Of a DNA stretch of 48,078 nt, positions 1 to 48,078 are shown piece by piece. Source of the DNA: a virus; IMG/VR virus record IMGVR_UViG_3300020196_000067, positions 1 to 48,078 of that record; one strand, 5' to 3'. The notes beneath the pieces were generated by a model. The model did not search any database. It saw only the letters and a list, made by a program, of their open reading frames with translations, and was not told the DNA's origin. A program made the position numbers and the translations under genes. Every line of letters starts with the position of its first letter. The first letter of the stretch is position 1.

Positions 1-3
1 AGT

Positions 4-786
4 ATGATAACCACACCAATTAAAATTTTAAAAGGCGTGGCAGAAACTACAGAGCCAAATTTATCATTAGTATCAAAACTTTACTTAGGTGCTAAAACGC
101 TTAATCCTGATTTATCTTCGGTTTTCATTCCTGCGGTTTCTATACCTTTGGGCTTACCTACGCCCGTCAGTCCTCCAATACTTCCTTTTGTTAATCTACC
201 TTTAGCTTTAGCGTATTTTGGAAGTTTAGCTTGGTTTTCTGATGATATAAGTTTTAATCTTGATTCCTCTAAAGAAGCCGCAAATAATGCATTAAATAAA
301 AATGTAAATGGAATTAATTGTGAACAAAAAATTTTATCCAATAGAGATAGTACATATTTCAAATCGTATACTACAAAAAATAATTCAGTATATTCTAATT
401 ATAAAATAAATAATATTTTAAATGAAACTTTACTACAGTATGTAAACAGAAAATATACTTCTTTAGATAAAATGTTTAGCAAGGAAGCTTATTCAGCGGA
501 TAAAAAACCTCCTAACGCCATTTGGTCCGACTCTCCGTATAGTATTGAATTTAAGAAAATTGAATCCTTAATCGATGTTTATAGTAATACGGGTATAGGG
601 CTTTTATGGCTAGATCTTGATATGCCTTATCCGGTAGACGGTCCAGAAGGATTCAAGAGTTTTGTAGAATTAGCTTTTAATAATTCTGGTGAAACTGATT
701 TTAATAAATGGGTTCTTAAAGAAGACGTGTTTGGGTTATCCCCAGCAGTTAAAGTAGATTTCTCAATACTAGCCGCAAATAAATAA
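4..786 (+). CDS. Proline-rich virion-associated protein, baseplate region (unknown)
   Basis: I do not recognise a family for this 260-residue product. Residues about 40-80 are rich in proline and hydrophobic residues (several I/L/V-P steps and a PPILPF stretch) and end in an aromatic LAWF segment. The remainder is polar, Asn/Lys/Ser-rich, with no catalytic motif. It lies 26 bases upstream of the gp25 gene on the same strand, so a baseplate or baseplate-hub role is inferred from position only. The ATG at base 4 is almost at the window edge, so the ribosome site cannot be seen; the single codon before it is open, and the true start may lie upstream. The hydrophobic stretch is too proline-broken to be a convincing membrane helix. 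Confidence 0.7.
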   Translation: MITTPIKILKGVAETTEPNLSLVSKLYLGAKTLNPDLSSVFIPAVSIPLGLPTPVSPPILPFVNLPLALAYFGSLAWFSDDISFNLDSSKEAANNALNKNVNGINCEQKILSNRDSTYFKSYTTKNNSVYSNYKINNILNETLLQYVNRKYTSLDKMFSKEAYSADKKPPNAIWSDSPYSIEFKKIESLIDVYSNTGIGLLWLDLDMPYPVDGPEGFKSFVELAFNNSGETDFNKWVLKEDVFGLSPAVKVDFSILAANK

Positions 787-812
787 ATATTTAATAATAG
801 GAAATAAAAAAT

Positions 813-1187
813 ATGCAAGGATATTCACCTAAACTTCCGTTACTAAAAGATTCTATAGACGGTTGCTATGGACTAAATAAAACAATTGTTGATACTATAA
901 AACAAAACTTTAAAATGCTTATTCTTACTAATCCGGGTGAGAGGGTTATGATACCTGATTTTGGTGTTGGAATTAGAAGATTTCTGTTTGACCAAGATAC
1001 CGATGCGGTTAGAGCTAGCATTACAACAAGAATTAGACAACAGGTAAGTCAATATATGAGTTTTTTAACTATAGACGATATAGCTATATCAAAACCAGAA
1101 TCAAACGATGAAAATACGGTTTTTATACAAATAAAATATTCAATAACCAATTTAAATGTAAAAGATATACTAAATATTGAAGTATAA
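813..1187 (+). CDS. 25: Baseplate wedge protein, gp25/GPW family
   Basis: This 124-residue protein has the size and signature of the gp25/GPW family, the wedge component that joins the sheath to the baseplate in contractile tails. The diagnostic block lies at about residues 30-60: an L-T-N-P-G-E-R-V-M core, then P-D-F-G-V-G-I-R and F-L-F-D. The hydrophobic K-Q-N-F-K-M-L segment before it and the D-A-V-R-A-S-I helix after it also fit. An AGGAA ribosome site precedes the ATG. The next gene encodes the gp6-type wedge protein, the usual T4-like neighbour. Despite old 'lysozyme-like' labels for the family, nothing here suggests an enzyme. Confidence 0.93.
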   Translation: MQGYSPKLPLLKDSIDGCYGLNKTIVDTIKQNFKMLILTNPGERVMIPDFGVGIRRFLFDQDTDAVRASITTRIRQQVSQYMSFLTIDDIAISKPESNDENTVFIQIKYSITNLNVKDILNIEV

Positions 1188-1226
1188 CTTGTATAACATG
1201 CTATTTATATACTGAGGAAAGCATAA

Positions 1227-3029
1227 ATGGCTAAAAAAATAATACCTATTAAATACACAAGTCGTGATTTTCAGAGCATAAAAGACGATTTAATAGAACA
1301 TGCTAAGAGATATTATAAAGATTCTTATAAGGATTTTAACGAAGCGTCGTTCGGCTCTTTAATGCTAGATTCTGTAGCATATATAGGCGATATGTTATCT
1401 TTCTATATTGATTATCAGGCAAATGAAAGCTTTCTTGATAATGCGGTAGAGTATGAAAATATTATAAAAATAGGTAGACAATTAGGATATAAATTTACTA
1501 ATTCTGTTTCTTCAACAGGGGTGGCTAGTTTTTATATTTCTCTTCCGGCTATAGCTGGTGGTTTAACACCTAATTTTGATTATGCGCCCGTATTAAAAAG
1601 AGGTAGTACTTTTAAAACAGTCAACGGAGTATCGTTTATATTAAACGAAGATGTAAGATTTGATAATCCAAACAATGAAATAAGGGTAAGTACAGTAGAC
1701 GAAGACGGATCACCGACTTTTTATGCTGTAAAGGCGGTAGGAACTGTAGTTTCTGGCTTGACAACATCAGAAACTGTATCTGTCGGCGCATATGAGAGAT
1801 TTAAGAAAATTAATTTAAATCAGTTAGATATTGTTGAAATATTATCTGTTGTAGACTCAGAGGGTAATGAATATTTTGAAGTTGATTATTTATCTCAAAA
1901 TGTTATTTATAAATCTTATACTAATAAAAATCCTACTGATGCCGTATTGGCAAAAGAAATATTAAAACCATTTGTTGTTCCAAGAAGATTTGTGGTTGAT
2001 AGAAACTTAAGAACTACCTCATTACAATTCGGTGCTTCAACTAATATAGAGCTAGATAATTCTAATAATATCAGTTTTGAGCCTACCAATGTAGTATTGG
2101 ATATCTATGGAAAAGATTATATTTCCAGCGACTCTTTTGACCCTTCAAGACTATTAAATAATGATAAATTTGGTATTTGTCCTTCAAATACCACTCTTAC
2201 TGTCACATATAGATATAACGATTCTTCTAATGGCGTTAACTTTGCAGTTAACTCTTTAAATTCTGTTTCAAATGCAAAGTTTGACTTTATGAATGAACAA
2301 GATTTAGACCCTGATTTAGTAGATGCTGTACAGGAAAGTTTAGAAATAAACAACGATGTTCCATTACTTGGTGATGTTACTGTAATAGATTCTGAGGAGT
2401 TAAAGAGAAGAATTGAAAATAGCTTTTCTGCTCAGAATAGAGCTGTAACGCAGCAAGATTATAAATCTTTAGTATATGCTATGCCATCCAAATTTGGAGC
2501 TATTAAAAGAGTAAATATTATAAGAGATGATAATTCCTTAAAGAGAAATTTAAATCTTTATATCTTATGTGAAGACGCAGATGAAAAACTAACCATCGCT
2601 AATCAAAGCGTAAAATCAAACATAAAAACGTGGCTAAGTCGCAATAAAATGATTAATGATTCTATAGATATATTAGATGGAAAAATTATTAATTATGCTA
2701 TTACGTTTGTAGCTTTAGGTACAAATGAAAAGGCAAAAAGCGATATTTTAATTGATGCCCTAAATCAACTCAAGTCTGATTTTTCGAGACTTCCTGATTT
2801 TGGAGAAACATTTAATATTATTGATATCTATTCTAGCTTGAAAAAAGTTCCATCTATTATTGATGTTGTTTCTGTTAAAGTGGAGCCAAGAGTTGGAAAT
2901 AATTACTCTAATTCACAAATGGATTTTAAACAAAATACAACTGCTGATGGAAGGTTTATAAGTGTACCTCTCAATGTTGTAATGGAATTAAAATATCCGG
3001 ATAGTGATATAAAAGGAACAATTTTATAA
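1227..3029 (+). CDS. 6: Baseplate wedge protein, gp6-like (baseplate J family)
   Basis: This 600-residue protein matches the gp6/baseplate-J type that forms the wedge dimer ring of T4-like baseplates. The N-terminus carries the typical Y-T-S-R-D-F start, then a block reading F-N-E-A-S-F-G-S-L-M-L-D and a Y-I-G-D-M-L-S-F-Y segment ending in Q-A-N-E-S-F-L-D (residues about 10-75). A second family-like block near residues 390-420 (S-A-Q-N-R-A-V-T-Q-Q-D-Y) resembles the conserved ARTxxDYE-type region of baseplate-J proteins. A GAGGAAAG ribosome site decides the start. The motif CTATTTATAT sits at 1201, just upstream. The stop overlaps the start of the next gene by one base (TAATG), which suggests translational coupling. 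Confidence 0.93.
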   Translation: MAKKIIPIKYTSRDFQSIKDDLIEHAKRYYKDSYKDFNEASFGSLMLDSVAYIGDMLSFYIDYQANESFLDNAVEYENIIKIGRQLGYKFTNSVSSTGVASFYISLPAIAGGLTPNFDYAPVLKRGSTFKTVNGVSFILNEDVRFDNPNNEIRVSTVDEDGSPTFYAVKAVGTVVSGLTTSETVSVGAYERFKKINLNQLDIVEILSVVDSEGNEYFEVDYLSQNVIYKSYTNKNPTDAVLAKEILKPFVVPRRFVVDRNLRTTSLQFGASTNIELDNSNNISFEPTNVVLDIYGKDYISSDSFDPSRLLNNDKFGICPSNTTLTVTYRYNDSSNGVNFAVNSLNSVSNAKFDFMNEQDLDPDLVDAVQESLEINNDVPLLGDVTVIDSEELKRRIENSFSAQNRAVTQQDYKSLVYAMPSKFGAIKRVNIIRDDNSLKRNLNLYILCEDADEKLTIANQSVKSNIKTWLSRNKMINDSIDILDGKIINYAITFVALGTNEKAKSDILIDALNQLKSDFSRLPDFGETFNIIDIYSSLKKVPSIIDVVSVKVEPRVGNNYSNSQMDFKQNTTADGRFISVPLNVVMELKYPDSDIKGTIL

Positions 3030-4459
3030 TGTCTATTAAAAAATTTATTGCTTCTAAAGATACTACTATTACCGATGCTTATAAAGAAGATTATAGGTCA
3101 CGCGCTATAAATTCGAATATTGGGGCGGCAGATTCTTTAGAAGTTTTTTCAATTTATGGTCAAGTTACTACTTCTTCTTTGGAAAAAAGCAGAATTTTAG
3201 TTGAATTTCCAATATCGCAAATTTTATCCGATAGACAATCCGGTAAATTACCAGCTAGTGGTAGTGTAAATTATTTTTTAAAGTTAACAAACGTTGTACA
3301 TCCTTTCAGTGTTCCTAGACAATTTAAAATGACCATAAATCCAATAACAAAGTATTGGGAAGAAGGTTATGGCTTAGACATGGAAGGCTATACCGATGAC
3401 GGCTTTAAAGAAAATATAGGCGGTAACGGTGCAACATGGGTTATGGCTTCTAGTGGGACTTATTGGGATACTCAAGGAGGCGACTATTTAACATCATCGC
3501 AGTATACTTTAACTAGTAGTTTTGAAACAGGGTTAGAAAATATAGAATTAGATATTACAGAAATAACTGAAAGATGGTTATCTAGCGTAATACCAAATTA
3601 TGGTTTTATTATCAAACTTTCTTCATCTTATGAAGATGGTTCAACATTACAGAGTTTTTATACTAAAAAATTTTCTGCCAGAGGATCGCAGTTTTTTTTT
3701 AGTAGACCTGCCATAGAAGCTAGATGGAATCCGGCTGTAACTGATGATAGAAATAGTTTTTATGCCTCTAGCAGTTTGCTTTCTGCTGATGACAATAAAA
3801 TGAATTTGTATTTTTACAATAAAGTAAATGGAGCATCTAAAAATATAGTTAATAATCCAACAGCTACTGTTAAATTTTACTCCAATTCTTCTTTGTCTAA
3901 TGAAATAATCCCTTCTTATTTATCAGTAACCAATCCTTTTCCCGGCGTATATAAAGCCCAAGTAGCTATAAACACTACGGCTAGTATTTTGTATGATAAA
4001 TGGGTTGATGCATCTAATATTACTGATAAATTTTTCTCTTCCTCTTTTGACGTTCTACAAAGAGAAAACGATATTGTAAGTGATGTACCGCAATATATTA
4101 TAAACATAACAAATATGAAATCTTCATATTTTCAAAATGAAAACACCAGATTTAATATTTTTGTTCGTGAGCGTGATTGGCAACCTAATATCTATACAGT
4201 AGCTTATAATAATATAGAAAATATTATAATTCCCAATTTATATTATAAAATTTTTAGATTTAACGATAATTATACTGTAATTGATTATTCAACTGGATCG
4301 TTAGCTTATACTAAAACTTCTTACGATTCAAATGGTAATTATTTTGACTTGGACATGAATATTCTTGAAAAAGATTATGGTTATGCTATAAAATTAGCTA
4401 CTTGGGATGGAGTTCAATTACAAGAATTCAAAGATATATTTAAATTTAGGGTAGAATAA
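3029..4459 (+). CDS. Virion protein with DNRLRE-like beta-sandwich region
   Basis: This 476-residue structural protein follows gp6 with a one-base overlap and precedes the 2705-residue protein by two bases. The first ~230 residues resemble DNRLRE-type beta-sandwich (CBM-like) domains. They open with A-S-K-D-T-T-I-T-D-A-Y, then have an S-R-I-L-V-E-F-P-I-S strand and a late L-D-I-T-E-I-T-E-R-W-L segment followed by N-Y-G-F-I-I-K-L. That order (exposed tag, 'LxxFxls', then 'DvTxxvxxW' and 'N-x-G-hhhkh') is what I expect of that fold. The C-terminal half (about 250-476) is beta-rich and unassigned. A baseplate-proximal role, perhaps carbohydrate contact or stabilisation of the wedge, is inferred from gene order. 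The domain name rests on eye-matching. Confidence 0.8.
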   Translation: MSIKKFIASKDTTITDAYKEDYRSRAINSNIGAADSLEVFSIYGQVTTSSLEKSRILVEFPISQILSDRQSGKLPASGSVNYFLKLTNVVHPFSVPRQFKMTINPITKYWEEGYGLDMEGYTDDGFKENIGGNGATWVMASSGTYWDTQGGDYLTSSQYTLTSSFETGLENIELDITEITERWLSSVIPNYGFIIKLSSSYEDGSTLQSFYTKKFSARGSQFFFSRPAIEARWNPAVTDDRNSFYASSSLLSADDNKMNLYFYNKVNGASKNIVNNPTATVKFYSNSSLSNEIIPSYLSVTNPFPGVYKAQVAINTTASILYDKWVDASNITDKFFSSSFDVLQRENDIVSDVPQYIINITNMKSSYFQNENTRFNIFVRERDWQPNIYTVAYNNIENIIIPNLYYKIFRFNDNYTVIDYSTGSLAYTKTSYDSNGNYFDLDMNILEKDYGYAIKLATWDGVQLQEFKDIFKFRVE

Positions 4460-4461
4460 TA

Positions 4462-7400
4462 ATGTCTTTAAAAAATCTATTTGGTAAAACTTCTGAAAAC
4501 ATCATTAGTAATAAAGAATTACAAAAAATTTACGATGATTCAGAATCTCAACAATATGTTGAACAGGTTATAGAAGAAAAAAATAAATTCATTCCTGTTG
4601 TTGATTTTACGTCGGCTTCTAATTTTGCTAGATACGGTTCAGCAGAAAGATATTATGTTGATGCATTAACCAACATATATCAAAACTATCCATATGATGG
4701 CTCTAAGAAAGAAAAATTAGAATGGAGAAATCGCAGTACTCCTTTTGATTTATATGTTTTTGACAATTTATATCCTAAAACAACTGGTTATGTAAATTTA
4801 TCTGCTAATATAACACTAAGTTCACAAATAGTAGATTTAGTTTCTTATCGTTCTTCTTCTGCGCCGCAGTATATAACTGTTAAAGGTGGTCCAAATCCGG
4901 CTATAGATGGTAAATTTGAAAATTCTAATATATATGATTTAAAAACTAACAGGGAATGTAATTTAGGTATTACTCAACAAGGTAATACAGTAGAATTTTG
5001 GTTTAAAGATGAATATTCTTCTACCGGTTCTTTAACTAATTCCAGATATGCCTTATTTGACTTATGGAATGGTAAAGCGAAATCTGATAATTCTTATTCT
5101 AGACTTTTAATTGAAAATTTAAACGGTACTAGTTTTGGCGTTACATACATGTCTGGTTCTTCTGGAGCAGACCGCGTATCTATTGAACATTCTATAGATA
5201 AAAATAAGTGGCATCATTATGCCTTTACTTTTAAAAATAACAGTCAAAATAATAATAATTTAGACATAAGTTTATATGTAGATGGTGATTTGGTTAAAAA
5301 AATAACTACTACTGCAACAGGGAAAATTAATTTAGCTAATAATTCCGGCATGATAGCTAATATTGGCGCTTATAGAACTAATATAGATGCTAATAACAAC
5401 GCATGGAATGGATTTGGTGTTTCTTATGGAAGCTATGATGAATTAAGATTTTGGAAAGTCGCTAGAAACTCTAAGCAAATTTTCAATAGCTGGCACCGTT
5501 CTTCCGGTGGCGGCACAAATAAAGATACAGCTAATACAAATCTAGGTATATATTTTAAATTTAATGAAGGCGTAATAGATGAAAATAACATTAATGATTT
5601 AGATAAGATATGCCTTGATTATTCTGGACGCTTATCTAATGGCGTTATAGTTAATTATACGGCTGGTTGTAAAAATACTAGTTCTGCTATAAATGAATAT
5701 TTTTCTAAAATAATAGAAGAAAAAGAGCCAATTATATTTTCTTCTAATCCCTTAGTGCAACAAGTGATTGATGAATATTCTATTTTAGGTTTTCAATACG
5801 ATCAGACTAATCCAACATCTTTTTATAAATCTGTTCCTTCTTGGATAGTAGACGAAACGGAAAATAAAGATTATCAAGATTTAAATTATTTAATACAAAT
5901 TATTTCAAGTTATTTTGATTCTTTGCATCTTTATATTGAAAAATTGCCAAGAATAAAAGATGTAGAATATTTAAAATCTGTTGATAAACAAAAAACTTTT
6001 ACTAAAAATTTATTGACTTCTCATGGATTTGAATTTAGCGATATCTTTTCTGACGCTTCATTATATGAGGAATTATTTTCATCAACTGAAAAAGAAGATT
6101 TTTCAGATAAACTTTATAATGTAAAAAATGCTATATATCAAAATATATACAACAACTTAACTTTTATTTATAAGTCCAAAGGAACTGAAAAGTCATTAAG
6201 AAATTTAATTCGTTGCTTTGGTGTAGATGATGAATTAGTTAAAATTAATTTGTATGCTGATAATATAACATATGACTTAAAAGACAGATATGTACCAACA
6301 GCAATAAAGAAAAAATATATAAATTTTAATAACACAGATAAAATAACCGGTTTTATTTATCAAAAGCAAACACCGGGAAATCCTACCTCAAAAGGTTTTA
6401 TTACCGGCTCTACGGATGAAAAGTTAAAATTTATACCATTAACTTTTGAAACAGAAGTTATATTTCCAAAAAGAAATGATGTCTATTCTATAGACTATTT
6501 CAGCGCTCAGTATACTGATGTTTCTCTTTTTGGCGTTCATACCGCTAAAGATGACGAAAATGATTTATCTTGGGGCAGTGATAAATTTAATTTTTATGTT
6601 TACGCCACTAAGATAGCAAACGACAGTCCAGATGTATACTTTAGCTTGTCTGGATCCTTTAACGGGCAGCAAATATACGTCACAAGTAGCGTATATAAAA
6701 ATACTTATAATAACGAAAAATGGAATTTGTCTGTTAGATTATACCCAGATAAACTTAATAATATAAATTTAACTTCCGGCTCTGATGAAATAACAAAATA
6801 TTATTTAGATTTTGTTGGTTATAATGTTTTAGGTGATGACGTTAATAACAACTTTATTGTTAGTGCTAATATATTATCTGGTAATTACGAAGAGGCTATA
6901 AAGCAAAATAAAAGATTATATGTTGGTGCCCATTATGAAAATTTTGACGGTACAACTATAAAAGCTTATTCTGATGTAAAAATATCAAATTTAAGATTAT
7001 GGTTTGATTATCTTAATAATGACGAGCTATTATCACATGCTTTAGAAGTTAATACACATGGTAGACAATACCCAAACTGGAATCCAAACTATTTAAACTC
7101 TATCGTTAATACTTTTACGTCAAGTTATATTATAAGCAGTCAAGATACTCTAGTTTTAGATTGGACTTTTGAAGATGTAACCTCTTCTGATAATAATGGA
7201 CAATTTTACGTTAAAGACTTTTCTTCTGGCAGTTTAGATGCAAATTATAATTACGGCTTAGGATGGTTAGCGGATTATTTAACTAATGAATATACAGCTT
7301 TTGGTGATAAATTCTTTCCCAATGATTTATCGACCGTAGAAAATCAGTACATTTACTCTCTAAAAAAGCAACAACCAGAAACTTTGAATAGTAATGACTT

Positions 7401-10400
7401 AATAGATATTTCTCCTATTGACGATTTTACTAGAACAAAACAATCAAAACCATATACATATTTTATTGCTATAGAAAAAAGTATGGCTCAAGTTATAAAT
7501 GATGAAATACTTGATTGGTTTGCTACTATAAAAGATTTTAATAACTTAATCGGAGATCCCTCAGAGAGATATCGTATTGAATATAACGGTCTTGCACACT
7601 TAAGAAAATTATTTTTCAGTAGAGTAAATAATGAACCAAGTTATGAAAAGTTTTTAGAATTTTATAAATGGATTGATTCTTCTATAACTGTTTTAATAAA
7701 TCAAATATTACCAGCTAGTGCAAATATAACAGACAAAATTAGAAACGTAGTCGAAAGTCACATATTAGAAAGAAATAAATACGAAAATAAATTACCAACC
7801 TTAGAATTTAAAGGAAAAGTTAAGTCATATCCCGTTCAATCACATTTAGAATATAATTATGTGGAACAAGCAGCAGAATTATCTAGCTTATCTGAACAAT
7901 TAAAAGTCAGCAGATACTATAATTTTAAGCCTATATGGTTAAAGAATAGGGTGGAAAGAAACAACACCTTAGTTGATACGGATCTTTTACCACAAAATGA
8001 TATAGATAGAGAAGTTCTAAGACAAATTATAAACAATAAAAATCTAGATTCTCCACCGACAGTATACTTGCCAAATGATATTACTGGTTATGAACATGAT
8101 ACATACAAAATTAGAACATTATCTAAAACATATAAATTAAATACAGATAAGTTAATAATTTGTGAAGATATAATAAAACCAATAAATATAGAAAATACAA
8201 AATTTACAGGACAGATACAATTTGCAGAAGACTTAGAAAATTCTGCTAGTTCTGATGTACTACCTAAATCCTATAAGAAACAAGGAAATTTCTTAAATAA
8301 TTATGAATACTTACAGACTTCTGGAAGAACTGAAAACAATAAATCATTTGTTTCTGCATCTGGAATTTTAACCAGTACTTCTTCTGTTAATGAACTAGGA
8401 TATGCTGATAAAAGTTTAATACAAAGAGCTGCAAAAAAGAATGTATTTGTTGAAAGATTTAGTGCTCCCGGTGGCGCAGAAGTAAATAGTAGAGGTGCAT
8501 TAGATAGAGATGCGGAAGAATATTCTGCTTACAATAACTTAAATTATAGAAATTTTAGAGTTAGAAAACAACTACATGCTTGGTTGGCGGAAAGCATGAG
8601 TATAAATCCAGTAAATCCTTCTTATCATAAAGTAAATAGAAACTTTGGTTATCTACCGGGAGAACCATATTATGAATATGTTGGAGGAAATTCTGGTAAT
8701 GGACCAATTCCTACATATACTTTATCTTCGTCTGCTTATACATTAAATAATTTCATGGGTATCCTTTATGATACAGGAGGTGTAGATCAAGATTATTTAA
8801 TTTCAGAGCAAAAATATGTATTTATTGAACCACCGGGAGGTATAACTAAATTTACTATTAATTCTTTCTCTACTGCTGATTTTAATGATAAATTAAAAAT
8901 TTATTACAATCCCAATCCAGAAATAGAAGTTGAATTACCAAAGCCTCATGGCGCAGGCGGCAGCCAAGGTTGGTCTGATATTTCATTAGGATTAAATAAT
9001 AACGCTCTTGCATTAGCTAAAATAGATAATAAAATATATGTTGCTGGCGATTTTGCGTTTAATGGTAGCGAAGCAGTTAATTTAAATTCTATTGCTGTTT
9101 GGGAATCAGGTAGTAATTTAATGCCTCTAAGCGGTGGCGGTGTAGACACTGACGGAGGTGAAGAAATAAATTGCTTATATGTAAGTGGCACCGATATATA
9201 CGTTGGAGGAAATTTTTATACAGTCGGTGTTGACCCATTAATTACAATCCAGCAGCCTTTAACTGATTGGACCATTTTAACAGCTTCAACGGTATTTTCA
9301 GTAGAATATCCATATAAAATATTTTCTGTAAATGATACTTTATATGTTGCTGGATATTGTGATACAACTTCTAAAAATGGTATTTCCTATTATAATGAAA
9401 CATCCGGATGGCAAATTTTAACTTCTAGTGATGGATACTATATAAGCGGTACAATACACGCTATAGTAGTTAAAGATAATTATATTTATTATGCCGGTAA
9501 CATAAGAAATGTTAATAATACATCTGATATCTTAGCTCAATCAAATATTGGTAGATATGATCTGACAACTAATACTTATGAAACTCTAGGTACGCCACAT
9601 ATAGATATTACAGATTTTTCTTCTGGTTCTTATGTAAACTGCATGACCATTTCTGGTTCTGATGTATATGTTGGATTATGGGATGCAAAAAATTATATAG
9701 TATGGAAATGGGATGGCTCTTCTTGGTCGGGCGTGGGAGATCAAATACTAAACTTTGTTCCTACCTATGCAAATGATATTCAATTTAGCGGTAGTGATAT
9801 TTATCTTGGTGTAACATTTGAGGCTGGTTTATGGACTCTTTCTTCAAGTATTTGGATTCCAGTAGCAAATTATGACGGCTCATATGTTAAGCAAAATAAT
9901 ATAAACCCTAATTACAATAGTTCAACGGGTTTAGAAGCGTTAAAGGGTGAAAGTGGAGTATCAACCGTAAGAAAAATTATTGTCAATGATGATGGAACTA
10001 TAGATATATTTGGCGGTTTCAATAAATTAGCTGATAATAATGGAAATGCAATTTTAGAATTAAGCGGCGCAGCTAAAATATCATTTGATGTAACTGGTAG
10101 TATAGTTTTTAGTCAAATCGGTGATGGTTTGTTGGTATATGGTAGTCCCACATATGATACAAGATATGTACAACAAATACACGCGGCTCATTACAGTGGC
10201 AGTGACTTATATGTTGCAGGAGCATTTGACGATTATACAAGTTATAAGGTCTATAAATTAGTCGGAACGGCTTGGATACCACAACTTTCCAGTGATTATT
10301 CTTCTGGCGAAGGAGTAATTTATGATTTTACCTTTTTAGGAGAAAAAACTTATTTTGTCGGTAATGACTTATTAGATTCCATTAATAGTAATTACAATAA

Positions 10401-12579
10401 CGTATTACAAACTGGTGGAACCATAACAGTTCCAACGCCAACTACATCAGTAAACAACATAGCTAAATACGATACTTTAACTGATGCTTGGTCTTCTTTG
10501 GGAGATGGATTACCAGATACGGTTTGGACAATTACTAAATTTAATGGTGAGATATATGCCGGATACGATGGAGAAGACGCATTAAGTGGTAATTATATAT
10601 CTAAATTTAATGGAACATCTTGGGAACCTGTTGGCGTTGGAGATGAAATAAGTACATCTGTTTATGCTTTAGCGTCTTCAGGAAGTGACTTATATATTGG
10701 AGGTAATTTTTTCTTCCCCAAACCGGATGGAGATGAAAGAATAGCTGTATGGAATGGTACTTCTTGGAGAGGTTTTTTTGAAGGAGTTACATATCCTACT
10801 TCTTCCTATGTCTGGTATCACAACGGCGCTATAAGCGCTTTAGAAGTTTATGAAAATAAATTATATATTGGTGGCGATTTCACCAATATGCGTACAGGCA
10901 TCGGTGGAGAAGAGGTTTATAACCATATATGCGTTTTTGATACTGAAACCGGAATTGTATCTGCTTTAGGAAATGGTTTAAATGATATAGTGAAAACCAT
11001 ATTTGTTTCTGATAGCAATAATGTATATGCCGGTGGTTCTTTTACTGTCACTGGTAATTTTATTTCTAAATGGAATGGAACAAATTGGTCACAGCTTGGA
11101 AATGATTTAATAACATCTGGCGGTAATTATGTAACTGATATTTTAGTTAGTGGTAATTGTATATTTGTAGTTGGCGATTATACAACCAGTAGTTTATATA
11201 GCGCTTATGAACATGGCGTTGGTAGATATTGTGAAGTTCCAACATACACTTTATTAGCCGAATTATCTGGTTCTGAGGGTCTAGATTATAGCTCTTCTTC
11301 TATTCAAACCATAAATACATTCCCGTATGATATAACGATACCAGAAGAAAATGGTAAATTTTTAATTTCTTGGGTTACAGATGAAGAGGATACAAATTCT
11401 GGTTTCTCTATTACTTGGAATGAAGATCAATATATAGCTCCCGTTCCACCAACACTAGTTTTAACTGCGGTAGCAAAATCAATAAAACACGATAACGAAT
11501 ATGTTGTACATCAAATACCAAGAAATGATATTCAATATGCTTGGATGACGGCATCCGCCGTTCCATCGTTATTGCCTTATGGATTTATCAACGGATATGC
11601 TAATCAATATTTTTCTACAATAAGCTTTTTATCAGGTAACCTTTCTGGCTCTCATATAATAGATTATGTTGGATTAAACAACGTTATATTTAAAAACGTT
11701 AACACCTCTTCTAATACGATATCACCAGATGGTAATGTTATTGACGTAAACGCATATATTTCTAATATCTATGGCCCTTATCAGGGTGCTTCTTGGAAGC
11801 AAATTAGAGGAACAGAAAATAAATTAGTAAATATTTCTAGAAAAAATAACCATATCCTAGTACAAGATGTTCCTAAGATTAGAACTATAGTAAATAATGA
11901 TCGTACTAAAACGACTACCATAGATAGCAGAAGCACAAATTTCACTTCCTATAAAGAACCGGCTGTTGACTATAATTATCCTATGGAACATAAGGTAATG
12001 ATTAGTAGTTCATTGGACGGAATACAAAATATTAATATTGTTAACAGTTATGATAACAATAAAAATTTACTATCTAATATAGATTTAAGCTTAAGATTAT
12101 CTGTATCGGAAAGACAGGAATTACAAACACACGATTTACTAAATAATTTATCTAAAGATAACACTTATGATCCAAGTCCGGTTATAAATGAAGCTTCTTA
12201 TATACAACAAGTATTTCCATCTAGAGAAACTGTAACTATTAAAGAAATAAGAGTAAAAGATAATTATGATGATAATTTAGTTAATTCCTCCAGCGTGGCA
12301 CATGTAAAAACATATTGGAAGGAAAACTATATTGACCGTAGAAGAATAGATGGAAGCAGTGATCTATTTAGCTCTATAAGCTCATCTTATACCGCGTTAA
12401 CTAATTTTACATCCTCTATTTTAGGAAAGTGTCCGGTTATTCATAATGTATCCGGAACACACTATGCGTCTATTTATTCAATTGATAATTTAACTGGTTC
12501 TTTTAATGAATATAATAGTAATATTAGCGGTTCAATTGCAAGACCAATAATTCCGTGGGCAAGACGTTTTATTTTATAA
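4462..12579 (+). CDS. Giant baseplate/tail protein with LamG, CUB-like and propeller modules
   Basis: At 2705 residues this is the largest product in the window. Visible modules in order: a LamG-like region at about 174-370 (V-E-F-W-F, W-H-H-Y-A-F-T-F, L-Y-V-D-G); a KGTEKSLRNLI block near 573, which I recall from large-phage structural proteins; a second LamG-like region at about 660-850; a conserved E-R-F-S-A-P-G-G plus S-R-G-A-L-D block at about 1330-1405, ending in S-Y-H-K-V-N-R-N; half of a CUB-like domain at about 1432-1487 (L-Y-D-T-G-G); a beta-propeller of repeated 'IYVGGxF ... W' units at about 1500-2255; and the second CUB-like half at about 2260-2325 (N-S-G-F-S-I-T-W). The C-terminus is beta/helical and unassigned. 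Its place between wedge proteins suggests a baseplate-peripheral scaffold with surface-exposed adhesive modules. Confidence 0.9.
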   Translation: MSLKNLFGKTSENIISNKELQKIYDDSESQQYVEQVIEEKNKFIPVVDFTSASNFARYGSAERYYVDALTNIYQNYPYDGSKKEKLEWRNRSTPFDLYVFDNLYPKTTGYVNLSANITLSSQIVDLVSYRSSSAPQYITVKGGPNPAIDGKFENSNIYDLKTNRECNLGITQQGNTVEFWFKDEYSSTGSLTNSRYALFDLWNGKAKSDNSYSRLLIENLNGTSFGVTYMSGSSGADRVSIEHSIDKNKWHHYAFTFKNNSQNNNNLDISLYVDGDLVKKITTTATGKINLANNSGMIANIGAYRTNIDANNNAWNGFGVSYGSYDELRFWKVARNSKQIFNSWHRSSGGGTNKDTANTNLGIYFKFNEGVIDENNINDLDKICLDYSGRLSNGVIVNYTAGCKNTSSAINEYFSKIIEEKEPIIFSSNPLVQQVIDEYSILGFQYDQTNPTSFYKSVPSWIVDETENKDYQDLNYLIQIISSYFDSLHLYIEKLPRIKDVEYLKSVDKQKTFTKNLLTSHGFEFSDIFSDASLYEELFSSTEKEDFSDKLYNVKNAIYQNIYNNLTFIYKSKGTEKSLRNLIRCFGVDDELVKINLYADNITYDLKDRYVPTAIKKKYINFNNTDKITGFIYQKQTPGNPTSKGFITGSTDEKLKFIPLTFETEVIFPKRNDVYSIDYFSAQYTDVSLFGVHTAKDDENDLSWGSDKFNFYVYATKIANDSPDVYFSLSGSFNGQQIYVTSSVYKNTYNNEKWNLSVRLYPDKLNNINLTSGSDEITKYYLDFVGYNVLGDDVNNNFIVSANILSGNYEEAIKQNKRLYVGAHYENFDGTTIKAYSDVKISNLRLWFDYLNNDELLSHALEVNTHGRQYPNWNPNYLNSIVNTFTSSYIISSQDTLVLDWTFEDVTSSDNNGQFYVKDFSSGSLDANYNYGLGWLADYLTNEYTAFGDKFFPNDLSTVENQYIYSLKKQQPETLNSNDLIDISPIDDFTRTKQSKPYTYFIAIEKSMAQVINDEILDWFATIKDFNNLIGDPSERYRIEYNGLAHLRKLFFSRVNNEPSYEKFLEFYKWIDSSITVLINQILPASANITDKIRNVVESHILERNKYENKLPTLEFKGKVKSYPVQSHLEYNYVEQAAELSSLSEQLKVSRYYNFKPIWLKNRVERNNTLVDTDLLPQNDIDREVLRQIINNKNLDSPPTVYLPNDITGYEHDTYKIRTLSKTYKLNTDKLIICEDIIKPINIENTKFTGQIQFAEDLENSASSDVLPKSYKKQGNFLNNYEYLQTSGRTENNKSFVSASGILTSTSSVNELGYADKSLIQRAAKKNVFVERFSAPGGAEVNSRGALDRDAEEYSAYNNLNYRNFRVRKQLHAWLAESMSINPVNPSYHKVNRNFGYLPGEPYYEYVGGNSGNGPIPTYTLSSSAYTLNNFMGILYDTGGVDQDYLISEQKYVFIEPPGGITKFTINSFSTADFNDKLKIYYNPNPEIEVELPKPHGAGGSQGWSDISLGLNNNALALAKIDNKIYVAGDFAFNGSEAVNLNSIAVWESGSNLMPLSGGGVDTDGGEEINCLYVSGTDIYVGGNFYTVGVDPLITIQQPLTDWTILTASTVFSVEYPYKIFSVNDTLYVAGYCDTTSKNGISYYNETSGWQILTSSDGYYISGTIHAIVVKDNYIYYAGNIRNVNNTSDILAQSNIGRYDLTTNTYETLGTPHIDITDFSSGSYVNCMTISGSDVYVGLWDAKNYIVWKWDGSSWSGVGDQILNFVPTYANDIQFSGSDIYLGVTFEAGLWTLSSSIWIPVANYDGSYVKQNNINPNYNSSTGLEALKGESGVSTVRKIIVNDDGTIDIFGGFNKLADNNGNAILELSGAAKISFDVTGSIVFSQIGDGLLVYGSPTYDTRYVQQIHAAHYSGSDLYVAGAFDDYTSYKVYKLVGTAWIPQLSSDYSSGEGVIYDFTFLGEKTYFVGNDLLDSINSNYNNVLQTGGTITVPTPTTSVNNIAKYDTLTDAWSSLGDGLPDTVWTITKFNGEIYAGYDGEDALSGNYISKFNGTSWEPVGVGDEISTSVYALASSGSDLYIGGNFFFPKPDGDERIAVWNGTSWRGFFEGVTYPTSSYVWYHNGAISALEVYENKLYIGGDFTNMRTGIGGEEVYNHICVFDTETGIVSALGNGLNDIVKTIFVSDSNNVYAGGSFTVTGNFISKWNGTNWSQLGNDLITSGGNYVTDILVSGNCIFVVGDYTTSSLYSAYEHGVGRYCEVPTYTLLAELSGSEGLDYSSSSIQTINTFPYDITIPEENGKFLISWVTDEEDTNSGFSITWNEDQYIAPVPPTLVLTAVAKSIKHDNEYVVHQIPRNDIQYAWMTASAVPSLLPYGFINGYANQYFSTISFLSGNLSGSHIIDYVGLNNVIFKNVNTSSNTISPDGNVIDVNAYISNIYGPYQGASWKQIRGTENKLVNISRKNNHILVQDVPKIRTIVNNDRTKTTTIDSRSTNFTSYKEPAVDYNYPMEHKVMISSSLDGIQNINIVNSYDNNKNLLSNIDLSLRLSVSERQELQTHDLLNNLSKDNTYDPSPVINEASYIQQVFPSRETVTIKEIRVKDNYDDNLVNSSSVAHVKTYWKENYIDRRRIDGSSDLFSSISSSYTALTNFTSSILGKCPVIHNVSGTHYASIYSIDNLTGSFNEYNSNISGSIARPIIPWARRFIL

Positions 12580-12592
12580 AATTTAACTTTTT

Positions 12593-12601
12593 TGATATAA
12601 T
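12593..12601 (+). promoter_or_regulatory. Possible extended -10 promoter before the 1413-residue gene
   Basis: TGA-TATAAT forms a perfect extended -10 element, 18 bases before the ATG at 12620 and upstream of its GGAG ribosome site. No convincing -35 lies 16-18 bases upstream. In an A+T-rich genome such a match can occur by chance, so this is a candidate only. Confidence 0.4.
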
Positions 12602-12619
12602 ATACTTTGGAGTTTAATA

Positions 12620-15600
12620 ATGCCATTATTTGATTTTAATTTTGATTTTGTTTATTCGAATGATAATTTAAACATGACTATGAGTTATGGCGGCACGCAA
12701 AAAGGTGCCATATCTCCATATTCATTAGCAGAACACCGCTACTTTATAATGGAACCGCAAGATTTTGGAAATGTTTCTTTAGAAATGGCGGCAAAATATG
12801 ATGGTTCAAAAATTAGTAAGTATTCTCCAACTATTATCAATTATTATCCGGAAAGACAGTCTAACTTTACTGGCAGTAGTATAACAATTAATAATAGTAT
12901 TTATATTGGATATAGTTTTAAATGGAATATGTTTGGATTACCCGGCTCATTACCTCCTTATTATCATAAGTTTGCTTTTATTTCTGATTCTAGTTATAGT
13001 TTTATAAAATATAACTTTTTATTTAATAGTGGCGATTTTGATAATTGTAATATAAATAAAATTATAGTATATAATAATACTATTTATGCATTTGGAGATT
13101 TTAATAAAGCCTCTTCTAGCTCCAGCTCTTTACCTCCTAATTATACGGCTTTAAATTCAACGGCTACTAATGCTAGATACGCAGTAAAGAATAATATTAA
13201 TGGAGGTTCATGGACGGAACTTAGCGGCGGCACTAATGCAGCCGTAAAAGATGCAGTGCTTATTAACAATGAAGACTTATATATAGTAGGCAATTTTACA
13301 CAAACGGGTCCAAATATAAATAATGCACGTTATATTGCTAAATATAATATTTCTTCCTCTGCTTGGATAAATATGTCTGGTGGTTTGAGTGGTGTTACTA
13401 ATTGTATAATTGCAGCAGGAAATGATCTATATGTTGGTGGCTTGTTTGTTACTGGCTCTAGCTCTTTAGGAGGTGAAATTACTCTTAATAATATAGCTAA
13501 ATGGAACACCATTTCTAAAACTTGGTCTTCTTTAGGCAATGGTTTAAATAATGAAGTAAAATGTTTGTTTTATGATTCAGATACTACAAGATTGTATGCT
13601 GGTGGCAGTTTTACTACAGCCAGTTACGGTACAGCTAGTGTATTAGTAAATTATGTTGGCTATTATTATAATAATGAATGGTATGCATTAGACGAAAATA
13701 AGTTATTAAATAATGAAGTTTTGAGCATAACTAAATTTGATGAAGATATATATTTAGGTGGTAATTTTACAAATACAATAAATTCAGACTATAATATTCC
13801 TTATTTAGCAAAATATACTGACAATTATTTATATGCCGTTGGAAAATCGGTAAATAATTCTGTTTATTCTTTCGCTACTGGCTCTAATAATCTTTATTTA
13901 GTTGGCGATTTTACTTCTACTTTTTTTGGTAAACAAACAATAACCACCAAAGATATTTATATACCTTTTGAAGCTGCTAATTATGATTCTTATAGACTTG
14001 CTCCACGACCTCAATATGTATTTAATAATCATTTGCCAAGTTCAACTGGTTCTAGTAATTTTGGTGGTATGAAAATATTTGATTTAAATCCTAATAATCC
14101 ATTAATACCAACTAAAACTTATAAATCAGAACCAGAAGCAATATTTGTTTTAAACGATGGTTATATTTATGAAACTGATAAATTATCAGGTAAAAAACCA
14201 TTTTTTAATTCTTACGATGAATATTTTGAAGACTTAAAACCATTATCACAAAAATACTCAATTATTCCTGAATTTCGTATGGAAAATGTAATTGATTATT
14301 ATCTTAAAGAAAAAAATGGCGATTTTACTGCCGGTTTAACATCTAGTTATCTAAGTTTAGATTCCAATGTTGATAATTTAGATGATATAAATTCCAACAT
14401 AAATTTAACCAATCCTATTAAGACTTTTATTGAAGATGTAAATATACCATCTAGAGTTTCTAATTTGTCTATTACCGTTAACGGTTTAAAAAAATTATTA
14501 CCTTATAATGGTTTCTATCCTCAACAAAGAGTAGCACAATTAGCTGATAAATTCATAAATTCTTTTATAGATACGACTAGTAAGTATTTATCAAACGATG
14601 GAATAGAGTACGACACAAATTTATCAAACGGAACTCCTAGAGATCAACAAATACTTACTTTATTACAGCCGTTATTTGCTCCCGGCATATTAATGAACAG
14701 TATCAAATCGTCTATTGCGGTTGATTGGCCTGCATTTATTGGTAACTATGGCGCTTATAGCGGCTCAAAGCCTAATTTTTATGAAACTTATAATTTAACT
14801 TTAGCAGAAAATTCACCGTTCACGAATGGGTATAATACTTCTTATTGTTTATCTGCTGACAAATTTGATTTTAGATTCCCATTCGAATCTTTATTAGAAT
14901 TTGACAAAATAATACCATCACAATTTAAGACAGGAAGTAATAATTTATATTACTTAGATCCCACGTACTATTCTACTGATGTAGTATCGGGCAGTGATAG
15001 ACAGTATTTAAGGTATCCTTGCTATAACTTATCTACTGGATCATTAAAACCATTTAATTTTATAAATAATACATATAAATTAAGTATGCATAATTTTTTA
15101 GCTGAAGTTCCCAATTTTTTCTTACAAAATGGATTAAATAATTTTATTTCTGAAAAAATAGATACAGTTACCCCTTTATCTGGCGTGGCTTATATTTTAG
15201 ATGTAAAACTATCAAGAAACCCTTCAGAATATAAAGAGTTTATTCAACATCCTTTATATGAATCATTAAGAAATCTTTCTGATACTTTTATTTCTGGTAC
15301 TTATTTACCTCCCGGTGCTGATTCTTTGTATGGACCACCTTGTAGATTTTTCCTAGATTTTTCTGCTATTGCTTCTGTAGCTCCAATAAATGAAATGATA
15401 AAATATAGTTTAGCAAATTATGAACTTAAATACTTAGATTCTCCTGCTTATGCTCCATATGTTCCTCCTTATTATTATGGAGAATCTGTGGCAAGAATAG
15501 TATTCTTACCTGACGAAAATAGACCATATACTTTACAAGAAATTCAGGAAAACGCAAAAAAGTATACATATTTTTTCAATACCGGCTCAGACACATTGTT

Positions 15601-16861
15601 TGATTATAAAAACTCTCTTTTTGGTTCTGAAAATCCGTCATCTAAATATAATACACTAGCTTATAAAGAAAGGATGAATTTATCTGCAAGTGTTAATCTT
15701 TTTTCAGAAACAGAAATACAAGATGTATCAATTGATGTGTCAACCGGAATACCAAAAGAATCACTTAGCCCTAATAATAAAAAATATAGCTGGGTAATTC
15801 AAACTAAATTTGAAACTCCTTCTATTAACTTCGCTAAAGTAGGCAACTATAATAATTTAGGAATGAATTTTCTAGGTGGCACAAAATCAGATTATGTAGA
15901 AGGTATATATTCTAATTTATATAAAGGGCTTTGGACTTCTTACGGCAAACCTGTAACTGAAGATGAAGGAATAAAGTTATCTATTCTTCCTTTTGACTTT
16001 AATTTATATGTAAATGACGTTCCGACAGCTGCTCAAGCAGGAGCTACTGATGTGGCACATTTAACTGACTTAATAAACTTTGCAGATATAGCTGGCAATA
16101 ATACAAGAACAATTGGTTTAATAGCAAATAAAAAAATAATTAAAGAAGGCGTTGTTGTTATACCATATATTATGACCGATCCTACTTACAATGAATCAGA
16201 ATTTGCTTCATTAGCGCAGCCAATATTTGGAGAAAATGGTAATTACGTTAATTTATTTCCCTACAATACTCCTAGATATTTTAAAATAGATAAAAAAATA
16301 ATATCTGATGCTTTAGGTTTAGGTAAGGCATTTGAAACTGCTACTTTTGAAGAAATCAAAAAGCAAGTTAATTCTAATAAGGTAAATCCAAACAACTCAA
16401 TTATTAAAACGATAAAAGCAATGACAGAATTTGTCATTCCTCCACATTTAAATTGGGTAAAAAATACAAATCTAGAACCCTTTGTAATGTATATTTTTCC
16501 ATTTTCTTCAGAACTAGATACTGACGATTTATCAGATATTTGGCAAGGAGTAATGCCAAAGCAGGCTCGTAGAGTTGAAAAAGAAAGTATAGAAATCAAT
16601 CACGGATTAGAAGAAAATGAAATGTTTCATGGTAAGAAGCTTCCTCAAGATATAAAATTCAAGATTTTTAAAGTTAAGCAACAGGCTAATATTAACTATT
16701 ATAAATTAACTAACGACTCAAAAGACGATGCTAACTTTAAGTTTACTTTCAATAATCAAGAAAAAGTACCTGATTACTCTTTCAACTATCCATATGACTA
16801 TTTTTCACTAGTAGAACTAGTTAATGTTGATGCTAAAATAACTATTTCTAAAATAGGATAA
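12620..16861 (+). CDS. Large baseplate/tail structural protein with GG-F beta-propeller
   Basis: This 1413-residue protein is preceded by a TTGGAG ribosome site. After a short N-terminal segment (residues 1-80) it carries a beta-propeller at about 85-450. The repeat units are of the form 'L/I-Y-x-G-G-x-F-T' followed by 'I-A-K-W/Y-N' and 'W-S-S-L-G-N-G-L', the same family of repeats as in the preceding 2705-residue protein. The rest (about 490-1413) is a polar structural region. It includes Y-G-P-P-C-R-F-F-L-D near 910 and, near the C-terminus, D-I-W-Q-G-V-M-P-K and L-P-Q-D-I-K-F-K-I-F-K-V, blocks I recall from other large phages. No enzyme motif is visible. A baseplate or tail-periphery role is inferred from gene order and size. 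Confidence 0.88.
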   Translation: MPLFDFNFDFVYSNDNLNMTMSYGGTQKGAISPYSLAEHRYFIMEPQDFGNVSLEMAAKYDGSKISKYSPTIINYYPERQSNFTGSSITINNSIYIGYSFKWNMFGLPGSLPPYYHKFAFISDSSYSFIKYNFLFNSGDFDNCNINKIIVYNNTIYAFGDFNKASSSSSSLPPNYTALNSTATNARYAVKNNINGGSWTELSGGTNAAVKDAVLINNEDLYIVGNFTQTGPNINNARYIAKYNISSSAWINMSGGLSGVTNCIIAAGNDLYVGGLFVTGSSSLGGEITLNNIAKWNTISKTWSSLGNGLNNEVKCLFYDSDTTRLYAGGSFTTASYGTASVLVNYVGYYYNNEWYALDENKLLNNEVLSITKFDEDIYLGGNFTNTINSDYNIPYLAKYTDNYLYAVGKSVNNSVYSFATGSNNLYLVGDFTSTFFGKQTITTKDIYIPFEAANYDSYRLAPRPQYVFNNHLPSSTGSSNFGGMKIFDLNPNNPLIPTKTYKSEPEAIFVLNDGYIYETDKLSGKKPFFNSYDEYFEDLKPLSQKYSIIPEFRMENVIDYYLKEKNGDFTAGLTSSYLSLDSNVDNLDDINSNINLTNPIKTFIEDVNIPSRVSNLSITVNGLKKLLPYNGFYPQQRVAQLADKFINSFIDTTSKYLSNDGIEYDTNLSNGTPRDQQILTLLQPLFAPGILMNSIKSSIAVDWPAFIGNYGAYSGSKPNFYETYNLTLAENSPFTNGYNTSYCLSADKFDFRFPFESLLEFDKIIPSQFKTGSNNLYYLDPTYYSTDVVSGSDRQYLRYPCYNLSTGSLKPFNFINNTYKLSMHNFLAEVPNFFLQNGLNNFISEKIDTVTPLSGVAYILDVKLSRNPSEYKEFIQHPLYESLRNLSDTFISGTYLPPGADSLYGPPCRFFLDFSAIASVAPINEMIKYSLANYELKYLDSPAYAPYVPPYYYGESVARIVFLPDENRPYTLQEIQENAKKYTYFFNTGSDTLFDYKNSLFGSENPSSKYNTLAYKERMNLSASVNLFSETEIQDVSIDVSTGIPKESLSPNNKKYSWVIQTKFETPSINFAKVGNYNNLGMNFLGGTKSDYVEGIYSNLYKGLWTSYGKPVTEDEGIKLSILPFDFNLYVNDVPTAAQAGATDVAHLTDLINFADIAGNNTRTIGLIANKKIIKEGVVVIPYIMTDPTYNESEFASLAQPIFGENGNYVNLFPYNTPRYFKIDKKIISDALGLGKAFETATFEEIKKQVNSNKVNPNNSIIKTIKAMTEFVIPPHLNWVKNTNLEPFVMYIFPFSSELDTDDLSDIWQGVMPKQARRVEKESIEINHGLEENEMFHGKKLPQDIKFKIFKVKQQANINYYKLTNDSKDDANFKFTFNNQEKVPDYSFNYPYDYFSLVELVNVDAKITISKIG

Positions 16862-16864
16862 TAA

Positions 16865-17836
16865 ATGTCTTTTTTTGATAGTAAAGAAGAGGTTATAAAA
16901 TTAGAGTTAACTACTCACGGTAAATATTTACTCTCTAAAGGTAAATTTAAACCTGTTTATTACTCTTTTCACGATGAAGACATTTTGTATGATGCTGAAT
17001 ATGCTGATTTATTAGAAACGCAAAATAGCACTCAGACTAGAATATTGGAAGAAACGCCGTTTTTAAAACCACAAACAACTTATACTAGTGTTGAAAATAG
17101 CGTAAACAAAAATAAATCTTTATTGCTCTATAGCTTTTCTAATCTTTTAAAGCAACAAGAAGAACAGCTACAAAATGATAGAGATTATGCATTATACTTA
17201 TCTTTAGCAAATTCTGCTTATAACAACGTATACGCCCCGGCGTGGAATGTCAATATAATTTCAGGTACAATATCCACTTGTGAACAGTATATAGATAATT
17301 TAGACGGTTCTAAAAACTCTCTTTCACCATATTCTAAAATTCCACAAATTAATTTGTCAGAAAGTGTATATAGGTACAAAATATTAATTAATGCCCCAGA
17401 TGATAAACTAGCTTCTGAATTAAAAGATGACATGTTGGTTTCTTATGTGTCCGGTTCATCATATATATTAGAAAATAAAATACAAAATGAATATGTAATA
17501 AGTATTAAAGAGGAAAATGTTAATAACATAAAAGATAATTTTGATATGGAAATATTTGTTGAAGAAGATAAATATTCTTACATTAATGATGTTGTTGTTA
17601 CATCATCTTATTGGAAAAAATTAAACTTTAAAAAACAAACAGAACAAATAAAAAATAACATTCTTTTAGATAAACCTTTAATTTTTGACACACAAGAAGA
17701 TTCTACTATTGTAGAATATTTTTTAGATATAACTGTGGATGAAGAGTTATTTGATGGTCCTACTGATGTGGCTTCAATCGGGACTTACACATCTAACATC
17801 ACCAATGATGATGGTCCATTTGGAGAAGACTGCTAA
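16865..17836 (+). CDS. Tail/baseplate structural protein (KLELTTHGKYLL N-terminal type)
   Basis: This 323-residue protein begins with a distinctive domain: F-F-D-S-K-E-E-V-I-K, then L-T-T-H-G-K-Y-L-L-S-K-G-K-F, ending in Y-S-F-H-D-E-D-I-L-Y-D. The same pattern (L-T-x-x-G-x-x-x-L-x-x-G-x-F ... D-D/E-x-I-x-Y) opens the 313-residue protein at 22675, so the two look like paralogues that share an N-terminal fold. I recall this type from large phages as a virion structural protein without an assigned job. The rest is acidic and polar. An AGGATAA ribosome site fixes the start. The stop overlaps the next ATG (TAATG), implying coupled translation with the 938-residue protein. Confidence 0.85.
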   Translation: MSFFDSKEEVIKLELTTHGKYLLSKGKFKPVYYSFHDEDILYDAEYADLLETQNSTQTRILEETPFLKPQTTYTSVENSVNKNKSLLLYSFSNLLKQQEEQLQNDRDYALYLSLANSAYNNVYAPAWNVNIISGTISTCEQYIDNLDGSKNSLSPYSKIPQINLSESVYRYKILINAPDDKLASELKDDMLVSYVSGSSYILENKIQNEYVISIKEENVNNIKDNFDMEIFVEEDKYSYINDVVVTSSYWKKLNFKKQTEQIKNNILLDKPLIFDTQEDSTIVEYFLDITVDEELFDGPTDVASIGTYTSNITNDDGPFGEDC

Positions 17837-20652
17837 TGTTTATTAAATTTAGCGATGAATTTATCAATGAAATAAGAAATAACTGTTTTCCTGTTCTACA
17901 GGAAACACAATTTAATAAACTTTCTTTACAGACAAAAGGACAAAATACTGATTTATCTTTTCAACTAACTATAGATGACGGTAGAGACATAATCAAAACA
18001 GATAAATTTAAAAATATAAAATGTATTATTTTTTATCCTTTATATATAAATAATAATATAACTATAGATCAAGTATTTCAGACATCTGATATAAGTAAAA
18101 TAGTTAATTTTATAAAAGCCTACTGTCCTATTTATCATGATTTTTCTATCTCTTCTGAGTATTCTTCCATCTCAGAAGCAAAATATATTTATGATATAGT
18201 TTTTCCTTTTTCTAACACATACAGCAAAACATTAGACGAAAATTTTAAAAATGACTTATCACAAGTAAATTATTTATTTTATTATGATAAATTAGAAAAT
18301 GTCTCTGAGCAGCAAGAAGTAGATCTTAGAACTATGTTTACCGACATGGTTTCTTATGCTTTTAATAAAGATAATTGTTTAGATAAACGAGTTATAAATA
18401 ATATCTTTAAAAGTTCCTTATTTACACAGCAAATTCTTAATGTTGTTCAATCGGCTGATAAAATTAACATATTACCAGAAAAAATCAATAGTTCACCAGT
18501 AAAACCATATTTTTCTAATTTATTTCTTAGTAGAAATACAAATGATAATTTTGCATTTGTATTTAATTTAGACGAAAGATCGTTTTTTATTGAAAATAGT
18601 ACGCCTATTTTTAAAAACATAATCGGTTCTAATGCTAGTGACGCATACACAGTTTTAAAGGATAAAAATAAATTAAAAAGTGTTTCTATATATAAAAGAA
18701 AAATTGATAGGACACAATATAATAAACCAAAAGAAAAACAAATTATTCCTTTATACGATACGAATGAGTTATTAGTAAATGCTACGCTAAATAATAATTT
18801 GTTTGAAGGCAAAAACGAAAATTGTGAAATATACGAAAGACAATTAAATTTTTCATTAGGCGATATTCGATCTTTTGAATGCGTTGACAAGACATATAGT
18901 AAAACTTTTAGAGGACAGTATCAATACGGAGTTGAAATAACGGTTGAAAATAAATATATACAAGAATTAAAAAATCAAATCTCTGCGGTTAATAATTCAC
19001 TTAATGATGTTAATAAATATTATCAGTATACTTCTTTTAATAGATTAAAACTTGATACTTTTTATTATGATATAAATTTAAAGTCTTTTACTGGTTTATT
19101 TTTCAATTCTCAAGTATATAATAATTTAAAACCTTTGCTTTTTACAAATATAGATTTATTTTTATCTTTAATGAAGGTTTTTGGTATTTATCAAAAAATA
19201 CTTTCAATTTATCCCGATATACAATTACAAAACTTATTTGAAACCATGTTGTATGCGGAAACTGCCAGTGCAGAAAGTATATCGGAATATACTACACTAG
19301 TGCAACAGGTGTTGTCTTATACCAATAAGTTAATAAATAGTAATAAAAATGATACATATTCTTATACTTATTGGTTTGATAATGTTGTAGCTGACAGTGA
19401 GTTGCCTAAAAAAACAGGATATATTTTCTTAGATAGTATTAATTTTACTGATACGTTTTTTAATATAAAAGCTACTAATTTTTCTCAACAAATATCAATA
19501 GATGCTCAAAAATTTATTGGTTCTGCCAACACACTACCATCCGATATAGAAAATGAAAAATATAGCTTTATTTCACCAACTGGAATATTGTTTAATAAAC
19601 AAAATATAGAACTAAAAGATGCTAATAAATACAATATAAAGCTTTATAATAATTTAGAGATTAATATTCAAAACTTTATTTTATCAACAACTGATAAATT
19701 AGATATAAATATAAAAAGTTTTTTTCCTGTAAATACCGTAACAAATGAAAAAGGAAAAGAAGTTAATCCATTAAATATTAGTGGATTTTCTGTATCTAAT
19801 CTATATTCTAAATTATCTAATTCTTCAATATTAAAAAAAGAAAAAATTAATTCTAAAATAGATAATTTGTTATTAATGTTGAACCGAGCTTATAAAGTTA
19901 ATGATCTCCAAGCTGACACACTAGATATAAATTCTGTTTTATTAGACAATACAACACCTTATCAAATAAGAGATCTTTTAAATAGCAAGGCGTCAAATGT
20001 ATTACCTTCTGGATATGAAAAAGACGTTAATTTACTATCTAAATTTTACTTTTTCTATAATACAATTCACAAGATTGAATTCCTAAATTATAGTGCAGCC
20101 GGTTTGAAACAAGAAAACTGGATTACCTTAACAAAAGAAAATTTTGATCAATTTGCATCTTTAAAAAGATATCTATGTAGATTGAATGTTTATCAAAGTG
20201 ATAAAGCGGGTGTTAATCATTTTCATAAAATAAAGTTACCAATTTATAATGAATATTTTTTCATAGAAAATGTATTTAATATTTCTAATTTAGTAAATGT
20301 TGTTAATAACTTTTCTCCTTCTTTTGGCAGTAGAAAAGAATTAAAAATGAAAAAAATAATAGATCCTAAATGGTGGCCCTATATTCCTGATAGAGATTAC
20401 CATCCTTCTACTAACTCTTTACAAGCGATACCGGCAAATTTTGTTATTAGAAAAGGGCAAGTTATTTCTAAAGACAAATTAACTGCAAAACAGGCTTTTG
20501 ATTTATCCAATATCAATTATAGCGGATATGAATCATATGATACCGACCTAAGTATCCAACCTCCACAATGTAGTATCGATAAGGTATATATTCGTGGAAA
20601 TTGTTATTCCGTTGAAGATGATTCGCCTCTTTATATAACAGTTTACAGATAA
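17836..20652 (+). CDS. Large tail/baseplate structural protein (unknown family)
   Basis: I do not recognise a defined domain in this 938-residue protein. It is rich in Asn, Lys, Phe and Tyr and mixes helical and beta segments. There is a possible short helical stretch near residues 375-400 (E-L-K-N-Q-I-S-A-V-N-N-S-L). The C-terminal part has an aromatic block, K-W-W-P-Y-I-P-D-R-D-Y, and ends in V-Y-I-R-G-N-C-Y. It starts on the stop codon of the 323-residue gene with a GGAGAAG ribosome site inside that gene. It is followed 17 bases later by another structural gene. Gene order supports a virion structural role; nothing suggests an enzyme. Confidence 0.82.
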   Translation: MFIKFSDEFINEIRNNCFPVLQETQFNKLSLQTKGQNTDLSFQLTIDDGRDIIKTDKFKNIKCIIFYPLYINNNITIDQVFQTSDISKIVNFIKAYCPIYHDFSISSEYSSISEAKYIYDIVFPFSNTYSKTLDENFKNDLSQVNYLFYYDKLENVSEQQEVDLRTMFTDMVSYAFNKDNCLDKRVINNIFKSSLFTQQILNVVQSADKINILPEKINSSPVKPYFSNLFLSRNTNDNFAFVFNLDERSFFIENSTPIFKNIIGSNASDAYTVLKDKNKLKSVSIYKRKIDRTQYNKPKEKQIIPLYDTNELLVNATLNNNLFEGKNENCEIYERQLNFSLGDIRSFECVDKTYSKTFRGQYQYGVEITVENKYIQELKNQISAVNNSLNDVNKYYQYTSFNRLKLDTFYYDINLKSFTGLFFNSQVYNNLKPLLFTNIDLFLSLMKVFGIYQKILSIYPDIQLQNLFETMLYAETASAESISEYTTLVQQVLSYTNKLINSNKNDTYSYTYWFDNVVADSELPKKTGYIFLDSINFTDTFFNIKATNFSQQISIDAQKFIGSANTLPSDIENEKYSFISPTGILFNKQNIELKDANKYNIKLYNNLEINIQNFILSTTDKLDINIKSFFPVNTVTNEKGKEVNPLNISGFSVSNLYSKLSNSSILKKEKINSKIDNLLLMLNRAYKVNDLQADTLDINSVLLDNTTPYQIRDLLNSKASNVLPSGYEKDVNLLSKFYFFYNTIHKIEFLNYSAAGLKQENWITLTKENFDQFASLKRYLCRLNVYQSDKAGVNHFHKIKLPIYNEYFFIENVFNISNLVNVVNNFSPSFGSRKELKMKKIIDPKWWPYIPDRDYHPSTNSLQAIPANFVIRKGQVISKDKLTAKQAFDLSNINYSGYESYDTDLSIQPPQCSIDKVYIRGNCYSVEDDSPLYITVYR

Positions 20653-20669
20653 TAAGGTAAAATATAATT

Positions 20670-22589
20670 ATGTATAAAATAGGAAAACAATCAACATTTT
20701 TAGGTCAAACTAAAACATCTTATGAAAGCTTTGCATCTCATTATGAAGAATTAGTAGAGATACCTGTTTCTAAAAGTTTGAATATTTTTCCTTACGAAGA
20801 CGCTAGTATTTTAAAGTTTAAAGCATTATTAGAATATAATTTTTTAGATAAGCAATATGAAGAATATATATCCACTAAAGAACTTCCCGAATTACAGATT
20901 CCTAATTTTTATAAGTTTGTAAATGATAGAGTTCAAACTTATGCAGACACTAACAATTTCAACTCTTTAGGAACTAGTTTTTTATCTGATCCGTCGTTAT
21001 TAGAGCAAATTATATTTGACAATACAGATCCTAATATTGACCCTGTACCGATTACTAGTAGCAAAATAAGCTTCTTAGATAGCGAGTATATGTATTATCA
21101 AGGAAATTTAAAACAAAATATAAAATTAGATAAATATTTAAATAATTTTAATCCATTTAAAGAACAGTTTCCATTTTATACTGATATTTATTTCGATACA
21201 CATCATAAACTAAATAATAATATATCTGATGTTTTTTTTAAAAACAGTTTAACAGTTGATTTATTTAATCTTTTAGAGAAAAAAACGTTTACAGAATTAG
21301 AAAAAAATAAATATTTTGTTTTAGATAGCAGTTTTATTACTGAATTATTAAACAATAATAATAATTTAAATTTCCTATTTGATTTGAACAATAGTTTAAA
21401 AAACAAAAAACAAAAATATAGTGAAGTAATTGGTTATAGATTACAAAAATTTGTTGGTTCAGGCGGAAATTTTTCAGCGCCTATACAAGAATGGGTTATT
21501 CCTAATTGCGTTGAAGACAAAATTAATTTAGTAGACACGCAAATTCATTATGATAAAGAATATACATATAAATTAAATTATTACTTATTAATGGTTGATA
21601 AAATAGGGCAAAACAATGATTTATCTATTATTATTTATTTAATAGAAGACGAAAACATTACTCCTATATATACGAATAGATTAAGAGATTATCCACCATT
21701 AGAGCCTGAAGTCCAATTTGTACCTTATATTGGAGTAGACAAAAAAATAAAAATTTTATGTAATACTTCAACAGGTTTAAAAAAGTTGTTACCAATTAAT
21801 TTCTTCACAGAAGATTTAAAAATAACTGAATTAAATGTAAAAGCTCAAAATCAATCAATTTATAATCCTCCCGTTTTAACATATCAAACAGACGAACCTG
21901 CCGTAGCATTTCAAATATTTAGGTTAGACTCTAAACCAAATTCTTATGCTGATTTTACTAAAGGAAAAATCTTTTCTATAGTTACCAACAATGCATCTGG
22001 TGCGGGTATAGATGATGACTTATTGCCAAACATAAAATACTATTATACTATTAGATGTATTGATTATCACGGTAATATTTCTAATCCTACTGAAATTTAT
22101 GAAATAGAGATAGTTAATGATAAAGGTACAATATATCCTTTAATAAATATCTTTAGCTTAAACCAGCAACAAAACAACACACAACCTATCAAATCATTTA
22201 AACAATATATTAAGATAAAGCCAAGTACGCAAAATTTAATTGCTTTTTTGACAGAAAATGGCAGTTTATCAACTGGAATAGCTGCTGAAAAAACATGGAA
22301 TAAGAATTTTAAAATTAGATTAATATCTAAATCGTCTGGTAAAAAAATAGATTTAAATCTAAATTTTAAAACTGAAGAAGATAAAATCAATTTTAATACG
22401 AATAACATGCCCATCTCTCCCGACACACAGCAAAATACTGAAGAAAGTTTGCCAACGCAGCCAGTATGTAAAGATAATAATGGTAATATATGGAGAAATG
22501 TTGGCGGTAAATGGTATGTAACTTCTGTTGATGGTAAAACCTCTGTGTTAGGGGGCAGAGTAGTATTACCTAATTTAACGTGCAAATAA
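20670..22589 (+). CDS. Tail/baseplate structural protein with FN3-like segment
   Basis: This 639-residue protein is part of the same transcription run as the two before it. Residues about 397-485 resemble a fibronectin type III-like fold. The segment opens N-P-P-V-L-T-Y and continues through A-F-Q-I-F-R-L-D to a Y-Y-Y-T-I-R-C-I-D-Y strand followed by G-N-I-S-N-P-T-E, the usual end of an FN3 domain. The C-terminus has D-N-N-G-N-I-W-R-N-V-G-G-K-W-Y and ends in an N-L-T-C-K tail. FN3-like domains are common as exposed modules in tail proteins. An AAGGT site about 12 bases upstream may serve as ribosome site. The specific role is unknown. Confidence 0.82.
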   Translation: MYKIGKQSTFLGQTKTSYESFASHYEELVEIPVSKSLNIFPYEDASILKFKALLEYNFLDKQYEEYISTKELPELQIPNFYKFVNDRVQTYADTNNFNSLGTSFLSDPSLLEQIIFDNTDPNIDPVPITSSKISFLDSEYMYYQGNLKQNIKLDKYLNNFNPFKEQFPFYTDIYFDTHHKLNNNISDVFFKNSLTVDLFNLLEKKTFTELEKNKYFVLDSSFITELLNNNNNLNFLFDLNNSLKNKKQKYSEVIGYRLQKFVGSGGNFSAPIQEWVIPNCVEDKINLVDTQIHYDKEYTYKLNYYLLMVDKIGQNNDLSIIIYLIEDENITPIYTNRLRDYPPLEPEVQFVPYIGVDKKIKILCNTSTGLKKLLPINFFTEDLKITELNVKAQNQSIYNPPVLTYQTDEPAVAFQIFRLDSKPNSYADFTKGKIFSIVTNNASGAGIDDDLLPNIKYYYTIRCIDYHGNISNPTEIYEIEIVNDKGTIYPLINIFSLNQQQNNTQPIKSFKQYIKIKPSTQNLIAFLTENGSLSTGIAAEKTWNKNFKIRLISKSSGKKIDLNLNFKTEEDKINFNTNNMPISPDTQQNTEESLPTQPVCKDNNGNIWRNVGGKWYVTSVDGKTSVLGGRVVLPNLTCK

Positions 22590-22674
22590 CTATTTCTTGT
22601 ACAAATTAAAGATTATAAGAGATAATTATTTAATTGATACTACTTATAAAAAATAGGCATAAAAGGGAAAAAAC

Positions 22675-23616
22675 ATGGCATTTTTAGATAATAGTGGTGA
22701 TATCATATTAGACGCTGTTTTGACCGATACCGGTCGTATGCGTTTAGCGAAAGGTGATGGCTCTTTTAGAATAGTGAAATTTGCTTTAGCAGATGATGAA
22801 ATAGATTATTCTTTATATAACGGTTCACACCCAAGCGGTTCTGCCTATTTTGATCTAGAAGTTTTACAGACTCCTGTTTTAGAAGCATTTTCTAATAATA
22901 TTGCTAGTATGAAAAGTAAATTACTTTCTATTAGTAGAAATAACTTGCTTTATTTACCTATATTGTTACCTAATAATATAGATGGAAGTACACGATATTC
23001 TGAAGCCACTTCTTTAGTAAATAATGGATATGTTTTTATTCCTGACACTACAACTAGTGACTTTATTTTACAAACAGCTACTTTTAATGGTCAAGATGTC
23101 GGTAATCAAGGTCTTATACGTGGCAGCGGTAATCCTACAACATATCATATTAGAATAGATCAAGGCATAAATAGCACTAATGCCGGTTTGTCTCTCGACG
23201 CAGATTTAAAAGAATCACAATATATGGTTGAAATGGACAACAGATTTATGTCTATCAAAGATATGACTCCTTCTTATATTGATGACGATAATATTGCTTC
23301 ATATTACTTTGATAGTTCAATGAATGATTTAGTAGAAGATATTGCTTCGCCACCTACTGGTTTTACAAAAAATGCAGATGACGTTTTAGTTGGCCCTAAA
23401 GGCTCTAAATTACTATTAACTTTAAAATCACAAAATGAAATCATTCAAAGTAATTATTTATTTGAACAGTTAGGAAGTTCTGTGGTTGGAACATGGGCGG
23501 GTACTAGTGGAACGGCTAATAATGTTAAATCTATATTGACAAACATCAGCGTAACCGGTATTACAACAGGTGCTTCCGTAGAAATACCTATATTAATACT
23601 TAAAAAATTAGCATAA
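22675..23616 (+). CDS. Virion structural protein (AFLDNSGDIILDAVLTD type)
   Basis: This 313-residue protein opens with a strongly recognisable stretch (F-L-D-N-S-G-D-I-I-L-D, then L-T-D-T-G-R-M-R-L-A-K-G). A-L-A-D-D-E-I-D-Y and a P-S-G-S-A-Y-F-D-L-E-V-L-Q-T-P segment follow. I recall this as a conserved structural protein of large phages that sits just before a T-x-Y-K-S-F-L type protein, which is the order seen here. Its N-terminus parallels that of the 323-residue protein at 16865. The C-terminal ~60 residues form a beta-rich domain (S-V-V-G-T-W-A-G-T-S-G). An AAAAGGG ribosome site fixes the start. The 85-base gap upstream may hold a promoter. Confidence 0.85.
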   Translation: MAFLDNSGDIILDAVLTDTGRMRLAKGDGSFRIVKFALADDEIDYSLYNGSHPSGSAYFDLEVLQTPVLEAFSNNIASMKSKLLSISRNNLLYLPILLPNNIDGSTRYSEATSLVNNGYVFIPDTTTSDFILQTATFNGQDVGNQGLIRGSGNPTTYHIRIDQGINSTNAGLSLDADLKESQYMVEMDNRFMSIKDMTPSYIDDDNIASYYFDSSMNDLVEDIASPPTGFTKNADDVLVGPKGSKLLLTLKSQNEIIQSNYLFEQLGSSVVGTWAGTSGTANNVKSILTNISVTGITTGASVEIPILILKKLA

Positions 23617-23628
23617 AGGAAGAAATAA

Positions 23629-24738
23629 ATGGCAACAACATATAAATCTTTTCTTGATAACGATTTAGTATCTACTAGAACTTTATTACATGAAAATATA
23701 CCATTAACAGGTTCTATTATTAATGGTACGCCGTACTCTAATAACAATATTAAATCCTATAATCACGGAATGTTTCAAAGTGTATATGATTATCCAGTAT
23801 TAAGTTCTTCTGCTAATCATCTTTTTGATTTAACTGTTGGCCTTTCCAGCACTTCTCCAGCTAGTTCTAGTATTAGCAACGATGTTTTTCTAAAGAAAAA
23901 ACGTAATATTTACAACCAGATGGCTCAAGTGTTAGTTGGTCATGATCCAACTGGCTCAATTTATGAATTTGATAGAGATGGTAACCCTGCTACTGATACA
24001 GATAAATTTACATCTATGTATTTTCTTAATTTCTCTAGATTGTTAGTAAAAGATGAAATTAAAAAAGGAAGCGTTGTATTAACAATAGGCGTAAATTCAT
24101 CAAGTGCATCTCCTTTTACTGAGCTAATTACCGTATCTGATACTAATGGTGCGTCTAACTATTTTATTAATTCCCCTACTGGAGAATATGGTACTTTATT
24201 TTTAAATGGCACTACGGGTGTTCAATCTACGCAAACAAATAAAGCAGTTGGTTTTGTATTTTATCAAGCAGGCGTGGTTGCTTTATCGCCCATTATATTC
24301 TCTATATCAAGCTCTACTGCTCCAGAAGACTCTTTAGCATCTAATCAGTTTGGTCAATTAACACACGAAGTGCAATTAAATAGCACTTATAACTGGGATG
24401 TTCAAAGGGCTTTTGAAAGTGGTTCAATTAATCAAATAAACGATGCTCTAAGGGCACGTATAAAAAACATTACATTTAACAATACAACAGAACTAAATTC
24501 AACTATTCATTTTTGCCGTATTAATCACAATGAATTTAATTATAGTTCTAATCCAACATATTTGCAAGATAGCAAAATTAGAGTTAAAAACACCACAAGT
24601 GATGCTCCGGTTTCTTATATAACCACTGTTGGTTTATATTCGCCAGACAACGAATTATTAGCTGTAGCTAAGGTGTCAGAACCGCTAAAGAAAGACCCTA
24701 CACAAGAAATGATTTTAAGAGTTAGATTGGACTACTAA
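23629..24738 (+). CDS. Virion structural protein (TTYKSFLDND type, VxLDY C-terminus)
   Basis: This 369-residue protein has blocks I recall from large-phage structural proteins: T-Y-K-S-F-L-D-N-D-L near the start, then T-R-T-L-L-H-E, H-G-M-F-Q-S-V-Y-D-Y-P near residue 45, and N-I-Y-N-Q-M-A-Q-V-L-V-G at about 95. The last ~70 residues carry N-E-F-N-Y-S-S-N-P-T, then T-V-G-L-Y-S-P-D-N-E-L-L-A-V-A-K and a terminal R-V-R-L-D-Y. That ending recurs in the 325-residue protein at 25682 (K-L-K-L-D-I), so the two share a C-terminal module. AAAGGAAG provides a clear ribosome site 12 bases after the preceding gene. Probably a tail/neck or whisker-type component, but the role is not established here. Confidence 0.85.
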   Translation: MATTYKSFLDNDLVSTRTLLHENIPLTGSIINGTPYSNNNIKSYNHGMFQSVYDYPVLSSSANHLFDLTVGLSSTSPASSSISNDVFLKKKRNIYNQMAQVLVGHDPTGSIYEFDRDGNPATDTDKFTSMYFLNFSRLLVKDEIKKGSVVLTIGVNSSSASPFTELITVSDTNGASNYFINSPTGEYGTLFLNGTTGVQSTQTNKAVGFVFYQAGVVALSPIIFSISSSTAPEDSLASNQFGQLTHEVQLNSTYNWDVQRAFESGSINQINDALRARIKNITFNNTTELNSTIHFCRINHNEFNYSSNPTYLQDSKIRVKNTTSDAPVSYITTVGLYSPDNELLAVAKVSEPLKKDPTQEMILRVRLDY

Positions 24739-24740
24739 AA

Positions 24741-24962
24741 ATGTCATTTAAGAAATTTGAATCTACAGATATATTTCAAAATACTATCAAAACAAAACCA
24801 CGTTTTGAATTTAAAATATATAATGGTAAAATTTCTTTAAATACATTAACAGGATATACATATTTAAACAACCTAAACTTACCAACATTTGAAGGTTGTG
24901 AATTACCTTACTCTTTTGATTTTACTTGCCCTGATAATTCATATAATATAGGTTTGATTTAA
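24741..24962 (+). CDS. Small structural protein, possibly the detached N-terminal part of the 25682 product
   Basis: The 73-residue product reads F-K-K-F-E-S-T-D-I-F-Q-N-T, then P-R-F-E-F-K-I-Y-N-G-K-I. From memory, this type of sequence forms the N-terminus of a longer virion protein in other large phages, where it is continuous with a part resembling the 325-residue protein at 25682. Here it ends after a C-P-D-N-S segment and is followed by an unrelated 224-residue gene. It starts two bases after the previous stop with no strong ribosome site, suggesting reinitiation. It could instead be an independent small virion protein. Confidence 0.75.
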   Translation: MSFKKFESTDIFQNTIKTKPRFEFKIYNGKISLNTLTGYTYLNNLNLPTFEGCELPYSFDFTCPDNSYNIGLI

Positions 24963-24974
24963 GGATAAAAGTTA

Positions 24975-25649
24975 ATGGCTACTGAAAGTTTAACAATTAA
25001 AGATGGCACAGGGTCGATTAAATATTTGGCGGTTGAAAGTAGTAGCTATGGTTTTATTCCAATACACCAAATTTCATCTTCTAACTCAAACCCAATATTT
25101 ATTACCGCTTCATTTGTTAACCCAATACCTGTTACTGGCAATATAAACGTTGATGTAGTAGTAGGAGATTTAATTAATATTACTGCATCGGCGTCAGCGC
25201 CTGTATATGTAACTGGCGTTCTTACTGTTAATACGGGGTCTTCTACTGTTAATATAGGTTCCGTTGTTACTGTTACTTCTTCTGTCACTCAACCTGTTTA
25301 TGTATCTCAAAAACCAGTAACAACTGTAAACAAGAATTTTGTCAATACATTTGATTGGACAATTGATAACGGCGCTTTTGCCATAGCAGACGAAGATACA
25401 AATAGAAAAGGTTTAGTTTTATTCAATCCCGGTCCATACAATCTATATGTCAGCTTAGATACTGATGGCGTAGTGGGAGATAAAGGATTTATAATTACCG
25501 ATACAGGTAGCAGCCCAGATTTATTCTCGTTCATAGTTTATGCGTCAGGAACATATTTTGCTGATGATACCACTGTCGGTGTTTATCATGCTGGATATTT
25601 TATTAGTGGATCTGCTTCAGATTATTTGATGATTACTAAAGTAACCTAA
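24975..25649 (+). CDS. Beta-rich fibre-like virion protein
   Basis: This 224-residue protein is rich in Thr, Ser and Val and in short alternating beta stretches (V-T-G-V-L-T-V-N-T-G, V-N-I-G-S-V-V-T-V-T-S), as expected of a fibrous shaft of about 120 residues. A globular C-terminal domain follows (W-T-I-D-N-G-A-F-A-I-A to the end), with F-N-P-G-P-Y-N-L-Y-V-S-L, a motif typical of small beta-sandwich heads. AAGGATAAAA is a good ribosome site. The gene lies between the 73- and 325-residue genes, which may be two parts of one ancestral gene, so it could be an insertion. The receptor or partner is unknown. Confidence 0.78.
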   Translation: MATESLTIKDGTGSIKYLAVESSSYGFIPIHQISSSNSNPIFITASFVNPIPVTGNINVDVVVGDLINITASASAPVYVTGVLTVNTGSSTVNIGSVVTVTSSVTQPVYVSQKPVTTVNKNFVNTFDWTIDNGAFAIADEDTNRKGLVLFNPGPYNLYVSLDTDGVVGDKGFIITDTGSSPDLFSFIVYASGTYFADDTTVGVYHAGYFISGSASDYLMITKVT

Positions 25650-25681
25650 CAAATTTATAAACGGTAATATAATTATATATT

Positions 25682-26659
25682 ATGTCACAATATTATCGAT
25701 TTTTACCAAAAGGTAGCTCTTTAGAATCTTTTAAAACAGTATCTGCCGAACAACACAATTATAGTGGTTATGGAGAAATATTTACTGGTAGTTATCCTCT
25801 TAGTTCCTCCATTAATTTAGAATATTATTCTCAAAATTTATCGTTTGTTCCCGATAGACCACATATTTATTCACTTAAAAATGTGTTAAATTATTATTCC
25901 TACTTAAGTCCTCATTTTTCTTATAATTCTAATTTAGGTAATAAAAATTCTCAAGCCATTAAACTAATAAGTATACCATCTATATTTTTTGGCTCTTCTC
26001 TAGATAAAGGCTCAATAGAACTAGATTTTTTTATATCCGGTACTTTAGTTGCTAAGTTACAAGATTATAAAAAAAATGGGGAGCTTATACAAACCACTGG
26101 TTCAAATGGACTAGGACAAGTAGCAGGAGTAGTTTTGTATAATGAAGGTTTTATTTTAATAACTGGATCTTGGAATTTAGATAATTCACATACAGAAACA
26201 TATATTTATAACGACAATGGCTCCAGCGTTAGCGATAATCCAAAATGGATATATTGGGGCACTGGATTAAATCAAGAGAACAATTTAACTATTTCTTCAA
26301 GTTTTGATTTAAAATTTGAAGGTATAAACTATGTCAATGTTTTAACTATGTTAGCTCACGCGGAAAAAGGAGAATTTAATTACTCTAATAATCCAACATT
26401 TATTAAAAGCTCTTCTATGACTGCCAGTGCGCCAATTAGTGGCAGTAAAATGTATATAGAAAATCCTAATTTAGAAATAAAAAATGTTAAAAAGTACGCT
26501 TACGAAGATTATGTTGGAGATTTAGAAAAGGAAACTTATATCTCTAAAATAGGTATTTATGACGAAAATAAAAATTTAATAGCCATAGCTAAATTAGCTA
26601 AACCTATAAGAAAAACTGAAAATAGAGACTTAACATTTAAACTTAAATTAGATATATAA
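25682..26659 (+). CDS. Virion structural protein (SFKTVS / GSYPLSSSI type)
   Basis: This 325-residue protein has blocks I recall from conserved large-phage structural proteins: S-F-K-T-V-S, then G-S-Y-P-L-S-S-S-I, L-K-N-V-L-N-Y-Y-S-Y-L-S-P-H, I-P-S-I-F-F-G-S-S-L and V-A-G-V-V-L-Y-N-E-G-F. The C-terminus carries G-E-F-N-Y-S-N-N-P-T (about 230) and K-I-G-I-Y-D-E-N-K-N-L-I-A-I-A-K ending K-L-K-L-D-I, parallel to the 369-residue protein. There is no Shine-Dalgarno site before the ATG; instead TATAAT (25668-25673) ends nine bases before it. In relatives the N-terminal part appears fused to the type of sequence encoded at 24741, so this may be the C-terminal half of a split gene. Confidence 0.83.
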   Translation: MSQYYRFLPKGSSLESFKTVSAEQHNYSGYGEIFTGSYPLSSSINLEYYSQNLSFVPDRPHIYSLKNVLNYYSYLSPHFSYNSNLGNKNSQAIKLISIPSIFFGSSLDKGSIELDFFISGTLVAKLQDYKKNGELIQTTGSNGLGQVAGVVLYNEGFILITGSWNLDNSHTETYIYNDNGSSVSDNPKWIYWGTGLNQENNLTISSSFDLKFEGINYVNVLTMLAHAEKGEFNYSNNPTFIKSSSMTASAPISGSKMYIENPNLEIKNVKKYAYEDYVGDLEKETYISKIGIYDENKNLIAIAKLAKPIRKTENRDLTFKLKLDI

Positions 26660-26665
26660 CTTTCA

Positions 26666-28681
26666 ATGATTAAAGATCAAAATAGCGAAGTAAATAAAGG
26701 AATTAATTTAACACCAACTGTGATAGAAACAGTTGATTCTGCTTTTTTTGATTATATTAATAGCTTAGAAATAAATTGTAACACTAATGAGGGATGGCAA
26801 AAGATTCCTATTATCTGGTCATCGGCAGAAAGATCATATCAGATAAAAAATAATAAAAAACTAAGAGATAAAAATGGCGCTCTAGTGCCGCCCATAATTT
26901 CTTTAGAAAGACTTAGCATAACAAAAGATCCTAATAAAAAAGGAAACTTTCAAGCAAATTTATCTCCAAAAGATGATAGACACTATATTACAAAAGTTTT
27001 AAATCAAGATAAAACTTCTAATTTTGCAAACGCAGATGCTGCTAAAAGTAATGGTCCTAACTTTGCTACCGGCAAAAAAAACAAAAAAGTTGTCTATGAG
27101 CATATAGCTGTACCTATACCAATCTATGTTGTATGCGAATACAAAATAAATCTTTTAACTGGTTATCAAGCACAGATGAATGAAGCCTTACAGCCATTCA
27201 TTGCCAAAACAGCACAAAATTATTTTATAATAAAGAAAGATGGGTATCGTTTTGAATGTTTCATGGATCAAAACTTTGCTCAAGATAATAAGTCAGATTT
27301 TACTGAGGAAGAAAGAAAGTTTACTACTTCTATTAACATAAAAGTTCTTGGTTATGTAATTACGCAGGGTCAAAACGAAGAAAAAGAATTTAAAAAAATA
27401 GATGAAAACGCTGTAGAAATAAAAATACCTAGAGAAAAAGTAATTGTAGATACGCCAGCAACAACAAGAAAAAAAATTAAACAATTACAATCAATTCAAG
27501 GTTTATCTACAAGTATTACATTACCGCCCGATAAGCCATTAAAAACAGGAGAATTGTCTGGAGAAATAGAGGGTGGACAGCGCGATGAAACTTCTGAAAA
27601 ATCTAAAAAGCTAAATCTTAAGTCTAGCAGTATTGAGACTATTGATTCTGCATTCTTAGAATATGTTGAAAATTTAAATGTATTTTGTAATACAAATGAA
27701 GGTTGGGAAAAAGTACCTGTTATTTGGGGGTCTGCCGAACGAGCTTATCAAATAAAAAACAACAAAAGACTAAGAGATAAAAATGGAAGTTTAATAGCCC
27801 CTATAATATCGCTTGAAAGAACCAGTGTTAATAAAGACCCTAACAAAAAAGGTAATTTTCAAGCGAATGTTTCTCCTAGCGATGATAGGTACACTATTAC
27901 AAAAGTTTTAAATCAAGATAAAACATCTAATTTTGCAAATGCAGATGCATTAAAAAAGAGCGGCCAATTAAATTTTTCAACATCAAAGAAAAATAAAAAA
28001 TTAGTTTATCAACATTACTCTGTCCGCATTCCTGTATATGTTACAGTAGAATACAAAATAAACATTTTAACCAACTATCAAGCTCAAATGAACGAGATTA
28101 TGCAACCGTTCATGGCTAAAACAGCACAAAACTATTTTGTTATTAAAAAAGACGATCATCCGTATGAATGTTTTATGGATCCCGCCTTTCAACAAGAAAC
28201 TATAAACGATTTATCAGAAGAAGAAAGAAAATTTAAAAGCACTATAACCGTAAAAGTGCTAGGCTATTTATTAGGCGAGGGAGAAAACAGAGAAGACAGA
28301 AACGTTAATATAGATGAAAATGCGGTTGAAATTAAAATACCGCGTGAAAAAATTATATTAGATAATCCTGATCCAAAGAAAAAACGTAAAGAAATATCTA
28401 GCTTTGATTCAATTTCTTCCGGTTTAGGTTCTGGAACATCTTCACAAGTTGGTGTTTCGGGCGTTGTTAAAAAAACATTTATTATTGGTAACGCTATAGA
28501 TTCTGTTTATACTGTATCTCATGGATTAAATACACGTGATATTTATGTGTCTGTTAGAGAAAACTTTGGTAGCTTCTATCAAGTAATTGCCCATATAGAA
28601 TTTCCGAGCCTTAATTCTATTCTTGTGGATATGGGCGATATTATTGAAGAAAATAGCTATGTTGTAACTATTATGGGCTAG
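26666..28681 (+). CDS. Structural protein with internal ~245-residue duplication and C-terminal beta-sandwich
   Basis: The 671-residue product contains two copies of one domain, at about residues 18-263 and 322-568. Shared blocks include C-N-T-N-E-G-W, V/I-I-W-x-S-A-E-R, Y-Q-I-K-N-N-K, D-P-N-K-K-G-N-F-Q-A-N, K-V-L-N-Q-D-K-T-S-N-F-A-N-A-D, Y-Q-A-Q-M-N-E and N-A-V-E-I-K-I-P-R-E-K. I recall a single-copy version in other large phages as an unnamed virion protein. The last ~80 residues (from about 592) form a separate beta-sandwich of the type seen at the ends of phage tail proteins: a K-K-T-F-I-I-G strand, then H-G-L-N-T-R-D-I-Y-V-S-V. It starts six bases after the previous stop without a strong ribosome site and ends with TAG. 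Confidence 0.86.
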   Translation: MIKDQNSEVNKGINLTPTVIETVDSAFFDYINSLEINCNTNEGWQKIPIIWSSAERSYQIKNNKKLRDKNGALVPPIISLERLSITKDPNKKGNFQANLSPKDDRHYITKVLNQDKTSNFANADAAKSNGPNFATGKKNKKVVYEHIAVPIPIYVVCEYKINLLTGYQAQMNEALQPFIAKTAQNYFIIKKDGYRFECFMDQNFAQDNKSDFTEEERKFTTSINIKVLGYVITQGQNEEKEFKKIDENAVEIKIPREKVIVDTPATTRKKIKQLQSIQGLSTSITLPPDKPLKTGELSGEIEGGQRDETSEKSKKLNLKSSSIETIDSAFLEYVENLNVFCNTNEGWEKVPVIWGSAERAYQIKNNKRLRDKNGSLIAPIISLERTSVNKDPNKKGNFQANVSPSDDRYTITKVLNQDKTSNFANADALKKSGQLNFSTSKKNKKLVYQHYSVRIPVYVTVEYKINILTNYQAQMNEIMQPFMAKTAQNYFVIKKDDHPYECFMDPAFQQETINDLSEEERKFKSTITVKVLGYLLGEGENREDRNVNIDENAVEIKIPREKIILDNPDPKKKRKEISSFDSISSGLGSGTSSQVGVSGVVKKTFIIGNAIDSVYTVSHGLNTRDIYVSVRENFGSFYQVIAHIEFPSLNSILVDMGDIIEENSYVVTIMG

Positions 28682-28717
28682 TATAAATACGTAATAAGAC
28701 TTTTCCTAAAAATAAAA

Positions 28718-28727
28718 CTATTTATTA
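28718..28727 (+). promoter_or_regulatory. ACTATTTATTA motif before the repeat-fibre gene
   Basis: The 11-mer ACTATTTATTA (core CTATTTATTA at these coordinates) occurs in four gaps of this window (here, 33812, 35402, 37063), always on the sense strand just upstream of a gene. This copy heads a 75-base structured leader before the ATG at 28803. It may be a phage-specific (late) promoter element; no transcription start is known. A T4-late-like TATAAATA also lies at 28682-28689. Confidence 0.5.
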
Positions 28728-28731
28728 TACA

Positions 28732-28790
28732 GCGATTTTAATCGGTTGTTTAGGTTAAAGCGCTATTTTTTTATTCGCCTCTAGGCAAGG
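28732..28790 (+). promoter_or_regulatory. Structured 5' leader of the 468-residue fibre gene
   Basis: The leader contains an AGCG...CGCT pairing (AGCG at 28732, AGCGCT at 28759-28764) followed by seven T residues, giving a terminator-like shape. A small GCC/GGC hairpin (28777-28786) directly abuts the AAGGA ribosome site. The block from AGCGCT to AAGGA is nearly the same in the leader of the next gene (30320-30354). This suggests shared control, as an attenuator, stability element or translation element. It is not an end-of-gene terminator, because it sits close before a start codon. Confidence 0.5.
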
Positions 28791-28802
28791 AAAAGTAATA
28801 AA

Positions 28803-30209
28803 ATGGCTAATCCATTAAAGATTTTAACAGTGTTATCAGCTTCTAAAGCAGTTGAAATGGAAGAAACATTAAAAGTAATTGGTAATGCAGATTTCGATTC
28901 ACAATTAACAGCTTCTTGGTTAAAAGTAGAAAACAGTGCTGACGTAGACGGTGCATTAGATGTAGGCGGCGCAGCAAGCTTAGCTAGCACATTAAGCGTA
29001 ACAGGTATTGCTGACTTTGATTCACAAGTAACAGCATCATCCTTGAAAGTAGAAAACGCAGCCGAAGTAGCAGGTGCTGCTACATTCGGTAGCACAATGA
29101 AGGTTATTGGCAATGCCGACTTTGACGCTCAAGTAACTGCTTCTTTATTGAAGGTAGAAGGTGCAGCTGAAATTGCTGGCGCAGCAGAATTAGGTTCTAC
29201 ATTACACGTAGTTGGTATTGCAGATTTCGATTCACAAGTAACTGCTTCTGCTTTGAAAGTAGAAAATGCAGCTGAAGTAGTAGGCGCTGCTACATTTGGT
29301 AGCACAATGACAGTTATTGGTAATGCTGACTTTGATGCACAATTGACGGCTTCTACTGCAAAAGTAGAAGGTGCTGCTGAAATTGCTGGTGCTGCTGAAT
29401 TCGGCTCAACCATGCATGTAGTTGGCAATGCTGACTTTGATGCACAATTAACAGCATCTGCTTTGAAAGTAGAAAATGACGCACAAATCGTAGGCGATTT
29501 ATCAGTACGCGATATTGCTGCACGTTCTGGCTCATTCTCTGGCGATTTGTCAGTTCAAAAAGATTTGTCAGTTCAAGGTAACTTGCAAGTTAACGGTGCA
29601 TTAACTTACATCAATACTGCCAATTTAGATGTAACAGACAAACAAATCACTATTGCTAAAGGTTCTGCTGATGCCGCTGCTGCTAACGGCGCAGGAATTT
29701 TAGTAGAAGGCGCTGCTGCTTCTCTTACCTATAATAGCACAGGTGATAAATGGTCATTCAATAAAGACCTACAATTAGACGCTGGTAATCAAATGTTCCT
29801 TTCTGGTGCATTGTTTGCTAATGCAACAGTAGAAACAGCACGCGATGGTTCTGGTTTCTATGATGTTGACGATGTGTTGCACAAATTAGCAAGCGCTGGT
29901 TCTTCATTCCAAGCAGCTTATAACGCCGCTCGTTATGTTGAAGTTGGCTCATTGTCATCCGGTACGGCTACTGTAAACATTACTTCTGGCGCAGCATCAT
30001 TGTTGTTTGCTGTAGCAGAAAAGAACAACATTGCTCTTGACGTAGTAGTAAGCGTTGATGACGGTGCAAGCTGGACAAACGACTTAGTAGCAGTCAAATT
30101 ATATGCTGATGGTCTTTCATTAAAGGTACAAATCGAAGCACCAGCTATGTCTGGGGAAGAGGGTGCTAAGTACCGTTTGATTGCTGTAAACGAAAAAGAT
30201 TTAACATAA
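28803..30209 (+). CDS. Repeat-containing fibre/decoration protein with IAVNE module
   Basis: The 468-residue protein starts M-A-N-P-L-K-I-L-T, an N-terminus shared in pattern with the next fibre genes. Residues 22-234 are six tandem ~35-residue repeats of A-D-F-D-x-Q-x-T-A-S plus L-K-V-E-x-A-A-E, likely a fibrous beta shaft. A linker with S-V-Q-K-D-L-S-V-Q-G-N-L follows. The C-terminal ~110 residues hold the module W-T-N-D-L-V-A-V ... Y-R-L-I-A-V-N-E (about 365-464), which recurs in the 30365, 34284 and 35438 products. The gene looks richer in GCT/GCA, GAC and CGT codons than its neighbours, fitting high expression. It has an AAGGA site, a structured leader and a strong downstream terminator. 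Probably an abundant virion fibre or decoration protein. Confidence 0.85.
   Translation: MANPLKILTVLSASKAVEMEETLKVIGNADFDSQLTASWLKVENSADVDGALDVGGAASLASTLSVTGIADFDSQVTASSLKVENAAEVAGAATFGSTMKVIGNADFDAQVTASLLKVEGAAEIAGAAELGSTLHVVGIADFDSQVTASALKVENAAEVVGAATFGSTMTVIGNADFDAQLTASTAKVEGAAEIAGAAEFGSTMHVVGNADFDAQLTASALKVENDAQIVGDLSVRDIAARSGSFSGDLSVQKDLSVQGNLQVNGALTYINTANLDVTDKQITIAKGSADAAAANGAGILVEGAAASLTYNSTGDKWSFNKDLQLDAGNQMFLSGALFANATVETARDGSGFYDVDDVLHKLASAGSSFQAAYNAARYVEVGSLSSGTATVNITSGAASLLFAVAEKNNIALDVVVSVDDGASWTNDLVAVKLYADGLSLKVQIEAPAMSGEEGAKYRLIAVNEKDLT
28866..29510 (+). repeat. In-frame tandem repeats (105-bp units, 210-bp higher-order period)
   Basis: Units begin near 28866 (a longer, 123-bp first unit), 28989, 29094, 29199, 29304 and 29409. 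Each encodes about 35 residues. Alternating units are most alike (V-E-N-A-A-E-V versus V-E-G-A-A-E-I types), so the DNA shows a 70-residue super-period. The repeats lie wholly inside a coding frame and are not a CRISPR array. Confidence 0.9.
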
Positions 30210-30242
30210 TATTTTAATCTAATCAGTAACTTAGATTAAATG

Positions 30243-30274
30243 GGGGAAGGCAGAAATGCCTTCCCCTTCTTTTT
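30243..30274 (+). terminator. Rho-independent terminator after the repeat-fibre gene
   Basis: A perfect 10-bp stem GGGGAAGGCA / TGCCTTCCCC (30243-30252 with 30257-30266) closes a GAAA tetraloop. It is followed by TTCTTTTT. It lies about 33 bases after the stop codon of the 468-residue gene. Confidence 0.93.
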
Positions 30275-30299
30275 ATGATTTATAAAACTAATTATATGG

Positions 30300-30354
30300 A
30301 GCGCTATAGATAGTATTTTAGCGCTATTTTTTTATCTGCCTGACGAGGCAAGGA
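30300..30354 (+). promoter_or_regulatory. Structured 5' leader of the 1125-residue fibre gene
   Basis: AGCGCTA (30300-30306) pairs perfectly with TAGCGCT (30319-30325) around a 12-base loop and is followed by seven T residues. Then TGCCT/AGGCA (30337-30350) forms a second hairpin with a GACG loop, directly next to the AAGGA ribosome site. The layout and much of the sequence match the leader at 28732-28790. A CTAATTATAT element at 30288 aligns with the CTATTTATTA motif there. A second terminator for the upstream gene is possible, but the homology between the two leaders favours a leader function. Confidence 0.55.
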
Positions 30355-30364
30355 ATTTATAACA

Positions 30365-33300
30365 ATGGCTAACGTAAGACCATTAACTGTATATACAAAT
30401 TTAGACGCTAAGCAAGATATTAATGCTAGCGGTAGTGTAAAAATATTTACAAGCGACAGCTTTAATAGAACAAGTATTATTACTTCTTCTGCCGGTATGT
30501 ATGATCTAGACGGCGCTTTACATGAATTAGATCAAGCAATAGTTGATAAAGGCATAGAAATTAAAGACGCCTATGAAGCTGTAAGATATAAGAAATCAGA
30601 TGTTTTAGACGAAAGCGGAAAAGCATTATTAAACTTAACCTCTTTAGCATCTTCTGGTGCTAGTTATTTTACAACTGGCAATTTACAAGATATTGCCATA
30701 GATTTATTAGTTGATACAGAAAAGAACGGTCGTTATAAAAACGACATGGCTTCTGTCCAATTGTATTCCAGCGCTAGCGCTTTATGGGCTGAAATTGATG
30801 CTCCCGGTGCCAGTGCAGCACCATATCGTTTTATAGCAGTAAATGAAACTATACTAGCATTATTAGGTAGTGCCTCTGGTCAAGGTGGTGGAGGCGCTGG
30901 CGGCTCAGGAGATATAACAGCCGTTATTGCTGGCACAAATTTAACCGGCGGTGCAGCATCAGGTGATGCAACTATAAACTTAAATTCTGTATTATCCGGA
31001 TTAAGCAGCGTTACATCTACAGGTTTTACAGGTAGTTTGTTAGGTAATGCCTCTACTGCCACATCGGCAACCAGTGCCGTTACAGCACAAACAGCTTCTT
31101 ATATTGCTACAGGTTCAGCAATTTCTACATTTACACAAGATGTGAGAGCACAATTTAGTGCTGGATCTAATATTACAATTACTGATGGTGTTATCGCCTC
31201 TACTGCTGGAGGCGGTGGAGGATCTTATGCTTTAGGCGATCAATTAACTGCTTCTTATTTAAGAATTTATACAGAAGAAATTAGTCAACAAGCATCTTCA
31301 TTGACTAATAATATGATTTCTTATTTTAGTTTTGATGGTAATTTAAATGATTCTGTTTCCGCTAATACTGCTTCTAGAAACTGGAGTTTTGCACAAAATC
31401 CCGCTTCTTCTTCTGCATTTGTTGTAGGTGGTCAAGGTTTTTCTTTCTTTCCTTATGAATGGCCTTATAACAGCTCGCATTTAATATTGTCTTCATCAAT
31501 ACCATTATCTTCTTCAGGTGGTGATTGGTCTTTTTCATGTTGGGTTAAGCCACAATACTTTAGTAACAGTAATAGACACGCAATCATAGGCGATATCGGA
31601 GATCCTAATTTTAGTTGGGCCGATCCAGCTTATGCCGGTAAACAAGACCGCACACGCGACGGTTTTGGTCTTACAAATCTTAATGCTAATAGCTATGGAA
31701 CAATTTATGGTGGCACTTCAAGCGGTAGTTTGTATATTCGTTCTGGTGACACAATTGTTAATTTTACTAGCACAATTGTATCAGGTACTTGGTATCATTT
31801 AGTTCTTACATATGATAAAACAGCACAAAAAGTTAAATGCTATGTTGATAATGTTTTAGACTCAGAACAAACTTTAGCTGATACTTTTGATGTTAAATAT
31901 TTTGGTGCTGTTTATAATAATAATGATCCATTACATGGTTATGGTGATGAATTTGGTTTTTGGAATAGAAAAATAACAATAAATGAAATTACTTCATTAT
32001 ATAACAGTGGTGCTGGAAAATTATATTCTGATTTATCAGCACAAATAAATAATAATATACTTCCTAGCGGCTCTATCACGTTATCAGGTAGTTTCAACAT
32101 GACAGGTACGTTTAATCTAAATGGCGCTTCCTATACTGATTTAGCATCACTAGGAGAATTAAATGCCTCTGCTGCTGGATTAGCTAATACAATTACCGTT
32201 GTTTCTGGCAATATTTCTGGAACTATAAATAATTTATCTGGTAATATTGTAAATTATATTAATACTGTTTCAAACGCTGGCACACAATTTTTGACAGACA
32301 CAATTACCGGAAGTGTGTTAGAATATTATAAAGCTGGAACGGGAATTAGTTTAGTAAATGGCACATTTAGTGCAGCTAGTGTTCCTAACGCTTCCCTACA
32401 AAATAGCTCTATTACTATTAACGGTTCACAAGTAAGTTTAGGTAGTTCTATTAACGTTGGAGATATTACTAGCGTTACTGCTGGCTCTAATTTGTCTGGA
32501 GGTGGAAACTCTGGTGATGTTACAATTAGTTTAGCGTCCACTTTAACAGGTTTATCTAATGTTACTTCTACTGGATTTACTGGTAGTCTACTGGGTAACG
32601 CTTCTACTGCTACTGTTGCCGTTACAGCTCAAACAGCTTCTTTGGCAACATTAGCTACATTAGCTACAACTGCTGAAACAGCTTCTTATATGTCTAGTGG
32701 TTCTAAAATTGCAACATTTACCAATGATGTAAGAAATCAATTTAGTGCTGGTAATAATATAACGATTACAAATGGTATGATTGCAGCTTCAGAAAATTCA
32801 ATTTATATCGGTGATAAAATCATTACAGGTTCTTTGACAGTTGCTCCTACTTATCCTTATGGAACTGGTTCTTTAACAAGTTCTTTAGAGGCATATTTTA
32901 GTCTACAAACTAGTTCTTATGATGCATTAGAATCGGCAATAGTATCTTATGATGAAGTTGGAACATATAAAGCCGTAGTTATGCCAAATGTAACAATTTC
33001 ACACGAACAATCTGTTAAATTTAAAGGAGCATCATTTACTACTTCTATCAACGATTGGTGGACAGAAAATGTTTTAGAAATAAAACCTAATATACAATTA
33101 AAAGATTATAATGAATTTACTATTAATTATTGGACTTATTTTACACAATATAGTGTAGGAGTTTTATCTACTATTAAACATCATTTTACTACAAATGAAC
33201 CATATAGTAATAATGGCGATAACAGTATTATTTATGCTGGAAATATCATAGCGTCTAATTGGCCTGTAACTACAGGATATGCCACTTATCAAGTTGATAA

Positions 33301-33742
33301 TACTGGTATGGGTACTAATGTTTGGGGAATGATTTCTGTTACATACAATAAATCTACCGGAGTGGCTAAGTTTTATACCAATGGTATTTATCGTTCTTCC
33401 AATACAATCACTAATTGGAATATGGTCATTAAATATCTTGGTATTGGAAAATATGACGAAATAGGAATATGGTCTAGAGTGTTAAACGATTCAGATATAT
33501 CTGCGTTATATAATAGTGGAAATGGTACTAGTTATAGTGAAATTTCTGATCTTTCGTCAGTTACTGCGGGGGGAAGTATCCAATTTAATGGAGATTTATC
33601 TGTTGGCGGTGATTGTAATGTAAATCAAATTAAAATAGATTCTCAAGCTAATGCTCTTGGTCCGTCCCTTTTAGGTACTTTAGCGGTTTCTGGCTCACAT
33701 CTATACTTTTATGATGGTAATGATTGGAAAATGATAATTTAG
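30365..33742 (+). CDS. Modular tail fibre/adhesin with two LamG domains
   Basis: The 1125-residue protein starts M-A-N-V-R-P-L-T-V. It has an IAVNE module at about 80-160 (Y-K-N-D-M-A-S-V, then Y-R-F-I-A-V-N-E). Two cassettes of the same design follow. The first has G-D-I-T-A-V at about 182, D-V-R-A-Q-F-S-A-G near 258, and a LamG-like domain at about 316-555 (W-S-F-S-C-W-V, W-Y-H-L-V-L-T-Y, C-Y-V-D). The second has G-D-I-T-S-V at about 699, D-V-R-N-Q-F-S-A-G near 788, and LamG at about 839-1059 (F-T-I-N-Y-W, F-Y-T-N-G). The C-terminus ends Y-D-G-N-D-W-K-M, the W motif of fibre tips. LamG domains often bind glycans or protein ligands, so host-surface binding is likely but inferred. A terminator follows. 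Confidence 0.88.
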   Translation: MANVRPLTVYTNLDAKQDINASGSVKIFTSDSFNRTSIITSSAGMYDLDGALHELDQAIVDKGIEIKDAYEAVRYKKSDVLDESGKALLNLTSLASSGASYFTTGNLQDIAIDLLVDTEKNGRYKNDMASVQLYSSASALWAEIDAPGASAAPYRFIAVNETILALLGSASGQGGGGAGGSGDITAVIAGTNLTGGAASGDATINLNSVLSGLSSVTSTGFTGSLLGNASTATSATSAVTAQTASYIATGSAISTFTQDVRAQFSAGSNITITDGVIASTAGGGGGSYALGDQLTASYLRIYTEEISQQASSLTNNMISYFSFDGNLNDSVSANTASRNWSFAQNPASSSAFVVGGQGFSFFPYEWPYNSSHLILSSSIPLSSSGGDWSFSCWVKPQYFSNSNRHAIIGDIGDPNFSWADPAYAGKQDRTRDGFGLTNLNANSYGTIYGGTSSGSLYIRSGDTIVNFTSTIVSGTWYHLVLTYDKTAQKVKCYVDNVLDSEQTLADTFDVKYFGAVYNNNDPLHGYGDEFGFWNRKITINEITSLYNSGAGKLYSDLSAQINNNILPSGSITLSGSFNMTGTFNLNGASYTDLASLGELNASAAGLANTITVVSGNISGTINNLSGNIVNYINTVSNAGTQFLTDTITGSVLEYYKAGTGISLVNGTFSAASVPNASLQNSSITINGSQVSLGSSINVGDITSVTAGSNLSGGGNSGDVTISLASTLTGLSNVTSTGFTGSLLGNASTATVAVTAQTASLATLATLATTAETASYMSSGSKIATFTNDVRNQFSAGNNITITNGMIAASENSIYIGDKIITGSLTVAPTYPYGTGSLTSSLEAYFSLQTSSYDALESAIVSYDEVGTYKAVVMPNVTISHEQSVKFKGASFTTSINDWWTENVLEIKPNIQLKDYNEFTINYWTYFTQYSVGVLSTIKHHFTTNEPYSNNGDNSIIYAGNIIASNWPVTTGYATYQVDNTGMGTNVWGMISVTYNKSTGVAKFYTNGIYRSSNTITNWNMVIKYLGIGKYDEIGIWSRVLNDSDISALYNSGNGTSYSEISDLSSVTAGGSIQFNGDLSVGGDCNVNQIKIDSQANALGPSLLGTLAVSGSHLYFYDGNDWKMII

Positions 33743-33771
33743 TTTTAATTAATAAATAATTAAGTAAGATC

Positions 33772-33800
33772 GGGTGGCAGAAGTTTTGCCACCCTTTCTT
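33772..33800 (+). terminator. Rho-independent terminator after the LamG fibre gene
   Basis: Stem GGGTGGCA / TGCCACCC (33772-33779 with 33787-33794), a 7-base loop, then TTTCTT. It lies about 30 bases after the TAG stop of the 1125-residue gene. Confidence 0.9.
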
Positions 33801-33811
33801 TTGCTTTTAAA

Positions 33812-33821
33812 CTATTTATTA
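33812..33821 (+). promoter_or_regulatory. ACTATTTATTA motif, third base before an ATG
   Basis: The core CTATTTATTA ends only two bases before the ATG at 33824, just after the terminator. If it were an ordinary -10 element, the start codon would be at or upstream of the RNA 5' end. Either initiation happens inside or next to the motif, or the gene begins at the internal ATG at 33869. Confidence 0.45.
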
Positions 33822-33823
33822 CT

Positions 33824-34027
33824 ATGAAACGTAAAATAACCTATCTAATCAAAGATTTTGATAAAATTATGCGTGAAATATTACCGCATACCGGAGATTT
33901 TAAAAAAGAAGTATTGCTCTTAAGACGTAAAGAAGAGTTTGAAGAAATAATTGATCGTATGGCAGAAAAATACGATAAAATTATAGAAATGATTGAGCAA
34001 GAAAGGGATTTACCAGATGAAATATAA
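33824..34027 (+). CDS. Small charged helical protein (unknown)
   Basis: The 67-residue product is highly charged and predicted helical by eye (K-E-E-F-E-E-I-I-D-R-M-A-E-K-Y-D-K-I-I-E-M-I-E), consistent with a coiled coil. I do not recognise it. There is no Shine-Dalgarno site before the ATG, and the CTATTTATTA motif lies almost against it, so the internal Met at residue 16 (base 33869) is an alternative start giving 52 residues. It overlaps the next small gene by 11 bases. Sitting between fibre genes, it could be a fibre-assembly helper or a small regulator; this is speculation from position. Confidence 0.65.
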   Translation: MKRKITYLIKDFDKIMREILPHTGDFKKEVLLLRRKEEFEEIIDRMAEKYDKIIEMIEQERDLPDEI

Positions 34028-34271
34028 ATTCTCTTTTATACAAGTAACAAACTGGTTAATGATATGCCGCGATAATTTAAAGCGCGTAAGGGAAGAAGCC
34101 AAAGAAGGTTTTGAAGATAAGGAGAAAGTTATAGAAAAATTAAAAAAGCAAAAGCGTGATCTTTTGTTGGTTAAAGATATTCTAAATAGAAAAATCAAGT
34201 TGCATGGTATTAGCCCAAATTTCTTGAAAAATTTAAAACAAATCAAGAAAGAGTATGGCATAGAAGATTAA
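34017..34271 (+). CDS. Small basic helical protein (unknown)
   Basis: I chose the ATG at 34017, preceded by an AAAGGG ribosome site, rather than a TTG at 33993. The product is 84 residues, very Lys-rich with alternating charges (E-K-V-I-E-K-L-K-K-Q-K-R-D-L-L-L), and probably forms a long helix. It overlaps the end of the preceding small gene by 11 bases, so the pair is likely co-translated. Tail-fibre chaperones are often small helical proteins beside fibre genes, so a chaperone is possible, but no motif supports it directly. Confidence 0.72.
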   Translation: MKYKFSFIQVTNWLMICRDNLKRVREEAKEGFEDKEKVIEKLKKQKRDLLLVKDILNRKIKLHGISPNFLKNLKQIKKEYGIED

Positions 34272-34283
34272 GGAAACTAGAAA

Positions 34284-35396
34284 ATGGCAGTTAAGCCAGC
34301 AAAAGCAATTGCTGATCTACTTGCAAGAAAACAAATTCTTAAAGTAGATAAAGAAAACAATATTCTTTTTAAAGTTTCCGGGTCTTTAGGTTCTGGCGCT
34401 GTTAGTTCGTCATTACCGATTACAGCTTCATCGTTTTATGCACAAAATTCATCTTCAGTTGATAGTTTATTAACCGTACAAAATTTATTTATTAAAGATG
34501 AAAAAAGTTTTGTAAATATAAATCAACTAAGTAATGTGTCTGCATCGGATGCCCGTGAAGGTGAATATCTTGTTTATAGCGGCTCTAACTGGGTTCCTTC
34601 TTCTGTTCGCGGCGTAGGTATAACAAAAGAAACATACAATCGCGTAAGGTATAGTGTTTCTGGCACTTTTGATGATAACGAAACAATAGAGATACCTTTA
34701 CCTTTATCTTCTTCCATACGTGGTCCGTCTTTTACGGTTGAGTCTGTAAATCAAATAAATTTTACATTATTGATTCAAGAAACTCCTGTTTCTAATTGGA
34801 AAAACGATTTAGCTTCTGTTGAATTAAAAGTTTCAGGAAACTTACCGCAAATATATGCCGTTATTTCTGCGCCTTCTAAACCATATGCGTATAGTTTTAA
34901 CGCTGTAAACTTGAATCCAGATGTAGTCAATTCATCTATTATGTTAGGTGAATATACTACGTTGATTGTTGAAGATGATGCTTTTATATCTGGCGGTTTA
35001 TTTGTTAGTGCGTCTTCACCATTAAACAATATAGGAAATGTTAATTTATTATCGGGCACTTTTTATGATGTTGATAATGTTTTTACCTCAATAGATGCTC
35101 GTTTTTCGCAATTAGTTACTAACTTCAATAATTTACGCGAAGTGCAGATAGGAAATTTTGATATTTATGGCAATAAAATCGTTACATTAAATAATTTTAT
35201 TGCTGATGATATTGATTATTTGTCTGTAGATGTAATGGTTAAATACGGTGGAACAACACAATATGTAAATGACCTTATCAGTGTTCGTATGTCAGGCAGC
35301 GTAAACAATAAAATAGATGTTGAAATCAGCGCTCCTAGCGTAAGCAGTCAAGATTTTTATAGAATTATTGCAGTTAAAGAGTCCGGAAGTATATAA
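34284..35396 (+). CDS. Fibre protein with two IAVNE-type modules
   Basis: The 370-residue protein starts M-A-V-K-P-A-K-A-I-A-D-L-L-A-R-K-Q-I, with K-V-D next, an N-terminus shared in pattern with the 35438 product. It contains two copies of the recurring module. The first (about 115-215) has Y-N-R-V-R-Y, W-K-N-D-L-A-S-V and a Y-S-F-N-A-V-N end. The second (about 275-366) has F-N-N-L-R-E, Y-V-N-D-L-I-S-V and Y-R-I-I-A-V-K-E. The segment N-Q-L-S-N-V-S-A-S-D-A-R-E-G-E-Y near 75-90 resembles a common fibre repeat preceding a 'YxGSNWxP' turn. AAGGAAAC serves as ribosome site. Likely a short fibre or adaptor; the ligand is unknown. Confidence 0.83.
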   Translation: MAVKPAKAIADLLARKQILKVDKENNILFKVSGSLGSGAVSSSLPITASSFYAQNSSSVDSLLTVQNLFIKDEKSFVNINQLSNVSASDAREGEYLVYSGSNWVPSSVRGVGITKETYNRVRYSVSGTFDDNETIEIPLPLSSSIRGPSFTVESVNQINFTLLIQETPVSNWKNDLASVELKVSGNLPQIYAVISAPSKPYAYSFNAVNLNPDVVNSSIMLGEYTTLIVEDDAFISGGLFVSASSPLNNIGNVNLLSGTFYDVDNVFTSIDARFSQLVTNFNNLREVQIGNFDIYGNKIVTLNNFIADDIDYLSVDVMVKYGGTTQYVNDLISVRMSGSVNNKIDVEISAPSVSSQDFYRIIAVKESGSI

Positions 35397-35401
35397 ACAA
35401 A

Positions 35402-35411
35402 CTATTTATTA
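35402..35411 (+). promoter_or_regulatory. ACTATTTATTA motif before the 361-residue fibre gene
   Basis: The core CTATTTATTA ends 26 bases before the ATG at 35438, with an AAAAGGAGA ribosome site between. This is the most ordinary spacing of the four copies and would suit a promoter element. Confidence 0.5.
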
Positions 35412-35437
35412 AAAATTGCAAAAAGGAGATTAAATAA

Positions 35438-36523
35438 ATGGCAGTTAAACCAGTTAAAGTGTTAACAGATCTGCAAACAAATAAGCAGATTACAAAAGTA
35501 GATCGTAATGCATCTAATGCAGTATTATTTAACGTATCAGGTACAGTAGCAGGCGGTCATGTTAGTTCTTCCTTACCGTATACAGGCTCTGGACTTTTTA
35601 TTGATGGTAACGCTTTAATTAACGGTATATTAACTGTTAAGACTTATCACTCTATTGATGTAACTGCTTCTGTATTATATTTTAGCGGTTCTAGCAAATT
35701 TGGTAATACAGCAGATGACACACATCAATTTACAGGTAGCGTACTGGTAAATGGTTCATTTACAGCAGATTATTTAACAGCATCATTAGGTTTATATTCT
35801 GGCGGTCCTTCAGAATTATCTGGCGCTGTAACAGCAAGAAATGGATTAACCATTCTTGGTTCTGCTCTAGACGCTAGTGCCGTTCCTGTATCTGCTTCGG
35901 CATTAAATGTTACTACAACCGCTCTAGTAGGTTCTACTTTAACAGCAGTAGGTGGATTAACTTCATCAGCTGGATTAAATGTTGTTGGTTCTTCCGTTCT
36001 TGGTGGTGCTGTTACAGCAACAACTTCTGTATATTCGCCATTAATTGCTGCTACAAACGTAAAAGCTGTTACTAGTTCTGTTGCTGCACAAACTCCGTTT
36101 AGTAATTTAGCAGTAATTACCTCTTCACAAGCTGTTGGCCTAGCATCATATGATATTTATAGCATTGATCAAGCATTCCATGCTGTAGATACTGCTGTTT
36201 CAAATACATTTAATTCTTATAAACGTCTTCGTCATCAAGTTAGTGGCACATTTGATCCAAGCGGTGTACAATTAGTAGCGTTACCAACCGCTTCTTTAGG
36301 CGGTGCTGCCTTCCCAATTTCTTCTTTAGATTTCATTACGGTAGATGTAATGATTAAATTAGAAAGCGGCGATAACTGGATGAACGATGTTGTAGCGGTT
36401 GAGGCTTATGTAACAGGTTCATCGGGCAATGAGTATATTGAAATTGCTATTAATTCAGCAGATATTCCTTATGCTTATCGTTTAATAGCAGTTAATGAAG
36501 ATCCAACTAAATATGTGATATAA
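35438..36523 (+). CDS. Fibre protein with DDTHQFTGS and IAVNE modules
   Basis: The 361-residue protein starts M-A-V-K-P-V-K-V-L-T-D-L, with K-Q-I-T-K-V-D, paralogous to the N-terminus at 34284. Near residue 80-105 it has S-V-L-Y-F-S-G-S-S-K-F-G with D-D-T-H-Q-F-T-G-S, a fibre module also present in the 561-residue protein. A Ser/Thr/Ala/Val-rich shaft follows, then the recurring module at about 250-358 (Y-K-R-L-R-H, W-M-N-D-V-V-A-V, Y-R-L-I-A-V-N-E). AAAAGGAGA is an excellent ribosome site and a CTATTTATTA motif lies upstream. The end of the frame also holds the -10-like element of the resolvase gene. Probably a surface fibre. Confidence 0.85.
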   Translation: MAVKPVKVLTDLQTNKQITKVDRNASNAVLFNVSGTVAGGHVSSSLPYTGSGLFIDGNALINGILTVKTYHSIDVTASVLYFSGSSKFGNTADDTHQFTGSVLVNGSFTADYLTASLGLYSGGPSELSGAVTARNGLTILGSALDASAVPVSASALNVTTTALVGSTLTAVGGLTSSAGLNVVGSSVLGGAVTATTSVYSPLIAATNVKAVTSSVAAQTPFSNLAVITSSQAVGLASYDIYSIDQAFHAVDTAVSNTFNSYKRLRHQVSGTFDPSGVQLVALPTASLGGAAFPISSLDFITVDVMIKLESGDNWMNDVVAVEAYVTGSSGNEYIEIAINSADIPYAYRLIAVNEDPTKYVI

Positions 36524-36524
36524 T
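36516..36524 (+). promoter_or_regulatory. Extended -10 element at the resolvase start
   Basis: TGA-TATAAT overlaps the stop of the preceding fibre gene and ends nine bases before the resolvase ATG. The expected transcription start (about 36531) would give a leader of one or two bases. The -35 region is poor. No Shine-Dalgarno site is seen. Confidence 0.5.
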
Positions 36525-36532
36525 AATCACAT

Positions 36533-37054
36533 ATGATTCTTGGTTTAGACATTTCTACCTCTATAACCGGCTTAACCGTCCTTGATAATGCAGGGGCGGT
36601 TTTGCTTTTTGATATGGTTGACATGCGTTCTAAGAAATTTAAAAGCTTTTTTGATAAAGCAGAAGCTGTTGAACGGCGGCTGGCACAGTTAAAAACCACA
36701 TATAATATAGAAAAAATCTACATTGAGCAAAGCTTACAAGCATTTAGACCCGGATTAAGCAGTGCAAAAGTCATTTTAACACTCGGAAAGTTTAATGGAA
36801 TAGTTTCTTGGATATGTTTTAAGACTTTTGGTTTTGAACCACAGTATATAGGCGCGTCTACAGCAAGAAAATCTCTTGGAATCAAGATAGAACGTGGACA
36901 AAACGCTAAAGAAATAGTGTTAAAGCACGTAGAAATTGCTGAACCAACATTTAAATACGAAAAAACTCCAAAAGGCAATCCTGTTGCTGGTACTTATGAT
37001 CGTGCAGATAGTTATGTTATTGCAAAAAGTGGATTTTTGTTGTCTGATAAATAA
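36533..37054 (+). CDS. RuvC-type Holliday junction resolvase
   Basis: The 173-residue protein is a RuvC/RNase H-fold nuclease predicted to cleave branched DNA. The acidic tetrad is complete: D6 in G-L-D-I-S, E65 in Y-I-E-Q, and D156 and D159 in Y-D-R-A-D-S. In E. coli RuvC the residues are D7, E66, D138 and D141, so the first spacing and the D-x-x-D pair match. The middle has the expected G-K-F-N-G-I-V helix and a basic region (A-R-K-S-L-G-I-K). It would resolve recombination intermediates or trim branched DNA before packaging. It is an enzyme gene inside a fibre cluster, nine bases after a fibre gene, with no Shine-Dalgarno site and an extended -10 element immediately upstream, so it may be expressed separately from its neighbours. 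Confidence 0.9.
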   Translation: MILGLDISTSITGLTVLDNAGAVLLFDMVDMRSKKFKSFFDKAEAVERRLAQLKTTYNIEKIYIEQSLQAFRPGLSSAKVILTLGKFNGIVSWICFKTFGFEPQYIGASTARKSLGIKIERGQNAKEIVLKHVEIAEPTFKYEKTPKGNPVAGTYDRADSYVIAKSGFLLSDK

Positions 37055-37062
37055 ATAAAACA

Positions 37063-37072
37063 CTATTTATTA
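37063..37072 (+). promoter_or_regulatory. ACTATTTATTA motif before the 561-residue fibre gene
   Basis: The core CTATTTATTA lies between the resolvase stop and the ATG at 37092, followed by a CGGAGA ribosome site only five bases later. Initiation must occur very close to the motif if that ribosome site is to be kept in the RNA. Confidence 0.5.
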
Positions 37073-37091
37073 ACATCGGAGAACAATATAA

Positions 37092-38777
37092 ATGTCAATT
37101 TCATATCCTTCCATCATTATTGGTGGATTAACCTCTAACACTGGTTCTTTTAGCGGTTCATTTTATGGTAATTTAAGTGGCTCTGGTCTAACAACACAAA
37201 TAACTTCATCATTAATCTCTGGAAGTGAAGGATATTTTGAAGAATTATACATAAATGGTGTTCCTGTTGGAACGGGAGGTGGAATTTCTGCTATTTCTTC
37301 TTCCGATAACCTTACTGGTAGCGGTTTAGGTTCTGATCCTGTTAAATTATTACCAAACATTAGTTTAACTAGCGTAACTGCTAGCGTATCTGGCGCTGCG
37401 GCTCAATTTAACACATTAAATGTTCTTGGAACATTAACCGCTAACGAGCTTCATATAACATATGAAACGTCTTCTGTTCTTTATACTAGCGGATCAACAA
37501 AATTTGGTGATTCACTAGATGATACACATCAATTTACAGGTAGTTTATTTGTTTCAGGAAATATAACTGCTAATAATATTACAGCTTCTTATTTTAGTGG
37601 CACTTTTGTTGGTGATGGCAGTGGATTAACTAATATACCATCTGTAGATTTAAGTATCTATGTTACCACTTCTAGTTATTCTTCTTCAATAAATATCTTA
37701 ACAGCTTCCATAAGTTCATCATTTCTGCAAAGCGCTGTTTTAAATGATTACGTTACTACTAGCAGCTTTACAAGTTCAATAAATGACCTTACTGCTTCTA
37801 TAAGCTCTTCATTTTTGCAATTAGATGACTTAACTGCTTCAAACATTTCTAATTTTCAACAAGATGTTAGAGCGCAATTTAGTGCAGGCACTAATATAAC
37901 TATTAATAACGGTGTTATATCAGCGTCTGTATCTGGAGGCGGTATATCTTTTGTCTACACTACTGGAAGTATAACAGGCAGCGGGTTAATTGGTGAAGAA
38001 ATTAGACTAAAAGATACAGTTATTATAAATACATTAACTGCTAGCTTTATTAGTGCATCTTCGATTGCTGTAGATAATTCATTAATTGCTTTTAATACAA
38101 TTGATGCTGATGTTCTGCAAGTTAATCAAGAATCATCTTTAACTGGAACAACAGGAATTAGTGGTACAATTAGTTTGTTAGGTTATGCAACTTATAATGG
38201 CGTAGAACTAAATACTGCTGGCGGTACTACATTAGCAAGTTTGTATGCCTCTAATGGCGTTGCGCTTATATCTGGCACTTTAGGAGTAACTATCAACGCC
38301 TCTGGAGTTCTAGGCGCTGCTCCAATTAATATGTCTGCTAGTGCAGTTAACATCAGCGCTCCTGTAATAGCAAATTCATTTACTGGTGATGGAAGTGGAT
38401 TATATAATTTGCCTCCTGCTGGTTTATCACATATTCAAATACCGCTTGCGTATAATCAAACTACCACTAACACAGTTGATACTTTAGTAGGTGGTGGTAA
38501 AATAAATGGAACTTATTACATAACAAAAGCAGGTACATTTGAAGTTCTTGGTTATGTTGCTAATAGCGGAAGCGATACACTAGAAGTAGAATTATATAAT
38601 ATTTCAGACAGCATTTCTGAAGCTGTATTATCAATTTCTTCTTCTATTACTACTGCCGTTTCTGCTCCAATAAGCAGCAGCTTCGGTGGAATGCCAAAAA
38701 TATATGAAGTATATATTAGAAATTCTACAAGCACAGGAAATATAACATTATTATCAGCAAATATGTTGATTGATTAG
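37092..38777 (+). CDS. Tail fibre with mosaic shaft and beta-sandwich head
   Basis: The 561-residue protein has a Ser/Gly/Thr-rich shaft of common fibre modules: G-S-F-S-G-S-F-Y-G-N-L-S-G-S near the start, D-D-T-H-Q-F-T-G-S at about 144, two S-S-I-N-x-L-T-A-S-I-S-S-S-F-L-Q units at about 200-240, D-V-R-A-Q-F-S-A-G near 257, and G-S-G-L-I-G-E-E-I-R-L-K-D at about 296. Each is shared with another fibre in this window. The last ~115 residues (from about 447) form a distinct beta-sandwich with Y-Y-I-T-K-A-G-T-F-E-V-L-G-Y, likely the receptor-facing tip. CGGAGA is the ribosome site. It ends in TAG. Confidence 0.86.
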   Translation: MSISYPSIIIGGLTSNTGSFSGSFYGNLSGSGLTTQITSSLISGSEGYFEELYINGVPVGTGGGISAISSSDNLTGSGLGSDPVKLLPNISLTSVTASVSGAAAQFNTLNVLGTLTANELHITYETSSVLYTSGSTKFGDSLDDTHQFTGSLFVSGNITANNITASYFSGTFVGDGSGLTNIPSVDLSIYVTTSSYSSSINILTASISSSFLQSAVLNDYVTTSSFTSSINDLTASISSSFLQLDDLTASNISNFQQDVRAQFSAGTNITINNGVISASVSGGGISFVYTTGSITGSGLIGEEIRLKDTVIINTLTASFISASSIAVDNSLIAFNTIDADVLQVNQESSLTGTTGISGTISLLGYATYNGVELNTAGGTTLASLYASNGVALISGTLGVTINASGVLGAAPINMSASAVNISAPVIANSFTGDGSGLYNLPPAGLSHIQIPLAYNQTTTNTVDTLVGGGKINGTYYITKAGTFEVLGYVANSGSDTLEVELYNISDSISEAVLSISSSITTAVSAPISSSFGGMPKIYEVYIRNSTSTGNITLLSANMLID

Positions 38778-38790
38778 GAGATAAAATAAG

Positions 38791-39795
38791 ATGGCTCTTT
38801 CTAGAACGTGGTATACCGATGCAAACATAGATGTAGCAGAAAGCGGTTCTCAAGAAAAACACTTAAAAAGTGTTGCTTGGGGGTTAAAAGCACTATTAAC
38901 GGGCCAAATTACAGGTAGCCAAGGTTCTACTGGCGCTGCTCCAACAGGTTCATATTGGACGTGTGTTTCTAGTAGTGATGGTACTACTGCTGACACAAGT
39001 GATAATTGGGGTTCTTCTTATGATGCTTCTAAACTTGTTAGAGCTACAAATTCCAATCCTCACTCATGGATTGTATTAAAATCACCAAATAACATTGCAA
39101 GCGATGGTCCGTATTATTTATTGTTTGACATGGATAGCTCTTCAGGCGGCAGCATGACAGTTAGATATTCTAAAAATAATTTTACTGGCGGTACAAATAC
39201 TACTTCTCCAACTTCGGTAGGATCATTAGAAATTAATCAATATATTCAATTTTATGCAGATAGCGACACTTTACTTCCTGTATATTATAGCATTACAAGA
39301 GATGCAAACGGTGGCTTTTACTTTATTGCTGTTAAACAATCGACCGGCGCTATTACTTACTTTAGTCTAGTCGGATTAGATGACATGCAAAATAATGATT
39401 CTTGGAGAGTGTGGAGTTCTTTTAGTTCTTTCAGTAATACTAATAGCTTAGCCGGTTCTGCAATAGCTTCTATAAAGCTAATTGGCAGAACGTATAATAG
39501 TGCAGCTGTTAGTAGTACGTATGATAGTAATTGTTTTATAAACATGGTTAGCGTAGCAGGATCTGCTTTATACAGCGTTAATAGCTTTGACGCAAATACT
39601 GGAAATTATTTTACTTTCCCATTTTTTATTTATTCTAGTAATACCGGTTTGGGAGGATATAGAGGTCGTTTACCGGACGCACAATTTATTGGAACAGGAA
39701 AGAATACAGGCGACGTTGTACCGTCTGTTGGCAATATAGAACAATGTTTAATTGGTAATTTACTATTACCATTCGGCGTATCAACAGGAGCATAA
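38791..39795 (+). CDS. Virion surface protein (SWIVLKSP type)
   Basis: The 334-residue protein begins S-R-T-W-Y-T-D-A-N-I and contains L-K-A-L-L-T-G-Q-I-T-G, then S-Y-W-T-C-V-S-S-S-D-G-T, W-G-S-S-Y-D-A-S-K-L-V-R-A, S-W-I-V-L-K-S-P and Y-Y-L-L-F-D-M-D-S-S. I recall this pattern from structural proteins of large phages that carry a long beta-rich domain, but I know no assigned role. AGGAGATAAAA gives a clear ribosome site. It is followed five bases later by an 80-residue gene, and the two are probably co-expressed. Confidence 0.82.
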   Translation: MALSRTWYTDANIDVAESGSQEKHLKSVAWGLKALLTGQITGSQGSTGAAPTGSYWTCVSSSDGTTADTSDNWGSSYDASKLVRATNSNPHSWIVLKSPNNIASDGPYYLLFDMDSSSGGSMTVRYSKNNFTGGTNTTSPTSVGSLEINQYIQFYADSDTLLPVYYSITRDANGGFYFIAVKQSTGAITYFSLVGLDDMQNNDSWRVWSSFSSFSNTNSLAGSAIASIKLIGRTYNSAAVSSTYDSNCFINMVSVAGSALYSVNSFDANTGNYFTFPFFIYSSNTGLGGYRGRLPDAQFIGTGKNTGDVVPSVGNIEQCLIGNLLLPFGVSTGA

Positions 39796-39800
39796 AATAA

Positions 39801-40043
39801 ATGGCTACATTTGATATTCAGTCAAATATACCTGTTGGTGATAAAAAGACTGTTCTTGGACAATTAGGAAAAAGTATTTTGCCAACCAACGAGCCAGTTA
39901 TCTATAGAATGAGAGCATATAACACAAATATATCTCAATATGTTTTTTGGAGTAGCGGCGGTAGTCCAGATGCAACCGGTATTAAAAGTGGTTATAACGT
40001 TGCACATTTAACAAAAATTGTTGTAGTTAGTAAGAGCGTTTAA
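39801..40043 (+). CDS. Small virion-associated protein (unknown)
   Basis: The 80-residue product has no motif I recognise. It has short beta-like stretches (Y-V-F-W-S-S-G-G-S-P-D and K-I-V-V-V-S-K-S-V at the C-terminus) and no signal peptide or membrane segment. It sits between two virion genes with five- and eleven-base gaps and no separate promoter. Position suggests a small structural or accessory virion protein. The ATG follows the previous stop closely with no strong ribosome site of its own. Confidence 0.7.
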   Translation: MATFDIQSNIPVGDKKTVLGQLGKSILPTNEPVIYRMRAYNTNISQYVFWSSGGSPDATGIKSGYNVAHLTKIVVVSKSV

Positions 40044-40054
40044 GGAAAAATAAT

Positions 40055-40783
40055 ATGCCAACAAGAATTAGTGGAAAAGTATACGGTGACTTAACAGGTT
40101 CTATATTTGAACCTCAAGTTAAATCAATAGCAAATGTTGATAGCGGTACTCTTCCTATTGCTCACGGTGGCACTGGTTTAAATCTTCCCGGTGCATCTGG
40201 CAGCGCTCTTGTTAGCGATGGAACATCGTTAGTTTATGCAGTTATTGGTGGGGGAGGCGGTGGTGTGACGGCTGGAGAAGTCAGTGGAGCGATTGATCAA
40301 TTAACTAGCAGTCTTAGTTCGTCATATGTGCAAAATACAATATTAAACGATTATGCGTTAAAAAGTGGCACTATATTCACGGGCGCTGTTACAGCTTCTA
40401 GCGGCGTAAGTGCTAGCTTAATTCGTTTTCCTGATGGTTCTGAATTAACATCTTCAACTGATCTTGGTGGCGGTTTATCATCTGTTTATACTGATGGAAA
40501 CATTACAGGTAGTGGATTAATTGGAGATAAAATTGGATTAAAAGATAATATAACTCTAACAAGTGTGACAGCTAGTTTATTTGGTACTTCTTCTTATTCA
40601 TCACAGGCACTTTCTGCATCTTATGCGTCAACAGTTTCTGGACAGTTAAGGTTAATAACTGGTGCAGAACGAGCTACCATAACACCTACTGTTGGTTTAA
40701 TGATATATCAAACTGATACAAGTGGTAGTGATACAGATGGTGTCTATGTTTATAAGTCAATTGGTTGGGTACAAATGATATAG
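40055..40783 (+). CDS. Tail fibre protein (collar-type repeats, W-motif C-terminus)
   Basis: The 242-residue protein opens with G-K-V-Y-G-D-L-T-G-S. It has I-A-H-G-G-T-G-L, the classic fibre repeat start, then a Gly-rich G-G-G-G-G-V turn, A-S-L-I-R-F-P-D-G-S-E-L-T and G-S-G-L-I-G-D-K-I-G-L-K-D. The last block is also found in the 561-residue fibre. It ends G-V-Y-V-Y-K-S-I-G-W-V-Q-M, a C-terminal W motif shared with other fibres here. AAGGAAAAA is the ribosome site. A short fibre or fibre-tip subunit is likely. Confidence 0.83.
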   Translation: MPTRISGKVYGDLTGSIFEPQVKSIANVDSGTLPIAHGGTGLNLPGASGSALVSDGTSLVYAVIGGGGGGVTAGEVSGAIDQLTSSLSSSYVQNTILNDYALKSGTIFTGAVTASSGVSASLIRFPDGSELTSSTDLGGGLSSVYTDGNITGSGLIGDKIGLKDNITLTSVTASLFGTSSYSSQALSASYASTVSGQLRLITGAERATITPTVGLMIYQTDTSGSDTDGVYVYKSIGWVQMI

Positions 40784-40792
40784 AGATAAATT

Positions 40793-43057
40793 ATGTCTAA
40801 TGGAATAAAAATAAATTCTGATAATGATATATGTTTTGAAGTTAGTGACAACACACTGACTATTACCTCTAATTATATAAGCTCTTCTAATTTTATAGGA
40901 AATATTACAGATGGCGTGTATCGTAATATAGATTACGTAACAGGCGGAACTGTTATATTAGATAAACTATATAATAAAATTGTTGTTAGTGCCTCTAATT
41001 CAACAAATATTTATTTTCCTAATCCAATACTGTTTAATAATTATGAATTTTTTATTAAAAGAATGGATAATTCTAATAATACTGTTACTTTAATACCAAA
41101 ATATGGTATTTATAAAGACTCTGCTTTAACCGGCTCTAACCAATCAATTGATGCAGCAATAAATGCAGCGGGTAATAAAATTTTATTTAGTGGCGCGAAT
41201 CTGTCAACCCAAATTATTTCTTCCTCTACTCCAAATCTTAAATTATTGTTACATATGGAAAATATTAGTGGCACAAATGTATTTGTTGACAGTTCGCCAT
41301 ATAAAAGAAAAGGGCTGTATCCACAACAATATCCTACAGATTTAGAAATAAATAATGAACAATATAAGTTTGGATCCAGTAGTCTTAAAGCTTTTAGGGG
41401 TGGTGTTTATTTTGATGAATATGGTGATATAAGTTTTACAACCGGCGATTTTACTTTAGAATTTTGGATGTATCCTTTATCTACAAACAGTTTTACTAAT
41501 GGAGGATACATATTTTCTACTCTAGATCCATTACAAGGTTCTAATCCCGGCACTCATTTGCAAGCCAATAAGCCGGTTATTTCATTAGCATATGGAAGAT
41601 TATATTGGACAGGATATTCGGCCCCAACTATCAGTTCAAGTGTTGTAAATATAAATGAATGGCATCACGTAGCCTTTAGTAGAACTGGTAGTATTTTAAA
41701 TATGTTTATAGATGGAAATCTAATAAATAGTGCTAGTTCAACTAATGATTATAATTTTAGTAGTATTTACGTGGGCGGAAATCAAAATGCGCCTTCATTT
41801 AACGGGTATATAGATGACTTTAGAATAATAAAAAATATTTGTTTATATACTGCTTCTTTTTCTCCTCCTACCGAATCTTTTTCTAATAATGAATTGTTTT
41901 TAACAAACAATACAATCACAAATCCTACAGGAACATACGTTTATTTATACAAAAAAGTATCAAATAATTGGATAATAGAAAATGTGTTTAGTAGTTCTTA
42001 TACTGCTAGCTGGCACATAGCAACAAGTGAAAATTTTGGTTATAGCGTAGATATAAACTCATTAGGTAATAAAGTATTTATTGGAGCGCATGGAGACTAT
42101 AAAACGGTAGGTGGAAGCGTATATGTTTATAACAGTTCCTCTAACGGCTGGTCCCTAGAAACAATATTAACAAGCGATTCAGCTAGTAATTTTAATGACA
42201 AATTTGGCTATATAGTAAAATGTAATTCTGAAGGAGATAAAATATTTATTTCTGCTATTAATGATGATTATTCGAATACTTATAATTATAATGATCCAAA
42301 TTATATAAATGATAAATGTGGAACAGTTTATGTTTTTTCTAGTTCATCTATTGGTTGGGTACAAGAGAATATTATAAAAATAGATTTAAGAAAAGGTTAT
42401 TCTTTTGGATTATCAATAGATACTGATATTTCAGGAAGTAAATTATTGGTTGGTCGTAATGAGTCGTTTTATGGAACTCCCGCGTATGGTGCAGCTTATC
42501 TTTTTAATTCTGAATCTGCTAGTTGGACACTAACAAAAATTTTCGGTGAACCAATTCAATATTCGTATCATTATGGCAAACGAGTTAAGATAAGCCATGA
42601 TGGTTCTACAATAGCTAATTTAGCTGATCCATACTGGAATCAGGGGCGCGTCTATGTTTATAAATATGTAAACTCTTCTTGGGTTAATGAGTTTACTTAT
42701 TCTTTTAATAAAGGGCATGGTCTGCCACAAGTATATTTAGATTTTGATAATAACAATAGATTATACATCAATAATGTTGACAATAATTATATTTATTCAA
42801 GTTCTTCTTTTGGATGGAACTTATATAATAGCTTTACCAGTGACACTGGTTCAAATATGGTGGTAAATTATTCAGGAACTAATGTTATTTATAACACCTT
42901 GGCAACTAATCGATTGTCAGTATATAATTTAGATTTTAGTGTTTACGATTATTTAAGTTCTAGTTCTGATATTGTTAGTAATAATATTGTATTATCTTCT
43001 GGCACAGGATCATATAATTATATAAGCAACGGAGCAGGATGGTATAAAATAGGATAA
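40793..43057 (+). CDS. Adhesin-like fibre: split tip domain enclosing propeller and LamG
   Basis: The 754-residue protein starts M-S-N-G-I-K-I-N. Residues 1-105 match the first part of a small fibre domain seen whole in the 121-residue neighbour (I-V-V-S-A-S, I-Y-F-P-N, T-V-T-L-I-P). A first propeller strand pair follows at 106-140 (A-A-G-N-K-I-L-F-S-G). A LamG domain at about 149-362 has F-T-L-E-F-W-M, W-H-H-V-A-F-S-R, M-F-I-D-G-N and Y-I-D-D-F-R-I-I. Propeller repeats run from about 378 to 725 (F-G-Y-S-V-D-I-N-S-L-G-N-K-V-F-I-G-A, V-Y-V-Y-N-S-S-S-N-G-W). The small domain ends with Y-I-S-N-G-A-G-W-Y-K-I-G. Probably a host-surface binding fibre; the ligand is unknown. No strong Shine-Dalgarno site is present beyond a weak GAGAT. 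Confidence 0.85.
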   Translation: MSNGIKINSDNDICFEVSDNTLTITSNYISSSNFIGNITDGVYRNIDYVTGGTVILDKLYNKIVVSASNSTNIYFPNPILFNNYEFFIKRMDNSNNTVTLIPKYGIYKDSALTGSNQSIDAAINAAGNKILFSGANLSTQIISSSTPNLKLLLHMENISGTNVFVDSSPYKRKGLYPQQYPTDLEINNEQYKFGSSSLKAFRGGVYFDEYGDISFTTGDFTLEFWMYPLSTNSFTNGGYIFSTLDPLQGSNPGTHLQANKPVISLAYGRLYWTGYSAPTISSSVVNINEWHHVAFSRTGSILNMFIDGNLINSASSTNDYNFSSIYVGGNQNAPSFNGYIDDFRIIKNICLYTASFSPPTESFSNNELFLTNNTITNPTGTYVYLYKKVSNNWIIENVFSSSYTASWHIATSENFGYSVDINSLGNKVFIGAHGDYKTVGGSVYVYNSSSNGWSLETILTSDSASNFNDKFGYIVKCNSEGDKIFISAINDDYSNTYNYNDPNYINDKCGTVYVFSSSSIGWVQENIIKIDLRKGYSFGLSIDTDISGSKLLVGRNESFYGTPAYGAAYLFNSESASWTLTKIFGEPIQYSYHYGKRVKISHDGSTIANLADPYWNQGRVYVYKYVNSSWVNEFTYSFNKGHGLPQVYLDFDNNNRLYINNVDNNYIYSSSSFGWNLYNSFTSDTGSNMVVNYSGTNVIYNTLATNRLSVYNLDFSVYDYLSSSSDIVSNNIVLSSGTGSYNYISNGAGWYKIG

Positions 43058-43063
43058 ACTTTT

Positions 43064-43429
43064 ATGTCTGATGGAATTTTATATGGTAATAATATAATAT
43101 TTTTGCAATTAAGTGGCAATACGTGTTTTCAATTTTCATCTTCTAGTTTAAGCTGCTCAAACTATAACACGCGAATAGGAAATTTTTCTTCTTGCAAAAC
43201 GGTATATCAAGATACTATATTAACAAATTATGATTATAAAATATTAGTTGATACATCACTAAATAATGTAGTTATAAATTTTCCTTCCGCTATAGAAAAT
43301 TTAAGTAAACAATATGTAATTAATATGATTTCTGGTAGTAATAATATGTTGATCAACTCGCTTCCTCCTGTTACAAGCAGTGGAACGGTTTATGTTTTTA
43401 GTGATGGAGAAAATTGGTTACCTTTATAG
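43064..43429 (+). CDS. Minimal fibre-tip domain protein
   Basis: The 121-residue protein appears to be the uninterrupted version of the domain that is split in both flanking genes. It starts M-S-D-G-I-L-Y. It contains K-I-L-V-D-T-S, then V-V-I-N-F-P-S-A, Q-Y-V-I-N-M-I-S-G-S-N-N-M-L-I-N-S, and ends Y-V-F-S-D-G-E-N-W-L-P-L. This order ('hhVdts...hxhPsa...hIxxhsgSNNhxI...SDGxxW') is a frequent C-terminal tip domain of phage fibres. It carries no LamG or propeller insert. It starts six bases after the previous stop and ends with TAG. It could be a fibre cap or a stand-alone short tip. Confidence 0.82.
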   Translation: MSDGILYGNNIIFLQLSGNTCFQFSSSSLSCSNYNTRIGNFSSCKTVYQDTILTNYDYKILVDTSLNNVVINFPSAIENLSKQYVINMISGSNNMLINSLPPVTSSGTVYVFSDGENWLPL

Positions 43430-43438
43430 GAATAAAAA

Positions 43439-45811
43439 ATGGCTAATGGTATTAAGTATAATTTTGTAAGTCGAAGCATAGATATTACAAAAAATAATAA
43501 TAAAACTTTTACTGCTGATTCAGCTTCTATTAGTTGTTCATTGCTTTTAGGAAATAATAATATTTCTACTCCAATTTATTTTTTAACTTCTAGTGAAAAT
43601 TTACAAAATTATCAAAATATTCATAAATTTATTATTAATAATAATATACAAAATATAAATTTATATAATCCATCGTTAAAAAATGGAAAGGAAATAATTT
43701 TATTTAACAAAGGAAATAGCGTTACTTTAAATACAAATAAATATTTTAATGAATTACAGATATTAACCGGTTCTATAGAAGTGGTAAATTCTGGTGATTA
43801 TTTTGGACAATCAGTTAGCGCAAATGATAATTTTTCTAAATTAATAGTTGGTTCACAATATGATGAAAAAGTATCTTTGCCAATGGTCACTGCTAATGCT
43901 TTATCTTTATTATTAAATATGAATGATGTCAGCGGATCTACAGTTTTTGTTGACAGTTCTCCAAATAATTTTTCCATTACTAGAACTGGTAATACAGTAT
44001 TAACTTCTTCAGAAAGTAAATTTGGAGGATATAGTGCATTTTTTGATGGGAATGGAGATGCCTTAACGATTATAAATGGAAATACTATAGCTTTTGGAAA
44101 TTCAGATTTTACAATAGAAACTTGGGTTTACAATAAAGGAAACGGACAAGTTAATATTTTTGAAACAAGAAATGGATCCGAAGGATCATATCCAGTATTA
44201 GGAATCGGAAGTGATGCTAAATTTTATTGGTATTTAAACAATAATTATGTAATTGTTTCTGATGTTTCTGAATTAAACACTTGGGTTCATGTTGCTGTTA
44301 GCAGAAAAAATAACGTAACAAAAATGTTTTTAAACGGTACACAATCTGGAAATTCTTATAATGATAATAATAGTTATGTTTTTCCAAGATTGTTGATAGG
44401 TACTTATAATTTTGGTGCTGCCGGATCATTCTATGGTTATTTAGATGATTTTAGAATTCTTAAAGGCGTTGCGTTATATACTTCTAGTTTTTTACCTCCA
44501 ACGGCGTCATTTACTTCTAATGATGCAGAAAATTTTTATTCTTATTATAATTCCGGACCACAAACTGGTTTAGCTTACATTTTTAATTCGTCTTCTAATG
44601 GTTATGCTCTGGAACAAGTATTAAGTGGGGCATATGCTACGGATGAATCAGATGAATTTGGCTATAGTGTATCTATGAATTCAGCTGGTGATAAAGTTGC
44701 TATTGGCGCAAGATATGATGAAAGCGCAAATTCTTCAGAAGGATTAGCGTATATTTTCACTAGTGGTTCTAATGGATGGTTTAATGAAGCAATATTAAAA
44801 GGCTCCCGTGTTGAAACGTCAGATAATTTCGGCACATGTTTAAAAATAAATAATAGTGGTAATTTATTAGCTGTTGGAAGTCCAAATGATGAGCAATCGT
44901 TTACAGTTGCATCTGCTGGTTTGGTATATATTTTTAGAAGTTCTTCTATTGGTTGGAACGAAGAGGCAATATTAAATGCATCTAATTCGACAGCCGGTGG
45001 CGGACCAGATTATTTTGGTTCATCATTAGATTTTAACGAAGAAGCAAACAGACTTTTTGTTGGAGCGCCAGCAGATGAAACTGCTGAAGCATCGGCATAT
45101 TTTGGCGCGGGTTTGGTTTATGTTTTTAATAGTAGTTCTGGTGGGGTCGGTTGGATTTCCGCAGGATATATATCCTCTGATATTTCTCTGAATTCTAAAG
45201 TATTAAATTTTGGCAATCAAGTTTCTTGCGATGGAACAGGAAATAAAGTACTAATTTCCTCTAATAAAACTAACGGCTGGACGGATTATCCCACTACATT
45301 ATGTTATTTATATACCCTTAGATCGGGACAATGGGTTTTGGAACAGCGTTTTAGCGGAAGTAAAGTAAATGGTGATGATACTCAAAACAATCTTGTAAAA
45401 TTAAACTATAGTGGTAATATGGCGTTTATAGGTTCTTATAATTCAGAAATTTCTGAATTATTGAATTCTACCGGTAATAATTCATCTGGTTTAGTATACA
45501 ATTTTGCTAGTGGTTCTAGCGGCTGGGTATTAAATACTATTATTTATGGTTCATGTGCATATGAAACTAATGATTACTTTGGCTCTAATTTATTTTGTAA
45601 TAAAGAAGGTAATAAATTATTAGTTGGCGCAATTAATGATGAAATTACTTCAAGCATTACCAGTAATGGAGGTTTAACTTATATTTTTGAAGTTGAAAAT
45701 AATTATCCAAATTCAGCGGATTATTATATTGACAATAATTTATATTATATATTGCCTACCAGTTCTTCAGCCACATTTATAAGCTATAGGAATTCATGGT
45801 ATAAATTTTAG
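43439..45811 (+). CDS. Adhesin-like fibre: split tip domain enclosing propeller and LamG (paralogue)
   Basis: The 790-residue protein is a divergent paralogue of the 754-residue one. Residues 1-106 are the first part of the tip domain (M-A-N-G-I-K-Y-N, then F-I-I-N-N-N and I-I-L-F-N-K-G-N-S-V-T-L). Residues 112-141 are the first part of an FG-GAP-like propeller blade (Y-F-G-Q-S-V-S-A-N-D). LamG lies at about 151-362 (F-T-I-E-T-W-V, W-V-H-V-A-V-S-R, M-F-L-N-G, Y-L-D-D-F-R-I-L). Propeller blades continue to about 755 (F-G-Y-S-V-S-M-N-S-A-G-D-K-V-A-I-G-A; G-L-A-Y-I-F). The C-terminus F-I-S-Y-R-N-S-W-Y-K-F closes the tip domain. AGGAATAAAA is the ribosome site. This is the last gene of the fibre locus. 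Confidence 0.86.
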   Translation: MANGIKYNFVSRSIDITKNNNKTFTADSASISCSLLLGNNNISTPIYFLTSSENLQNYQNIHKFIINNNIQNINLYNPSLKNGKEIILFNKGNSVTLNTNKYFNELQILTGSIEVVNSGDYFGQSVSANDNFSKLIVGSQYDEKVSLPMVTANALSLLLNMNDVSGSTVFVDSSPNNFSITRTGNTVLTSSESKFGGYSAFFDGNGDALTIINGNTIAFGNSDFTIETWVYNKGNGQVNIFETRNGSEGSYPVLGIGSDAKFYWYLNNNYVIVSDVSELNTWVHVAVSRKNNVTKMFLNGTQSGNSYNDNNSYVFPRLLIGTYNFGAAGSFYGYLDDFRILKGVALYTSSFLPPTASFTSNDAENFYSYYNSGPQTGLAYIFNSSSNGYALEQVLSGAYATDESDEFGYSVSMNSAGDKVAIGARYDESANSSEGLAYIFTSGSNGWFNEAILKGSRVETSDNFGTCLKINNSGNLLAVGSPNDEQSFTVASAGLVYIFRSSSIGWNEEAILNASNSTAGGGPDYFGSSLDFNEEANRLFVGAPADETAEASAYFGAGLVYVFNSSSGGVGWISAGYISSDISLNSKVLNFGNQVSCDGTGNKVLISSNKTNGWTDYPTTLCYLYTLRSGQWVLEQRFSGSKVNGDDTQNNLVKLNYSGNMAFIGSYNSEISELLNSTGNNSSGLVYNFASGSSGWVLNTIIYGSCAYETNDYFGSNLFCNKEGNKLLVGAINDEITSSITSNGGLTYIFEVENNYPNSADYYIDNNLYYILPTSSSATFISYRNSWYKF

Positions 45812-45815
45812 TTTC

Positions 45816-45844
45816 TAGACAGCCGACATGATAAATGCTATAGT
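45816..45844 (+). promoter_or_regulatory. Sigma70-like promoter with extended -10, primase gene
   Basis: TAGACA (45816-45821), a 17-base spacer, then TG-C-TATAGT (-10 at 45839-45844). Each hexamer matches the sigma70 consensus at five of six positions, and the TGn extension is present. The expected start of transcription is about 45851, two bases before the primase ATG. Confidence 0.7.
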
Positions 45845-45865
45845 GTCTATACATGTCAGACACTA
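45841..45865 (+). promoter_or_regulatory. Inverted repeat with the primase start codon in its loop
   Basis: TAGTGTCT (45841-45848) and AGACACTA (45858-45865) are perfect 8-base inverted repeats. The ATG (45853-45855) is in the nine-base loop. As DNA it overlaps the -10 element and could be an operator. As RNA it could form only if transcription starts upstream of the left arm. Confidence 0.65.
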
Positions 45866-46794
45866 AAAAAATACAAATTTTAAAAGACATTCTTGGAGAT
45901 TATTATGTTTCGGGAAACGAAAAGTTATTTTTCTGCCCGAAATGTAAACATCACAAGAAAAAACTAAGCATTAATTTAGATAAAGATGCTTTTAAATGCT
46001 GGATTTGTGATTTTTCTGGTAAATCCATTCGTCGTCTTGTACAAAGATATGGAAATTATGTCCAACAAAAAACATGGAATGAGCTTTCTGGTATTGTCGA
46101 GATTACAGAATACGAGAAGATCTTTCTGGCAGAGCAAAATATTGAAGAAAAAAGCGAACCAATCTCGCTTCCAACAGAGTTTCAGACGTTATGTAATCGT
46201 GATGTAGGTTTATCTTCTCTTCCTGCTCGCAGATATTTAAAAGATCGCGGTCTGACACGCGAAGATATACTATTTTGGAAGATTGGTTATGCTGTATCTG
46301 GTGAATATAGTGGTAGAGTTATTGTTCCATCATTTAATCTTGATGGAAAAGTAGATTATTTTATTGCTAGAACATATGAAAACGATTGGAAGCGTTATAT
46401 GAACCCTCAAACGCCCAAAGATATCATTTTCAATGAACTTTACGTTGATTGGAATTCAGATATTACTATTGTAGAGGGTGTGTTTGATGCAATTAAAGCA
46501 AAAAACGCTATTCCCATTCTTGGATCTACCTTACGAGAAGGTTCTAGGTTATTTCGTGAACTAATTCGTAACGACCCAGCAATTTATATTGCTTTAGACC
46601 CGGATGCTGAGAAAAAAGCAGAAAAACTTATTACCACACTATTAAATTACGATGCAGAAGTGTATAAAATAGACATTCCGGCAGGAAAAGATGTTGGTGA
46701 TATGTCACATGAAGAATTTTTAGAACATAAAAAGAATGCTAAACTAATTAAAGATAGCGATTATCTATTAATGAAAAAAATCATGAGTCTTTAA
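45853..46794 (+). CDS. DNA primase, DnaG/gp61-like (zinc ribbon plus TOPRIM)
   Basis: The 313-residue protein would make RNA primers for phage replication. The zinc ribbon is C28-x2-C31 with C49-x2-C52 (residues 28-52), followed by a helical linker. The RNA-polymerase/TOPRIM core shows R-V-I-V-P-S-F near 155, then I-V-E-G-V-F-D with E208, A-L-D-P-D-A with D249 and D251, and K-D-V-G-D-M at 279-284. These give the expected metal-binding acidic set. Its length is near that of T4 gp61 and shorter than bacterial DnaG, so a long helicase-binding tail is absent. No other Met lies before the zinc ribbon, so the ATG at 45853 is secure, yet it has no Shine-Dalgarno site and sits two bases after the predicted transcription start. 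It marks the change from fibre genes to replication genes. Confidence 0.93.
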   Translation: MSDTKKIQILKDILGDYYVSGNEKLFFCPKCKHHKKKLSINLDKDAFKCWICDFSGKSIRRLVQRYGNYVQQKTWNELSGIVEITEYEKIFLAEQNIEEKSEPISLPTEFQTLCNRDVGLSSLPARRYLKDRGLTREDILFWKIGYAVSGEYSGRVIVPSFNLDGKVDYFIARTYENDWKRYMNPQTPKDIIFNELYVDWNSDITIVEGVFDAIKAKNAIPILGSTLREGSRLFRELIRNDPAIYIALDPDAEKKAEKLITTLLNYDAEVYKIDIPAGKDVGDMSHEEFLEHKKNAKLIKDSDYLLMKKIMSL

Positions 46795-46795
46795 T

Positions 46796-46993
46796 ATGTC
46801 CGATAAACCAAAATATGATGAAAAAACGTTAATGTCGTTATTAAAAATCATGTTGGCGGTTCGCTCTGATTTAACAAAAGAAGAAAAATTATCTGTAATT
46901 AGATTAGCAGAACAACTTATAAGAAAAGGCAGCAAAAAAGACTATGAAGATAAACAAACTTTTCCTATCGAAGATTATAAAAGAAGAAATTAA
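46796..46993 (+). CDS. Small helical protein (unknown)
   Basis: The 65-residue product starts one base after the primase stop and is probably translated by reinitiation. It is charged and helical (L-M-S-L-L-K-I-M-L-A-V-R-S-D-L, then K-L-S-V-I-R-L-A-E-Q-L-I-R-K-G-S) and has no motif I recognise. Its last 50 bases overlap the start of the next gene in another frame. Its tight link with the primase gene suggests a replication-related or accessory role; that is inference from position. Confidence 0.72.
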   Translation: MSDKPKYDEKTLMSLLKIMLAVRSDLTKEEKLSVIRLAEQLIRKGSKKDYEDKQTFPIEDYKRRN

Positions 46994-47438
46994 AAAAGTC
47001 TTGATAGAAAGCGAATCTTTGCGCGAAGAAGAAGGCACAAAAGTTCAACAGGTTATTAGAATTTTTGCTAACTATTTTCAAGATCAAGAATCACAAACTG
47101 TTGATCCAGAAACACGCGCATTAAAAACAAAAAAGTTAAAAGACGATTTAGACGATGTTTTTCCTCAAATATCTGTTGGTGAACTATTGTCTAAACTAGA
47201 AGTAGGAACAGATCCGCAGTTATTTACTAAGGTAAAACAACTGTTAGATAGCGATTTCTCACCCTATGGCGATAAGTCTGATTCTTCTGATTACAGAAGC
47301 GCACCAGAAAATGAATTGTACGGACAAGGCAAATTTAATCCAAAAGAAGATCCCCAATTTGCTCATACAGATCCGCAACGTCAACTAGATCCTCGTAAAA
47401 ATAGAAAAGGCGAAGATCATAAAAACTTGGTACACTAA
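46944..47438 (+). CDS. Acidic protein with KxxLxKIIKEE N-terminal tag (unknown)
   Basis: The 164-residue product begins M-K-I-N-K-L-F-L-S-K-I-I-K-E-E-I, a short amphipathic helix that is nearly repeated at the start of the 47702 gene (M-K-V-T-K-Q-Y-L-K-K-L-I-K-E-E-L). I recall similar N-termini on otherwise unrelated proteins of large phages, which suggests a targeting or assembly tag. The rest is acidic and helical to about residue 110, then a disordered tail rich in Asp, Pro, Gln and Lys. The ATG lies within the preceding gene (50-base overlap). The ribosome site is weak. Function unknown. Confidence 0.78.
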   Translation: MKINKLFLSKIIKEEIKKVLIESESLREEEGTKVQQVIRIFANYFQDQESQTVDPETRALKTKKLKDDLDDVFPQISVGELLSKLEVGTDPQLFTKVKQLLDSDFSPYGDKSDSSDYRSAPENELYGQGKFNPKEDPQFAHTDPQRQLDPRKNRKGEDHKNLVH

Positions 47439-47439
47439 T

Positions 47440-47634
47440 ATGAGCGAACGTCCAGAAAGCGGTGGAAAAAGCGAAGGTAAAAGATGTGGTGGAGCTTGCA
47501 AGCATAGCAGCACATATCATCAAGTAAAATGGTTTGATAAATATACAAGTATGTATTATTACGGTTGCGCTTATGTTGATTGTAAATGCATGAATTATGT
47601 AGCAACTGATATTGATAATACAGAAATTCGTTAA
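47440..47634 (+). CDS. Small cysteine-rich protein, possible zinc-binding
   Basis: The 64-residue protein has five Cys residues in two groups: C16-x3-C20 with H22 and H27 close by, and C43-x4-C48-x-C50. That spacing would suit a small zinc site, but I know no matching family. An N-terminal Gly/Ser/Lys-rich segment precedes it. The ATG is one base after the stop of the previous gene, so translation is probably coupled. It lies downstream of the primase in the same run of small genes. Confidence 0.72.
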   Translation: MSERPESGGKSEGKRCGGACKHSSTYHQVKWFDKYTSMYYYGCAYVDCKCMNYVATDIDNTEIR

Positions 47635-47646
47635 TTTTTTGCCTTT

Positions 47647-47676
47647 CTGACAAAAAAAAATACTATTTACTATAAT
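47647..47676 (+). promoter_or_regulatory. Sigma70-like promoter before the 47702 gene
   Basis: CTGACA (47647-47652), an 18-base spacer, then TATAAT (47671-47676). This is the closest match to the sigma70 consensus in the window. A CTATTTA element (47663-47669) is embedded just before the -10. The ATG at 47702 follows after an AAGAG ribosome site. Confidence 0.65.
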
Positions 47677-47701
47677 TTTGCAGTTTTTAAAAGAGATAAC
47701 C

Positions 47702-47851
47702 ATGAAAGTTACAAAGCAATATTTAAAGAAGTTGATTAAAGAAGAATTGTCACAAGAAGCACATAAACAAAACAAACACGATATTGAGTCAAATATATCT
47801 ATTAATATTAAAAAATTAAGCCCAGATTATAATTTTGGTCAAAGAATTTAA
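47702..47851 (+). CDS. Short protein with KxxLxKLIKEE N-terminal tag, likely truncated
   Basis: The 49-residue frame starts M-K-V-T-K-Q-Y-L-K-K-L-I-K-E-E-L, matching the start of the 46944 product, and continues with polar sequence to Y-N-F-G-Q-R-I and TAA. The same frame stays open after this TAA for 52 more codons to another TAA at 48008-48010, so this looks like one gene broken by a single in-frame stop. A good promoter (47647-47676) and an AAGAG ribosome site lie upstream, so the first part is probably expressed. Confidence 0.6.
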   Translation: MKVTKQYLKKLIKEELSQEAHKQNKHDIESNISINIKKLSPDYNFGQRI

Positions 47852-47878
47852 ATAGAAAAAAAAAGATATAATGCTTAT

Positions 47879-48010
47879 ATGGATGAAAAAGGAAATATTT
47901 CCTCTAAACCATCGCCAAATGCTAAAAGAATAGAGATATATTATGAAGTTGTAGCAGCAGTTGAAGATTTGGACATGGAACATCCCGACATGACCGGCCA
48001 CGGTTTTTAA
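47879..48010 (+). CDS. In-frame downstream part of the interrupted 47702 gene
   Basis: The ATG at 47879 is in the same frame as the 47702 gene and gives 43 residues (M-D-E-K-G-N-I-S, then E-I-Y-Y-E-V-V-A-A-V-E-D-L and a terminal M-T-G-H-G-F). It has no ribosome site of its own. The even character of the sequence on both sides of the stop favours a recent nonsense change, a sequencing error or read-through over two independent genes. No function recognised. Confidence 0.4.
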   Translation: MDEKGNISSKPSPNAKRIEIYYEVVAAVEDLDMEHPDMTGHGF

Positions 48011-48049
48011 TTAATAAAACTATAGACACAACACAAAACTTGTAGTAAC

Positions 48050-48078
48050 ATGACCGTTAAGAATACACTTAACGGGGG
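48050..48078 (+). other. Hairpin at window end, possible gene start
   Basis: CCGTTAAG (48054-48061) pairs perfectly with CTTAACGG (48068-48075) around a six-base loop, followed by G residues to the end of the window. It may be the stem of a terminator whose T-tract is cut off. An open frame from the ATG at 48050 also runs off the end but has no ribosome site. Confidence 0.4.

Follow-up and report, generated by a model that had tools for sequence, protein, structure and literature searches.

Two neighboring genes of an uncultured tailed phage probably encode accessory adhesins that are paralogs of each other and are nested at three levels, in which a LamG domain lies in a propeller and the propeller in a small XD1-like base domain. 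The genes were found in a window of 48,078 nt (the whole stretch of DNA that was analyzed, an IMG/VR virus record), which also carries a baseplate wedge gene at position 1227. The two proteins, of 754 and 790 residues, are encoded on either side of a gene for a 121-residue protein. The three genes were confirmed in the region given by the earlier note, at 40793-43057, 43064-43429 and 43439-45811, all on the + strand; the gaps between the genes are 6 and 9 bases. Judging by the kinds of domain and by their place among fibre-like genes, the proteins may serve as phage receptor-binding proteins. The features of the region are as follows.

37028..45853, + strand: putative accessory fibre cassette of seven genes in the RuvC-primase interval
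40793..43057, + strand: gene of the 754-residue putative nested adhesin (open reading frame, Pfam)
40793..41104, + strand: residues 1-104, N-terminal extension and N-part of the outer (XD1-like) domain
41111..41212, + strand: residues 107-140, strand 4 of blade 7 and strands 1-2 of blade 1
41234..41890, + strand: residues 148-366, LamG
41924..42934, + strand: residues 378-714, strands 3-4 of blade 1 and blades 2-7
42947..43054, + strand: residues 719-754, C-part of the outer domain
43064..43429, + strand: gene of the 121-residue protein, outer domain without interruption
43355-43384, + strand: residues 98-107 of the 121-residue protein, loop matching the insertion site
43439..45811, + strand: gene of the 790-residue putative nested adhesin (open reading frame, Pfam)
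43439..43741, + strand: residues 1-101, N-terminal extension and divergent N-part of the outer domain
43742..43879, + strand: residues 102-147, strand 4 of blade 7 (by alignment) and front half of blade 1
43895..44527, + strand: residues 153-363, LamG
44552..45703, + strand: residues 372-755, back half of blade 1 and blades 2-7
45704..45808, + strand: residues 756-790, C-part of the outer domain

LamG in the First Blade of the Propeller

Both long proteins were matched by the Pfam LamG model PF13385 (E 2.6e-17 and 2e-15; 63.8 and 57.7 bits; cut-off 27.6) and by the FG-GAP_2 model PF14312, which gave 78.3 bits for the 790-residue protein and 28 bits for the 754-residue protein (cut-off 23). At 43787-43870, directly ahead of LamG in the 790 gene, only positions 13-38 of the PF14312 model were matched. 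Neither PF01839 (integrin-type FG-GAP) nor a DxDxDG-like calcium motif was found in the window proteins, and the Pfam search of the 121-residue protein found no domain.

A blade HMM was built from free-standing phage propellers (L001, L017 and L002), with the window sequences left out. When the 790-residue protein was searched with it, a front half-blade was detected at residues 116-146 (model 5-35; 26.3 bits as a fragment) and a back half-blade at residues 372-390 (model 35-53; 19.5 bits as a fragment), whereas either fragment reached at most 10.6 bits in 3000 shuffles. The joined halves scored 47.8 bits, six more blades were matched besides the split one, and LamG (residues 155-358) scored 213 bits. 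Because both halves and six further blades were matched, the protein was read as seven blades, one of which is split by about 225 residues that hold LamG. As judged from the amino acid sequence, LamG is inserted in blade 1 of this protein between strands 2 and 3, which bears out the FG-GAP-like propeller with LamG in its first blade that the earlier note had described.

In the 754-residue protein the half-blades scored 6.5 and 2.2 bits alone and 10.5 bits when joined, which is not significant, as shuffles reached 10.7 bits. The two long proteins are 31% identical across LamG and the propeller, in keeping with the deep divergence noticed before. When the 754-residue protein was aligned with LamG-free propellers, a gap opened, unguided, exactly at LamG; alignments with many LamG rows drew propellers onto LamG and were excluded from folding. 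The AlphaFold model, built from five sequences only, has the strand order of a seven-bladed propeller, and LamG emerges from blade 1 between strands 129-134 and 382-389, as had been predicted. In our assignment of the blades, strand 107-113 is strand 4 of blade 7, strands 118-123 and 129-134 are strands 1 and 2 of blade 1, and strands 382-389 and 392-400 are its strands 3 and 4; six blades follow, and the final one (686-712) has three strands only. Homology to the 790-residue protein, the gap at LamG and the modeled strand order thus support the same plan, more eroded, in the 754-residue protein. According to the blade HMM matches of the 790-residue protein and the strand order of the 754 model, seven blades are closed by a strand from ahead of blade 1. 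A Foldseek search with the 754 model gave matches at the level of the propeller and none to the whole design.

Free-standing FG-GAP_2 propellers of phages and bacteria (L001, L017, L002 and the genome loci L214-L293) have the same blade repeat and mostly seven blades, but they have neither LamG within a blade nor an XD1-like enclosure. Seven was the commonest blade count (66 of the 109 blade proteins in the gathered loci), and LamG occurred in three of the 109, namely inside the propeller in both window proteins and after the last blade in L287. A viral scan for a junction from LamG to a blade returned LamG ends only, none continuing into a blade, and the first scan of genome_contigs found no relatives. 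Separately, FG-GAP_2-like blades were observed in arrays in viral ORFs of great length in L003 (1-8703) and L005 (1077-5123); the 2900-residue ORF of L003 has about 33 blades.

Profile Evidence for a Split Outer Domain

The N-termini of the 754-, 121- and 790-residue proteins were similar in all pairs (z 4.4-5.7 over shuffles), so that the N-terminal parts of both long proteins match the start of the 121-residue protein, as the earlier note had it. Its further claim, that both C-terminal ends match the end of the small protein, held for the 754-residue protein (z 4.7) but not in the pairwise comparison for the 790-residue protein (z 0.2, not significant); the two long proteins gave z 2.6 with each other.

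The N- and C-parts were similar in pattern to a common phage domain. With a consensus for this domain, its family was retrieved from 78 viral loci, and 51 of the domains were aligned. In 71 of 92 family proteins, no more than 10 residues lie between the end of the domain and the C-terminus, and 18 of the 92 are complete small proteins no longer than 180 residues, as is the 121-residue protein. In loci L136-L213, a widespread phage domain (LP..IKK..NTVTIDP..ETIDGATSY..SDGtnW) was observed below the cut-off of Pfam PF07880 (T4 gp9/gp10 N-terminal), and it could represent an uncurated branch of that family.

The 121-residue protein scored 20.4 bits against the family profile, and the best of 2000 shuffles scored 13.0. 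For HHalign, a composite of the three window proteins, with the long ones entered as N-part plus C-part, was compared with the 51 aligned phage domains. It gave a score of 48.1 (Prob 95%, P 3e-8), whereas 60 column-shuffled versions scored at most 14.2 and the reversed version 13.5. These matches uphold the description of the 121-residue protein as the uninterrupted outer domain. Without it, the 754 and 790 parts still scored 36.9, and the match spanned the whole family. The true C-parts lifted this score from about 30 to 36.9 and extended the match to the end of the family; when they were swapped for five propeller 38-mers, the score was 30.4-31.3 and the match halted at family column 69-81. 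The C-parts alone aligned to the last 18 columns of the family only. Since the full profile match needs the true C-parts, the N- and C-parts appear to be complementary pieces of one domain, and at the profile level the split of the outer domain around the propeller is real. By itself, the 790 copy is too divergent for a significant match to the family profile, and this, together with the chance-level similarity of its C-terminus to the 121-residue protein, counts against a nested outer domain.

These results also bear on an alternative with two levels only, in which LamG lies in the propeller and each end of the long proteins forms a small domain of its own, one following the other along the chain. 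The C-terminal SDGxxW-like ending would then be a common short fibre ending, alike by chance or as an independent module. Such an arrangement would agree with the weak pairwise C-terminal similarity (121/790), with the short reach of the C-parts alone and with the low confidence of both outer parts in the 754 model (pLDDT <45), but we consider it unlikely, because the C-parts occupy exactly the family columns left by the N-parts and raise the score where control segments do not, the N-part alone is without the last two strands of the modeled domain, and in most family proteins the ending belongs to the domain itself, at the C-terminus.

No further split copies of the outer domain were found among the gathered loci, and a direct search of viral_contigs with the three window proteins found no relatives. 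GenBank phages gave nothing useful for the 121-residue protein or for the N-plus-C composite of the 754-residue protein, and sequence searches of the PDB found nothing.

Fold and Likely Identity of the Outer Domain

The AlphaFold model of the 121-residue protein (28 sequences) had a mean pLDDT of 82.9, and from residue 41 onward its block means were 77-96. Loop 98-107 of this model, between strands 95-97 and 108-113, corresponds to the cut in the long proteins, and the C-parts would therefore provide the last two strands of the domain. Packing of the N- and C-parts against each other in the long proteins would follow this model. In the 754 model, both outer-domain parts had pLDDT <45; this absence of confidence in either part counts against a three-level fold.

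Three of five family members matched PF07880, the T4 gp9/gp10-like N-terminal family (E 1.1e-4 to 4.2e-3; 17.6-22.8 bits, below the cut-off of 25), and none of the three window proteins matched it directly. Family members also matched PHROGs whose annotations are baseplate protein and proximal tail fibre. The best PDB match of the 121 model was tailspike 24qj (E 2.8e-3, probability 1.00), followed by capsid spike 9ny6 (E 0.046) and by weak fold matches to the N-terminal part of CBA120 TSP4 (7rfv, E 0.17) and to a StcE domain (4dny, E 0.29). TSP4 XD1, T4 gp9, T4 gp10 and StcE 4DNY are listed as one fold, which is trimeric in TSP4 and gp9, is apparently a spacer between interaction modules and also serves glycan binding in StcE and CpaA (PMC8825819). 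On the strength of these PF07880, PHROG and PDB matches, which are weak, the outer domain is more likely an XD1-type assembly or spacer domain nearer the virion than a tip domain; no membership is claimed. The absence of a PF07880 match for the 121-residue protein itself and the weakness of the TSP4 and StcE matches count against this XD1-like base.

The earlier note had called the outer domain a fibre-tip domain. This label was rejected, as the relatives match the gp9/gp10 family and PHROGs of baseplate and proximal fibre, and the 121 model resembles domains of a virion spike and a tailspike hub.

Intertwined trimers are frequent in phage spikes, and the C-part of one subunit could complete the N-part of its neighbor, with nesting in the sequence but not within the chain. 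Even with the trimeric XD1 domains of T4 gp9 and CBA120 TSP4 (PMC8825819) in its favor, such a domain swap is quite improbable, given that a closed propeller has its two ends side by side and would let both parts of one chain meet without a swap, and that the stand-alone 121-residue protein is predicted confidently as a single chain.

Genome Surroundings of the Fibre Block

The primase was used to gather 46 related phage contigs. RuvC and primase are neighbors in all 46 (in 39 the two genes overlap by 9-15 bases, and in the other 7 the distance does not exceed 1,109 bases), and in the window they are 8.8 kb apart. In six relatives with 85-91% primase identity, the DNA similarity to the window ends at or before 37027, within the final codons of RuvC, and restarts at 45854, which is the primase start. 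The block between them (37028-45853) contains seven fibre-like genes on the same strand. Its 561-residue gene has segments in common with fibre genes that lie beyond the block or belong to relatives, so the block is built in part from fibre modules of the phage group itself. The reading that fits best is an accessory adhesin cassette located at a precise site. An assembly artefact, with an 8.8-kb fibre block of another phage wrongly joined to the contig, would account for the absence of the block from 46/46 related loci and of close relatives of the three proteins from viral_contigs, but it is highly improbable, since both flanking genes are intact with their own starts and stops, a segment of the 561-residue gene is 57% identical to the 361-residue gene just outside and segments recur in the relatives' fibre genes, the GC content of the block resembles its surroundings, and even a wrong join would leave the three proteins, with their nesting, real.

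Several other features were observed in this region and at the equivalent site of relatives. The fibre genes of 370, 361, 561 and 242 residues (34284-38777 and 40055-40783) share segments in differing order with 36-57% identity, a sign of module shuffling. At the RuvC-primase site of L094 (9217-10035), a 272-residue ORF reads like a GIY-YIG endonuclease (TGIYCIKNLINGKLYIGS), and in L098 (8670-10031) the RuvC frame is apparently broken by small ORFs, one with the look of an HNH endonuclease. A promoter-like site (TAGACA, 17 nt, TATAGT, with a preceding TG) is located where the cassette ends (45816-45853), immediately upstream of the start of primase. Promoter and terminator scans of the region gave matches at chance level, and amid these the site may be nothing.

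Comparison With Known Systems

All three kinds of domain and both types of insertion are already known, and the three-level combination, in two divergent copies beside an intact outer domain, was not found elsewhere in the material searched. The earlier note knew of no described phage adhesin family with this design; this holds for the design as a whole, of which no account was found in the literature searched, but each type of insertion has a precedent. Insertion into propellers is known from the integrin alpha-I domain, so the design is not wholly new.

Bacterial sialidases such as that of Vibrio cholerae likewise carry a concanavalin-like lectin domain inserted in a propeller; the latter is a six-bladed catalytic propeller, in a secreted enzyme with no outer enclosing domain. 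LamG is also shared with structural proteins of cyanophages and other phages, of which hundreds of phage records match, but in the records examined no propeller surrounds it.

The integrin alpha subunit has a seven-bladed FG-GAP propeller with an inserted ligand-binding alpha-I (von Willebrand A) domain (PMC3192720, PMC12422189), and its blade 7 is completed by a strand from ahead of blade 1 (PMC3192720). The window proteins are alike in both respects, having a ligand-type domain inserted in a seven-bladed propeller and a blade 7 closed by an earlier strand. However, integrins are animal receptors in which the von Willebrand A domain is inserted between blades 2 and 3, whereas LamG is inserted within blade 1. 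Moreover, the integrin propeller is itself unenclosed and has repeats of the PF01839 type, while the window propellers are enclosed, of the FG-GAP_2 type and without a DxDxDG calcium motif.

The N-terminal family of T4 gp9/gp10 (PF07880) and the CBA120 TSP4 XD1 domain are small beta-domains of the virion, as the outer domain would be; relatives of the outer domain match PF07880 weakly, and the 121 model weakly matches TSP4 and StcE. In gp9/gp10 and TSP4 the XD1 domain is uninterrupted and in series, but in the long window proteins the outer domain is split.

Proposed Architecture and Its Meaning

The propeller and LamG folds have adjacent ends and are suited to insertion into loops. In the architecture proposed here, the outer domain, a small beta-domain that is most likely T4 gp9/gp10-like (XD1), would join the protein to the virion and would probably trimerize. 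A seven-bladed FG-GAP_2-type propeller sits in its loop ahead of the last two strands, as seen at the profile level, and LamG sits in blade 1, in the loop that connects strands 2 and 3, as read from sequence in the 790-residue protein and as supported in the 754-residue protein. The ends of the propeller would exit via the 3-4 loop of blade 7, and LamG via the 2-3 loop of blade 1. In blades of four strands, the 3-4 and 2-3 loops are found on opposite faces; in the integrin propeller, likewise, the FG-GAP motif is on the other side from calcium loops 1-2 and 3-4 (PMC3192720). Because the exits use a 3-4 loop and a 2-3 loop, the blade topology would place the outer domain and LamG on opposite faces of the propeller, and base, propeller and LamG would then form a stack in which every added domain is further out.

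LamG, and perhaps the propeller face too, would bind glycans of the host surface, and with its two long proteins the phage would have two receptor specificities on a single type of base. The 121-residue protein may be a headless partner, a cap or an uninterrupted ancestral form of the long proteins. Tentatively, the region could then represent a modular docking base, borne on a cassette, with an assembly domain that is present empty (121 residues) and in two copies loaded at the same loop with a lectin-carrying propeller. If this reading is true, phages make new adhesins by placing entire domains, whose ends are adjacent, within loops and not by adding them end to end, and such adhesins move as an accessory cassette.

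The usual description of a phage adhesin is a series of domains. A chain with three levels of nesting, beside an empty outer domain, would reveal that adhesins can also grow by a second route, loop insertion, which would explain how large heads are added without disturbing the attachment to the virion. It would also extend to phages a design known from integrins, that of a ligand domain within an FG-GAP propeller.
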